Shown here: in pieces, positions 1-50,890 of the stretch
How the letters are laid out: every line of letters begins with the position of its first letter
How positions within the stretch are numbered: position 1 is the stretch's first letter
Notes under the pieces: generated by a model
What the model was told of the DNA's origin: nothing
Databases searched by the model: none
Seen by the model: only the letters and a program-made list of their open reading frames with translations
Translations under genes and position numbers: made by a program
Assembly (NCBI GenBank): GCA_026692845.1
Contig: JAPLNM010000103.1
Coordinates: forward strand, 1 to 50,890
Direction of reading: 5' to 3'
Origin: Planctomycetota bacterium
Lineage (GTDB): Bacteria; Planctomycetota; Planctomycetia; Pirellulales; Pirellulaceae
DNA: 50,890 bases

Positions 1-114
1 GGCTTCTTCGCGGACCTGGGTCATCACGTCCCATTTTTTCTCGCTTTGGCCAAGGATGGCTGGCGTGATGAATTTGGTGCGGATGTCGGTCTCGCTGAGC
101 TGTTTTTTGTCCAT
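1..114 (-). CDS. hsdR: Type I restriction enzyme R subunit, N-terminus only (runs off the window)
   Basis: Reading leftward from an ATG at 114 gives 38 codons without a stop to the window edge. The start reads MDKKQLSETDIRTKF, followed by ITPAI and then WDVMTQVREEA. This is the opening of the R (motor/nuclease) subunit of type I restriction-modification systems of the EcoEI/EcoR124 kind, where a (D/E)xxxRxxxITPAL block precedes W(D)xxxQ(I/V)REE. The nuclease and helicase domains lie outside the window, so completeness cannot be judged. The R subunit cuts unmethylated DNA after ATP-driven translocation and needs HsdM and HsdS partners, which are not visible here. The gene is divergent from msrB. 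Confidence 0.75.
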   Translation of the reverse strand, partial: MDKKQLSETDIRTKFITPAILGQSEKKWDVMTQVREEA

Positions 115-205
115 CGCGGGATCTCGGTGCGGGCGGAGAGCCCAAGATTGCTGGCTGCGGTGCGTTCGGGCTGGTCGGTAGTCTAGCAGGGAATCGTTAG
201 GAAAA

Positions 206-244
206 CATCGGTTCTGTCCGCCCGAAGGGCGGACAGAACCGATG
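206..244. repeat. Perfect 18-bp inverted repeat (hairpin) in the hsdR-msrB spacer
   Basis: Positions 206-223 and 227-244 are exact reverse complements with a GAA loop, giving a very stable hairpin on either strand. No T-run follows on either side, so it is not a textbook intrinsic terminator. It lies between two divergent genes, where no terminator is expected. It may be a mobile palindromic repeat or a protein-binding site. Confidence 0.85.
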
Positions 245-325
245 AGGGGGGCGGGGCGGGGCTAGCTCAAGAGCCTTGGCCCCGACGGCGTAAAGCCGAT
301 CGGAGGCCAAAGAGGGAATCGCTAG

Positions 326-401
326 CCTGCTGGGGCCCAAACGCAGCTTCCTGGCGGGCTGATTTAAATCGCCCAACCGCTGGCGCTGGTTGGCTCACAG
401 G
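326..401 (+). repeat. Solo copy of the dispersed repeat that is arrayed at 43978-44744
   Basis: This stretch has the same order of blocks as the array units: CCTGCTGGGGCC, AAACGC, then GATTTAAATCGCCCAACCGC and GCGCTGGTTGGCTCACAGG. It is a single partial copy 43 kb away from the array, in the same orientation, upstream of msrB. Except for this copy and the hairpin, I see nothing else in the spacer from 115 to 507. Confidence 0.8.
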
Positions 402-507
402 TGATTCGAACACGCGAATCGACGGAGCTTGTCGCTTCGGATATACTGCTATTGACGTTTGAACCTGTGGCCAATCTGAATGAACCAACCGATCCCCCGA
501 GGTCCTC

Positions 508-1245
508 ATGCAATCCCAAACTCCGTGTTGCCCCTGGACAAAACTTTCCTGGTTCCTCCCACTAATCCTGCTTGGGATTGTAGCTGGACTGCTCTTGCGG
601 CCCATCGGAACCGCATTGGCAGAACCACCCAAATCCGCCAAGGCCTCAGATAAACAGGAGGAAGGCAAAGAGACAGCGAAAGTCTCCGTCGGCCGCGGCG
701 GGCTACCCAACTCCAAATCAAAATCAAATGCAAAGGGCAAAAAGATGGAAGAACCCGAATACAACAAGCTTACCCCCGAAGAACGATGGGTTCTGCTCAA
801 TAAAGGGACCGAATACGCCTTCACCGGCAAATACACCGACCATTTCGTCGAAGGGACCTACCTTTGCAAGCGCTGCAACGCGCCTTTGTACAAATCCGAC
901 GATAAGTTCCACAGCGGATGCGGTTGGCCAGCCTTCGACGATGAAATCAAAGGCTCGGTCCATCGAGAAACCGACGCCGATGGGTCCCGCATCGAAATCA
1001 CTTGCAAAAACTGTGGCGGCCACCTTGGCCACGTGTTCAACGGCGAAAAGATGACCAAAAAGGACTCCCGCCACTGCGTCAACAGCATCTCGATCAAGTT
1101 CGTGCCCAAGGGCAAGGAGCTTCCGGCGATGATCACGGAGAAAAAGGCCAGCGACGCAAAGCCCAGCGAAGTTAAGCCCCAGGCCCCTGCTGCCGATTCC
1201 CCGGCGGAAAGTTCCCCGGCGGCAAGTTCCCCGAAGAAGCCCTAG
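508..1245 (+). CDS. msrB: Peptide-methionine (R)-S-oxide reductase, exported form
   Basis: MsrB reduces methionine-R-sulfoxide in oxidised proteins. The core (residues ~83-200) has the zinc site cysteines C120/C123 (CKRC) and C166/C169 (CKNCGGHLGHVF). The catalytic cysteine is C190 in RHCVNS, where the family usually has RYCIN, and C138 in SGCGWPAF sits near the resolving position. A hydrophobic segment at residues ~15-38 indicates a signal peptide or membrane anchor, so it probably repairs envelope proteins. Low-complexity Lys/Ser/Ala/Pro tails flank the core. The C-terminal tail is encoded by three 15-bp tandem units (1197-1241). At 245 residues it is about 100 longer than a minimal MsrB because of these tails. 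It stands alone, upstream of the nuo promoter. Confidence 0.93.
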   Translation: MQSQTPCCPWTKLSWFLPLILLGIVAGLLLRPIGTALAEPPKSAKASDKQEEGKETAKVSVGRGGLPNSKSKSNAKGKKMEEPEYNKLTPEERWVLLNKGTEYAFTGKYTDHFVEGTYLCKRCNAPLYKSDDKFHSGCGWPAFDDEIKGSVHRETDADGSRIEITCKNCGGHLGHVFNGEKMTKKDSRHCVNSISIKFVPKGKELPAMITEKKASDAKPSEVKPQAPAADSPAESSPAASSPKKP

Positions 1246-1261
1246 CTACAACCTCGCACGG

Positions 1262-1293
1262 TTTTAGTTACCGTCTGTTTTAGTTACCGTCTG
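1262..1293. repeat. 16-bp tandem duplication downstream of msrB
   Basis: TTTTAGTTACCGTCTG occurs twice back to back (1262-1277, 1278-1293), followed by a partial third unit. It follows the msrB stop by 16 bases. No function is evident. The rest of the 1246-1427 spacer shows nothing recognisable. Confidence 0.9.
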
Positions 1294-1427
1294 TTTTAGT
1301 TTACCTTCAGTGCCCCCCCGGTGGGTGGCTCGATACCGTCCCGTAGACGAGACTTACGAGAGGACCACTATTAGCCTTGGTTTTGCCGGGTTTTGGGTTT
1401 TTCCTCGTAAAAAACGGCGAACTGCCA

Positions 1428-1455
1428 CTGACAATTCGTCGCAATCCTCTAGAAT
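1428..1455 (+). promoter_or_regulatory. Sigma70-like promoter of the nuo operon
   Basis: CTGACA at 1428-1433 and TAGAAT at 1450-1455 are separated by 16 bases and each differs from the consensus hexamer by one base. The predicted transcription start is near 1462, which leaves a leader of about 170 bases before nuoA. This is inferred from sequence only. The Rex-type palindrome lies immediately downstream, which fits a repressible promoter. Confidence 0.6.
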
Positions 1456-1462
1456 ACTCCTT

Positions 1463-1492
1463 ATAACTTTGTGAAAAATTTCACAAAGTTAT
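1463..1492. promoter_or_regulatory. Rex-type operator (redox repressor box) at the nuo promoter
   Basis: The segment is a perfect 14-bp inverted repeat with a 2-base centre. Its core at 1469-1486 is TTGTGAA-AAAT-TTCACAA. The published consensus for the NAD(H)-responsive repressor Rex in actinobacteria and firmicutes is TTGTGAA-N4-TTCACAA, and the match is complete. The site starts about 7 bases after the predicted transcription start, where a bound repressor would block initiation. Rex leaves DNA when NADH is high, so complex I would be made when there is NADH to oxidise. No rex gene is in the window, so the regulator is inferred. Confidence 0.75.
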
Positions 1493-1630
1493 GCCATGGA
1501 TCCGAGGTGGCCTAGGGTGCGGGGGTTTCCAAGCAGTGCGATGGAGAATTGGTCTATCGCCTTGGATTCTTGACTCGCCGTCTTGGCCGTCGTCGGATGG
1601 ATGTTCGAATGCTCAAGCGGAGGTTTTCTA

Positions 1631-2011
1631 GTGATTGCTCACTTGCCCATCCTGATCTACCTCATTGCGGTCCTAGGCTTTGCCGCAGTATCGCTGTTTT
1701 TGCCTCACGTGGTGGCCCCCCGGCGGCCGACGCGGATCAAGGACATGCCCTACGAGTCGGGGATGGATCCGATCGGAGATGCCAAAAAGCCCTTCGACAT
1801 CAAGTTCTACCTTACGGCGATCCTTTTTTTGGTTTTTGATATTGAGCTTTTGTTTTTGTATCCATGGGCTGTATCGCTTAGAGCTCCTGATGGGGTTCCC
1901 GAATCGTTTCGGCCTGCAGTCTTGGCTGTGTTGATGGTTCTTCTTGCAACCCTGGCCTTGGCGTATTGGGTGGCTTACCGCAAAGGAGTCTTCGATTGGC
2001 GACGCAAATAG
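1631..2011 (+). CDS. nuoA: NADH-quinone oxidoreductase subunit A
   Basis: NuoA (ND3) is a small membrane subunit of complex I, with three membrane helices next to the quinone site. The [18 protein letters not shown] loop and the following [15 protein letters not shown] helix are diagnostic. Ser replaces the loop Cys of mitochondrial ND3, as in many bacteria. I chose GTG 1631, giving 126 residues, because GGAGG ends 7 bases upstream and the protein then begins at the first helix ([11 protein letters not shown]). A longer reading from TTG 1583 adds 16 residues without a ribosome site. It is the first gene of the operon and its end overlaps the nuoB start. Confidence 0.93.
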
Positions 2012-2598
2012 ACAAGCAACTCGGCGATAACGTATTTCTTAGCACCGTGGATGCGGCCGCATCTTGGGCTCGTGCCAATAGTCTTTGGCCGATGCCTTTT
2101 GCAACGGCCTGCTGTGGTATTGAGCTGATGAGTACCGCGGCCTCCAAGCACGACCTATCGCGCTTCGGGAGTGAGGTCATGCGATTTACGCCTCGGCAAT
2201 GCGACTTGATGATCGTCGCTGGACGTGTGGTCATGAAGATGATCCCGGTCCTGCAGCGTATATGGCTTCAAATGCCGGAGCCGAAATGGTGTATTTCAAT
2301 GGGAGCGTGCGCGTGCACCGGCGGGGTCTTTGATACTTATGCGGTCGTGCAGGGAATCGACCGATTCCTTCCAGTGGACATCTACATCCCTGGATGCCCA
2401 CCGCGTCCTGAGCAGTTGATCAAAGCGATCATGGATCTGCAGGAAAAGATAAAGAGGACAGGGACTTACGACGCTCGCGAGTTCAAGCTTCGGATCCTTC
2501 CGGACGGTCCTAGTCGCTTTGACGAAGACGAATTGGTCCGCATCCGCGAGCGCAACGGCTTGCAGCTCGAAGCGCCCAAGTACGACCCGATCCACTAA
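1996..2598 (+). CDS. nuoB: NADH-quinone oxidoreductase subunit B (cluster N2)
   Basis: NuoB carries the terminal 4Fe-4S cluster N2, which passes electrons to quinone. The ligands are visible with numbering from TTG 1996: the adjacent pair C39/C40 (ATACCGIE), C105 in the MGAC block and C134 in [13 protein letters not shown] 1996 is preferred because AAAGGAG lies 7 bases before it. The frame is open further upstream, but that part lies inside nuoA. The reading overlaps the last 16 bases of nuoA, which suggests translational coupling. At 200 residues it is of normal length. A 15-bp tandem duplication includes its stop codon. Confidence 0.95.
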
Positions 2599-2621
2599 GC
2601 ATTTGGCCACTAAGCATTTGG
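2592..2621. repeat. 15-bp tandem duplication spanning the nuoB stop codon
   Basis: CCACTAAGCATTTGG occurs twice in a row (2592-2606, 2607-2621), so the nuoB TAA is duplicated within the nuoB-nuoC spacer. The two copies are identical. Confidence 0.9.
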
Positions 2622-2631
2622 AATTGACCCG

Positions 2632-3135
2632 ATGTCGGAATTTACAAAACTCAAAGAATCGCTCGAGTCCAAGCTTCCGGGCTTGGTGACGGCTTGGTCC
2701 GAGTTTCGCTCCCAGCAGCGAGTCGCTGTCCCGGCGTCGCATATCGCACAAGCCCTAGGGGTGCTTCGGGATGCGGGTATGGATCAATTGGTCGATATCA
2801 CGGCCGTCGACATGCTCGAGTATCCTGGGGCAACGGACCGTTTCGAGGTGGTCTATTTGCTGCTCGACACGCAAAGCGGCCAGCGGCTAATTGTAAAGAC
2901 GCACATCAATGAGCCAGATTTGAAGCTTCCGTCGGCATGTCCGATTTGGTTCGGTGCCGATTGGCTTGAGCGTGAAGTGTACGACATGTTCGGAATCGTA
3001 TTCGAAGGCCATCCGAACTTCAAACGCCTGCTGCTTCCTGACGCCTTCGAATCCTTCCCGCTTCGCAAAGACTATCCGGTCAAGGGCCGGGGCGAACGCC
3101 ATAACTTCCCTATTATCACCCGCGCGGAGAGCTAA
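2632..3135 (+). CDS. nuoC: NADH-quinone oxidoreductase subunit C
   Basis: This is the 30-kDa-type hydrophilic subunit of the complex I connecting module. The C-terminal signature is present: WLEREVYDMFGI, then HPNFKRLLLPD and FPLRKDYPVKG. At 167 residues it is a free-standing NuoC, not the NuoCD fusion of E. coli. The ATG at 2632 has no clear ribosome site; the 33-base spacer after nuoB consists mainly of the tandem duplication. nuoD begins 5 bases after its stop. Confidence 0.95.
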   Translation: MSEFTKLKESLESKLPGLVTAWSEFRSQQRVAVPASHIAQALGVLRDAGMDQLVDITAVDMLEYPGATDRFEVVYLLLDTQSGQRLIVKTHINEPDLKLPSACPIWFGADWLEREVYDMFGIVFEGHPNFKRLLLPDAFESFPLRKDYPVKGRGERHNFPIITRAES

Positions 3136-3140
3136 ATCAG

Positions 3141-4361
3141 ATGCCTTTGGACCTGATCGATTCGCCTGACTTCGACGCCGGCTACCGCGAAGGTTTGTGG
3201 ACCTTGAATTTTGGTCCGCAGCACCCGGCCACCCACACAACATTGCGTCTGGTTTTGAAGCTCGACGGTGAGATGGTCGTCGAAGCCGAGCCAGACATCG
3301 GATTTCTGCACAGCGGTTTTGAAAAGCTTGCCGAGGTCCTCGACTACAACCAGTACGTGACGATCGTCGACCGGATGAATTACATCTCTCCGATGGCCAA
3401 CGAGATCGCTTGGCACCATGCGGTTGAAGGTCTATTGGGTATCGAGCTGACCCCGCGATGCAAGTACATACGAACGATTTTCGCTGAGCTCATGCGGATA
3501 CACGATCACTTGCTGTGCACCGGCACCTGCGTGCTTGACCTCGGTGGTGCGACGGCGTTTATGTACGCGTTTAACGAGCGAGAAAAGATCTACGAGATTT
3601 GCGAAAGGGCCAGCGGCCAGCGATTCCACACCAGCTACACCCGTGTAGGGGGCTTGCTCTACGACGTGACCGACGACTGGGTTGCGATGGTGCGGGATTT
3701 TTGCAAAACCTTCCCAAGAGCCTACCGAGACTTCGCCGGCCTTGTGATGAAGAACCGCATCTTTGTCGAGCGGACGCGCGACGTCGGTGTCTTGAGCCAA
3801 GCCGATGCGATTGCAGGGGGTGCGACGGGTCCTGTGGCGCGAGCAAGCGGTGTCGAGAGAGACTTGCGTCGCGATGAGCCCTATCTGGCCTACAACGATC
3901 TGGATTTTGATGTCTGCTGTGCTCAGGGTGGCGATTGCTATGCACGCTTCCAGGTCCGCATGATGGAAATGCTTGAGAGTGTCAAGATCATCGAGCAAGC
4001 GATCAACAAGCTTCCATCGGGACCGGTTTTTATCTCCGGCACAGGCAAAGAAGGTCTGCCGGACAAAACCGAAGTCTATCGCAGCATCGAGGGCCTGATC
4101 CATCACTTTGAAAACATCATGCCAAACCGCCAGATGCCTTCTCCAAAAGAGTCGTATTACGGCGCAACGGAATCCCCCAACGGCGAACTTGGCTATTACA
4201 TCGTCTCGGACGGTGACTTCAAAGCCTACCGAGCCCGGACCCGACCACCTTCCCTGCTTCACTTTTCCCTGTTTAGCCGCATGATCCGAGGCTGCATGCT
4301 CAGCGACGTGGCCGCTGTTCTAGGTAGCATCAACATCATCGCTGCGGAGTTGGATCGATGA
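3141..4361 (+). CDS. nuoD: NADH-quinone oxidoreductase subunit D
   Basis: NuoD is the 49-kDa-type subunit, derived from the large subunit of NiFe hydrogenases, and forms the quinone pocket with NuoB. Visible signatures are FGPQHPATHTTLR near the N-terminus (the His in the quinone-site loop), GFLHSGFEKLAE, ESPNGELGYY, and the C-terminal RPPSLLHFSLFSRMIRG followed by DVAAVLGSINIIAAELDR. The hydrogenase metal cysteines are absent, as expected. At 406 residues it is of typical length. Its TGA overlaps the nuoE ATG (ATGA). Confidence 0.96.
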   Translation: MPLDLIDSPDFDAGYREGLWTLNFGPQHPATHTTLRLVLKLDGEMVVEAEPDIGFLHSGFEKLAEVLDYNQYVTIVDRMNYISPMANEIAWHHAVEGLLGIELTPRCKYIRTIFAELMRIHDHLLCTGTCVLDLGGATAFMYAFNEREKIYEICERASGQRFHTSYTRVGGLLYDVTDDWVAMVRDFCKTFPRAYRDFAGLVMKNRIFVERTRDVGVLSQADAIAGGATGPVARASGVERDLRRDEPYLAYNDLDFDVCCAQGGDCYARFQVRMMEMLESVKIIEQAINKLPSGPVFISGTGKEGLPDKTEVYRSIEGLIHHFENIMPNRQMPSPKESYYGATESPNGELGYYIVSDGDFKAYRARTRPPSLLHFSLFSRMIRGCMLSDVAAVLGSINIIAAELDR

Positions 4362-4852
4362 GCGAACTGAGCGAAAACGCAAAACAAATCATCGCCGAGC
4401 ACTTGCCTCGCTACCCGAGCAAACAAGCCGTCACGTTGCCGGCCTTGCACATCGTGCAGCAAGAGCGCCGATGCGTGAGCAACAAAGCGATGGAAGAGAT
4501 CGCTGAATTGCTCGAACTGTCCCCTGCCCAAATCAACGACACGGCCTCCTTCTACGGTTTCTTTCGAACCGAAGACAATCCTCTTGGCCAAAAACGCATT
4601 TGGGTCTGCCGTTCGCTCCCGTGCATGCTCCGAGGGGGCGAAGAACTCCTTGCAGCGCTTTGCGAAAAATACCACATCGCTCCGGGCGAAACGACAGCCG
4701 ACGGGAAACTGACGATCGAACTTGCCGAGTGTTTGGGGGCCTGCGACGGGGCTCCATGCATCCTGCTCGAAGATGAGCTGCACCTGCGATGTAGCCTTGA
4801 AGACGTCGAACGTATCGCCAACGAGCCAAACGCTCCAACCAAGAAAGCTTGA
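4358..4852 (+). CDS. nuoE: NADH-quinone oxidoreductase subunit E (cluster N1a)
   Basis: NuoE is the thioredoxin-like 24-kDa-type subunit of the NADH module and binds the 2Fe-2S cluster N1a. The four ligands are C84 and C89 (VCRSLPC) and C125 and C129 (ECLGACDGAPC). An N-terminal helical bundle at residues 1-60 precedes them. It has 164 residues and overlaps nuoD by 4 bases. nuoF follows after a short gap. Confidence 0.95.
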   Translation: MSELSENAKQIIAEHLPRYPSKQAVTLPALHIVQQERRCVSNKAMEEIAELLELSPAQINDTASFYGFFRTEDNPLGQKRIWVCRSLPCMLRGGEELLAALCEKYHIAPGETTADGKLTIELAECLGACDGAPCILLEDELHLRCSLEDVERIANEPNAPTKKA

Positions 4853-4866
4853 AGCGAGATCCAAAC

Positions 4867-6201
4867 ATGAGCCAAACTGAATTCAAACCGGTGTTGTTAG
4901 GTCGAATAGGCAAGCCCGACAGCCAGTCTTTGGCCTCCTACCGCGCCGACGGCGGCTATGAGGCGTTGGCCAAATCCTTGAAGATGGCCAACACAGAGGT
5001 CATTGATTTGGTGAAGAATTCCGGCCTTCGAGGACGCGGCGGGGCAGGGTTCCCGACGGGACTCAAGTGGACCTTCCTTCCTAAAGATGTCCAAGGGCCG
5101 ATTTACCTGTGCATCAACGGTGACGAAAGCGAACCTGGGACTTTCAATAATCGAGTGCTGATCGAAGAAGACCCGCACCAAGTCCTTGAGGGGATCGTCA
5201 TCAGCAGCTTTGCGACCCGTGCGACGACGGCTTATTTCTATCTTCGCTACGAGTACGGCCGATGCTATCGCGCCCTACAAAAAGCGGTCGATGAGATGTA
5301 CGCGAACAATCTGCTCGGCAAGAACATCCTTGGATCGGGCTACGACCTGGATATTTATCTTCACCGCGGCGCGTGCGCATACATCTGCGGTGAAGAAACC
5401 GGCTTGATCGAAAGCCTCGAAGGCAAGCGAGCATGGCCTCGGATCAAGCCCCCGTTTCCGGCCATCGAAGGTGCCTTTCGCAGACCCACCGTGGTCAACA
5501 ATGTCGAAACGATGGCGTGCATACCCCACATCATCAACCATGGTTCGGAGTGGTTCCAATCGATGGGGGTACCCAAAGACCCTAACAATCCACGCGATGC
5601 CGGATCCTACGGTCCGAAACTCTACTGCATCAGCGGACACGTCAACAAACCCGGTCTGGTCGAATTGCCCATGGGGATCACCGCCCGCGATTTGATCGAT
5701 CAGCATGGCGGTGGCGTCTGGAAGGGGCGAAAAGCCAAGGCGGTTATTCCTGGCGGCTTGAGCATGGGTTTTATGACCAACGCCGAACTCGATACCCCCT
5801 TGGACTTCAATGGCCCAGGCCGCGTCGGTTGTCTCGGACTAGGAACCGCTGCGGTGGTCGTCATCGATGACCATACCAGCATGATCGATGTCCTTTACAA
5901 CTCCTGCCGATTCTTTGAACACGAATCCTGCGGACAATGCACCCCGTGCCGCGAAGGCACCGCTTGGTCGACCAAGATCCTCGAGCGCATCCGCGAGGGC
6001 AAAGGCAAACTCAGCGATATCGACCTGCTGATGGAAATCGCCAATTCGATTGGGACCATTCCCGGCACGACGATCTGCGGACTGGCCGACGGGGCCGCTT
6101 GGCCGATCAAAACAGCGATCAACAAATTCCGCGGTGAATTTGAAGAGTACATCAAAAGCGGACAACGCAGCCAGAGTCTAGCTCTTGCTGGCGCTCACTA
6201 G
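4867..6201 (+). CDS. nuoF: NADH-quinone oxidoreductase subunit F (NADH- and FMN-binding, cluster N3)
   Basis: NuoF oxidises NADH through FMN. The glycine-rich NADH/FMN site reads GLRGRGGAGFPTGLKW at residues ~54-68. ICGEETGLIESLEG is the second flavin-site block. Cluster N3 ligands are C355, C358 and C361 (SCGQCTPCREG) and C404. I chose ATG 4867, giving 444 residues; the frame also allows TTG 4849, which would overlap nuoE. The spacer to nuoG contains a sequence (CAAAGCATTTG) resembling the nuoB-nuoC duplication. Confidence 0.95.
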   Translation: MSQTEFKPVLLGRIGKPDSQSLASYRADGGYEALAKSLKMANTEVIDLVKNSGLRGRGGAGFPTGLKWTFLPKDVQGPIYLCINGDESEPGTFNNRVLIEEDPHQVLEGIVISSFATRATTAYFYLRYEYGRCYRALQKAVDEMYANNLLGKNILGSGYDLDIYLHRGACAYICGEETGLIESLEGKRAWPRIKPPFPAIEGAFRRPTVVNNVETMACIPHIINHGSEWFQSMGVPKDPNNPRDAGSYGPKLYCISGHVNKPGLVELPMGITARDLIDQHGGGVWKGRKAKAVIPGGLSMGFMTNAELDTPLDFNGPGRVGCLGLGTAAVVVIDDHTSMIDVLYNSCRFFEHESCGQCTPCREGTAWSTKILERIREGKGKLSDIDLLMEIANSIGTIPGTTICGLADGAAWPIKTAINKFRGEFEEYIKSGQRSQSLALAGAH

Positions 6202-6242
6202 CTCAAAGCATTTGAACAACACTTTTTGGGAAAGCAATAAAA

Positions 6243-7946
6243 GTGGTCAAAGTCAAAGTTAATGACATCGAGGTGGATGCAGATCCCAAGGACAACTGCA
6301 TCCTGGCGGCTCGAAAAGCTGGGGTCGAAATCCCTCACTACTGCTGGCACGAATCGCTGTCGGTCGTCGCTTCTTGCCGCATGTGCTTGGTCGAGGTCGG
6401 AGAGACCAAACCCGACGGGACCGTCGCGATGGGACCCAAGCTCGTACCGGGCTGCCAAACGCCGATCAAAGAAGGGACCATCATCCGGACCGATTCGTCC
6501 AAGGTGAAAACCTCGCAGCAAATGACCCTTGAGCTGCTACTGCTCAATCACCCACTGGATTGTTCGATCTGCGACCAAGCCGGCGAATGCTATTTGCAGG
6601 ATTACACCTACAAGTACGGCAAGGCGCATAGCCGCCTCGATGAGCCGAAAATCCAGCGGGAAGACAAGTACCACATCGGAGAACAGATCGCCCTGTTTAC
6701 CGACCGTTGCGTCATGTGCACCCGTTGCGTTCGCTTCACCCGCGAAATCAGTGGAACGGCCGAGCTCCAGGTTGTGGCTCGCGGTTCGCACGAAGAAATC
6801 GATGTCTTCCCAGATACCCCGTGCAACAACAAACTCGCTGGCAACGTCGTCGACCTTTGTCCCGTCGGTGCGCTCTGCAGCAAAGACTTCCTCTACAAGA
6901 AACGCGTCTGGTGGCTCAAGCACGCCGACAGCGTCTGCACGGGATGTTCGACAGGTTGCAGCGTCCAAGTCGATCAAAACGACAACAAAGTCTACCGGTT
7001 GCGCCCCAGGGAAAACCCACAAGCCCAGGGTCATTTCATGTGCGACGAAGGACGCTTCGGTTTCAAATACATCCACGACGAACGACGCATCAAGTATCCG
7101 AGGCTCAAAGCTCCATCGGCCACTACAAACGCAACGGTCCGTTCGACAGAGCCTTCCGATTTGACGTTTGCTGATCCATGGCCGATGGTCTTGGCCGATA
7201 CCCGTAAACGCATCCAAACGGCGATCCAAAACGACCCGTCGGGTTTCGTTGTCGTTCTGTCTGCGTTCATGACCGTCGAAGAAGCCTACCTGCTAGCTTC
7301 TTACATCAAGGGAATCGATTCGCGAACCAAATTGACCCTAGGGCCCATTCCGATCGTCGGTAGCGATGATCTGTACCCCAAGGGTCCCAAGGGCCAGTCG
7401 CCGGCGGCCGATAAAGTCAAATTCACGATTCGAGCTGAGAAATGCCCGAACCGAACCGGTATCGAAGCGATCCTGCGACATTTCGAAGGGTCGGTCATCC
7501 AGGCCGAATCGCTCGGGAAATCCTCGGCCAGCGCCTGGTTCGTCGTCGGTGGCTACAGCAGTGGCTGGGTCAACGAGAAGATCGACCAAGCTGTCGGGAC
7601 CCCATCGCTTTTGATCGTCCAAGACATCTTCCCATCCCCGCTGAGCGAACGGGCCGATGTGGTTCTGGCCGCAGGATCTTTCGCCGAACGCGATGGAACC
7701 TATGTCAACCATGCAGGGCTAGCCCAAGCGACGCATGCATCGATTCGCCCCCCAGAGCAAGCCCGAGCCGACGGCAGGATTCTTATGGACCTCGCCGGGC
7801 GTGCGGGACTGTTCAACGCCATGGCGTTGCGCAAGGAAATTGGAACCAAGATCCCTGAACTATCCGCCATAGCCACTGGAGATCTCGGTGAGCATGGAGT
7901 GCGACTTGCCAAGTTCGCCAATCGTCCTGCTGCGGCCAAAAGCTGA
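6243..7946 (+). CDS. nuoG: NADH-quinone oxidoreductase subunit G (multi-cluster subunit)
   Basis: NuoG carries most Fe-S clusters of the peripheral arm. Ligands seen are C34, C45, C48 and C71 for the 2Fe-2S cluster, H103/C107/C110/C116 for N5 (HPLDCSICDQAGEC), and C156/C159/C162 plus the LCPVGAL cysteine for N4. A further C-x2-C-x3-C-x27-C set (VCTGCSTGC to FMCDEGRF) matches the extra N7 site of E. coli and Thermus. The start is GTG 6243. At 567 residues it is shorter than many bacterial NuoG (about 690-900), and the molybdopterin-oxidoreductase-like C-terminal part looks trimmed. A TGA leads to a 36-base gap before nuoH. Confidence 0.95.
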   Translation: MVKVKVNDIEVDADPKDNCILAARKAGVEIPHYCWHESLSVVASCRMCLVEVGETKPDGTVAMGPKLVPGCQTPIKEGTIIRTDSSKVKTSQQMTLELLLLNHPLDCSICDQAGECYLQDYTYKYGKAHSRLDEPKIQREDKYHIGEQIALFTDRCVMCTRCVRFTREISGTAELQVVARGSHEEIDVFPDTPCNNKLAGNVVDLCPVGALCSKDFLYKKRVWWLKHADSVCTGCSTGCSVQVDQNDNKVYRLRPRENPQAQGHFMCDEGRFGFKYIHDERRIKYPRLKAPSATTNATVRSTEPSDLTFADPWPMVLADTRKRIQTAIQNDPSGFVVVLSAFMTVEEAYLLASYIKGIDSRTKLTLGPIPIVGSDDLYPKGPKGQSPAADKVKFTIRAEKCPNRTGIEAILRHFEGSVIQAESLGKSSASAWFVVGGYSSGWVNEKIDQAVGTPSLLIVQDIFPSPLSERADVVLAAGSFAERDGTYVNHAGLAQATHASIRPPEQARADGRILMDLAGRAGLFNAMALRKEIGTKIPELSAIATGDLGEHGVRLAKFANRPAAAKS

Positions 7947-7982
7947 TAGCACTCCAGGGAGTCCCAACAAGGAACACTGTTG

Positions 7983-9185
7983 ATGATCAATAACTTAATC
8001 AATAGCTTATTCGAGTACTGGCCTGTTCTGTGGCCCGCGCTGGCGGCGATCGGAGTGATCCTTGCCGTCGTGCCATTCCTTGGCCTATACATGACCTTCG
8101 TCGAGCGCAAGATCGCTGCGTACGTTCAAGACCGAGTCGGACCCAACCGAGTCGGACCCTTCGGGCTTTTCCAAGCGATCGCCGACGGAATTAAAATTTT
8201 CCTCAAAGAGCAACTCATCCCCGATCACGTCTTTACGGCTTTGTATTTCCTGGCTCCGGCTTTCAGCTTGATCACGGCCATGTTCGCATTGGTCGTCATG
8301 CCCTTTGGACCTGTGGCAACCGACTACAAAGATGGGTTTCGATTCATCGTGGCACCTGGGATCGATATCGGCATTTTGATGATGCTCGCGATCAGTTCGT
8401 TGTCGGCCTATGGAATCATCGTCGGCGGCTGGGCATCGAACAGCAAGTATTCGATCTATGGCGCGATCCGCTCTTGCGCTCAGTTTATCAGCTACGAGAT
8501 TCCGCTCGGCCTATCGATCCTCGGAGTCATCGCCATTACCGGCTCGCTGAATATCGAAAAAATCGTCGAAGCTCAGTCGGGAAGTCTTTTCGATTGGAAC
8601 GTGTTTTGGCAACCGGTTGCGATGTTGGTGTTCTTTACGGCTGCACTCGCGGAAACCAACCGACTGCCATTTGACTTGCCCGAGTGCGAGCAAGAGCTAG
8701 TCGGGGGATTTCACACCGAATACAGCGGGATCAAATTCGTTCTTTACTTCTTGGCTGAATACACGCACATCGTCACGGTAAGCTTCCTTACCGCCCTACT
8801 GTTTCTCGGCGGCTGGCACTTCCCCGGGCTCCCAGGCCCCTCGGGTGCGTCGACACCGATTCTTTTATTGGGCTTAGGAGTGCTGCTGGCCAAGGTCTCT
8901 TTGGTGGTCTTGGTCATCATTCTTTTGCGTTGGTCTTTGCCCCGATTCCGCTTCGACCAATTGATGGGGTTGGCCTGGAAAGGTCTGATCCCGCTTGGGC
9001 TGGTAAATCTCGTCGGAGTTGCGATCGTGCTGTCGCTCGGACTCCCAAAGCATCTTTTGATTGCTACGGTTATCCTTCCTGTCCTAGGCGCTTATTACAG
9101 TGCCGCGAAGTTCAATGCTTCGACGGCAATACCAAACGCAACGCGACAAGGACTCTCACCCCAAGGAGCGGTCTCGTATGAGTGA
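7983..9185 (+). CDS. nuoH: NADH-quinone oxidoreductase subunit H
   Basis: NuoH (ND1) is the membrane subunit that seals the quinone chamber. Signatures are the VERKIAAYVQDRVGPNRVGP loop after the first helix, the QAIADGIKIFLKE stretch, and the acidic loop ETNRLPFDLPECEQELVGGF. About eight hydrophobic helices follow through 400 residues. ATG 7983 is preferred, with AAGGA 8 bases upstream; a TTG precedes it directly. The C-terminal 40 residues extend beyond the usual end and overlap nuoI by 8 bases. Confidence 0.95.
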   Translation: MINNLINSLFEYWPVLWPALAAIGVILAVVPFLGLYMTFVERKIAAYVQDRVGPNRVGPFGLFQAIADGIKIFLKEQLIPDHVFTALYFLAPAFSLITAMFALVVMPFGPVATDYKDGFRFIVAPGIDIGILMMLAISSLSAYGIIVGGWASNSKYSIYGAIRSCAQFISYEIPLGLSILGVIAITGSLNIEKIVEAQSGSLFDWNVFWQPVAMLVFFTAALAETNRLPFDLPECEQELVGGFHTEYSGIKFVLYFLAEYTHIVTVSFLTALLFLGGWHFPGLPGPSGASTPILLLGLGVLLAKVSLVVLVIILLRWSLPRFRFDQLMGLAWKGLIPLGLVNLVGVAIVLSLGLPKHLLIATVILPVLGAYYSAAKFNASTAIPNATRQGLSPQGAVSYE

Positions 9186-9843
9186 GCCCCAGACAAACGA
9201 AGCCCAGAAGAACGAAGCTCTGAAAAACAAGCCATCGGCCAAGAAATCGGTCAAGTGGGGAGAAGCTCCCAAGTTGACCATCCTGGACGCTTTGTACTTG
9301 CCAGCGATTGTCTCCGGATTGGCTACGGCCGTTCGGCATGCGGTTTCAGGCAAAGCCACCACACGTCAGTACCCAGAGGTCGAGCCGGAGATTCCACCGA
9401 ATTACCGAGGCGTCCATCGTTTGAATCGCGATGAGGCAGGCCGGGTCAAATGCGTGGCCTGCTACATGTGCCAGACGGCTTGCCCAGCCAATTGCATCGA
9501 GATCATCGCCGCGCCGGCCCCGAAGGACGATCCGCACTGGAAAGATCGCGATAAGTTTCCTGCGACTTTTACCATCGATGAATTGCGATGCATCTATTGC
9601 GGAATGTGCGAAGAAGCTTGCCCGGTCGATGCGATCGAACTGACGAGTATTTACGATCTGACGGGTATGACCCGAGAAGAAATGATTTTCGACAAAGAGA
9701 AGCTTTTGTCGGTGTTTGACGAGACGGTCAAAACTGGCCGCGATCCGGTCAGGACCAACCGCGGGAAATTGGGACCGGCCGCCGAATTATCGTCTACGGC
9801 CAAGGATGCTCCGCCCCCGCCTGGCCGCGGAAAATCAGGCTGA
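9178..9843 (+). CDS. nuoI: NADH-quinone oxidoreductase subunit I (clusters N6a/N6b)
   Basis: NuoI carries two 4Fe-4S clusters that pass electrons to N2. The ferredoxin motifs are C92/C95/C98/C102 (CVACYMCQTAC) and C138/C141/C144/C148 (CIYCGMCEEAC), each followed by the Pro and fourth-cluster Cys typical of the family. The start is ATG 9178 with AAGGAG 9 bases upstream, within the end of nuoH. It has a Lys/Asn/Glu-rich N-terminal extension of about 30 residues and a Pro-rich tail. It has 221 residues. Confidence 0.95.
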   Translation: MSEPQTNEAQKNEALKNKPSAKKSVKWGEAPKLTILDALYLPAIVSGLATAVRHAVSGKATTRQYPEVEPEIPPNYRGVHRLNRDEAGRVKCVACYMCQTACPANCIEIIAAPAPKDDPHWKDRDKFPATFTIDELRCIYCGMCEEACPVDAIELTSIYDLTGMTREEMIFDKEKLLSVFDETVKTGRDPVRTNRGKLGPAAELSSTAKDAPPPPGRGKSG

Positions 9844-9878
9844 TTTTTCATCAGACGCATGCCAACGAAGTTCCCCTT

Positions 9879-9910
9879 AGGATGCAATCACCTCAGGATG
9901 CAATCACCTC
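9879..9910. repeat. 16-bp tandem duplication in the nuoI-nuoJ spacer
   Basis: AGGATGCAATCACCTC occurs twice in a row (9879-9894, 9895-9910), followed by a partial third unit. The whole nuoI-nuoJ gap (9844-9961) is the longest inside the operon and holds no gene. I see no promoter that I would defend. Confidence 0.9.
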
Positions 9911-9961
9911 AGATGCAATGACTAGACATTCAATGAATCGAAACGACTTAAGAGGCCAGCA

Positions 9962-10783
9962 GTGAACCCTTTGCCCATAGACCCTAAAAATTTGCCGCTC
10001 GTCAGCGGCGATCCCTTTCAGGGGAATCTTGCTCAGATTCTACTGCTGGTGATTCTTCTTGGGGCCGTCGCGTACTTGCTGCTCCAACACGGGTTGATCA
10101 AGTCGAAAATGATGGCTTGGGCCGGTGCGGGTCTTTTTGCATTCGCCGCCCTGATGGCTTTCACCTCGATTCCGATGCAACTCGATTCGATTGTCCGAAT
10201 GTGTTTTAGCATCCTGGCGGTCGCTGGCGGAGTAGCCTTTGTTACCAACCGAGAGCCTGTCCATGCCGCCTTGGGCTTTGCCACCGCAGTTCTTTCCTCC
10301 TGCGGGGTGATGTTCATGCAGTCGGCTTATTTCATCGCCGCTGCGACCATGATCGTCTATGCCGGTGCGACCATTATCGTCTTCTTGTTCGTGCTGATGT
10401 TCGCTCAAAAAGCCCAACTGCAATGGTACGACGTTCAGTTGACCAGCCCCGTGATCGCCGCGGCGGTGTCCACCAGTTTGCTCCTTGCGATCGCTTGGAG
10501 CGTTTCGGAGTCGGGTGAAATCCTTCCGGTGAAACTCGACCTGACGCGCCCGTATAGCTTGGCTGCACCTGGCCCATCCCCTGGGTTAACGATGCCCCCG
10601 GTCCCCGAAGCGAGCATGACCCAAGAGCAACTCGATGCGTTTGTTCCAGGGAAGACCTCGGGACTTGGGCGATCGATGTTTACCGATTATCTGCTCGCGA
10701 TCGAATTGGCCGGTACCGTCCTTTTAGTAGCCACGATCGGAGCGATGGTCTTGGCTCAAAAACCAGAAAGGGACCTGTCGTGA
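9962..10783 (+). CDS. nuoJ: NADH-quinone oxidoreductase subunit J
   Basis: NuoJ (ND6) is a five-helix membrane subunit. The conserved third-helix region reads AAATMIVYAGATIIVFLFVLMF, covering the family's VYAGAI/VLFLFVIM motif. The start is GTG 9962 with AGAGG 6 bases upstream. At 273 residues it is longer than E. coli NuoJ (184) because of an N-terminal helix and a hydrophilic loop of about 60 residues (ILPVKLDL to LGRSMF) before the last helix. Its stop overlaps the nuoK GTG. Confidence 0.93.
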   Translation: MNPLPIDPKNLPLVSGDPFQGNLAQILLLVILLGAVAYLLLQHGLIKSKMMAWAGAGLFAFAALMAFTSIPMQLDSIVRMCFSILAVAGGVAFVTNREPVHAALGFATAVLSSCGVMFMQSAYFIAAATMIVYAGATIIVFLFVLMFAQKAQLQWYDVQLTSPVIAAAVSTSLLLAIAWSVSESGEILPVKLDLTRPYSLAAPGPSPGLTMPPVPEASMTQEQLDAFVPGKTSGLGRSMFTDYLLAIELAGTVLLVATIGAMVLAQKPERDLS

Positions 10784-11259
10784 GTCACTCCGAAGTCCAA
10801 AACCTCCTCCTTCTAGGAGGGATACTTTTTGCTCTGGGATTGATCGGGTTTCTGTCCCGGCGGTCGTTGATTTTGATGTTCTTGTCTCTAGAAACCATGC
10901 TTTCTGGAGTGAGTCTGAACCTGATCGTCTTCTCGAAATTCCATCAGAACTACCAAGGTCAGATTTTGGCGATCATGGTGCTGACCATCTCGGCATGCGA
11001 GGCGGCAATCGCTCTGGCGATGGTCGTATCGCTGTACCGACGCAAGCCCACCCTTGACGTTCAGGCTTGGGACGATCTGAGCGAGACGATCCTGCCGAAG
11101 TCGACCGAGGGTGACTACCAAGGCCTCGAGCACGAAGAAAATTATCCCAAACTCAGTCCAGCAGGATTGGATCCCTTGGACAGACCGGTCCCTAGTTCCA
11201 TGCAAGCATCTTTAGATCAAGATCAGAAAACCTCTCCCATCGTGTCGGAGGCCAAATAG
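10780..11259 (+). CDS. nuoK: NADH-quinone oxidoreductase subunit K with C-terminal extension
   Basis: NuoK (ND4L) is a three-helix membrane subunit with two buried glutamates needed for proton transfer. Both are visible: FLSLETMLSGVSLNLIVF in helix 2 and ISACEAAIALAMVV in helix 3. The start is GTG 10780, overlapping the end of nuoJ by 4 bases. The core ends near residue 100. A hydrophilic, acidic and Pro/Ser-rich tail of about 58 residues follows, which normal NuoK (about 100 residues) lacks. nuoL starts 2 bases after its stop. Confidence 0.94.
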   Translation: MSHSEVQNLLLLGGILFALGLIGFLSRRSLILMFLSLETMLSGVSLNLIVFSKFHQNYQGQILAIMVLTISACEAAIALAMVVSLYRRKPTLDVQAWDDLSETILPKSTEGDYQGLEHEENYPKLSPAGLDPLDRPVPSSMQASLDQDQKTSPIVSEAK

Positions 11260-11260
11260 C

Positions 11261-13228
11261 GTGCTTAATTTCGAATCACTCGTTTGGCTTATTCCACTTG
11301 CACCCCTAGTAGGCTGCATCGCCTGTACGATCCTGTCGTTCCGTGGTGACAAGCACCTGGCGCATCTTCCTGCGATCGTTTCGTTAGTCATCTCTGCAGC
11401 ATGCGCACTTTTGGTTCTTGTTCAATGGAATGCCGAAGCGTCCGATGCAGGATTTCAGATTGCCGAAGGTTACCGCTATCTAAATATCGGGAATGTGAAC
11501 CTCAGTCTTGCACTCCGCGTCGATACGCTCTGCTTGACACTCCTTTCGGCCGTCACGTCGATCTCGGCGATGATCGCGATCTACTCCAAAGGCTACATGC
11601 ACGGCGACGACGGCTATGCACGCTACTTTGCTGTATTCTGTGGGTTCGTCTTTTCGATGACCATGCTGGTGCTGTCCCATAACTTGTTGATGATGTACGC
11701 TTTTTGGGAAGGCGTCGGGACCTGCAGCTACCTGCTGATCGGTTATTGGTTCCGCAAACCCTCGGCGGCTCGGGCCGCAACCAAAGCGTTTCTGGTCAAC
11801 CGTGTTGCCGATACCGCGTTCCTCTTGGGCATCCTGCTTTTGGCCTATGCGATCGGCCATACCGATGTAGGAGCCTCCCAAAGCTGGTTTGCTCGCCTGG
11901 ACTTTCTAACCATATTTGATGCCGCTCCGGTGCTCGCTGAGAAACACAGTGGACTGCTGTCCATGATCGCTTGGATGCTCATGATCGGTGCGATCGGAAA
12001 GTCCGCTCAGTTCCCGTTCCACGTTTGGTTGCCCGATGCGATGGAAGGACCGACGCCGGTCTCAGCCTTGATCCACGCCGCGACGATGGTCACAGCAGGC
12101 GTCTATCTGATGGCGAGACTCGCTCCGCTGACAGTGCTGACCCCCTCGGTCCTGATCACCGTCGCTTGGCTCGGAGGAATCACATCGCTGATCGCCGCTG
12201 TGATGGCCTTGTACCAAAACGACCTCAAAAGGGTCTTAGCGTATTCGACCGTCAGTCAACTCGGTTATCTCTTTATGGCGCTCGGAACCGGTGCGGTCAA
12301 AGACTTGATGACCGTTGCGGTCGTTGCGGCGATGTTCCACCTGATCACCCACGCTTTCTTCAAAGCCTTGCTGTTTCTCTCAGCGGGCAACGTGATGCAC
12401 GCGATGGGTGACGTGATCGATATGCGAGAGTTTTCAGGACTCAAGGGGGTGCTACCGAAGACCCATATCTTGTTTGCCATCGGAGCTGCGGCCCTCGCGG
12501 GTGTTCCACTCTTGGCAGGCTTCTTCAGCAAAGACTCGGTCCTTGCTGTGCTGCTTGATGCGAGCTCCGATACGATGGTTGGAGGTCACTTTTCTGTCCT
12601 GCTGGGTATCGGTTTTCTGACGGCATTCCTGACGGCGATCTACACGTCCAAAGCTTACTTCAAGACGTTCCATGGTCCGGAAAAGGTGCCTGCGGCCGCA
12701 GGGCACCATGCTCATGATGCCTCCAACATCATGCTCGCCCCGATGGGGGTACTTGCCGTCGGTGCACTCCTAGCAGGAGCTCTGCTAGGTCCCACGGGCA
12801 AGATTTCTGAGTACGTCTCAAAAACACCAGGACTCCATTATCACGAGCACGCCGAGCCTATGTGGCTCTTGGTGGTCTCCTCGCTGATTGCTCTCTCGGG
12901 TGTCTTCGTTGGCTACACCATCAGCCATAAAGCCGCCGCCACCGAGGGCTTGCGAAAGAGCCTTGCGGATTTCGGGCTCAATCGCCTTTATATCGATTGG
13001 TTTTACAACGCAGCGATCGTTCAGCCGATGCTTTCGTTCGCGAAACTTTTGGGTTGGATCGATTCGAATATCATCGGGGCTGTGACCGATGCGGTTGCGG
13101 ATTTGCCGCGAATCTTTGGGCTGGCGGGGCAACGGATCCAGACCGGACGCGTTCCGTCCTACAGCCTCCTGACCGCCATCGGTATCGCATTGGTCGCCAT
13201 TTGGATTGTTACGAGAGCAAGTTGGTAG
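11261..13228 (+). CDS. nuoL: NADH-quinone oxidoreductase subunit L
   Basis: NuoL (ND5) is the distal antiporter-like proton-pumping subunit. Signatures are YAFWEGVGTCSYLLIGYWF (helix-5 glutamate), then GAIGKSAQFPFHVWLPDAME and PTPVSALIHAATMVTAGVYL (Lys and His residues of the proton channel) and KRVLAYSTVSQLGYLFMALG. At 655 residues it is full length, with the lateral-helix C-terminus. The start is GTG 11261 with GGAGG 9 bases upstream. Confidence 0.96.
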   Translation: MLNFESLVWLIPLAPLVGCIACTILSFRGDKHLAHLPAIVSLVISAACALLVLVQWNAEASDAGFQIAEGYRYLNIGNVNLSLALRVDTLCLTLLSAVTSISAMIAIYSKGYMHGDDGYARYFAVFCGFVFSMTMLVLSHNLLMMYAFWEGVGTCSYLLIGYWFRKPSAARAATKAFLVNRVADTAFLLGILLLAYAIGHTDVGASQSWFARLDFLTIFDAAPVLAEKHSGLLSMIAWMLMIGAIGKSAQFPFHVWLPDAMEGPTPVSALIHAATMVTAGVYLMARLAPLTVLTPSVLITVAWLGGITSLIAAVMALYQNDLKRVLAYSTVSQLGYLFMALGTGAVKDLMTVAVVAAMFHLITHAFFKALLFLSAGNVMHAMGDVIDMREFSGLKGVLPKTHILFAIGAAALAGVPLLAGFFSKDSVLAVLLDASSDTMVGGHFSVLLGIGFLTAFLTAIYTSKAYFKTFHGPEKVPAAAGHHAHDASNIMLAPMGVLAVGALLAGALLGPTGKISEYVSKTPGLHYHEHAEPMWLLVVSSLIALSGVFVGYTISHKAAATEGLRKSLADFGLNRLYIDWFYNAAIVQPMLSFAKLLGWIDSNIIGAVTDAVADLPRIFGLAGQRIQTGRVPSYSLLTAIGIALVAIWIVTRASW

Positions 13229-13230
13229 TC

Positions 13231-14880
13231 ATGAATATTTTGATCCCCTTACTGATTCTTGTTCCCTTGGCCTCGGCTTTGGTGATCTTCTTCTCTGGAC
13301 CCAGAGCCAAGGCGATGGTTCCGTTTGGTATCTTCGCTGCGGCCCTAACATTGCTTTTGAGTGTGGGCTTGTGCTTCCAGGTTTACCAAGTCCCTTCGAC
13401 GCCCAGCGACGCTTCGATGTCTGCTCAAGCGACCATACAGCCCAAAGTGACCTTCATCTCCGAAACGCTACGGTTCGTCTTGCCAGTATCGGTTGCAGGC
13501 CAGCCGATTGATTGGCAACTGTCCTTCGGGGCCGACGGTATCTCCGCGTTGATGGTTTTGCTCACGGGCATCATTGGCTTCTTTACTATTTGGCTCGCTA
13601 GCAGCCAAATCCGTGTCAAGACAGAAGCCTACATCGGGCTGCTGCTCGTTGCGATCTCGATGCTCATGGGGGTCTTTCTTTCGATGGACCTACTCTCTTT
13701 TTACATTTTCTTCGAAGCCGTGCTGATCCCCCTGATTCTGCTGATCCATGGCTGGGGGGACGGCAAGAATCCTCAAGCCGCATCCAAGCGATTTTTGTTG
13801 TTCACTTTAGCCGGAAGCATTCCGATGGTCGTCGGATTGATTTCCTTGGCGATGGCTCCGCTGACCAACGGCCAGCCATCGACAGTCGCCTTGAGCGAAC
13901 TCTCAGCGCTTGCGGCCCAAGCTGCCAGCAGTGGCGTTCCGATTGGGAGCAGGGATACTTGGGCTGTCTGGCTGCTCCTGCTAGGATTCGGAATCAAGCT
14001 TGCAATCCTTCCGTTGCACACATGGCTTCCAATGACCTACGCAGCGGCCCATCCGAACACCACGTCATTGATCGCATCGGTGGTAGCCAAGCTTGGACTC
14101 TATGGGCTGCTTCGAATCGTCATTCCATTGACTCCCGTCGCACTGTCGATCGAGGGCCAAATGGTCGTCGGCACCCTCGGTGCAATCGTCATTGTCTACG
14201 GAGCTCTCGTGGCCTTGTCCAAGGAAAACATGCGTGAGGTCCTAGCCTTCAGCTCCCTATCCCACGTGGGTTTCATCACGCTCGGGCTCATGAGCATGAC
14301 GCGCGAGGGACTCGGTGGGGCGGCTCTGCAAATGTTCAATCACGGATTGATCACTGCGGCCATGTTCTGGATCCTTTCGATGCTAGAGCAACGCCACGGT
14401 CCGATCAGCCTGCGAAGCGAAGATCAAGGAATGGCGGCACAGTATCCTAAACTCGCAGTGCTGCTGGTGTTCTTCACTTTGGCAGGAGCAGGGCTCCCAG
14501 GCCTCAACGGCTTCGTCGGCGAGTTCCTGACCTTGTCCGGAATGATGAGAGTATGCACCACACTCGTGGCGATCGCCGTACTAGGTACGGTTCTGGGGGC
14601 TTGGTACGGCCTACGCATCGTCCAACGCTTGCTCTTCGGAGGAAACGGCACACGTCTCGACAAACAAAGTCGCCCCCTAGCGGGCGTGGATCTGAGCGTT
14701 CGGGAATGGGTGCCTTTGGTTGCTGTCGGATTCCTCTGTCTTTACATCGGCTTGTTCCCAATGCGGACGATGAAGCTCTTTCAAGCCGATACCGACCGAT
14801 TGGCCACGTTGTCAGAACCTGTTTCCAAACAAATACATCGTGACATGGATACGCTCATCGTCGAGTCACCCACCCCGTAA
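13231..14880 (+). CDS. nuoM: NADH-quinone oxidoreductase subunit M
   Basis: NuoM (ND4) is an antiporter-like proton-pumping subunit. It contains FYIFFEAVLIPLILLIHGWG (helix-5 Glu), then FGIKLAILPLHTWLPMTYAA and SKENMREVLAFSSLSHVGF. ATG 13231 lies 2 bases after the nuoL stop and starts directly at a hydrophobic helix; the frame is open upstream only inside nuoL. It has 549 residues. A hydrophilic Ser/Ala-rich insert lies between the first helices, at residues ~55-95. Confidence 0.96.
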   Translation: MNILIPLLILVPLASALVIFFSGPRAKAMVPFGIFAAALTLLLSVGLCFQVYQVPSTPSDASMSAQATIQPKVTFISETLRFVLPVSVAGQPIDWQLSFGADGISALMVLLTGIIGFFTIWLASSQIRVKTEAYIGLLLVAISMLMGVFLSMDLLSFYIFFEAVLIPLILLIHGWGDGKNPQAASKRFLLFTLAGSIPMVVGLISLAMAPLTNGQPSTVALSELSALAAQAASSGVPIGSRDTWAVWLLLLGFGIKLAILPLHTWLPMTYAAAHPNTTSLIASVVAKLGLYGLLRIVIPLTPVALSIEGQMVVGTLGAIVIVYGALVALSKENMREVLAFSSLSHVGFITLGLMSMTREGLGGAALQMFNHGLITAAMFWILSMLEQRHGPISLRSEDQGMAAQYPKLAVLLVFFTLAGAGLPGLNGFVGEFLTLSGMMRVCTTLVAIAVLGTVLGAWYGLRIVQRLLFGGNGTRLDKQSRPLAGVDLSVREWVPLVAVGFLCLYIGLFPMRTMKLFQADTDRLATLSEPVSKQIHRDMDTLIVESPTP

Positions 14881-14933
14881 TCCATGATGCACCCCAACAA
14901 AATCAACAAAACGAAAACCAGCGAGGCCCAACT

Positions 14934-16385
14934 GTGGATTTGATGCAAATCACTAAAGCTGCTGCAACCCACCTGACCCCTGAGATCATCCTTTTGATAG
15001 GTGGAACTTTGGTCATGTGCGCCTCGGTCTTGACTCGCAAGCCCCATCGGGAAGACATCTACGCACAACGAAACAACTTTGCAGTCGCATCCCTCGTGTG
15101 CTTGCTAGTTGCTATGGCAGCCCGCTACTGGACCGGTGTCCCTCAGGTCGGTAGTGCAGATCTCGGACTTTTCCGATTTGATGCATCGGCGCTGGCCGCC
15201 GAACGGCTAAGCTTTCTAGGCGGTTTGATCCTCATTTTGATGTCTTGGTCGACTGCACCCAAAGGACGCTTGGCCGAGTACTACGGTTGCCTACTGATCA
15301 TACTGGCTGCCATTCCGATCGTCGGTGCTTCGAACGATTTGGTATCGATGTTCCTCGGGCTGGAGCTGGTAAGTTTCCCGACCTACATCCTTCTTGGGAT
15401 TGTCCGGACTGACAATGCGGGCGCAGAAGCGTCCTTGAAGTATTTTCTCCTGAGCGCCTTTGCGTCGTGTTTCTTCTTGTTGGGATTAAGCTACCTGTAT
15501 GGGTTTTGTGGCTCGACCAACCTGACGGTCATCCAAGGCGCCTTTGGCGAAGGGAAGCGACTGATGGCCTTGGGACTCCTCCTAGCGATCTGCGGACTAT
15601 CGTTCCGGATCACTGCCGTACCGTTCCACTTCTACGCTCCGGATGTCTTCGAGGGAACCAGTGTAACGATGGCCGGTGTGATGAGTTATTTGCCCAAGGT
15701 CGCTGGGTTCGTGGCTCTGATTCGATTGCTCGGAACAGGAACGCTCAGTCAGGGCGCCAGCGGGGTCGTCATTCCCGTCCTTCTGGGATGTGCGGCTCTG
15801 ACGATGTGTGTTGGGAATATTCTTGCGGTGGCCCAAAACAATCTGCGTCGCATGATGGCCTATTCGAGCGTCGCGCACACAGGGTACCTCCTACTTGCAC
15901 TTGTCGCTTTGATCCGCCAGGATGCAAGTCCTGGAGTGATTTACTCCTACTTGGCAGCGTATGCAGCGATGACCCTCGGCTTGTTCGCCTGCCTAGGGGA
16001 AATCGAGGCCGCTGGGGGCAAGTCCCATTTGATCGGGGACCTCTCAGGCATGTTCCAACGCAGACCCGCCGCATCGATCGGTTTGACCGTTGCCTTGATC
16101 AGTTTGATCGGATTACCGTTCACTGCAGGTTTCTGGGCCAAGTTCATGGTGTTCGTCGGAACGGTTGCCGATCGCCAAACCGACTCCGTGAGCATGCTTA
16201 TGGGTGCGTTGATGGCCATCAATGCGGTGATCGCTGCGAGCTATTACTGGCGGATCCTGAGTACCGTTTACTCGAAGAGCGAATCGAATGTTCCGCTGCG
16301 GGTGTTTCGTCCTAGTTTGTTTTTCGCCTACACCATCTGCACGGTCTTGACGATCCTTTGGTTCTTTGTCCCATCGGCCATGTAA
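14934..16385 (+). CDS. nuoN: NADH-quinone oxidoreductase subunit N
   Basis: NuoN (ND2) is the third antiporter-like subunit of the membrane arm. Diagnostic stretches are FLGLELVSFPTYILLG, then FRITAVPFHFYAPDVFEG, MAGVMSYLPKVAG and NLRRMMAYSSVAHTGYLLLA. The start is GTG 14934 with GAGG about 7 bases upstream. It has 483 residues with about 14 hydrophobic helices. It is the last nuo gene, and its TAA overlaps the ATG of the next gene (TAATG). Confidence 0.96.
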   Translation: MDLMQITKAAATHLTPEIILLIGGTLVMCASVLTRKPHREDIYAQRNNFAVASLVCLLVAMAARYWTGVPQVGSADLGLFRFDASALAAERLSFLGGLILILMSWSTAPKGRLAEYYGCLLIILAAIPIVGASNDLVSMFLGLELVSFPTYILLGIVRTDNAGAEASLKYFLLSAFASCFFLLGLSYLYGFCGSTNLTVIQGAFGEGKRLMALGLLLAICGLSFRITAVPFHFYAPDVFEGTSVTMAGVMSYLPKVAGFVALIRLLGTGTLSQGASGVVIPVLLGCAALTMCVGNILAVAQNNLRRMMAYSSVAHTGYLLLALVALIRQDASPGVIYSYLAAYAAMTLGLFACLGEIEAAGGKSHLIGDLSGMFQRRPAASIGLTVALISLIGLPFTAGFWAKFMVFVGTVADRQTDSVSMLMGALMAINAVIAASYYWRILSTVYSKSESNVPLRVFRPSLFFAYTICTVLTILWFFVPSAM

Positions 16386-17380
16386 TGCGCTGGGCCTTTG
16401 TTGGAATAGGTCGTGTTACCCATCGAATGGTCCAAGCCGTCCGGTCGGCTGGCCACGAAGTCGTCTTAGCAGCCGGTCGGGATCCGAAGAAGCTTCGCGA
16501 CTGGCAAGACCACTTCGGTGTGCAGCATGGAACGACCGACTTGAATGCGGCTTGTGAGTCCGAGCAAGTCGATGCGGTTTATGTAGCACTGCCACCCTCC
16601 TTGCATGCTCAATATGCGATTCGCGCGGTCGAATCCGGAAAGCGGGTCCTTTGTGAGAAAGCGCTCACGGTCTCGTTAGACCAAGCCGAAGAGATTCGCC
16701 AAGCGGTAGTACGCACCAAGGTGCCGCTTGTGCATGCGACAGCCTTCCCCCATCATCCCCGTTCGCTTGCAATGCGGAGTGTGATCGAGAGTGGGGAACT
16801 CGGTGAAATTTGCCGTATCAGCGTCGCATGCAGTGTTGGGGGTATTTTAGATCGACGCGATCACCGAATCGACGCGAGTGCTGGAGGCGGTTGCTTGCTC
16901 GACTTGGGTTGGTACTGTGTTTACTCGACGTTATGGTTTACCGGTTTCCGGCCATCGCAGATCGTTTCGATCGGGACCCATGTGGCCAACGAGCCGTCGT
17001 CTGTGTGGTACCAAGTCCAATCCATGGCTAGGCTAGAGTCATCCGGTAAGGAGTATCCCAAGGCAAATCGTTCATTGGTTGCAAGTTGGGATTGCGGTTA
17101 TGAAGCGATGGGTCGCAAGTGGATTGAGATTGCAGGGACGCAGGCGTCCTTGATTTGTGATGATTTCTTAAGGCCTTGGGACATTGAGAAACCAAGGTTT
17201 TGGGTGCATGGGTCCGACGGCAAAGCACGATCGGAACAAGCTGGAGTCGGGATTTCCCAAGAAGCACAGTTGGTTCGATCGTTGTCCAGTTGCACGTTCG
17301 AGGAATCGCTCGAGGCCTTGTCGTTGGCCATCGAAACGCAATCGATCCTCTCTAGGATCGATGCGGATCTTCGCCGCTAG
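16385..17380 (+). CDS. Gfo/Idh/MocA-family oxidoreductase, translationally coupled to nuoN
   Basis: This is an NAD(P)-dependent dehydrogenase of unknown substrate. The N-terminal Rossmann motif is FVGIGRVTHRMV (residues ~4-15), followed by AAGRDPKKL. The family's conserved Lys block reads CEKALTVS, where the usual form is EKP. The C-terminal alpha/beta domain (residues ~125-331) includes GGGCLLDLGWYCV, typical of dihydrodiol-dehydrogenase-like members. ATG 16385 shares one base with the nuoN stop, giving coupled translation. No link to complex I is known to me, so the association may be only positional. Confidence 0.85.
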   Translation: MRWAFVGIGRVTHRMVQAVRSAGHEVVLAAGRDPKKLRDWQDHFGVQHGTTDLNAACESEQVDAVYVALPPSLHAQYAIRAVESGKRVLCEKALTVSLDQAEEIRQAVVRTKVPLVHATAFPHHPRSLAMRSVIESGELGEICRISVACSVGGILDRRDHRIDASAGGGCLLDLGWYCVYSTLWFTGFRPSQIVSIGTHVANEPSSVWYQVQSMARLESSGKEYPKANRSLVASWDCGYEAMGRKWIEIAGTQASLICDDFLRPWDIEKPRFWVHGSDGKARSEQAGVGISQEAQLVRSLSSCTFEESLEALSLAIETQSILSRIDADLRR

Positions 17381-17417
17381 ATTAGCCGCTAGAACCACTC
17401 AGGCGAATCGGTTTTCG

Positions 17418-18314
17418 CTAGCGCATCGCGCCGCTTTTGCGAGCGAAGCAATGGCGCATACTCGCAAGGCTCAACAGGACAGTGATGACGATCAACACCA
17501 AGCCGATGGCATCGAATTCGAACCGATCTTTTCCAGAGAACGTTTGGTACATCGCATAGGCGAGCCAGCAAAAATGCGCAGCGGCTAGGCCATCGATCAT
17601 CGATTTGGCTTTGGGGATTTTCCAGCGGTCGGAGATCCAAGCGACGATGGCAAGCGTTTGGATCGCGTGGAGTGCGGCCCCGTGCGGGAATTTCAGAACG
17701 CCGCGCCCGCGCCAGAGGGTAGGGTCCTTGCCTTGGAGCGATTGGAATTGGCCGATCCAGGTGATCAGGTAGCCGACTAAGGCAGAGATACACAGCAATA
17801 GCAATCCCCATCGGATAGCCCAAGCCATCGCTTGGGAGCAGGAATGCATCGCTTTAGGCAACCAGGCGCGGTAAGTGATTTGGAGGACAACAAGCACAGC
17901 GATTGAGATCAGCAGGAGCATTGCCAATTCGATAAGCCCGTTGACGCTACCGCGGTGGTTGAAATGGCTCAGTTCTTTCCGCCATGTTTGGAGGGTAATG
18001 AGAAAGACCTCCAGAAGCAGGGTCAGCGAGAGCGTCTTGCGGATCGCAGGATCGTAGGGGGAGGGTTGGATGATTCCGACGACCCAGAGGCAGGACCAGA
18101 GAGTCACGCCGGTCGAGAGTCCAAAGAGGATCGCTTTGCGAAACGAGAGGGGATCTTCCCAAGATTGATCCAGAAACGGGAATAAGCAAGCGTGGAAGAT
18201 ACCGCTAGCAAGAAGGGCAAGAACGCATGCGAGTTCGAACTGGGAAGTGAGTCCTAATCGCAGCCAATGAATTGGAGTCAGACGGTACGACCCATTCGAC
18301 ATCTTGCCCATCAT
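17418..18314 (-). CDS. Unrecognised polytopic membrane protein
   Basis: The product has 298 residues and seven or eight hydrophobic segments, starting with FELACVLALLASGIFHACLF and ending with FDAIGLVLIVITVLLSL. Conserved-looking polar stretches are DPLSFRKAILFG and LKFPHGAALHAIQ. I cannot assign a family. An AGGAAAGG element upstream could be the ribosome site, and a second start at the next ATG is possible. It is convergent with the Gfo/Idh gene (37-base gap) and has no operon partner. Long open frames on the opposite strand are shadows. Confidence 0.7.
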   Translation of the reverse strand: MMGKMSNGSYRLTPIHWLRLGLTSQFELACVLALLASGIFHACLFPFLDQSWEDPLSFRKAILFGLSTGVTLWSCLWVVGIIQPSPYDPAIRKTLSLTLLLEVFLITLQTWRKELSHFNHRGSVNGLIELAMLLLISIAVLVVLQITYRAWLPKAMHSCSQAMAWAIRWGLLLLCISALVGYLITWIGQFQSLQGKDPTLWRGRGVLKFPHGAALHAIQTLAIVAWISDRWKIPKAKSMIDGLAAAHFCWLAYAMYQTFSGKDRFEFDAIGLVLIVITVLLSLASMRHCFARKSGAMR

Positions 18315-18540
18315 GCAAAGAACCTTTCCTCAGGGATGCTAGTATTTAATTGTACTCGGTTGCCAAGCTTACCTATCGAGCACCGCGACACGGAATGCTA
18401 GCAAACCGGCCCCAGATCTAGGAGCCTGGCGATTTGGGATGGGACGTGATTTCGTAGGGTGTGGTGAAGCGGTCGGCCTATGAATTTCTAAGCCGCCTAT
18501 ACCCACCAATCCACCCTCATCATTTCGCCCCATTGAGCGC

Positions 18541-19127
18541 ATCGACCGCGCAACCCACCATCGAGCATGGCGATCGGTGCCATGGCGATCGGTGCCAGGC
18601 ACGAATAGCTATGGCGAGATTTTGATAGAATGCCAGCAAATCGGCCTCAAATGTAGGTGCCAGGCACATGGCGATCGGTGCCAGGCACATGGCGATCGGT
18701 GCCAGGCACATGGCGATCGGGGAGATTTTGATCGAATGCCAGCAAATCGGCCTCAAATACAGGTGCCAGGCACATGGCGATCGGTGCCAGGCACATGGCG
18801 ATCGGCGAGATTTTGGCAGAATGCCAGGACCTCAGAAGCAGGTGCCAGGCACATGGCGATCGCGATCGGCGAGATTTTGGCCGAATGCCAGCAAATCGAC
18901 CTCAGAAGCAGGTGCCAGGCACATGGCGATCTGGGATGGTAGTAACACCCCTCGGCCTCAATCGCCGTAGTACGGGCTCAGAGGCCCATACTACGACGAA
19001 GATTTTGGCCGAATGCCAGCAAATCGACCTCAGAAGCAGGTGCCAGGCACATGGCGATCTGGGATGGTAGTAACACCCCTCGGCCTCAATCGCCGTAGTA
19101 CGGGCTCAGAGGCCCATACTACGACGA
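18541..19127. repeat. Compound repeat array built on GGTGCCAGGCAC and a second motif
   Basis: GGTGCCAGGCAC, a small palindrome, occurs nine times: 18591, 18656, 18677, 18698, 18762, 18783, 18841, 18911 and 19039. It is often in a 21-bp unit with ATGGCGATC. A second motif, GAGATTTTG followed by GAATGCCAGCAAATCG and CCTCA, alternates with it five times. The array fills most of the gene-free stretch between 18315 and 19417. Open frames through it encode only the repeat and are not genes. It resembles REP-type palindromic repeats, but no transposase is nearby. Confidence 0.85.
18872..19127. repeat. Perfect 128-bp tandem duplication inside the array
   Basis: Bases 18872-18999 are repeated without a visible difference at 19000-19127. 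Each copy holds one GGTGCCAGGCAC unit and a hairpin with arms CGTAGTACGGGC and GCCCATACTACG, which have one mismatch (a G-U pair in RNA). The identity implies a recent event or ongoing homogenisation. Confidence 0.9.
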
Positions 19128-19417
19128 TTGCGTTAGGGGGACAGGCACGCGGCGATAGGGTCCGATCGGGCTGATAATGCTAGCGTTGGATTTCGGCGAA
19201 ATCCGCGAGATTGGCACCTGGGATACCACCGATCGAAGCCCTGCAAACCAGCGCCTGGTGGTAGACTCAGAAGCTTATTTCCAGCCTTTTTCGCCTAGTA
19301 GTCCTTAAGCAGATTGCTATCATCGCTAGGGACGAACCGGGGGTGTTCCGGTCGAACCATCGCTGCGTTGGCGTAAACCACATCTCTTGCTTAACTGTAT
19401 TTGTTGACTTGTTACCC

Positions 19418-20845
19418 ATGCAAAGCCTCCCGATCGTACAAATTCCTGATTCTGAGTCGTCCCTGGGCCTATCTGGAAGCATCCAGGGAAAACGGGGGGC
19501 TTACGCTTTTATCAGTCTGGGTTGTCCGAAAAACCTTGTCGATAGCGAGCAAATGCTGGGGATCCTCCAGCAGCGTGGCTACCAGTTGGTGCAAAATCCT
19601 GAGGAATCGGACTTTGTGGTGATCAACACTTGCGGCTTTATCGAAAACGCAAGAAAGGAATCGTTTGAAGCGATCGACCAAATGCTTGAACTCAAGCGGT
19701 CTGGAAAGATCCGTGGGGTTGTGATCACCGGATGCTTGGCTGAACGCCAGAACGAATCGCTATTGACCGAGCGTCCCGAGATCGATGGACTTGTGGGAGT
19801 TTTCGGCCGCGATGAGATTGGGAACCTAGTCGACCGAATCATGGACGGTCTGGACGAGCAGCGTTCGATCTTTCGGCCTGCTCCTATCCGCGCATTGTCG
19901 GATCACATGCGATTGCAGGTCACCCCCAAGCACTTCGCTTATTTGAAGATCTCCGAAGGATGCGATCGGCTTTGCACTTTCTGTGCGATCCCGAAGATGC
20001 GTGGTAAGCACGCCAGCAAGCCGATGGAGGATATTTTGATCGAGGCTCGTCGCTTGGCCGACTCTGGGGTCCGTGAGTTGATTGTCGTGGCGCAAGACAC
20101 GACGTACTACGGCATCGATATGTTCGGCGAACCGCGGCTTAGGCAACTGCTCGAACAACTCGATCAGGTCGATGGTCTGGATTGGATTCGATTGATGTAT
20201 TTCTACCCGATGTACATCGACCGGGCATTGATGGAAACGATTGGCCAGTCCAAGCGGATCTTGCCCTACATCGACATGCCGCTTCAGCACGCGAGCAACC
20301 CTGTGCTCAAGCGCATGTCGCGCAGAGTGACTCGCGAGTCGACGATCGATATGGTTTCGATGATGCGCGAGACGATCCCTGAGCTTGTACTCCGCACGAC
20401 CATGATCACTGGGTTTCCTGGGGAGACCGACGAGCAGTTTGAAGAACTGGTAGAATTCGTTGACGATCTGCATTTCGAGCGGCTTGGAGTATTCACTTAC
20501 TCGGTCGAATCGGACACCCCTGCATCACGCTTAGACGATCATCTTCCCGAGCGGATCAAGAAGGAACGCCGAAAACGGTTGATGGAAGTCCAGCAGAAAA
20601 ATGCCTTCGATTGGTGCGCCAAGCAACAAGGAAAACGCTTAGACATCCTATTGGACAAGCCGGTCGAGGGAGTTTTGAATTCATGGATCGGCCGATCGTA
20701 TGCCGATGCACCTGACGTCGATGCTTGTGTTTTTGTCACCCCCTCGGACGATGTGGCTTTAAAATCTGGGGATTTGGTCGAGTGCGAGATTGTATCCTCG
20801 AATGCTTACGATCTTGTCGCAGTCGCGACCCGGGTGATCGAATGA
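19418..20845 (+). CDS. rimO: Ribosomal protein S12 methylthiotransferase
   Basis: RimO is a radical-SAM enzyme that adds a methylthio group to an aspartate of ribosomal protein S12. The N-terminal domain has C36 ([12 protein letters not shown]), C72 ([10 protein letters not shown]) and C106 ([10 protein letters not shown]) for the auxiliary cluster. The radical-SAM motif is C182/C186/C189 (CDRLCTFC). The block [18 protein letters not shown] is typical of RimO, not MiaB. A TRAM-like domain ends the protein. I chose ATG 19418 (475 residues), because a longer frame from GTG 19343 adds 25 residues without homology. Neither start has a good ribosome site. The stop overlaps pgsA (ATGA). Confidence 0.93.
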
Positions 20846-21429
20846 CCCAGAGTGTTTCTCCTCTCTCGACGAATCCCTGGAACGTCCCGAACGCTCTGTC
20901 CTTGATCCGCTTGTTTATGGCCGTTGCTGTTTGTGCATGCATTGAAATACAGTCTTGGACGCCGGCGTTGATTCTATTTGTTATCGCCGCATCGACCGAT
21001 TGGATCGACGGTTGGTGGGCTCGGAAATACCAACAGGTCACCAAGCTCGGGCGGATCCTCGACCCCTTCGTGGATAAAGTCATCATTTGCGGGGCGATGA
21101 TCGCCTTGGCGAGTGCCAAAGATTCACCGATGGCACCTTGGATGGCCACCTTGGTTGTCGCACGCGAGTTGTTGGTCACGAGCCTGCGAGGAATGGTCGA
21201 AGGCCAAGGGGGAGATTTCTCCGCAAAGCAGCTAGGTAAGTGGAAGATGGTCTTGCAGTGTGCAGCAGTGATCGCATCCTTGTTGTACTTAAGGGCCCTG
21301 CCTGAGGTTCCAGCATGGCTCAAAGGATTGGTTCCGATCTGCATCTGGGGTTCGATCCTTTTGACCGTGCTTTCTGCGATTGAATACATCATGGTGATTG
21401 TTCGCAACAAGAAAACAAAGACCGAGTGA
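20842..21429 (+). CDS. pgsA: CDP-diacylglycerol-glycerol-3-phosphate 3-phosphatidyltransferase
   Basis: PgsA makes phosphatidylglycerophosphate, the committed step to phosphatidylglycerol, in the inner membrane. The CDP-alcohol phosphotransferase motif D56-G57-x2-A60-R61-x8-G70-x3-D74-x3-D78 is complete. The product has 195 residues with about four to five helices and the usual [11 protein letters not shown] opening. It is coupled to rimO by a 4-base overlap. The CPBP protease gene follows after 22 bases. Confidence 0.92.
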
Positions 21430-21451
21430 CACAAGTCGGACGTACCTTCTG

Positions 21452-22501
21452 ATGAACCCTGAAGACCTTAGCCCTTTTCAATTGCTCATTACCACGATGG
21501 CGGGATTGTTTTTTTCCGCGTTGTTTGTTGGTTCTATGTTGGTCCATGGCTGGGTACTGGTCGCTTGGAAGCGAGTCATGGTATGGAGTGGATGGCTCAG
21601 AGACCAGGTCCATGATCGCATAGGATTGATCGATCTTCTGGGTTGTTTCGCCTGCATCGCCGTGTCGCAGATTGCCGTTGCAGGTCTGTTTTTCTACGAG
21701 GTCAAGTCCAAGGCTTTAGGGCAAGAAACACTGGGCCCGGGGGAGTTGAAGGATCTGGTTCCTGAGTCTCCTTGGTTCATGCTTGCGGTGTCCTTTTCGC
21801 TGGTCTTAGGCTGTGTCCTATCGGCTTTCTGGACGTGCCTTCGGACGCGCAGAACGCCCAAGCAATTAGGGATGTGGTCTGGTTTGATACCAAGAGACTT
21901 GCTCGTAGGTGCGTTGGTGTTCCTTTGGATTATTCCGTTGGTTCTCACGGTCAACATCGCCGTGACCCAGGCCACGCAGATCGAATACCAGCACCCTGTG
22001 ATCGATTCCTTGCGAGAGAAGTCTTGGGCGTTTCCTCTGCTGTTTACTAGCGCCGTGATCTGCGCTCCGTTTTGGGAGGAGTATGCATTTCGTTTTCTGT
22101 TGGTCAATTGGCTCGAGACGATTCGTCGCCATGGATTCGATTTGAAACGGATCCTCTTTGGATTTCGTCCCCAAGTCGAAGCCCTATCGGAGGTCTCTTT
22201 GTCGGAGGACTCGTCGGAGGACTCTTTGTCAGGTCCGATCGATGGCCAAGAGGAGTCATCCCAAGTCGTAGAGGACCGCTATCCACCTTGGTGGGTTGCG
22301 ATTAGCAGCGGATTGATCTTTGGTTTAGCGCACTTTGAGTACGGAGTCAGTTGGGTACCGTTGGTGGTGCTCGGAACGGTCCTGGCGCGCGTCTACCAGC
22401 TCCAGCGAAGCATTCTTCCATGTTTTCTGATTCACGCGGTGTTTAACTCGTTGGCCATGATCGGTTTTGCAGTCGAGCTTTTTATAAAGACTCCGAAGTA
22501 G
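21452..22501 (+). CDS. CPBP-family intramembrane metalloprotease (CAAX protease/Abi type)
   Basis: This is a polytopic membrane protein of 349 residues with the three CPBP motifs: E209-E210-x3-R214 (FWEEYAFRFL), H294 (GLAHFEYG) and H328 with N332 (HAVFNS). The family includes Rce1-like prenyl proteases and bacterial proteins of self-immunity or unknown role, so the substrate cannot be predicted. An acidic Ser/Glu-rich insert at ~243-277, encoded by short DNA repeats (GGAGGACTC), separates motifs 1 and 2 and probably forms a cytoplasmic loop. The start is ATG 21452. It is the last gene of the rimO-pgsA group and is followed by a likely terminator. Confidence 0.85.
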   Translation: MNPEDLSPFQLLITTMAGLFFSALFVGSMLVHGWVLVAWKRVMVWSGWLRDQVHDRIGLIDLLGCFACIAVSQIAVAGLFFYEVKSKALGQETLGPGELKDLVPESPWFMLAVSFSLVLGCVLSAFWTCLRTRRTPKQLGMWSGLIPRDLLVGALVFLWIIPLVLTVNIAVTQATQIEYQHPVIDSLREKSWAFPLLFTSAVICAPFWEEYAFRFLLVNWLETIRRHGFDLKRILFGFRPQVEALSEVSLSEDSSEDSLSGPIDGQEESSQVVEDRYPPWWVAISSGLIFGLAHFEYGVSWVPLVVLGTVLARVYQLQRSILPCFLIHAVFNSLAMIGFAVELFIKTPK

Positions 22502-22525
22502 AGTCGGGCGAAAATCCGACTTTTC
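22502..22525 (+). terminator. Short hairpin with T-run after the CPBP gene
   Basis: AGTCGG (22502-22507) and CCGACT (22516-22521) form a 6-bp stem with an 8-base loop, running directly into TTTTC. It begins one base after the stop codon. The stem is short, so termination may be weak. Confidence 0.5.
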
Positions 22526-22670
22526 TCGACAATTACCCTTTTTGAGTTTGCTAGCAAATAAGCTTATTTGGAGATTAGGATAGGAAAAGGTCGAAACTAC
22601 CGGGAAGACCTTGTAGGTACTGTGGGCTAGGAATGGATATTGAGTTCCCCATGCAGAGGGTTTTGTCGCG

Positions 22671-24182
22671 ATGATCGACAGCGAGCCGACGAGTATGGGC
22701 GCACCGCCAGTCGAAGAAACATTGGCATTCGATGCGCTAGGGCCGGTCCAGGGCCGACGCGTTAGTATTTCGGTGCTTGTGAGTTTCATCGTTCATCTTG
22801 GTTTGCTCTTGATGTTGGCGGTATGGAGTGTGGGGCTTGGGGCTGGCCGGGGCCAGGGGCTAACGATTGAATCGGGGCAGAGCAGTGGTAGTGAGTTTGA
22901 GAGTTTCCAGATGGATTCGAGCCAGATCCAAGAGGCTCAGGTCGACTCGGTTGACGAGACGAGTTCGTTGGCGAGTCGGTCCTTGAATGAAAAGTTTTTG
23001 GAACGAGTCGAGCCGCAAGACGAAGCGGCCAATGTCATGACTGGGACGTTGGAGCTTGCCCAGCAGGCGGCCAGGGCAACGAGTTCGTCGGCCGGTGGTG
23101 GCGGCTTGGGATTCGCGGAGACCTCTTTAGCGGGGCGATCCAAGGCGAATCGTTCGACGATGGTCCAGCAGCATGGGGGCAATGAGCAGAGCGAGCAAGC
23201 CGTAGCTTGGGCACTTGATTATTTGGCAAGGCATCAGCTCAACGATGGTTCGTGGAGCATGCGTTACGAGGAGTCTTGTGGTCGGAGTTGCGTACCGGGT
23301 TGCGACGGCAAGGATCCTTATCGCTATGGTGCTACGGGATTGGCATTGATGTGTTTTTTGGGGGCGGGTCACACGCAGAATGACGAGCAGTATGGTGAGG
23401 TGGTAACCAAGGGCATTTACTTTTTGCAGCAGAGTCTACGTCGGACTTCGGATTCGGGTTATTGGGTCGACACGGTAGCATCGGCGCAGATGTACGAGCA
23501 TGGGATTGCGACGCTAGCCTTGTGTGAGGCTTATCAGATGACGCGGGCAGGGGAGTTGAAGGAGAGCTGTCAGCTTGCGTTGAATTTCATCCTTAAGGCG
23601 CAGTATCGCGATGGCGGTTGGGACTATCATCCGGGTCGACCGGGAGATCTTTCGATTGCAGGCTGGCAGGTATTGGCGTTGAAGAGTGCAGCGGCCAGTG
23701 ATTTGATTGTACCTCGGGAGGCCGTCGAGGGAGTCGATCGTTTTTTGGATTTGAATCGCGCTGGGGAGTTCATGTTTCGTTATCGGGGTGGCAAGCCGAC
23801 CAAGAGCATGACAGCCATAGGCGTTTTGCTTCAGATTTTCCGGGGCAAGACCAAGGATGCTCGGAGTGTGGCCAATGGGATCGAGTATCTATCCAATCAA
23901 GGTCCCTCGGGTGTGGACATGTATTACAACTACTATGCGACCCAAGCGATGTTTCAGATCGGCGGAAGGGGCTGGAAGAATTGGAATTACACTATGAGGG
24001 ATCTGTTGGTCAAGACACAGTCTCCTAGCGGCCATTTGCGTGGGAGCTGGATGTTCGAGGGAGACCATTCCAATAAGGTTGGGGGTCGATTCTATTCGAC
24101 CTGCATGTCTTGTTTGATCCTTGAGGTTTACTATCGGTATTTACCGGTGTACGGACAGGCGAGCGATGATTTTCGGTTCTGA
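22671..24182 (+). CDS. Membrane-anchored squalene cyclase/prenyltransferase-like toroid protein
   Basis: Of 503 residues, the first ~35 are cytoplasmic, one helix follows (SVLVSFIVHLGLLLMLAVWS, ~34-53), then a Ser/Gln/Glu-rich linker to ~165 and an alpha/alpha toroid domain. QW-like repeats are visible: LNDGSWSM, YRDGGWDYHPGRPGD and SGHLRGSWMF. No DxDD catalytic motif of squalene-hopene cyclases is seen, so an enzymatic terpene role is doubtful. Planctomycetes have many such proteins of unknown function. The start is ATG 22671 with GAGGG upstream. The 22502-22670 spacer holds the terminator and nothing else that I can name. Confidence 0.75.
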   Translation: MIDSEPTSMGAPPVEETLAFDALGPVQGRRVSISVLVSFIVHLGLLLMLAVWSVGLGAGRGQGLTIESGQSSGSEFESFQMDSSQIQEAQVDSVDETSSLASRSLNEKFLERVEPQDEAANVMTGTLELAQQAARATSSSAGGGGLGFAETSLAGRSKANRSTMVQQHGGNEQSEQAVAWALDYLARHQLNDGSWSMRYEESCGRSCVPGCDGKDPYRYGATGLALMCFLGAGHTQNDEQYGEVVTKGIYFLQQSLRRTSDSGYWVDTVASAQMYEHGIATLALCEAYQMTRAGELKESCQLALNFILKAQYRDGGWDYHPGRPGDLSIAGWQVLALKSAAASDLIVPREAVEGVDRFLDLNRAGEFMFRYRGGKPTKSMTAIGVLLQIFRGKTKDARSVANGIEYLSNQGPSGVDMYYNYYATQAMFQIGGRGWKNWNYTMRDLLVKTQSPSGHLRGSWMFEGDHSNKVGGRFYSTCMSCLILEVYYRYLPVYGQASDDFRF

Positions 24183-24305
24183 GATGATCTAGACCAGGAA
24201 ATTATCTTTTGGTTTAGAGCGTAAATCGACCGCTCACGAACCTATTACAATGACGCCGATATACGATGTCCTTCAGTTTCTTTTTGTCCAAATGGAGCTT
24301 ATTCG

Positions 24306-24926
24306 ATGTCTGACAATCCATACGCCCCCTCGGGATCTTCTTACAGCGACGCTCCTTTGGATTCGAATTTTGACTTGAGTCAAGCGGAGTTGATCCGCAA
24401 GAGTCACCTGAATCATGAAGCAAACATTCAGGGTTTTGGCTGTTTGTATATGTTGGGGGGGATCATGGGGATCCTCGTTGGGATCTTCTATATCGGGATT
24501 GGGGTTTTCTTCATGGCCGGTGGCGAACCCCCGCAGGGAACGGCCCCCGGTGCGAATGTCAATCCGATGGTTTCTGGGATCTTCACTACTTTGATAGGAG
24601 TTGTAGTTCTTGCGATCGGCTTGGCTCAATTGTTCGCGGGCCGTTCGATGCAAACGCTCAATCCCTCTGGGAAGATCCTCGCGATCATCGTAGCGGCGAT
24701 TGGCATGCTACTAATTCCGGTTTGTGGAACAGTGATTTCCGGTTACCTATTGTACCTATTGGTGTCTGCCAAAGGGGAGATGATCTTCTCGAGTGGATAC
24801 AAAGAGATCATTGACGCAACCCCGCACATTCGGTATCGGACATCGATCATCGTCTGGATCTTTTTGTTCCTTCTCATCGGAGTCATTTTGCTGGCCGTTC
24901 TCGCAGCAATCTTTGGTGCACGTTGA
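24306..24926 (+). CDS. Small membrane protein with NPYAP N-terminus, function unknown
   Basis: The product has 206 residues with a short Ser/Pro-rich cytoplasmic start (MSDNPYAPSG) and four hydrophobic segments at roughly 47-73, 88-111, 121-152 and 181-204. The NPYxxP start is common in planctomycete membrane proteins. GGAG lies 8 bases before the ATG. It stands alone between the toroid gene and an inverted repeat. No catalytic motif is visible. Confidence 0.7.
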   Translation: MSDNPYAPSGSSYSDAPLDSNFDLSQAELIRKSHLNHEANIQGFGCLYMLGGIMGILVGIFYIGIGVFFMAGGEPPQGTAPGANVNPMVSGIFTTLIGVVVLAIGLAQLFAGRSMQTLNPSGKILAIIVAAIGMLLIPVCGTVISGYLLYLLVSAKGEMIFSSGYKEIIDATPHIRYRTSIIVWIFLFLLIGVILLAVLAAIFGAR

Positions 24927-24946
24927 TCGCTAGGCCTCGGAGGGGA

Positions 24947-25028
24947 ACCACGGAACACACTGAACACACGGAAGGGAGGCCAGGGAGGAACTGCTTTCTT
25001 TTTCCGTGTGTTCCGAGTATTCCGTGGT
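24947..25028. repeat. Imperfect 27-bp inverted repeat of CCACGGAACAC type
   Basis: 24947-24973 and 25002-25028 are complementary at 24 of 27 positions with a 28-base loop. The arms are made of CACGGAA units. A further related piece (TTTCCGTGGTTCG) lies just downstream, near 25053. It fills the spacer between 24926 and 25179. It could fold in RNA but has no T-run, so it is more likely a dispersed palindromic element than a terminator. Confidence 0.8.
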
Positions 25029-25178
25029 GAAAAACGTCTTCTTCTTTCCCGGTTTCCGTGGTTCGAATCCCTCTGGGCAGCTTGGAAATTCTGCTCTTTA
25101 CCCAAATTGACTGTTTATGCTACGGTACCCAATCGTCGTTGTTGGTGGGCAAGGAGGATTCAAGGAGGAGTCTAGGCC

Positions 25179-27740
25179 ATGCATTTGGTACGTTTGGATA
25201 TCGACAAGAAAAACGCTGCATCGCAGTATCATGTTGGCCCATTGGGTGCGGGACTGAACGCGGTTTATTCCCCGCTGGTTTCCAACAGTACGTTGCTGAC
25301 AAGATTTACCAAGAGCCTGCTTTTTCGTGGCCAGACGCTCGGCGAGCTCGACGATTCGGAGTTTGCTTCGATCGATGGTTCGGTCACTTGGGTCGATGCT
25401 TCAGGGCATTTGCGGATGATCGATTGCGTGGGAGGCAAGCCGCTTTTTGCGCATGCGTCCGATTCGATTCCTACCTCCAGTGGAGCGACTTATCAGGAGG
25501 ATGACGAGCGGATCGGCGGCCGAGGGAATATGTTTTGGGAGGGTGAGGTCTCCGACGGTCGCTGGGACGAGCTTCGGGCGGACATTTTGGGGATGGTTTT
25601 TTGTTCCCCGTTGGGATCCGTTTCGCCGGAGAAGCTTTGGTGGGCGGCTGGCAGATTAGGGGTCCATTGTCCTGCGAAGATGGAGTTGGATGAGGGTTAC
25701 AAATCGCTCAAGGACGAAGAGACGCAACTTCTCGAGCGCCTCAGGAGTTCGGATCCGGTGGATCGAGATCGGACTTGGTGGATTGCCGAGAGGGATCGCT
25801 TGCGTGGACAACTACAGCAAGTCCAGCATCACAATTTGCAACAAACTTTGGGAGCAGGAGTAGGAAGCAGTACCGAGCCGGTTGCCCAAGGGCCTGCACA
25901 GGACATACAGAGCGCAGCTTCCCCGAAGGCGGTTTGGGATGATTCGCAGATTCATCAGCAGCTTGGGCATGCCGAGATGATGATTGAGCGATGGAATCAG
26001 CGTTGGGGATGGCATCAGCGGTTATCGCAGGTTCAATCGTCGTTATTGACGCGATCGGTGTATCGCAAGACGACAACCGGTTCGTTGATCCCATCGGCCG
26101 AGCGGATCTTGTCGGAGTTGACCGCCGGAGCGGTCCGTCAGCTTCCGACTTGGGCTGTAGAGGCCTCGTATCTTCATTCGGAAGCTTACAATGCGGGGCT
26201 TCGTTATGACGTATTGGACTCCCAGGTGCCCTCGGGTGAGACGCGTCAGAGGCGATTAGTCGACCTTGCGATTCGTTTGGCATTGGCACAAGCGGCAAGA
26301 TCTCGGATCGGACGGATTCCGTTTGTGCTTGAGAATTCCCTCGATGGTTTCCGAGGTGAACCGTTGGAGCAGATTCTTCATGTGGTTTCTAATTTTTCGC
26401 GCGATGGGTGGCAATTGCTCCTAACGACGGCAGACGAGTTTGTTGCAAGACGCATCGCCGGCCACGGTGGTACCGTGGCTCGAGTGCATGAGAATCTGCG
26501 CTATGCCAAGCCACAATACATCATCGATTCGGATACCGATTTAGGACTGCACCCGGTATTGGATCGTGCGCCGGTGGTCCAGTATTCCGGAACGGCTTCG
26601 ACGGACTACAGCGAAGTCAATCGCCAACTTGACTGGTTGGCTCAGCAAGAAGATTCGCAAGTTCCGCAGCGGGTCGAGCCCGCGGTTCATCAACGGCATG
26701 GGAAGACTTACTATCTTTCGAAAGAGAGTCTTGTCGATTCGATTCCTGGATTGGGTTCCGAGACGATCCGGCGTCTTCGTTCGGTTGGAATCCATCGTGT
26801 TGGGGACTTTGTCAACACGAGTGTACCGCGGCTAGCGAGTGTCACGGGATTGCGTTCCGAGTGGTTGCAAAACACGCTTGGGGTTGCCGAGTTGATGTGC
26901 AATGTTCCCCAGATGCGCGTTTTCGACGCGAGGGTATTGGTCTCCTGTGGGGTGTACTCTTCCAAGCAGCTTACAAGCACCGAGCCGTTGACGATCGCAA
27001 AGAAGCTTCATCGGTTTTTGGGAACTCCAGCTGGTCGGGCATTGAGAAAAACATCGCAGCAAGGGGAGTTGCCGAGGCTTCAACGATGGATTCAGACCGT
27101 CTACCAGCAGCATGGTTTGTCGCTCGCAACGTCAGCAACCGCCGTGGACTTCGATTGGGATCGCATCGAGCGACGTTCCAAGCGGAGTGTTCGTCCAGCA
27201 TCCGATGCGGCTTATCAAATCGAGGACGATCCTGATTTCCGTGAGGATGCGGGCCAAGCCGTAGCGAAATTCAATGTGTATGCGGGCAAGACCGATACGA
27301 CTTGGAAGTTCTATCTCGACTTAGCCAGCCCAGTGGTAGATGCACCGACGATTGGGCCGAAGATGGCTCAGAAGCTAGAATCGATTCGGGTCAAGAGCAT
27401 TGGAGATCTGCTTGCAGCCGAATCGGGAGATGTCGCCAAGGCGATGGGTGAGAAGGGAGTGACTGCAGCGAGCGTTGAGATTTGGAAGAGCCAGTCGATG
27501 CTGGTCTGTCGCATACCGAATCTCAGGGGTCAGGATGCTCAATTGCTCGTGGCAGCCGGTTACTCGACGGCCGAGTCGATCGCACAAGCGTCTGCCGAAA
27601 CGCTCATTGAGGCGATAGCCCGCGTGGCGAGTACCAAGCAGGGCCTACGGTTCCTTCGCGGCGGCAATCCGCCGGATCGCGATAGGATTCAGTCATGGAT
27701 CGAGTGGTCCAAGCATTCTCGGTTGGTCCAGGCGGCTTAG
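25179..27740 (+). CDS. YhaN/SMC-like protein with degenerate ATPase motifs and two C-terminal DUF4332-like HhH modules
   Basis: Residues 1-50 look like the N-terminal ATPase lobe of YhaN-type SMC relatives (G-x-LNAVY-then-P-loop-TLL-x9-LLFRG), but the P-loop reads SPLVSNST (31-38), lacking GxxGK. The C-terminal lobe has a signature-like VPSGETRQRRL (350 on), a Walker B-like IPFVLENSLDGF (380-391) with E and N in place of DD, and an LLLTTADEF strand. A modest Gln-rich helical region replaces the long coiled coil. Residues ~511-650 and ~721-853 are two helix-hairpin-helix-like modules (IPGLGSETIRRL, PTIGPKMAQKL) resembling DUF4332. AAGGAGG lies upstream of ATG 25179. ATP binding is doubtful and a DNA-binding scaffold role is inference. 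Confidence 0.7.
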   Translation: MHLVRLDIDKKNAASQYHVGPLGAGLNAVYSPLVSNSTLLTRFTKSLLFRGQTLGELDDSEFASIDGSVTWVDASGHLRMIDCVGGKPLFAHASDSIPTSSGATYQEDDERIGGRGNMFWEGEVSDGRWDELRADILGMVFCSPLGSVSPEKLWWAAGRLGVHCPAKMELDEGYKSLKDEETQLLERLRSSDPVDRDRTWWIAERDRLRGQLQQVQHHNLQQTLGAGVGSSTEPVAQGPAQDIQSAASPKAVWDDSQIHQQLGHAEMMIERWNQRWGWHQRLSQVQSSLLTRSVYRKTTTGSLIPSAERILSELTAGAVRQLPTWAVEASYLHSEAYNAGLRYDVLDSQVPSGETRQRRLVDLAIRLALAQAARSRIGRIPFVLENSLDGFRGEPLEQILHVVSNFSRDGWQLLLTTADEFVARRIAGHGGTVARVHENLRYAKPQYIIDSDTDLGLHPVLDRAPVVQYSGTASTDYSEVNRQLDWLAQQEDSQVPQRVEPAVHQRHGKTYYLSKESLVDSIPGLGSETIRRLRSVGIHRVGDFVNTSVPRLASVTGLRSEWLQNTLGVAELMCNVPQMRVFDARVLVSCGVYSSKQLTSTEPLTIAKKLHRFLGTPAGRALRKTSQQGELPRLQRWIQTVYQQHGLSLATSATAVDFDWDRIERRSKRSVRPASDAAYQIEDDPDFREDAGQAVAKFNVYAGKTDTTWKFYLDLASPVVDAPTIGPKMAQKLESIRVKSIGDLLAAESGDVAKAMGEKGVTAASVEIWKSQSMLVCRIPNLRGQDAQLLVAAGYSTAESIAQASAETLIEAIARVASTKQGLRFLRGGNPPDRDRIQSWIEWSKHSRLVQAA

Positions 27741-27744
27741 GCGA

Positions 27745-28227
27745 TCAGCCCTCGTTGATCGTTATGGGTTGTGGGGTAGCAACCCATACGCGCATTCGGA
27801 CTTCGGCGTCCTTTGGGACATAGACGACTAGTGGAAGTTTGCTGTTGTAGCGTAGGAGTTTAGGTTCGCCTCCCAGACGCACAAAGCGTTTGACTTTCGG
27901 GCCATCGGGATCGACGCCGATGCGAGTTCCGGCCATGGGGCCAATTTGCTTGACGACGTACTTTGGGAACCCCCAGCCTTCGATGGTTTCTTCTTCGAGG
28001 CTACCGGCGAAGAAAAACCGGTTGGCGGCATCGACCTCGAGAGTCTTTCCGACCATGAGTTCCACTCGGTAGTCTTCTTCTTGCTCTTTAGGTTCGAGGT
28101 AGATGACGAGCCTTTTCATCGAATCGTTGGCAGCCGGATAGGCTTTCAAATTGTCCTGGGCAGATTGCTGGGCCATCGCGTAGGATCCTAAAAGAATAGT
28201 GCAAAGAGCGAGTGTAAGTTTGAGCAT
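27745..28227 (-). CDS. eco: Ecotin-type serine protease inhibitor
   Basis: Ecotin is a periplasmic dimeric inhibitor of trypsin-fold proteases. The match is clear: TLEVDAAN, EGWGFPKYVV and LRYNSKLPLVVY parallel the E. coli protein. A signal peptide covers residues ~1-20 (ending AMAQQ). Aligning the reactive loop GTRIGVDPDG with E. coli STMMACPDG places Arg102 at P1, which favours trypsin-like targets. Both cysteines of the E. coli disulfide are replaced (Ala67 and the Val105/Asp106 area). ATG 28227 is preferred, with AGGAA 8 bases upstream; GTG 28248 is in frame. It has 160 residues and is convergent with the YhaN-like gene, 4 bases apart. Confidence 0.9.
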   Translation of the reverse strand: MLKLTLALCTILLGSYAMAQQSAQDNLKAYPAANDSMKRLVIYLEPKEQEEDYRVELMVGKTLEVDAANRFFFAGSLEEETIEGWGFPKYVVKQIGPMAGTRIGVDPDGPKVKRFVRLGGEPKLLRYNSKLPLVVYVPKDAEVRMRVWVATPQPITINEG

Positions 28228-28292
28228 AGCGGGATTTCCTGATGGCACGTGGTCTTCGATGTGGGTGTCTACCGAGCAGATAGTTTAAACGC

Positions 28293-29291
28293 TTACGGAG
28301 TCTCGTCGACGGGTTGGGCGTTCGAGCGGCCAGACAGGTACACAATCCCTGCGATCAGGGCGATCAGCAGAAGGATGGCTCTGTACATCGTTGCGACGAT
28401 GAGTCCGGAGAATTCGCTTGAGACGCTTGGGATCTGCTTGAATAAAAGGTCGATCCAAACCTCTTGGAGACCGAGTCCACCTGGGGTGATGGGTAATGTT
28501 CCAGCCAGCAGTGCGGGTGGAATAGCCAAAAAGTGTTCCAGCAAGGTCGGTTGGGTCGAGGAGTTGGAGTACAGAGCCGAGGAGATCAGCCAGCAACTGG
28601 CTGTCAGACAGGCGTGGACGGTCATGGATTGTGCGATCATGGCTAGTGCAAGTTGGGGTCGATTTTGAAAGATCAGACAGGCGTTGGCAATTCGGTGCAG
28701 TTTGTCACCGATCCAGGGGATCCGTTGGACAAGTTCCAGGGGCAAGGATCGGCCGAAGCCAACGATTCCCAAGAGCCCTGCGAGTCCGGTGGCGCTGAGG
28801 ATCCAGGCGGCGTTTCGAATGGTCGTTAGTTGGGGCGACAAGTTGGCAGCGAGGCTCGTGCTGATCGCAGCGACGATGACCAGACCGAGCAGGCCGATGG
28901 CTCGATCGACTAGTACGCTGGTGATGACCTCGGTTTTGCGATCTTTGCTTCGGTTGGCAGCCGCGATAGCTTTGAAAAGATCACCGCCGACACTACCGGC
29001 GCTGACGGTGTTGAAGGCCACCCCGAGGAATCCGAGTCGGACGGTTTCGAAGAAGGAGATTGGAACTTTCAATGCCAGCAGTAGGCCTTGCCATCTCCAG
29101 AAGCTGATGATGTTGGCCAGAAGGACCATGGCAAGAGCCAGCAGCAGGACCCACCAGTTTTTGGGCTGTTGGACCAGGAGTTCCCAGTCTTTTTGCGGGA
29201 ATTTCAGCGCAACCCAAACGACGAGTGCGCAAAGAACTAGCCATTTTAAGGCTTCGATTGCATGTTTGACATTGGAGTTTTGGGGTGCCAT
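28293..29291 (-). CDS. UPF0104 / lysylphosphatidylglycerol synthase-type flippase domain protein
   Basis: The product has 332 residues with about eight helices. The family block is visible as FNTVSAGSVGGDLFKAIAA (residues ~94-112), then VDRAIGLLGL and LPITPGGLGLQEVWID. This is the membrane domain shared by MprF flippases and stand-alone UPF0104 proteins, probably acting on lipids or lipid-linked sugars. The MprF synthase domain is absent. ATG 29291 lies only 7 bases after the T-run of the metK terminator and lacks a clear ribosome site. Ecotin follows it by 65 bases. Confidence 0.85.
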   Translation of the reverse strand: MAPQNSNVKHAIEALKWLVLCALVVWVALKFPQKDWELLVQQPKNWWVLLLALAMVLLANIISFWRWQGLLLALKVPISFFETVRLGFLGVAFNTVSAGSVGGDLFKAIAAANRSKDRKTEVITSVLVDRAIGLLGLVIVAAISTSLAANLSPQLTTIRNAAWILSATGLAGLLGIVGFGRSLPLELVQRIPWIGDKLHRIANACLIFQNRPQLALAMIAQSMTVHACLTASCWLISSALYSNSSTQPTLLEHFLAIPPALLAGTLPITPGGLGLQEVWIDLLFKQIPSVSSEFSGLIVATMYRAILLLIALIAGIVYLSGRSNAQPVDETP

Positions 29292-29298
29292 GACTGCA

Positions 29299-29335
29299 AT
29301 AAAAAACCTCGGTACCCAGAGTGGTAACCGAGGTT
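29299..29335 (-). terminator. Intrinsic terminator of metK
   Basis: On the minus strand AACCTCGGTTAC (29335-29324) pairs with GTACCGAGGTT (29315-29305), giving a strong stem with a short loop. A run of six T follows and continues into ATT. It lies 26 bases after the metK stop and just before the start codon of the UPF0104 gene. Confidence 0.85.
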
Positions 29336-29360
29336 GGAATGGACAGAGTAGACCTGGGGA

Positions 29361-30530
29361 CTAGCCGGCAACGGCTTTGGCGAACTCCGCAGCGTTCTTG
29401 GTGTTTTCCCAAGTGAACTCTGGTTCGTTGCGACCAAAGTGGCCACCCGAGGAGGTTTTGACGTAGATTGGGCGACGCAGATCGAGGTATTCGATGATTC
29501 CGCGAGGAGTCAGCTTAAAGAATTCCTTGACGACTTGGCAGATCCGTTCGTCGCTGACCTTACCGGAGCCTTGGGTATCGACTCGGACGCTGACCGGTTC
29601 GCTAACGCCGATGGCGTAAGCCAATTGGACTTCGCAGCGGTCTGCAAGGCCAGAGGCGACGATCGTTTTGGCGACATGGCGCGCCATGTAAGCAGCGCTT
29701 CGATCGACCTTGGTCGGATCTTTTCCGGAGAACGCACCGCCGCCGTGACGGCCCCATCCGCCGTAGGTATCGACGATGATTTTGCGTCCGGTCAGACCGC
29801 TATCCCCGTGAGGACCGCCGACGACGAAATTGCCAGTGGGGTTGATGTGGTAGACGATATCTGGGGTAATCATCTTGGGTGGCAAGCACGGCTTGATGAT
29901 TTTTTCGATGACATACTCTTTGATTTGGGAGTGGGTCACATCGGGTGAGTGCTGGGTCGAAACGACAACGTTGTTGATTCCGATGGGTTGGTATTCATCG
30001 TAAATGATCGAGACTTGGCTTTTCGAGTCTGGACGCAACCAGTTGACATCTTTGTTGAATCTAGCATCGGTGAGTCTGTTGGTGATGCGGTGTGCCAGCG
30101 CGATCGGCAGAGGCATCAGTTCGGGGGTATCGTTGCAAGCGTATCCGAACATGAGGCCTTGGTCACCTGCACCGATGTCTTTGCCTGCGGAGTTGTCTTC
30201 ATTGACCCCTTGGGCGATATCTGGGCTTTGACCGTCGAGAGCCACCATGACGTTGCAAGTCCGGCCGTTGATACCCCATTCGTCGTCGGTGTATCCGACA
30301 TCGACGATCGCATGGCGGACGATGTCAGCGTAATTGACGATTGCTTTGGTGGTGATTTCGCCGACGATCAGAGCAAGCCCCGTTGTGACGACTGTTTCGC
30401 AAGCCACACGGCTCATGGGGTCTTGAGCTAGCAGGGCGTCCAAAACGCTATCGGAGATCCGGTCGGCTAATTTATCCGGGTGCCCCATCGAGACCGATTC
30501 GCTGGTAAAAACATACTTTCCAGATGCCAC
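29361..30530 (-). CDS. metK: S-adenosylmethionine synthase
   Basis: MetK makes S-adenosylmethionine from methionine and ATP in the cytoplasm. The opening [20 protein letters not shown] holds the ATP-binding GHPDK, and [12 protein letters not shown] plus [18 protein letters not shown] are the two family signatures. GTG 30530 is preferred because GGAG lies 9 bases upstream and the protein then starts at [13 protein letters not shown] 30545 would add five residues. No SAM riboswitch was found upstream. The gene ends at a strong intrinsic terminator. Confidence 0.96.
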
Positions 30531-30768
30531 TGAAGAATTCTCCACTTAAGACTGACTGATATCAAAAGGAAACGACGGCTGATTGCTAAAAGCCTCCTGG
30601 CCACACCCAACTGGGTTTTTAAGTGTATCTGCTTTCTTTGAAATCGAAAGTCTCAAGTAGGTTAGATCCTTGGGCAATCTTCGGGACGAATCGGGAGATA
30701 TTGGATCGTTTCTGCCCCTTCCTGATGCGATCGACGAAGGTTACAACATCGGGCGACGGAATCGATCG

Positions 30769-30800
30769 GCGGAAGAAACGACGGGCGGAAGAAACGATGG
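30769..30800. repeat. 16-bp tandem duplication upstream of the SnoaL-like gene
   Basis: GCGGAAGAAACGACGG (30769-30784) is followed by GCGGAAGAAACGATGG (30785-30800), with one mismatch. It lies in the divergent spacer between metK and the SnoaL-like gene (30546-30831), which shows nothing else recognisable. Confidence 0.85.
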
Positions 30801-30831
30801 GCCTTGGACATTCGACGGCTTGAGGGTGTGC

Positions 30832-31377
30832 ATGAAGAGCGATAAATCTCAGTTATTTCCGGTGTTTTCAAAGCCAATGCTCGCTTGGGTGTGTGGATTC
30901 CTGGTTTTTTCATGGCTTATCGGAGCGCCGGGGTCTATGGTCCGGAGCGAGTCGACCCAAATCGCTGAGTCGACTGGGGATGCCGGCCAACTTGCTGATG
31001 GGCTTGGAGATCGATTGCACGGAATCCTGGCGGTCCAGCAGATGGCATGGAATCGCGGGGATATTCGCCAGTTCATGGATGGCTATTGGAACGACGAGGG
31101 CTTGACCTTTTCGTCGGGGGGCAAGACGACACGCGGTTGGCAAGCGACCTTGGATCGTTACAAAAACAGGTATCCGGACCGATCAGCGATGGGTCAGTTG
31201 ACGTTTGAGGGGTTAGAAACGAGCCAGATCGATCAGCAAGCGGCATTGACGCTTGGGAATTGGAAATTGGAGAAGGACAAGCCAGCGCGGGGAAACTTTT
31301 CCTTGGTATGGAAGAGGATCGATGGTGAGTGGAAAATTGTGCATGACCACAGTTCTTTGCTTACGGAACCGAACTAG
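30832..31377 (+). CDS. Secreted SnoaL-like/DUF4440 protein (NTF2 fold)
   Basis: The product has 181 residues with a hydrophobic segment at ~15-33 (AWVCGFLVFSWLI), a signal peptide or anchor, followed by a domain of about 120 residues. The domain opens with ILAVQQMAWNRGDIRQFMDGYW and ends with SLVWKRIDGEWKIVHDHSS, the pattern of DUF4440/SnoaL-like NTF2-fold proteins. The family ranges from small-molecule isomerases to binding proteins, so no reaction is assigned. ATG 30832 has GAGG 6 bases upstream; a longer in-frame reading has no support. The ABC-F gene follows after 32 bases. Confidence 0.8.
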   Translation: MKSDKSQLFPVFSKPMLAWVCGFLVFSWLIGAPGSMVRSESTQIAESTGDAGQLADGLGDRLHGILAVQQMAWNRGDIRQFMDGYWNDEGLTFSSGGKTTRGWQATLDRYKNRYPDRSAMGQLTFEGLETSQIDQQAALTLGNWKLEKDKPARGNFSLVWKRIDGEWKIVHDHSSLLTEPN

Positions 31378-31409
31378 CCCCTGAGGGCCTACGACGAAAA
31401 GGGTTTTGC

Positions 31410-33284
31410 ATGTCGCAGATTGCGTTGGAAAATATCTCGGTTGGTTTCCGTGGTCCTTTGCTTTTGGATCAGGTATCGGCTCGGGTCGAGCGGGGGGATA
31501 AGATTGGGCTCTTGGGTCGAAACGGTTCGGGCAAAACGACGCTGCTGCGGATGCTATTGGGGCTTGAACGGCCTGAGAGTGGGAGGATTGAGTTGGAGGC
31601 CGGTTTGAAGGTGGCTTGGGTCCCTCAGGACGTACCGGTTGAGACCACAGGAACGGTCCTTGAGATTGTTTCGAGGGGACTACCCGAGGACTATTCGCTC
31701 CCTGAAAACGAGTGGATGAAAGACCAGTCTTTAGAACGCGTTTTCGAGCAACTGCATCTGGATCCGAATGCGGATTTCAGCAGTTTGTCGATCGGGCTCA
31801 AACGGCGGACACTTTTGGGCAAAGCGGTTGTCGGTTCACCGGATGTATTGCTGCTCGACGAGCCGACGAACCACTTGGACATCGACTCGATTCTTTGGCT
31901 AGAGACGTATCTTGCTGGCTTTTCCGAGACGCTGATCTTCATCACGCACGATCGCGCGTTTTTGACCAAGATCGCCAATCGAATCCTGGAGATCGATCGG
32001 GGCAAGCTCTTCGATTGGGAATGCGATTACGAGACGTTTCTCAAACGCAAAGAACAAGCCTTGTTGGCACAGGAAAAGCAAGATGCGCTGTTCGACAAAA
32101 AGCTTGCGATTGAAGAGGCTTGGATTCGCACCGGGGTCAAAGCGCGTCGTACGCGCAACGAAGGCCGTGTAAGGCGGCTTGAGGCGATGCGCAAAGATCG
32201 AACGGGGCGTCCCCGAAAGACCGGATCGATGGGATTGACGATCGATTCAGGAGACCGAAGCGGGATGCTTGTTTGCGATTTGCAAGAAGCATCGTTTGGC
32301 TACGGCGATCGAACGATGGTCAAGTCGCTCGACTTGACCATCATGCGGGGCGACAAAATAGGGATCCTCGGGCGCAATGGGGCGGGCAAGTCGACGCTAC
32401 TCAAAGGCATCCTCGGCGAGCTTGCTGCTACCAGCGGGAACGTCCGCTTGGGTACGAACCTGCAGATCGCTTACTTCGATCAAAACCGCGATGTGCTCGA
32501 TCCGAACCTGACTGCCGAGGAGAATGTCGGTGTCGGGAGAACGACCATAACGGTCAATGGAAGGAACAAGCATGTGATCGGCTACCTTCAGGAGTTCCTC
32601 TTTAGTCCCGAGGAAGCGCGCTCGAAGATTCAGTTCTTCTCGGGTGGTCAGCGGAATCGACTGCTGCTTGCAAAACTCTTTGCACAGCCAGCAAACATGC
32701 TGGTGATGGATGAGCCGACGAACGATTTGGACGCTGAGTCCCTCGAGATCCTCGAGGATCGATTGGTCGATTACGAGGGAACCTTGTTGGTCGTCAGCCA
32801 CGACCGAGCATTTCTCAACAATGTCGTCACGAGCATGATTGTTTTTGAACCGGGCGGCATCCGCGAGTATGTCGGCGGATACGATGACTGGTTAAGGCAG
32901 AGCAAAGTCAATAAAGAGAGTACATCAAGCTCCAAAGGATCGAAGAAATCGGGCGGATCGTCCTTGAAAGCTCCGTCGGAAAAGGCACCTGAAAAGATGC
33001 CTGAAAAAACGCCTGAAAAAATTCCCGAGAAAGCACCGCAAAAGGCGACTGAGAAATCCTTGGCCCAGAGGCTCAGCTACAAAGAGAAGCTCGAGCTCGA
33101 AACCCTTCCGAGCAAGATCCACGGGATTGAGATTCAGAAGGATTCGTTGCACGAAAAAATGTCGACTCCGGAATATTTCAAGCAGCCGGCCACGCAGTTG
33201 GCAGAGGATGCCAAGCGGATGGAGTCGCTCGAGAGCGAACTGCTGGCGGCTTACGCAAGGCTTGAGTCGCTCGAAAATCGGTAG
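31410..33284 (+). CDS. uup: ABC-F ATPase, Uup type
   Basis: This soluble protein has two ABC cassettes and acts on ribosomes or DNA, not in transport. Cassette 1 has Walker A GRNGSGKT (36-43), Walker B LLLDEPTNHLD and a divergent signature LSIGLKRR in place of LSGG. Cassette 2 has GRNGAGKS, SGGQRNR and VMDEPTNDLD. The arm or linker between them is rich in Arg/Lys. The C-terminal ~75 residues form a predicted coiled coil as in Uup, reached through a PEKx repeat linker (PEKMPEKTPEKIPEK). It has 624 residues. It is convergent with the helicase gene (7-base gap). Confidence 0.9.
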   Translation: MSQIALENISVGFRGPLLLDQVSARVERGDKIGLLGRNGSGKTTLLRMLLGLERPESGRIELEAGLKVAWVPQDVPVETTGTVLEIVSRGLPEDYSLPENEWMKDQSLERVFEQLHLDPNADFSSLSIGLKRRTLLGKAVVGSPDVLLLDEPTNHLDIDSILWLETYLAGFSETLIFITHDRAFLTKIANRILEIDRGKLFDWECDYETFLKRKEQALLAQEKQDALFDKKLAIEEAWIRTGVKARRTRNEGRVRRLEAMRKDRTGRPRKTGSMGLTIDSGDRSGMLVCDLQEASFGYGDRTMVKSLDLTIMRGDKIGILGRNGAGKSTLLKGILGELAATSGNVRLGTNLQIAYFDQNRDVLDPNLTAEENVGVGRTTITVNGRNKHVIGYLQEFLFSPEEARSKIQFFSGGQRNRLLLAKLFAQPANMLVMDEPTNDLDAESLEILEDRLVDYEGTLLVVSHDRAFLNNVVTSMIVFEPGGIREYVGGYDDWLRQSKVNKESTSSSKGSKKSGGSSLKAPSEKAPEKMPEKTPEKIPEKAPQKATEKSLAQRLSYKEKLELETLPSKIHGIEIQKDSLHEKMSTPEYFKQPATQLAEDAKRMESLESELLAAYARLESLENR

Positions 33285-33291
33285 GCTAAGT

Positions 33292-35400
33292 CTACGGCTT
33301 GAATTGCTTAGCCGAGATGGTTTTCTTGGGGCAATCGGGCAACGAGGAAGCAAACGTTGAGCCGTAGGGTTTCGTGGACATGCGTGGGTCGGTGACCAAG
33401 ACGATTCCCGAGTCGGTCGCGGTCCGAATCAAGCGGCCAAACCCTTGTCGGAATTTGATGACGGCCTCGGGCAGTTGGAAGTCGCGAAAGGGGTTGCCAC
33501 CGGCCTGACGGATCGCTTCGAGGCGAGCTTCGAGCAGCGGATGGTCAGGAACACTGAAGGGCAACTTGGTGATCACGACTAGCTTGAGAGCATCGCCGGG
33601 CACATCGACTCCTTGCCAGAAGCTTTCGGCACCGAATAGGACCCCGCGAGGATGCGCTTTGAAGGCATTGAGCAGTTCGGTTCGGGGTGTTCCGTCGGCT
33701 TGTGAGTACGTCGCTAGGCCTTGTTGATTCATCCATGGCTGGAGAGCTTGACTGCATCGCCGCAAGGAATCGTAGGAGGTAAACAGGACAAATGCATGTC
33801 CATCGAATCGCCCGATGTAGTATTTCAAGGCAGGAAGGATGGCGTCTTCGTACTTGATCTTTTCGGTGGAGGGATCGGGCAGATCGGATAGCATGTGCAA
33901 TTGCGCAAGTCTTGGGTAATCAAACGGCGAGCCGACTTGCAGCGTAGGTGCTCCCAGGGCACCGATTCGTCGTTGGTAGAACTGGAATGCTGGATCGTCT
34001 TTCTTGGTTTGCGTCGGCTCGGTCGCAGCGGTTTGCTTCGTTGCAATCGTCGCACTGGTCATGATGACACTTGGGACTTTTTGAAAGAGATGCTCGCGCA
34101 AGTAGTTGCCCACATCCAAGGGGCTGCAGCGGAGAGTCAAACGGGTAAAGGTCCGGCCTGTACCTCGGGTCTCTTTTTTCTCGAACCAGTAGACCGATCC
34201 GGTCTCTTTTTGCAGCAGCCAGGTTTCCAAACTGTTGGCCAGTGCGCCTAGGCGGTTCGATGCAGACATCATGTCGAGTTTGATATTGGTGTCCTTGAGG
34301 TCCTTTCCATAGCGTTCTAGTTCGAGCGATAAATCGCGCAATTTCTTGAACAAGTCCGTTTCGACCGGAACAGGGGTCCGAAGCCGTCCGTTTTGTGGCG
34401 ATCGGACCTCGGCCCATGCAAGAAAGGCTCCTGCAAAATCATCGAGCGACTCCATGCAAGCGAAGCTCATTTGCATCAGTTGCCGCAATCCTAGGGAGAC
34501 TAATGTCCCTTTGTCATTGCGTGGGTTGTAGAGTTTGCGAAGCGTGTAATCGATCTGAGAGTTGCTGATGGTCAACCCGAGATGCTCCCCTGCGACGCTC
34601 TCCATCGTGTGGCATTCGTCGAAAATCACCGCGTGGTAGTTCGGCAGAAAACTCCCTCCTTGGGCTCGCACGGCAAGGTCGCTGAAGAAGAGTGCGTGAT
34701 TGACGACCAAGATCTTGGCATTGGCCACACGGCGGCGGGCGGCGTAGTAAAAGCAGCTATCGAAGGTCGGACATTTGCGCCCCATGCAATTGCCCGAATC
34801 GCTTGAGATCTCGTCCCAAAGAATTCCGCCGGGACGAAATGGAAGGCTCGACAAACTCCCATCGGAGGTCGTTCCCAACCAACGTTGAATTTCCTCGTAT
34901 TGCTCGAAATCGCGATCGTCGTAGAGCAAGCTCGGGAGTCGCGAGTCGGCTACCTTCATCCGGCGACGCGATAGATAATTGCTGCGCCCCTTGACCAAGA
35001 CCGAGGTGAATTCGCGAGGAATCACGGCGTTCAGAAGGGGCAGATCCTTACCGATAAGTTGCTCCTGAAGGCTGATCGTGTGGGTGCTGATCACGACACG
35101 ACGGACCTTGGGATCCTCTTCCTCGTTGGGCCTCTGTGCGGCCGGAGACTGTTGTTGTGCTTGGGCTTGAGCTTCCAAAGCCGCTTCGTCGGAGGTCGCA
35201 AACAGGATGGCCGGGACGAGGTATCCGAAGCTTTTACCCACTCCGGTGCCGGCTTCGACAATCAAGTGCTTGCGATCGGCTAGGGCTTGGGAGACCGCAT
35301 GAGCCATCTGAAGTTGTTCGCGGCGAAGTTCATAATTGGAGATCCGCCTGGAGATGCTCCCCCCGGGTCCGAGAATCGACTCGAAATCCAATTCGCTCAT
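33292..35400 (-). CDS. dinG: DinG-like ATP-dependent helicase (XPD-type superfamily 2)
   Basis: The helicase has 702 residues. Walker A is EAGTGVGKS (49-57), motif Ia is STHTISLQEQL, Walker B is the DECH box at 261-264, and the C-terminal motifs include LFTSYDSLRR, then FWQGVDVPGD and QGFGRLIRT (motif VI). The Fe-S domain has C205, C210 and C216, but the first expected cysteine, in NYLC, is Ser144 (GRSNYLSRRR). This puts cluster binding in doubt. ATG 35400 is chosen; the longer frame to 35466 adds 22 unsupported residues. DinG helicases unwind DNA and R-loops with 5'-3' polarity. The gene symbol marks the family only. Confidence 0.85.
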   Translation of the reverse strand: MSELDFESILGPGGSISRRISNYELRREQLQMAHAVSQALADRKHLIVEAGTGVGKSFGYLVPAILFATSDEAALEAQAQAQQQSPAAQRPNEEEDPKVRRVVISTHTISLQEQLIGKDLPLLNAVIPREFTSVLVKGRSNYLSRRRMKVADSRLPSLLYDDRDFEQYEEIQRWLGTTSDGSLSSLPFRPGGILWDEISSDSGNCMGRKCPTFDSCFYYAARRRVANAKILVVNHALFFSDLAVRAQGGSFLPNYHAVIFDECHTMESVAGEHLGLTISNSQIDYTLRKLYNPRNDKGTLVSLGLRQLMQMSFACMESLDDFAGAFLAWAEVRSPQNGRLRTPVPVETDLFKKLRDLSLELERYGKDLKDTNIKLDMMSASNRLGALANSLETWLLQKETGSVYWFEKKETRGTGRTFTRLTLRCSPLDVGNYLREHLFQKVPSVIMTSATIATKQTAATEPTQTKKDDPAFQFYQRRIGALGAPTLQVGSPFDYPRLAQLHMLSDLPDPSTEKIKYEDAILPALKYYIGRFDGHAFVLFTSYDSLRRCSQALQPWMNQQGLATYSQADGTPRTELLNAFKAHPRGVLFGAESFWQGVDVPGDALKLVVITKLPFSVPDHPLLEARLEAIRQAGGNPFRDFQLPEAVIKFRQGFGRLIRTATDSGIVLVTDPRMSTKPYGSTFASSLPDCPKKTISAKQFKP

Positions 35401-35648
35401 GCAATGGGCCTGGGAAAAACTACGTCGACCGATCGAACCGCAAAACGCCCCTAGAGCATACTCCAAAAGGCTGATTTTGTCTCGACTTTGACCGATAAGG
35501 ATCGCGATCGGTCCTCCCTAGCAGCCCTTCGTGCTTGATTGTGACTGTCGACTTGTGTAAATTCGAATCATTCAGCGTTTTCTTGAGCGTGGCTCGGACG
35601 CAAAGCGCCCATTTTCGGCAGTTCGCCTTTCGCTACGGAGCCCCTCGC

Positions 35649-36569
35649 ATGTTCGAATTCGACGCGACCGAACCCTTCGGTCGACCCTCCCGGCGGGAGA
35701 TGGTGACTCTAGCGATGGCCTGGTCGCTCGGAGCCAACGCGCCGATGTGGGGTTCCCATGCGGTTGGAAAGCCCCCCTTGGCAGCCACGCCGCTAAAGCT
35801 CGGTTTGGTGACTTACCAATGGGGCAAGGATCTGGCACTGGCCGACTTGCTCGAAGTCTGCAAGCAAACCAAGTACGCGGGTGTCGAATTGCGCAGCACG
35901 CACCGCCACGGTGTCGAACCGAGCATGAGTTCCTCACAAAGGTCCGAGGCCAAAAAACGCTTTGCCGATTCACCGGTCGCACTGGTCGGACTCGGCAGCG
36001 CTTGCGAATACCATGCGATCAGCGCCTCGGTCGTGGAGAAAAATATCGACGAAACCAAAGCCTTCGTCGACCTTTCGGCTGATCTCGGAGGCAGCGGCGT
36101 GAAAGTTCGCCCGAATGGACTTCCCTCGGAAGTCCCCGTGGAGAAAACTCTAGAACAGATCGGCAAGTCCTTGCGCATCGTCGGTCAATACGCCGCCAAA
36201 GCCAACCAGCAAATACGACTTGAGGTCCATGGCAAAGGGACGCAAGAAATCCCCAACATCAAACGCATCATGGAAGTTGCAGATCATCCCAATGTGGTCG
36301 TCTGTTGGAACTGCAACCCAACGGATCTGGTCGGGCCGGGTTTCGATGCCAATTTCGATGCTCTCGCTCCCTGGATCGGAACGGTCCATATTCATGACCT
36401 TCGACCGGGAAAAGTCGATTATCCCTGGCCTGCGCTCTTTAAGAAACTCAAAGCCTGCGAGGCCAAAGGTTTCACAGGCTGGTGCCTGATGGAGGACGGC
36501 GCAAGCCCCCCCGATATCCCTGCTGCCATGCTGGAGAATCATGGCCTGTTTGAATCGATGTGTTCTTAA
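35649..36569 (+). CDS. Tat-exported sugar phosphate isomerase/epimerase-like TIM barrel
   Basis: The product is 306 residues of the xylose isomerase-like (AP endonuclease 2) TIM-barrel family. LGLVTYQWGKDL opens the barrel, LEVHGKG and VCWNCNPTDL hold likely metal ligands (Glu, His, Asn), and TVHIHDLRPGKVDYPWPALF is the typical His-containing strand. A twin-arginine signal (PSRREMVTLAMAWSLGANA, ~17-35) implies export of the folded, metal-loaded protein. ATG 35649 has GGAG 8 bases upstream. It precedes the DUF1549/DUF1553 gene and overlaps its possible start, so the two are probably co-transcribed. The substrate is unknown. Confidence 0.82.
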   Translation: MFEFDATEPFGRPSRREMVTLAMAWSLGANAPMWGSHAVGKPPLAATPLKLGLVTYQWGKDLALADLLEVCKQTKYAGVELRSTHRHGVEPSMSSSQRSEAKKRFADSPVALVGLGSACEYHAISASVVEKNIDETKAFVDLSADLGGSGVKVRPNGLPSEVPVEKTLEQIGKSLRIVGQYAAKANQQIRLEVHGKGTQEIPNIKRIMEVADHPNVVVCWNCNPTDLVGPGFDANFDALAPWIGTVHIHDLRPGKVDYPWPALFKKLKACEAKGFTGWCLMEDGASPPDIPAAMLENHGLFESMCS

Positions 36570-39500
36570 TCGCATGACAGCTCCATTCCAAGTATTGAAA
36601 CTCGGTCGTCTAGGTGCCGTGCTCGTCGTCTTGCTCGCCGCGTTGCTTTGGTGCCTGGGCGCGTCGAGTCTTACCTGGGCCGATGAACCCGACGCGTTCT
36701 TTGTCGAGCAAGTTCTACCGATTCTCGAGAAACGTTGCCTGAGTTGCCATAGCCATGCGGCAGGCAAAGCCAAAGGTGGACTTGTCCTCGACTCGAAATC
36801 TGGTTGGCAGATCGGTGGATCCGATGGACCTGCCGTCGTAGCGTCGAAGCCCGAGGAGAGCTTGCTGGTCTCAGCGATCCGATACGAGGGATACGAAATG
36901 CCTCCTGACGAGAAGCTTCCCGATTCGGAAATTGAGATTCTGGTGCAATGGATCGCGCGCGGCGCTGCGGACCATCGCGAGGCCCAACGACCGGCAATCG
37001 ATCCTGCGAAACTCTGGGCCTTGCAACCGATCGTGCAACCGACGCTTCCGACGACCTCGAATCCTACATGGTGCCTGGATCAAGCCGACGCATTCGTCCT
37101 TGAGAGACTCGATCGCGCAGGTTTGAAGCCTGCGATGGAGTCCCCTGGCAACGTGTGGCTCCGACGCGTCACGCTCGATTTGACCGGTTTGCTACCTACC
37201 GCATCGGAGCTTGAGGCGTTTGTCTCAGACCCCTCGGATCGGGCTGAAGAGACGGTGGTGGATCGATTGCTCCAATCTCAGGCCTTTGGCGACCATTGGG
37301 GCAGGCATTGGCTCGACTTGGCCTGCTATGCCGACTTGGCGGACATCCAAGGGGATGTATTGATCCGAGATGCCTGGCGTTACCGCGATTATGTCATCGA
37401 GGCTTTCAATCACGATAAGCCCATGGATCGCTTTATCCGAGAGCAGATCGCAGGCGATTTGCTCGGCTACGCCGACGCGCAGGAACACCGCGAGCAGATC
37501 GTTGCCACGGGTTTCCTCGCAATCGGGCCTTGGACTCTGCAGAACTACATTAAGGGTCAATTGGCAGCCGATGTTGTGGATCATCAGATCGACAAGATCG
37601 GGAGGGTCTTTTTGGGCCAGACGCTCGCATGTGCTCGATGCCACGATCACAAATTCGATCCGGTCCCGACGGCCGATTATTACGCCTTGGCAGGGATTTT
37701 TCATAGCACCAAAACCACCAGCTACGACGGGCCTGGGGTCTGGAGTCAGATTTCCCATGTTCCGCTTCCCGTAACGCCAGCCGACGAATCGAATTTCCAA
37801 CGCCTATCCGCGGAACTCGATCAGAGAAAAAAACACTTGTCGATCGAGCTAGATGGCTTGCTCCAAGAGGATCGATCCACGCGATGGGCTCAACGCGTAG
37901 AGGATGATCAAGCCAATGCGATCACACTGGCGATCGGTCTCGATGCGAACCAGCAAGGCAAGCAGTACCGCGTTTCTTACTGCGTCGGTCCTTCGGTTTG
38001 GGCCGATGCGAGCCAAGCGACGCAAGCTTCCGATGGAATTTTGGTTCAGGTCCTTCGCTCCGACGCAACGGTGCTGGCTTACCACACCACGCAGCCTGGG
38101 GCTTGGTCGTCTCGCGAAAATTCGCAGGCGTTCCAGCCCACATCATTTGAATACCAAGGGGATGGGTCTGGACCCATCAAACTGCATCTGATCTCGATGG
38201 CCTATACCGGTCGATTTGGAGGTGCGATCGACGACCTTTCGATCGCGTCGATTTCCGACGGTAAGTCTATTTTCCAAGAGGACTTTTCCGACTGCCAGTT
38301 CGGATCGGCCCAGGGACTCCAGGCCCATACGGGCAAAAGCGTTTATGCCAATTGCTCGATACCTCGATGGAACGGCAGTGGGATCAACCATTCGCATGCG
38401 GTCGATTGCGGGACCGTGCAACAGCCGAACCTCGCAATCCAGTTGTACAGCGGCAGCCCACGTGCCACGGCTAGTCCTCGCGCAGGACAGATCCAGCGTG
38501 AGCTTGTGGCAATCGACGAGAGGCTTCAGGCCGTGCGCCCCGACCAGCAGCGAGCCGTCGCGATTGTCGATGGTCCGGAACCTGCCGATTGTCGAATCTA
38601 CAAGCGTGGAGACTTTCAATCCCTCGGCGATTCGGTTCCTCGCGGATTTGTCGGATCGATTCGCGTCTCGACACAATATGGGATTTCCAAGGATCAAAGC
38701 GGTCGATTGCAATTGGCTCAGTGGCTGACCGACGCGTCGAATCCGCTGACTTCGCGGGTTTTGGTCAATCGGATTTGGAAGGAGTTATTCGGGCAAGGAC
38801 TCGTGCGGACGGTCGACTACTTTGGAGTGCATGGGGAGCAACCCTCGCACCCAGAGCTTCTGGACTTCCTTGCCAATCGCTTGCAGTTCGATGATGCTTG
38901 GTCGCTCAAAAGTACCATCAGGCGCCTTGTCCTTTCACAGACGTACAGGATGTCTTCGAATCACGATTCAAAATACGCATCGATCGATCCGGACAATCGG
39001 CTTTTGTGGCACATGCCTCGGCGTCGCATGACGGCCGAATCGATCCGAGACGCGATCCTGACGCTCAGCGGCCAATTGGATTTAGGCCGAGGTGGCCCTA
39101 GTTTAGGGTTGCATCTCGAGGGGAACATCGCCGGGCTAGGTGGAAACGTCAATCCCCCGACATGGGTAGGAAAAATCGATCCGGAGGTTCGCAATCGGCG
39201 GTCGGTTTATTTACCGCTCAAGCGGGAACGGCCTACAGGTGAGTTGGAGATCCTGAGCGTTTTTGATTTCCCGCACCCGAACGACATCACCGGCCAGCGT
39301 TCGAACTCGACGGTCGCGACCCAAGCGTTGTTTCTGATCAACGCACCGCTGATGAAAGAGCAAGCGCTGAGGATGGCCGAGCATTGGATCGCCCGAGTCC
39401 CCGAGGATCAGGCCGAGCGTTATCGGCAGTTGATTCTAGCTGCTTACTCTCGGCCTTTAGACGACGGCTTGGCCGGTCTCAATGGGGCGCGACGCGAGGT

Positions 39501-39654
39501 CCCGGAGTTGGAATCGGCCATGGATTTTTTGAGATTCTGCAAGGACTCGACGATGGCTTCGGGCGATCGAAGCCAAGAGCAAGCGACGCTTGCGGCCTGG
39601 TCCGAATTGTGTCAAGCGATCCTCGGCTCCAATGAGTTTATGTTCTATGAGTAG
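36541..39654 (+). CDS. DUF1549/DUF1553 protein with planctomycete cytochrome c-type domain
   Basis: This is a very large exported protein (1037 residues) of planctomycete type. After the signal segment (~24-47) comes a cytochrome-like domain with heme motif CLSCH (66-70) and the distal MPPDEKLPDSEI block. DUF1549 follows (WLRRVTLDLTGLLPT, HWGRHWLDLACYAD), with a second CARCH (364-368). A beta-rich insert (~445-600) looks like a carbohydrate-binding or LamG-type fold, and DUF1553 ends the protein (SRVLVNRIWKELFGQGLVRT, MTAESIRDAIL). ATG 36541 has GGAG 4 bases upstream and overlaps the isomerase gene; ATG 36574 is an alternative. It pairs with DUF1501 by overlap. Function is unproven; polysaccharide breakdown is often proposed. 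Confidence 0.9.
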   Translation: MACLNRCVLNRMTAPFQVLKLGRLGAVLVVLLAALLWCLGASSLTWADEPDAFFVEQVLPILEKRCLSCHSHAAGKAKGGLVLDSKSGWQIGGSDGPAVVASKPEESLLVSAIRYEGYEMPPDEKLPDSEIEILVQWIARGAADHREAQRPAIDPAKLWALQPIVQPTLPTTSNPTWCLDQADAFVLERLDRAGLKPAMESPGNVWLRRVTLDLTGLLPTASELEAFVSDPSDRAEETVVDRLLQSQAFGDHWGRHWLDLACYADLADIQGDVLIRDAWRYRDYVIEAFNHDKPMDRFIREQIAGDLLGYADAQEHREQIVATGFLAIGPWTLQNYIKGQLAADVVDHQIDKIGRVFLGQTLACARCHDHKFDPVPTADYYALAGIFHSTKTTSYDGPGVWSQISHVPLPVTPADESNFQRLSAELDQRKKHLSIELDGLLQEDRSTRWAQRVEDDQANAITLAIGLDANQQGKQYRVSYCVGPSVWADASQATQASDGILVQVLRSDATVLAYHTTQPGAWSSRENSQAFQPTSFEYQGDGSGPIKLHLISMAYTGRFGGAIDDLSIASISDGKSIFQEDFSDCQFGSAQGLQAHTGKSVYANCSIPRWNGSGINHSHAVDCGTVQQPNLAIQLYSGSPRATASPRAGQIQRELVAIDERLQAVRPDQQRAVAIVDGPEPADCRIYKRGDFQSLGDSVPRGFVGSIRVSTQYGISKDQSGRLQLAQWLTDASNPLTSRVLVNRIWKELFGQGLVRTVDYFGVHGEQPSHPELLDFLANRLQFDDAWSLKSTIRRLVLSQTYRMSSNHDSKYASIDPDNRLLWHMPRRRMTAESIRDAILTLSGQLDLGRGGPSLGLHLEGNIAGLGGNVNPPTWVGKIDPEVRNRRSVYLPLKRERPTGELEILSVFDFPHPNDITGQRSNSTVATQALFLINAPLMKEQALRMAEHWIARVPEDQAERYRQLILAAYSRPLDDGLAGLNGARREVPELESAMDFLRFCKDSTMASGDRSQEQATLAAWSELCQAILGSNEFMFYE

Positions 39655-41062
39655 CATCACGCGAAGAACGATTTTGCAATCGACCTGCTGTGGGTTTGGC
39701 AGTTTAGCGCTCCGAGCGATCCTCCAAGATTCGCAGGCACTGGGTGGGCCGACTCTGGGCGGGCCCTTGGGGGATTCGAGCAGTCCGCTTGCACCGAAAC
39801 CAACGCATCATTTGGCCAAGGCCAAGCGGGTACTGTTTCTTTTTATGTCTGGCGGACCTTCGCAGATGGATCTTTTCGATCCCAAGCCCGAACTTCTAAA
39901 ACGCACCGGGCAAGCTTTGCCCTACAAACTCCCCGACACCGAGGCGACCGTCGGCTTGGATCAGACCAAGCTGCTCGGTCCGATCGCAGGGTTTGAGCCA
40001 CATGGCCAAAGTGGGCTGATGGTCAGCGAGCTGTTGCCCCTGACCGGAAATCATGCCGATGATCTATGCGTCCTGCGCGCCGTCCAGGCCGACAGTCCGA
40101 ATCATCCTCTAGCGATCCGGCAGATGCATACGGGGAATCTGTTCGATGTCGTGCCCTCGATGGGATCCTGGTTGTCGTATGGCCTAGGGACGGAGAACCA
40201 ACAACTGCCGTCATACATTACCCTTTTGCCGCAAGAAGGAGATCGCAACTATTCGAGTGCTTTTTTGCCGGCGATCCATCAGGGGACTGCGATCCAGGAT
40301 ATTGGCTCGGGCTCAAAGTCGCCGATACGTCACCTATCCGATGTTCATTCATCGCCCGAGATCCAGCGACGGCGGATCGATTGGATACAGGCCATGAATC
40401 GTCGCCAGCTCCGACGTCTGGAAAGCGACCAGCAGATGGAAGGGGTGATCGAATCGTTTGAGCTTGCGTTTCGGATGCAGACCGAGACCCCTAAGTTGGT
40501 GGATCTATCCGGGGAGTCTCAAGAAACACTCGATCTTTACGGGATCGGTCAACCGGGAACGGATGAATTCGGTCGCCAATGCTTGCTGGCTAGGAGATTT
40601 AGTCAAGCAGGGGTTCGGTTCGTCCAAGTCTCGCTAGGAGGATGGGACCACCACAGCGGGATTGCCAATGGGCTCAAGGATCGCTGCCGGGTGAGCGACA
40701 AGCCGATCGCGGGGCTGCTGACCGATTTGAAGCGGCGCGGTTTGCTATCCGAAACGCTCGTGCTATGGGGTGGAGAATTCGGCCGAACGCCGCATGCTCA
40801 GAACGGAGATGGCCGGGAGCACAACCACCATGGATTTACCATGTGGATGGCCGGGGGTGGAGTCCGAGGCGGAATGACTCATGGGCAGACCGACGACTTT
40901 GGGTACTACGGGGTCGACGGTCGGGTGCATATCAATGACCTGCACGCGACAATCCTGCACTTGATGGGGCTCGATCACGAGCGATTGACTTACGATCACC
41001 ATGGCCGGCCATTTCGGTTGACCGATGTGGCCGGCAAAATCGTCGAGCCGATCCTCGCTTAG
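39647..41062 (+). CDS. DUF1501 family protein, Tat-exported
   Basis: The product has 471 residues. The Tat signal reads SITRRTILQSTCCGFGSLAL at the N-terminus. DUF1501 members share the alkaline phosphatase/sulfatase fold; the blocks FLFMSGGPSQMDLFDPKP, LGGWDHHSG, LWGGEFGRTP and REHNHHGFTMWMAGGG are all present, with His/Asp residues positioned as metal ligands. ATG 39647 overlaps the DUF1553 stop by 8 bases, giving the usual DUF1549/1553-DUF1501 pair. Its stop overlaps the convergent kinase gene. Substrate unknown; the pairing suggests a shared envelope process. Confidence 0.9.
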   Translation: MSSITRRTILQSTCCGFGSLALRAILQDSQALGGPTLGGPLGDSSSPLAPKPTHHLAKAKRVLFLFMSGGPSQMDLFDPKPELLKRTGQALPYKLPDTEATVGLDQTKLLGPIAGFEPHGQSGLMVSELLPLTGNHADDLCVLRAVQADSPNHPLAIRQMHTGNLFDVVPSMGSWLSYGLGTENQQLPSYITLLPQEGDRNYSSAFLPAIHQGTAIQDIGSGSKSPIRHLSDVHSSPEIQRRRIDWIQAMNRRQLRRLESDQQMEGVIESFELAFRMQTETPKLVDLSGESQETLDLYGIGQPGTDEFGRQCLLARRFSQAGVRFVQVSLGGWDHHSGIANGLKDRCRVSDKPIAGLLTDLKRRGLLSETLVLWGGEFGRTPHAQNGDGREHNHHGFTMWMAGGGVRGGMTHGQTDDFGYYGVDGRVHINDLHATILHLMGLDHERLTYDHHGRPFRLTDVAGKIVEPILA

Positions 41063-42141
41063 CGTTGGACGCGGGCCGAGCCACCCTTGGCCAGCGTTTC
41101 GACTTCAGGCAGCTTGGCCATGGTCGTATCGCCTGGAAAGGTAGTCAGCAAGGCACCGTGCGCCCAACCGAGTCGGAGGGCTTGCTCGGGTTCGCTTCCC
41201 GAGAGCATTCCATAGATCAGTCCGGCTGCAAATCCATCGCCACCGCCGATGCGGTCGATGACATCGAGTTGCATGGTGGGGCTGACGTAGCGTTTTCCGT
41301 CGTACCACAAGACCGCTGCCCAATCGTGTCGGTTGGTCGATCGAACTTCTCGGAGGGTCGTAGCGACCATCTTGACGTTGGGGAATTTCTCGATGGTCCG
41401 ATCGATCATGTTGAAGAACGCATCGGGGTCGAGTTCCGATTTGTGCTCGACGTCTTGGCCTTGGATCCCGAGGCTCTTTTGAAGGTCCTCTTCGTTGCCC
41501 ACCAAGACATCGACGTGTTGGACGATCTTGCTGACCATTTCCTGGCCTTTGGCAAGTCCGCCGATGGCCGCCCATATCTTAGCGCGGTAATTAAGATCGA
41601 AGGAGGTTACGCAACCGGCCGCCTTGGCCGCTTGCATCCCCTCGATAATCAGTTCCGAGGTGGTAGGCGAAAGGGCAGCGAAGATACCGCCGGAGTGGAA
41701 CCATCGCACACCGCTGGCGAAGATGGATTTCCAATCGAAATCGCCGGGCTTGAGCAATGCTCCAGCTTCGTTGGCGCGGTTGTAATAGACCACCGGGGGG
41801 CGGACGCCTTGGCCACGATCGCTGTAGACCGTGGCGATGTTTGGACCGCGAACTCCGTCGTGCTCAAAGTGCTTGTAAAAAGTTTTGACCCCCATCTCTT
41901 TGACGCGGGTTTGGACCAACTCACCGATGCCGTAGTTTACCATCGCGGTTGCGACGGCAGTATTTAGGCCGAAGCAGTCCGAGAGGTTTGCCGCGACGTT
42001 GTACTCACCCCCAGAGACATGCACATCGAAACCGCGAGCTTTTCGAAAGGGGATGATTCCCGGGTCGAGTCGATGGACCAGAGCCCCGAGCGATAGAAAA
42101 TCCAGTGCACAGTTGTCCTTACGAACCGCGAGTTTCGCCAT
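41059..42141 (-). CDS. PfkB-family sugar kinase, probably 2-keto-3-deoxygluconate kinase
   Basis: This is a ribokinase-fold kinase of 360 residues. GGEYNVAANL (44-53) is the substrate-side motif as in KDG kinases, and GGGDGFAAGL (299-308) is the anion hole with catalytic Asp302. LVGNEEDL and FDLNYRAKIW are also typical. It would phosphorylate 2-keto-3-deoxygluconate for aldol cleavage. AGGAGA precedes the ATG. The SDR gene lies upstream on the same strand, 66 bases away, and resembles mannonate oxidoreductase, which supports a uronate pathway. The exact sugar is inference. Confidence 0.85.
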   Translation of the reverse strand: MAKLAVRKDNCALDFLSLGALVHRLDPGIIPFRKARGFDVHVSGGEYNVAANLSDCFGLNTAVATAMVNYGIGELVQTRVKEMGVKTFYKHFEHDGVRGPNIATVYSDRGQGVRPPVVYYNRANEAGALLKPGDFDWKSIFASGVRWFHSGGIFAALSPTTSELIIEGMQAAKAAGCVTSFDLNYRAKIWAAIGGLAKGQEMVSKIVQHVDVLVGNEEDLQKSLGIQGQDVEHKSELDPDAFFNMIDRTIEKFPNVKMVATTLREVRSTNRHDWAAVLWYDGKRYVSPTMQLDVIDRIGGGDGFAAGLIYGMLSGSEPEQALRLGWAHGALLTTFPGDTTMAKLPEVETLAKGGSARVQR

Positions 42142-42207
42142 AGTAAATATCGATCTCCTGAATGAGTGGGTAAAAATGAGGGGTTAAAGTAGAAAGGTTA
42201 GGTTCGA

Positions 42208-43023
42208 TTAGATCGTCGTTGCCGAGAAGCCGCCATCGACCACGAGGTTATGTCCGGTGACGAACGACGAAGCGGTCGCTGAGGCTAGGAAGACGGTAGG
42301 TCCTGCGAGTTCATGCGCATAGCCAAATCGTGCCAAGGGGGTGTGGGAGATGATCTGTTGTCCGCGAGGAGCGAGACTTCCGTCGGCGTTGTAGAGCAAG
42401 TTCTTGTTTTGGTCGGCCGGGAAAAAACCTGGACTGATGCAGTTGACGCGGATCCCGCGTGGAGCCCACTCGCGGGCTAGGAACTGCGTGAAATTGATAA
42501 CGGCTGCTTTGGCTGCCGAGTAGGCAACGACTCGTGAGAGCGGTACGATTCCCGACATCGAGGCGATGTTGATGATGCTCCCGGAGTTTCTCAGCAGCAT
42601 CGATTCGCCGAAGACTTGGCTCGGTAGCACCGTGCCACCGATGAGGTTCAGGTCGAAAACAGTTTTCCAAGCATCGAGCGAAAGTTCGCAGAAGTCTTCG
42701 CCCGGTTGGAGTGTCGCTGCGGCTTGGTTCCCCCCTGCAGCGTTGACTAAAATATCGACCGATCCCATCGAGTTTTCGATATGGTCGCGGGCTTTGGTCA
42801 GTGAGTCCCGATCGAGTGCATCGGCCGAGACAAAGATTCCTTCGCCACCCTCGCGGCGGATGTCTTCGGCCCTCTCCATGCCCCGTTGTGCGTTGCGACC
42901 GAGCACCGCAACACTGGCGCCTGCCGAAGCCAGCGCGTTTGCCATGGCTCCGCCGAGAGCTCCGGTTCCACCGACGACGACAGCGACGCGGTTTTCCAAC
43001 GAAAAAAGACTTTCTAAACCCAT
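42208..43023 (-). CDS. SDR-family oxidoreductase, probably D-mannonate oxidoreductase
   Basis: The product has 271 residues. The Rossmann motif GGTGALGG (18-25), NAAGG (94-98), Ser155 and Y168-x3-K172 make a complete SDR active site. The stretch GFFPADQNKNLL and the following GSLAPRGQQIISHTPLARFG are characteristic of the SDR-type fructuronate reductases/mannonate oxidoreductases (B. subtilis UxuB/YjmF-like), which interconvert fructuronate and mannonate. ATG 43023 is chosen; an upstream in-frame extension lacks homology. It forms a likely two-gene operon with the kinase. Confidence 0.85.
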   Translation of the reverse strand: MGLESLFSLENRVAVVVGGTGALGGAMANALASAGASVAVLGRNAQRGMERAEDIRREGGEGIFVSADALDRDSLTKARDHIENSMGSVDILVNAAGGNQAAATLQPGEDFCELSLDAWKTVFDLNLIGGTVLPSQVFGESMLLRNSGSIINIASMSGIVPLSRVVAYSAAKAAVINFTQFLAREWAPRGIRVNCISPGFFPADQNKNLLYNADGSLAPRGQQIISHTPLARFGYAHELAGPTVFLASATASSFVTGHNLVVDGGFSATTI

Positions 43024-43208
43024 GGGAGCACTCGACTTGGGTGATTGGGACACTTGGGGATCATCGGTTTTCAATTGGAAGCAAATCGTGGGCCGATGGC
43101 AAGGGCGTTTCGGCCAAGTTTTCTCTGGCTCAAGGCGGTTTCTTTTCGCATCGGGGTTCGACGTCACTGCGGTTTTTGGTGGATCTGGCTTGTCGGTGCT
43201 CCGTCGGC

Positions 43209-43246
43209 TTGACAGTGCCAGAGCCCGATAATATGGTTACCCATAT
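43209..43246 (+). promoter_or_regulatory. vapBC promoter with overlapping palindromic operator
   Basis: TTGACA (43209-43214) and TATGGT (43232-43237) are 17 bases apart. ATATGG (43231-43236) and CCATAT (43241-43246) form an inverted repeat across the -10 and the start codon, as expected for VapB autoregulation. Transcription would begin near 43244, so the mRNA could be leaderless. All inferred from sequence. Confidence 0.5.
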
Positions 43247-43490
43247 GAAGACAACTGTAGATATTGCTGACGATCTTCTCCTCCGTGCGAAAAAAGAGGC
43301 TGAGGCCTCGAATACCACGTTGCGTAGCCTCATTGAAGAGGGATTGCGTGAGGTCCTCAGCCGTAAGTCTTCTGCGAAACAAAAGCTAGTCAAGCCCGTG
43401 ACCTTCCGAGGAAAAGGGCTCCAGCCTGAATTCCGCGATAAGGGCTGGGACGCGATCCGCGATGCCATCTATGGAAGTCCGGAGTCATGA
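43245..43490 (+). CDS. vapB: Type II antitoxin, VapB-like
   Basis: The product has 81 residues. The N-terminal MKTTVDIADDLLLRAKKEA and the following TTLRSLIEEGLREVL form a ribbon-helix-helix DNA-binding domain. The C-terminal tail (LQPEFRDKGWDAIRDAIYG) would wrap the toxin. I chose ATG 43245; ATG 43233 is in frame four codons earlier. No ribosome site precedes either. Its stop overlaps the vapC start (ATGA), the usual toxin-antitoxin arrangement. It probably represses its own promoter together with VapC. Confidence 0.85.
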   Translation: MKTTVDIADDLLLRAKKEAEASNTTLRSLIEEGLREVLSRKSSAKQKLVKPVTFRGKGLQPEFRDKGWDAIRDAIYGSPES

Positions 43491-43924
43491 TCGCGGTTGA
43501 TACCAACTTGCTCGTCTACGCGCACCGCGAAGAGAGCGAATGGCATGCCATTGCCAAGGCATGCTTGGTCGATCTGGCCAACAGCGGAAACCCCTGGGCC
43601 ATCGCTTGGAGTTCCCTGCATGAGTTTCTTGCCATTGTCACCCATCCTCGTATCTACTCCCCACCCACCCCGCGGGCGACCGCCTTCGAGGCGATCAAGG
43701 CGTGGCAGAACTCCCCGGGATTGCATCTGCTCCACGAGGGACCCGGCTATCTCGATAAGCTCGAACGCTTGTGCGCAAGGGCCAGGATTGCTGGCGGAAA
43801 GGTTCATGATGCTCGCATCGCGGCGATCTGCCTGAACCACGGCGTCGCTGAGCTCTGGACCGCAGATCGCGATTTCTCCCTCTTTCCCGAATTGAAGACC
43901 CGAAACCCGCTTCTCGCCACCTAG
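43487..43924 (+). CDS. vapC: PIN-domain ribonuclease toxin, VapC-like
   Basis: The product has 145 residues. The acidic metal-binding residues of the PIN fold are present: D5 (MIAVDTNLLVYA), E46 (SLHEFL), D108 (VHDARIAA) and D127 (WTADRDF). VapC toxins cut specific tRNAs or rRNA when free of VapB. The set is complete, so the toxin looks active. It directly precedes the ~172-bp repeat array, 54 bases downstream. Confidence 0.88.
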   Translation: MIAVDTNLLVYAHREESEWHAIAKACLVDLANSGNPWAIAWSSLHEFLAIVTHPRIYSPPTPRATAFEAIKAWQNSPGLHLLHEGPGYLDKLERLCARARIAGGKVHDARIAAICLNHGVAELWTADRDFSLFPELKTRNPLLAT

Positions 43925-43977
43925 CAGTTATCTAACATATCGACTCTTGGTAGAGATTCCCCAGGGAGTTTGATCTC

Positions 43978-44744
43978 GATGGTGCTACACCGCCGGAATT
44001 CCTTGCCTGCTGGAGCCTAAACACTGCGTCGTAGGGGGCGGATTTAAATCGCCCAACCGCTTGCGCTGGTTGGCTCATCGGCAGGTGGTTCACCCTGTGA
44101 GCCGCATGGGCGCAAGCCCCGGGCGATTGCTATAAGCCCCGCACCGAATAGATCGTGCTGCACCGCCGGGATTTGTCACCTGCTGGGGCCTAAACGCTGC
44201 GTCGTAGGGGGCGGATTTAAATCGCCCAACCGCTTGCGCTGGTTGGCTCACAGGCAGTGGTTCACCCTGTGAGCCGCATGGGCGCAAGCCGCAGGCGATT
44301 GCTATAAGCCCCGCTCCGATTCGATGGTGCTACACCGCCGGGATTCTTTACCTGCTGGAGCCTAAACGCTGCGTCGTAGGGGGCTGATTTAAATCGCCCA
44401 ACCGCTTGCGCTGGTTGGCTCACCGGCAGGTGGTAAGCCCCGGGCGATTGCTATAAGCCCCGCACCGATTCGATCGTGCTGCACCGCCGGGATTCTTTAC
44501 CTGCTGGAGCCTAAACGCTGCGTCGTAGGGGGCGGATTTAAATCGCCCAACCGCTTGCGCTGGTTGGCTCACAGGCAGTGGTTCACCCTGTGAGCCGCAT
44601 GGGCGCAAGCCGCGGGCGATTGCTATAAGCCCCGCACCGATTCGATCGTGCTGCACCGCCGGGATTTGTCACCTGCTGGGGCCTAAACGCTGCGTCGTAG
44701 GGGGCGGATTTAAATCGGCCCAACCGCTGGCGCTGGTTGGCTCA
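43978..44744. repeat. Tandem array of a ~172-bp structured repeat, about 4.5 copies
   Basis: Units begin at 43978, 44151, 44323, 44472 and 44644, so periods are 173, 172, 149 and 172; the third unit has an internal deletion and the last is truncated. Each full unit holds nested inverted repeats. In unit 2 the outer arms are GCTTGCGC/GCGCAAGC (44232-44239, 44282-44289) and the inner arms GGCTCACAGG/CCTGTGAGCC (44245-44254, 44266-44275). A GATTTAAATCG palindrome lies alongside. Units differ at a few positions. Open frames through it are repeat artefacts. A solo core copy lies at 326-401. Confidence 0.9.
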
Positions 44745-44764
44745 CCGAGGGGTTCGTAGGGGGC

Positions 44765-45649
44765 TTACCATTCGACGGCGGTGTTGAGCTCCCCGCCGTT
44801 GCGGGTGCCCAAGGCCTGAAAAACCGCTGGTTCAATGCGGGCTGGAAGGAACCGAACCCCACCATCTCCATACAACGCGTTGATGCCCCCGGTATGGAAA
44901 CTGGAAAACCCACCCATGAACAAACTGCCATTGTCGGGATTCGAAGTCGTCGTCGAGGATACTGCCTTGAACCCTTTTGGAAGCGGATCGATCCCCGCAT
45001 TTCGCAGCGTCGCTCGGGTTCCTGACATCCATCCTAAATCTCCTTGCTCGGAAATCTTCTCGCTGAGGAAAATCGTATTCGAGGAACCGTCGGCGATATC
45101 GCTAAACTTCGTCCGACTCCCTAGATAAAACACCCCGTCGTTATTGGTGTCCAAAGGAACTTCGGTACCTGAGTAACATACTGCATACGTCGAAATCCCG
45201 ATATCGTCGCTGTCTGGACCCATATTGCTCGTAAGCGGATACGAAGGACACACCAATGAGGGGATCTGAGTCCGGCGATATGGAACATTCGCAGGATCGT
45301 AAACGCCTTTCGATTGTTCGATCGACTTGTAAAGGAAGGACTGCTCGATGTACGGGAGTAGCTGCACGGTCCAACTGATATGTTTTCCGATCGGCTCGTT
45401 GCGAATGGGCCCTGAATCGTTGATCGTGCCGCTGGGCAGATGCTCGGCAGCGAACTCGAAATTGTGCATCGCCAAGCCGTTCTGTGCGATGTTGTTCGCA
45501 CAGGACATCCGCCGCGCTGCTTCCCGAGCCGCTTGAACGGCCGGCAGCAACAGGCCGACGAGAACCCCAATGATCGCGATGACCACGAGCAATTCGACGA
45601 GAGTAAAGGCATTTTGCGTGTGCCTACCATTCCGCAGCGTTTTCTTCAT
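44765..45649 (-). CDS. DUF1559 prepilin-type protein
   Basis: The product has 294 residues. The type IV prepilin signal reads NAFTLVELLVVIAIIGVLVG after a short basic leader, with Glu at +5, followed by LLPAVQAAREAARR. DUF1559 proteins are expanded by the dozen in planctomycetes. The C-terminal block SFHTGGINALYGDGGVRFL is characteristic. Thus it is a pseudopilin cleaved by a prepilin peptidase. ATG 45649 has AGGAGA upstream. It is the last gene of the pseudopilin operon, 58 bases after the GspK-like gene. Confidence 0.92.
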   Translation of the reverse strand: MKKTLRNGRHTQNAFTLVELLVVIAIIGVLVGLLLPAVQAAREAARRMSCANNIAQNGLAMHNFEFAAEHLPSGTINDSGPIRNEPIGKHISWTVQLLPYIEQSFLYKSIEQSKGVYDPANVPYRRTQIPSLVCPSYPLTSNMGPDSDDIGISTYAVCYSGTEVPLDTNNDGVFYLGSRTKFSDIADGSSNTIFLSEKISEQGDLGWMSGTRATLRNAGIDPLPKGFKAVSSTTTSNPDNGSLFMGGFSSFHTGGINALYGDGGVRFLPARIEPAVFQALGTRNGGELNTAVEW

Positions 45650-45707
45650 AATGCATTCTCCTAACAATTGACGATATTTTGTTTTGCAAAAAAGGGTGTT
45701 TTTCGGA

Positions 45708-46121
45708 CTAGCGATCGGTATCTGAGGGGTTCGCACTTAACGCGATGTGCCTGGTGCGTTGGATTCGCTGGGGGGATTGATGGAGTCCCCCCAAAGAAGC
45801 TTGTACACTCGCGATGGCCTTGCCGTCCTTGCGCTCCATCCGAATGTCGACTTTGGTGACCAGACCCGTACTGGGATCTTGCTGGTCGAGCCAGACCTCC
45901 CCGGCGTACTCTCGGTTCAGCGCGAACATCGAGGCGGCTCGGTCGCAACCGGCCTCGCAGAGCAACTGGGTCTGGATCATGTTTCGCTCGGACTTGACGG
46001 CCTGGCGATGTCTCAGTACCGATCGGATATTCGTGGCAGCTAAGCTGGTGAATACGGCGACAGCGACTAACGCGACGATCAGGATCGCCCCGGATCGCTT
46101 GGGTTTTCTTGCGGCTCTCAT
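45708..46121 (-). CDS. Minor pseudopilin-like or PilX/GspK-like protein
   Basis: The product has 137 residues with a basic start (MRAARKPKRSGAILIVALVAVAVFTSL), a single N-terminal helix and a helix running on through LCEAGCDRAASM. The pattern (SGAILIVALV, no Glu at +5, then an Arg/Gln-rich helix with E-A-x-x-D-R-A) is that of GspK/PilX-type minor pseudopilins. The large GspK domain is missing, so it is short. ATG 46121 overlaps the preceding gene by 4 bases. Family assignment is by pattern and position only. Confidence 0.6.
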   Translation of the reverse strand: MRAARKPKRSGAILIVALVAVAVFTSLAATNIRSVLRHRQAVKSERNMIQTQLLCEAGCDRAASMFALNREYAGEVWLDQQDPSTGLVTKVDIRMERKDGKAIASVQASLGGLHQSPQRIQRTRHIALSANPSDTDR

Positions 46122-46636
46122 GGGGACACCTCGGGTGCTGCTCCTGCCGGTTCGGCTTCGATGATCCGATAGCGAGGATCCATTTTTTTGCCAACGACTC
46201 GCAGTCGTGTGTTGATCACTTCTCCAGCCGGATTGAGGGCTTGGACGACTAAGGTCTCGGGTTCAAAACGAGCTCGGTAATCTCTGCCGATTTCGTAGCG
46301 ATCGGTTCCGATCGGCTTGGCCGACGGATCGTCCTTGAGGATGACTCGTCGTTGGACCTGTCCGTCGAGCGATTCGTAAGTGACTTCTTGGCCGGGCATC
46401 CCAAGCACGACAAGACTTGGGGATCGATGATCGAATTGGTCGGCTTTGGACAAGTCCTCTCGCCATCGGCTTGCAAGCTGACTGAGTTCTCGTTGCAGAT
46501 TGGTTTGCTGCTGCATCGATTGCGTCCAGTGCATGGATCGCTCAATGAGGGTTATGCCCAGGAGCATCACCATCGATCCTGCCGCGAGGCTCGCACAGAG
46601 CTCCACGAGCATCGAACCTTTGCGTCGGTTTCTCAT
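46118..46636 (-). CDS. Minor pseudopilin, GspJ-like
   Basis: The product has 172 residues. The N-terminus MRNRRKGSMLVELCASLAAGS fits a prepilin signal: Gly followed by Ser at the cleavage site and Glu at +5, then a hydrophobic helix. The rest is hydrophilic and probably a beta-rich globular domain. AAGGAGG lies 8 bases before ATG 46636. The preceding GspI-like gene in its restored frame would overlap this start by ATGA. The gene ends with a 4-base overlap to the next. Confidence 0.65.
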   Translation of the reverse strand: MRNRRKGSMLVELCASLAAGSMVMLLGITLIERSMHWTQSMQQQTNLQRELSQLASRWREDLSKADQFDHRSPSLVVLGMPGQEVTYESLDGQVQRRVILKDDPSAKPIGTDRYEIGRDYRARFEPETLVVQALNPAGEVINTRLRVVGKKMDPRYRIIEAEPAGAAPEVSP

Positions 46637-46724
46637 GGCAAGACCTCCTTGGTCGATACCCATCCGGTCAACTCGACCGAGGTGGGCATTCCAGGCCTTT
46701 GCCAATGAATCTGAACAAGGACAC
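46633..46724 (-). pseudogene. Out-of-frame C-terminal part of the GspI-like pseudopilin
   Basis: In the frame shifted by two bases relative to the upstream gene, codons from ~46724 read VLVQIHWQRPG, then MPTSVELTGWV and STKEVLP, ending at TGA 46633-46635. That stop overlaps the next gene's ATG, as in other junctions of this operon. It has no start of its own, so it is read as the displaced tail of the GspI-like gene. Confidence 0.6.
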
Positions 46725-46985
46725 GTCCTCGGATAGCTTGACCTGCGCTATGCGTTGATCGAGTCCATCGAGCCCCCCTGCGCTGAGCCATCCGATTTGA
46801 TTGGCCGCCTCGTGCAAGGCTAATTGGTAATGCTTGGTGTCTTTGGCGACCCCGAGCAGTCGATAGTTCAGTCCGACAACGCCCGTGATCACGGCCCCCA
46901 GAAGCAAGGCTGCGATGACTATTTCAATCTGCATTAGGCCACGCGCTTTGTTGCGGCACCTGCTGTTTGTTTTCTTTCGGCTCAT
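46668..46985 (-). CDS. Minor pseudopilin, GspI-like, C-terminus altered by an apparent frameshift
   Basis: As read, the product has 105 residues. The prepilin signal is ARGLMQIEIVIAALLLGAVI, with Gly before the cleavage point and Glu at +5, followed by an amphipathic N-terminal helix. The reading is natural to about EDV, then turns into SLFRFIGKGLECPPRSS. Removing one GT of a GTGT at 46721-46724 (minus strand) restores VLVQIHWQRPGMPTSVELTGW and an ending in TKEVLP, with a stop overlapping the next ATG. GGAG precedes the ATG by 8 bases. It follows the F-type gene closely. Confidence 0.65.
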   Translation of the reverse strand: MSRKKTNSRCRNKARGLMQIEIVIAALLLGAVITGVVGLNYRLLGVAKDTKHYQLALHEAANQIGWLSAGGLDGLDQRIAQVKLSEDVSLFRFIGKGLECPPRSS

Positions 46986-46989
46986 GCGT

Positions 46990-48099
46990 TTATCTCCAGT
47001 TGGTATCTGTAGCCAGCACGGATATCAACCCGTACAAGCTTTCCAATACCGCAGAGGTGATCCCAAGGACGGTGATTCCAAAGACGGCGATAAAAAGAGG
47101 ATGCAGTAGCGATTGCCATTTGGCCCAGCGGTACTGCTTGGGCGAAATTCGGGCGTCTGCAAAGCTCCGCAAGACCCACGCTTGGTTCTTGGCCGACTGA
47201 TCGACCAACGCTTCTTTCTCTTTGGGCGTCAGCAAACCGACCGACTCAAGGGCTCCGATCCCGTCGGATCCTTGCTCGATTTCGTTGCGTGCTACCAAAA
47301 GATCTTTCCGAACACTCGCGTCCCGATGGAACTTGGCCAGCGTCGAAAGTGTGCCGCCTATAGGACGCCCGAATTCGATGGAATTGGCCAACATACGCAG
47401 CAACGCACCGCGGGTTTGCTCGGAATTCGCGGGCCGACCCAAGAGCCGCCCAATCCAATTCCTTAAAGTCTCCGACCAGTTCAAAACGAGTGCCAACGCG
47501 GTCAATCCGAGCGAAATCAAGGCGGGGAATATCGCGTAACTCAGGACCAGCTTGAGCTTGTTGTATCCGGCGCCTCGCAAATCGAACTCTTCCATCATTC
47601 TCAATAGCGTAGGGACGATGAAGAGGTTGAATAGACCCAGCAGATAGAACATCACGAGCGAAACGGCAAACCAGTAGACCAAGGCTGGTTTCAAGAGCGA
47701 AGGCTCCTGTTCCAATAGGGCGACCGCGTTTTCGTGACGCAGTTGCTCAAACGTCGGCAGGACAATGCCCCCTTGGAGGCCGAGCCGGAGCGCAAGCACG
47801 GTGTCCGAGGGCAGGGCGTCTGGAGTTTGCTCCAAGGCCTCGATCCACGGGACGCCTTGATTTAGCAAACTGGACAATTTAAAAAGTGTTGCGCTGTAGC
47901 GTCCGGGGTACTCCGAAGACAACGCGCGAATCAGCGGCTGCAACGGAACCGAATCCCGCGCTGAGGCATGAAGCACTGCCAACAAGCTCGCTTGCTGCTC
48001 GTTAAGCCGACTGCCCGGAATCAGCGTGGTGCTGAGCCATGGGAATCGCGCCGGTCTTTGTGTCGGTTCGGCTCGTTGGCCCTTGTTGGATCGGATCAT
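46990..48099 (-). CDS. Type II secretion F-domain protein (third of three)
   Basis: The product has 369 residues with a GspF/PilC-like inner membrane platform fold. The first helical domain (~25-120) has NEQQASLLAVLHASARDSVPL and LSSLLNQGVPWIEAL. Membrane segments include ALVYWFAVSLVMFYLLGLF, followed by FIVPTLLRMMEEFDLRGAG, the F-domain hallmark. The second half repeats the pattern (ANSIEFGRPIGGTLSTLAKF). ATG 48099 is chosen with AGAGAGG upstream; the frame remains open far upstream but only inside the neighbouring gene. It starts 14 bases after the second F-type gene. Confidence 0.8.
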   Translation of the reverse strand: MIRSNKGQRAEPTQRPARFPWLSTTLIPGSRLNEQQASLLAVLHASARDSVPLQPLIRALSSEYPGRYSATLFKLSSLLNQGVPWIEALEQTPDALPSDTVLALRLGLQGGIVLPTFEQLRHENAVALLEQEPSLLKPALVYWFAVSLVMFYLLGLFNLFIVPTLLRMMEEFDLRGAGYNKLKLVLSYAIFPALISLGLTALALVLNWSETLRNWIGRLLGRPANSEQTRGALLRMLANSIEFGRPIGGTLSTLAKFHRDASVRKDLLVARNEIEQGSDGIGALESVGLLTPKEKEALVDQSAKNQAWVLRSFADARISPKQYRWAKWQSLLHPLFIAVFGITVLGITSAVLESLYGLISVLATDTNWR

Positions 48100-48113
48100 C
48101 GCTAGCCTCTCTT

Positions 48114-49169
48114 TCAACCGCTCAGTGATGTAATCGGGCTGATCAAGGGCAGGAACAACGCGAGCGCCAGGAAGAACACGAATTTGGCGACGAACAACAG
48201 GATGATTGGACCGAGCCAATCGTAGGACAAGTTCGCACGGCAATTCCAACGCTCGGCATAGCTTTGGGCTAGCTCGCGAAGCACTCCCGTCGTATCGGTC
48301 CCTTGCTGGTGCATTTCCAAAGCAGCGATCGATGAGCCTGCAAAACTCGTCGAACTGCCTTGTGCTCTCCAAGTGGTCGTGGGGTTTGACTCGAAGGCTC
48401 TCGAGAGCCGCTTAGATTGAAGCTTGAGGTAAGGCCGTTGGCTGGCTATTCCCGCCGTCGCGACGGCTTGAGCCGCAGGCGCTCCGATCGCAAGAAGCTC
48501 GGCCATGGTCCCTGTCCATCGGGCCATGCTTCCAAGGCTCTTCTTGGTCCCACGACGATAAAACGAAATGAAAGAGTTTCCCTCGAGTCGATCCATCGCG
48601 TAACTGTAAAGCTTGACCAATCCATACACGGCCAGGATCCCAAAAAGCACCGATGCCAAAAGCGAAACCGGTTGATAAGCGATGAAATCGGAAGTCTGAA
48701 GAAACCATTTCGTCAGGGAAGGCAACCGGAGTTCAAAGTCGTCGAACATCGCTTTGAAGGTCGGAACGATCGATACCGACAGGAAGTAAAACAGCAACAT
48801 CGATGCCAACGCAATCGAAAGCGGATAGTAGAACCTCGATACCATCCCCAAGACCCCCGCAGGCTCCTTGAGCAGCAAACGGTACCATGGCTCCAAGACA
48901 CCAAAACTCTTCAAATCCGATGATTCCCGAAGCGCCCATGCCCGTAGAACCATCGGCAAGTAGGGAGCCAACAAGGGGTCTTGAACCCATCGCTTCGCTG
49001 CGACTTGGCCCTTGAGCGACTCGATGAGCAATAACATTCGTTTCGAGAGAACCTCGCCATCCTGCGACGAACGCCAAACGAGCCAGTCTTGAAGCGGCTT
49101 GCTTTGGGCGACCGCTTGGTCGATACGCCGTAGGTAATCGTCCGATGGGAATTGCGGATCGTTGCTCAT
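48114..49169 (-). CDS. Type II secretion F-domain protein (second of three)
   Basis: The product has 351 residues. After a hydrophilic N-terminal helical domain (~1-105) come membrane segments (SIALASMLLFYFLSVSIVPT), followed by FKAMFDDFELRLPSLTKWFL, which matches the conserved part of GspF/PilC proteins (VPxFxxxFxxxxxxLP). The ending LLFVAKFVFFLALALFLPLI is the usual last helix. ATG 49169 overlaps the preceding gene by 4 bases. Such proteins organise the cytoplasmic ATPase and the pseudopilus at the inner membrane; no ATPase gene is in the window. Confidence 0.82.
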   Translation of the reverse strand: MSNDPQFPSDDYLRRIDQAVAQSKPLQDWLVWRSSQDGEVLSKRMLLLIESLKGQVAAKRWVQDPLLAPYLPMVLRAWALRESSDLKSFGVLEPWYRLLLKEPAGVLGMVSRFYYPLSIALASMLLFYFLSVSIVPTFKAMFDDFELRLPSLTKWFLQTSDFIAYQPVSLLASVLFGILAVYGLVKLYSYAMDRLEGNSFISFYRRGTKKSLGSMARWTGTMAELLAIGAPAAQAVATAGIASQRPYLKLQSKRLSRAFESNPTTTWRAQGSSTSFAGSSIAALEMHQQGTDTTGVLRELAQSYAERWNCRANLSYDWLGPIILLFVAKFVFFLALALFLPLISPITSLSG

Positions 49170-49930
49170 GACCCAGGGGCTCCGAGTTTCGTAAGTAGTT
49201 CGACCATCGGCCAAAACACCGTGATCGCAGTGAACCCTGTGATCGCCCCCCCAAATGCGAGGTAGGCGACAAAAAAGATGCGAGCAAAATAACTCGGTAG
49301 ACTCCAGTGCTTGGCCACACCTCGGAACCAAAAACGCCAAACCATCGGGATGGCGATGAGCAATACACCCATAGCCAACGCCATCCAGCCAAGATGACTG
49401 TAGAGCCAATCCATCCAGCGATAACCTGGCCCGACGACCAAACCCGAGTTCTCGTAGAATTGTCGCATCTTCGGTTGCATCACCCAAACCGAATGAATCA
49501 ACGCCAACGAGGCGACAAACGCTACCAACCAGAGCCAAAATGCGTAAACCTCAGATCGATTTACGAGCCGATCTCCACGCAGTCCCGTCTGGACCCAAGG
49601 ATCCAGTGCACTCAGGTCCCGCGACGAATCACCGGCCGAATCACTCGCCTCTGGAGCACTGCCAAGCCATGCCGAAAGAGCTTCTAAATAAGCTGGTTGG
49701 ACTGATGGATCGGACTTGAGCGCCCCAGAAAGACTCTGCCCGAGCCCGACATTGACCGCCGCGCGATGGCTGATCCCCTGCAACCAATCGATCACCGATG
49801 TCGGAGCACCTGGGAAACGGATCGGCACTCCCGCCTCAATCAATTTTGCAACCTGGCCGTTAAAAGCCAGCAGATCAGACATCTGGAGACTCTCAAGTCG
49901 GTCGTAGGAAGGACTGGAATTCGAACTCAT
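49166..49930 (-). CDS. Divergent F-domain-like membrane protein (first of three)
   Basis: The product has 254 residues. The N-terminal ~115 residues are soluble (NGQVAKLIEAGVPIRF), and three helices follow. The block ASLALIHSVWVMQPKMRQFY and the following ENSGLVVGPGYRW resemble the F-domain pattern (V..VMP.F..IF...G...P), and only one half of a GspF fold is present. It may be a half-size F-type platform protein. ATG 49930 is chosen over an upstream GTG. The gene overlaps the next by 4 bases, so all three are probably co-translated. The 49931-50085 spacer to hypF holds nothing that I can name. Confidence 0.6.
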   Translation of the reverse strand: MSSNSSPSYDRLESLQMSDLLAFNGQVAKLIEAGVPIRFPGAPTSVIDWLQGISHRAAVNVGLGQSLSGALKSDPSVQPAYLEALSAWLGSAPEASDSAGDSSRDLSALDPWVQTGLRGDRLVNRSEVYAFWLWLVAFVASLALIHSVWVMQPKMRQFYENSGLVVGPGYRWMDWLYSHLGWMALAMGVLLIAIPMVWRFWFRGVAKHWSLPSYFARIFFVAYLAFGGAITGFTAITVFWPMVELLTKLGAPGS

Positions 49931-50085
49931 GGCAACGGGTCGATAAGGGAAAACCAACGCAACTCCAGCCGAGCGAAAGCCCGACTCGCAACGTTGGTCT
50001 ACTTCACCGATGCGCCACGTACCCGGATTTATTCAATCGACGAAAAAAATTTATTTCAGACGTCGGTTTCCTTTGCCCCCCGAAT

Positions 50086-50890
50086 TCAAGGATGGAGCAA
50101 ACGCAATTGCCCGGCCGCAATCCCCGAATCGTTCGGCGGGATCCGCCGATGAAAAAGGGCTTGCCATCCGGCTCGCGCTAGCCGATCGTCGGCAAGCTCC
50201 ACGAGCAAGCGATTCTGAAAAACCCCACCGGTCAAACCGACTCGCCGAGACTCGGCCAAAGGCGAGGCCAGATACCCTAAGGTATCGACGAGCAACTGGG
50301 CGATCGCTCCATGGACCCTATAGGCTATGCAGCCGACACCGATGCCATTTCGCAGGTCCCCGAGCACCCGAGCCAAAACCCCTCGCCCATCGATCTCGTA
50401 GAGCGATCCTTCCCGCGCGATCGTGAAACGATACTCTTGGGCGTCCTGTTCGATCCGGCCTAGGTTTCTTAACCGATCCGCACCCCTATCGATCGCGTAG
50501 CGTGTCGCACGATCCTCGAGCACCATCGGTGCATGCCCCTCGTAATGGCTCACATGGACCAAACCCAACAACGAGCAGATCGCATCCAACCACCGCCCCA
50601 TGCTGCTGCTCAAGACGCTGTGCTCCTGCGATGTGGCCAGACGGACATAGTCGCAACGCTGAGTCTCAGAGAGCTGCGCCCATGGGGACTGCTGAGCCCA
50701 ATCGCAACTGGCTCGGACCTCTTCGAACCCAATCCCCGCATCCGTCAGTAGCCCAAGAGCCGATCGCCATGGGTTCCTTGCCGACACGTCTCCCTTGGGC
50801 AACCGAAAGGGTCGCAAACGACCTAGTCGGGTCATTTCATGGCCCTCGATGGCTATCAACTCTCCACCCCACACCTCTGCTGGGCCCCCG
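50086..50890 (-). CDS. hypF: Carbamoyltransferase HypF, C-terminal part (runs off the window)
   Basis: HypF makes the carbamoyl group that becomes the cyanide ligands of NiFe hydrogenases. About 267 C-terminal residues are seen. The frame is open to the window edge and begins GGPAEVWGGELI, matching the conserved xWGGE block. LRPFRLPKGDVSARNPWRSA, GLTGGVFQNRLLVE and HRRIPPNDSGIAAGQ are diagnostic of the Kae1-like carbamoyltransferase domain. The acylphosphatase and YrdC-like domains lie outside. The usual HIPPNDGGI reads RIPPNDSGI. No hydrogenase genes lie in the window. Confidence 0.88.
   Translation of the reverse strand, partial: GGPAEVWGGELIAIEGHEMTRLGRLRPFRLPKGDVSARNPWRSALGLLTDAGIGFEEVRASCDWAQQSPWAQLSETQRCDYVRLATSQEHSVLSSSMGRWLDAICSLLGLVHVSHYEGHAPMVLEDRATRYAIDRGADRLRNLGRIEQDAQEYRFTIAREGSLYEIDGRGVLARVLGDLRNGIGVGCIAYRVHGAIAQLLVDTLGYLASPLAESRRVGLTGGVFQNRLLVELADDRLARAGWQALFHRRIPPNDSGIAAGQLRLLHP

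Follow-up and report, generated by a model that had tools for sequence, protein, structure and literature searches.

The nuo operon and its promoter region

The stretch of DNA analysed here (the window) comprises 50,890 nucleotides from a planctomycete of the Pirellulaceae and carries near its start the complex I genes nuoA to nuoH, preceded by a promoter-like sequence and a palindrome. The features of the locus are the following:

1428..1433, + strand: -35-like hexamer CTGACA; NTGACA with a 16-bp spacer in 27/27 genus genomes
1450..1455, + strand: -10-like hexamer TAGAAT, by consensus match only; the 26 remaining genomes of the genus have TACAAT
1463..1492, no strand: 30-bp palindrome around the box, with 14-bp arms and 2 unpaired central bases; outer arms vary in the genus
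1469..1486, no strand: predicted Rex operator (ROP) TTGTGAA-AAAT-TTCACAA, the box, 13 bp past the -10 hexamer; from motif search and conservation
1619..1623, + strand: GGAGG ribosome-binding sequence, assigned by eye
1631..2011, + strand: nuoA, GTG start; NCBIfam NF005922 with E 7e-24, below the curated cut-off; nuoA genes 39-98% identical lie behind the box in relatives
1999..2598, + strand: nuoB; NF005012 with 229 bits, cut-off 116
2632..3135, + strand: nuoC; E 4e-35, below cut-offs
3141..4361, + strand: nuoD; NF004739 with 457.7 bits, cut-off 360
4358..4852, + strand: nuoE; E 2.6e-36, below cut-offs
4849..6201, + strand: nuoF; NF010120 with 483.7 bits, cut-off 389
6243..7946, + strand: nuoG, 567 aa; TIGR01973 with E 3e-112, below the cut-off
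7980..9185, + strand: nuoH; NF004741 with 334 bits, cut-off 305
to about 17,380, + strand: more open reading frames on the nuo strand, from ORF calls

Upstream of the box lies msrB, a methionine sulfoxide reductase gene by its family profile. A motif search of the window found the 18-mer TTGTGAAAAATTTCACAA at 1469-1486 with 0 mismatches to the palindrome TTGTGAANNNNTTCACAA, in the promoter region and 144 bp 5' of nuoA, and no second site with up to 3 mismatches. The original prediction had described this 18-mer as lying inside a 30-bp palindrome, which was confirmed, and had placed it about 14 bases after a CTGACA-16-TAGAAT promoter; a promoter-like sequence of this form does span 1428-1455, and the distance is 13 bases.

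In the organism's own genome the box is the sole copy with 0 or 1 mismatch. At 2 mismatches there are 11 other places, and the resulting 12 forward matches including the box are not far above the 7 places that the reversed control pattern has at up to 2 mismatches. For perfect copies, the chance expectation from the window composition (55.3% GC) is 0.0095 per 5.24 Mb genome and 4e-7 per 200 bp.

Conservation of the box in the genus

To assess conservation, 27 genomes of the genus selected without regard to the presence of the box were compared. The perfect pattern was found in 27/27 and the reversed control in none, and in every genome nuoA is preceded by a copy at a distance of 25-147 bp. Given this conservation and the 0.0095 copies expected per genome, a chance origin of the box was rejected. 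G002 has two further perfect copies and G025 one; all three fall within open frames of at least 1005 aa and were set aside as chance matches. Save for these, each genus genome has one perfect box. The promoter arrangement is kept as well, the box following NTGACA-16-TANAAT by 12-13 bp in 27/27 genomes (TACAAT in 26, TAGAAT in the window). In genomes beyond the genus, a terminator-like T-run often precedes the nuo box, and in seven members of the order no clear sigma-70 promoter was seen before it, so that the promoter layout differs there.

The constant core in the genus is TTGTGAA[A/T]-NN-TTTCACAA, in which box position 11 is always T, in addition to the invariant 14 bases of the motif. Flanking bases are partly conserved. 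After the box, AGT is found with its A and T in 27/27 genomes and its G in 26/27. Before it stand AGT in 17 genomes, AGA in 4, the palindromic ACT in 4 and a different triplet in 2. A full-length perfect palindrome as in the window is therefore partly peculiar to that genome and not general in the genus.

Rex in the organism and its relatives

Outside the window, the same genome has a single intact rex gene (G000:C105:29460-30092) encoding a protein of 211 aa. Its family membership is indicated by PF06971 (E 5e-17) and NCBIfam NF003995 (236.6 bits against a cut-off of 126, over residues 5-209). The closest named relative is a protein of a Pirellula sp. MAG with 93% identity, which marks the organism as Pirellula-like and thereby points to the Pirellulaceae in the class Planctomycetia. 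The best match among solved structures is PDB 5zz5 (E 2e-45), which the excerpts of PMC8836258 used here give as Thermotoga maritima Rex. According to the same excerpts, that structure holds NAD+ and operator, and the DNA-reading residues are Arg48, Lys49, Arg60 and Gly61. The window organism's Rex retains Arg48, Arg60 and Gly61 but has Arg in place of the T. maritima Lys49, a conservative change in the recognition helix. Among 33 planctomycete Rex sequences compared (L001, L012-L040, L098, L103, L104), the counterparts of Arg48 and Gly61 are retained in all, Lys49 is replaced by Arg in 23 and Arg60 by Pro in 9; the three glycines of the NAD(H) site, GVGNLG in our organism, are retained in 33/33. 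Within the genus, 20 of the 23 Rex sequences compared combine a QVRRD recognition helix with a QRGVGY wing. In other genera of the order QVRKDL was found in 9/10 sequences, with YPGIGY in 8 of these 9.

A rex gene was found in 55 of 60 genomes (our organism and 59 relatives) and in 26/27 of the genus, although in G008 it is split in two pieces in different frames. In our organism rex stands directly behind a gene labelled from its sequence as an AONS-like enzyme, as in 16 of 21 genus rex loci. In the 16 kb around rex in the organism's own genome the motif search found no box with up to 3 mismatches, and no autoregulation was seen. Autoregulation of rex is common but not universal.

Co-occurrence of the box and rex across the class

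For a wider comparison we used 238 genomes of the class that were at least 95% complete and drawn evenly from a larger group. The perfect box was present in 85 and the reversed control in 3, while 126 had rex over the family cut-off; one genome with a match below it (G252) was counted as lacking rex. Perfect boxes were found in 75/126 genomes with rex as opposed to 10/112 without, and 51/126 genomes with rex had no perfect box. The association has a p-value of 4e-17, which overstates the independence of the genomes because most of those lacking rex belong to one family, f22; without this family p is 0.004, the remaining genomes likewise not being independent. In f22, rex was found in 0/91 and the perfect box in 5/91 genomes. 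None of these copies adjoins a tested electron-transport gene, and two (G084, G100) are inside long open frames. Family f21, on the other hand, has rex in 24/24 genomes and the perfect box in 20/24. In all 20, nuoA lies next to the box, as established for 17 from coordinates and for 3 separately.

The region upstream of nuoA provides a sharper test than the class-wide counts. A box with up to 3 mismatches was found there in 17/20 stretches from genomes that have rex and no perfect box, and in 1/20 stretches from genomes without rex. The former came, among the matches listed for nuoA, from 18 of the 51 such genomes (G060 and G102 contributing two each). The latter represent 20 of the 112 genomes lacking rex, with L184 truncated where its contig ends and G116 omitted because of its position at a contig start. 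The three stretches without a box among the former were those of the two nuoA copies in G060 and of the second copy in G102.

Thus rex occurs in the same genome as the box and the two co-occur across genomes, with exceptions. Among the ten class genomes with a perfect box and no rex, three have it at NADH-dehydrogenase operons (nuo in G021 and G064, nqr in G078) and seven do not, as judged by BLAST. When all genomes were considered, a box at nuo or nqr was present and rex not found in G021 (99% complete), G050 (95%), G058 (88%), G064 (97%) and G078 (99%).

Other possible readers of the box

These exceptions raise the possibility that the box is read by a second factor other than Rex, or by a diverged Rex that escapes the profile, at least in the genomes without rex and perhaps here. 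The clearest case is G021, a member of the genus. Its usual rex neighbour is present and followed by a gene that reads in translation as glmS-like, and rex was found neither behind this neighbour (L102) nor by search elsewhere in the genome. The 18-mer is nevertheless intact, with all 14 motif bases. Some of the flanking bases have changed: the second base after the box is A, where all 26 other members of the genus have G; the base directly preceding the box is G, where they have T or A; and the third base preceding it is T, against A in 25 of them and G in one. These changes hint faintly at a constraint relaxing after a recent loss of rex, although a second reader of the core would fit them too. 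Since draft genomes can miss genes and the box is rare overall where rex is absent, we consider such a factor very improbable.

A site for a regulator of the CRP/FNR family was considered because the palindrome contains TGTGA-N6-TCACA, and the E. coli CRP consensus fits the same bases as the Rex box. Two of 8 further genomes (G050 and G137) do carry two CRP-type HTH domains each over the cut-off, G050 being boxed and without rex. In the organism's own genome (96% complete), however, HTH_Crp_2 (PF13545) gave only three weak matches and none over the cut-off, while 14/14 control genomes were positive; G021, G020 and G064 had no match, and G023, G058 and G078 had matches below the cut-off only. 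Moreover, A/T at positions 7 and 12 of the box is fixed in 27/27 genus genomes, whereas the matching positions are free in the CRP core, and the box tracks rex across the class. With the regulator over the cut-off absent from the organism's own genome, this reading was rejected as very improbable.

Least likely of all, and also rejected, is that the box acts as RNA, through a hairpin with which the nuo mRNA would begin, protecting the message or affecting translation: the strand at 1462-1500 does fold to a 14-bp hairpin (-15.0 kcal/mol), but it is the sequence and not the pairing that is kept, as matching changes on both sides occur in only 3 (L157, L166, L170) of the 17 imperfect boxes of genomes with rex, the remaining ones being changed on one side and some leaving a G-U wobble, the second outer pair is G opposite G or A in 22/27 genus genomes, and the occurrence of the box goes with that of a protein gene located elsewhere in the genome.

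Genes behind the box in relatives

To see which other genes carry the box, we collected 112 perfect sites, namely all 56 in the 60 genomes, 41 hand-picked among the matches listed for the class, and those of 15 further loci (3 more sites had no locus). They are not a random sample, so the following proportions are not representative. Counting gene starts between -60 and 400 bp relative to the box, we found nuoA at 51 sites, nqrA at 9, a multihaem cytochrome at 12, a CBS-domain protein at 5, NDH-2 at 1 and a menaquinone-biosynthesis-family gene at 1, while 33/112 had none of the tested target genes nearby. Pfam domains over the cut-off were identified in the scanned nqrA genes, in NDH-2 (its C-terminal domain among them), in the CBS proteins, in the menaquinone-family gene and, as Cytochrome_C7, in the cytochrome. 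With NCBIfam, the cytochrome had only a match to QrcA below the cut-off and the menaquinone-family gene had none. Targets in NADH oxidation or respiration are thus represented by nuo here and by nuo, nqr, NDH-2 and others in relatives, and the neighbours that could be named mostly serve NADH oxidation and downstream electron transport. In three genomes with the box at nqrA (G032, G078, G195), no NuoA was found among the matches listed.

The box stands before the multihaem cytochrome gene of an operon resembling alternative complex III or Qrc at 12 loci of family f23 (L111-L117, L119-L121, L123, L125). At L116 and L119 the cytochrome gene is followed by one for a protein over the TIGR04519 cut-off (molybdopterin oxidoreductase type), a gene order known from alternative complex III and Qrc operons. 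An aldo/keto-reductase-like frame, confirmed by Pfam in one case, starts on the other side of the box at L112, L115, L117 and L123, and at L124 an ATP synthase subunit a gene lies one open frame past the site.

A small protein with two CBS domains is encoded near perfect boxes at L054, L088, L095, L126 and L129 (in the genomes G030, G042, G055, G191 and G161) and is a candidate Rex target; those at L054 and L095 were added by Pfam. One of the 5 CBS-linked sites counted above (L292) falls inside a long open frame. In G161 the box occurs twice, 26 bp apart. Of the four perfect 18-mers in G193, two (L287, L297) are beside repeated short frames resembling CRISPR arrays, with no tested respiratory gene near.

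Proposed mechanism and significance

The sequence at 1469-1486 is, with high confidence, to be read as a predicted operator for the organism's own Rex. Several results count against this reading: the five genomes with a box at nuo or nqr in which rex was not found, the Arg in place of Lys49, the lack of a box near rex, in contrast to S. avermitilis, whose Rex controls its own operon, the two unboxed nuoA copies of G060, the 51/126 genomes that have rex and no perfect box, and the 33/112 perfect sites with none of the tested targets nearby. By analogy with the family, Rex in its low-NADH state would bind the box and so occupy roughly positions +7 to +25 of the transcript, blocking the nuo promoter. 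A build-up of NADH would cause NADH-bound Rex to leave the box, and complex I would be made. Complex I would then re-oxidise NADH and the repressor would return, closing a homeostatic loop. What operates at nuo in this Pirellula-like organism and in its relatives is very probably a familiar NADH-sensing redox switch.

The original prediction had linked nuo to NADH through a Rex homologue, and this gains support from the one intact rex found in the genome, from the palindrome core kept upstream of nuoA in 27/27 genus genomes and from the co-occurrence in the class; binding, release by NADH and repression would follow from what the family does elsewhere. Because rex is present and the core is conserved, the two points named beforehand as refuting tests, the interpretation was not refuted. 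The search that it had proposed for further 18-mers before respiratory genes gave a single copy in the organism's own genome; in relatives the box also precedes nqr, NDH-2, cytochrome and menaquinone-family genes.

In the genus, nuo seems from these searches to be the only strongly boxed Rex target, and weaker targets may exist beyond it. A broader proposal, for and against which we see the chances as evenly balanced, is that class-wide Rex is mainly a switch for the entry of NADH into the respiratory chain, that its operator has followed this role between the unrelated enzymes complex I, Na+-NQR and NDH-2, that the genus regulon has shrunk to a single operon without autoregulation, and that cases like G021 represent a further step in which the operator outlives its repressor.

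These results would extend NADH-responsive respiratory control to the planctomycetes, a large group with a thin experimental record, and the box and promoter of the nuo region form a ready, testable unit. A Rex with what seems to be one target and relatives in which rex was not found but the operator is retained offer natural comparisons for regulon shrinkage. In addition, the box can guide annotation in relatives, at nqr, NDH-2, the cytochrome/molybdopterin-type respiratory operon and the small two-CBS-domain protein.

Comparison with known Rex systems

The site is real, ordinary in kind and apparently undescribed in planctomycetes. That Rex control is little described in this group, as had been supposed, agrees with the open-licence literature: among the matches listed, no description of Rex in planctomycetes was found, and one match concerned the SOS response. 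In the broader searches, the sole paper with a planctomycete term among the matches listed was PMC12316311, on sigma-54, in which the Rex phrase is absent. A text search of the RegPrecise 3.0 paper gave 0 occurrences of 'planctomycetes'.

Rex regulons have been reconstructed across bacteria (Ravcheev et al. 2012, as quoted in passages of PMC6391272 and PMC5317091), with the general consensus TTGTGAANNNNTTCACAA. In Staphylococcus aureus the operator given in the excerpts of PMC2883068, TTGTGAAW4TTCACAA, is like the box of the window with its centre AAAT. The main text of that paper contains no nuo-prefixed words, and S. aureus Rex controls anaerobic genes for fermentation and nitrate respiration, as summarised in part of PMC5355995, unlike the nuo control proposed here.

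The closest parallels are found in Streptomyces avermitilis, for which we draw on excerpts of PMC5355995. There, Rex has eleven direct target genes or operons including its own operon, whereas the genome of the window organism shows no second strong box and none near rex. At nuo, the S. avermitilis operator deviates from the motif at 2 positions, with protection extending from -42 to -16, whereas the predicted operator of the window is perfect and lies past the -10 hexamer. A geometry like that inferred for the window box is seen in the same excerpts at cydA1, whose site is downstream of the start (protected from -3 to +25). Most directly, S. avermitilis nuoA1-N1 resembles the window in having the motif upstream of complex I, and the excerpts report that Rex was shown to bind there and that NADH reduces the binding.
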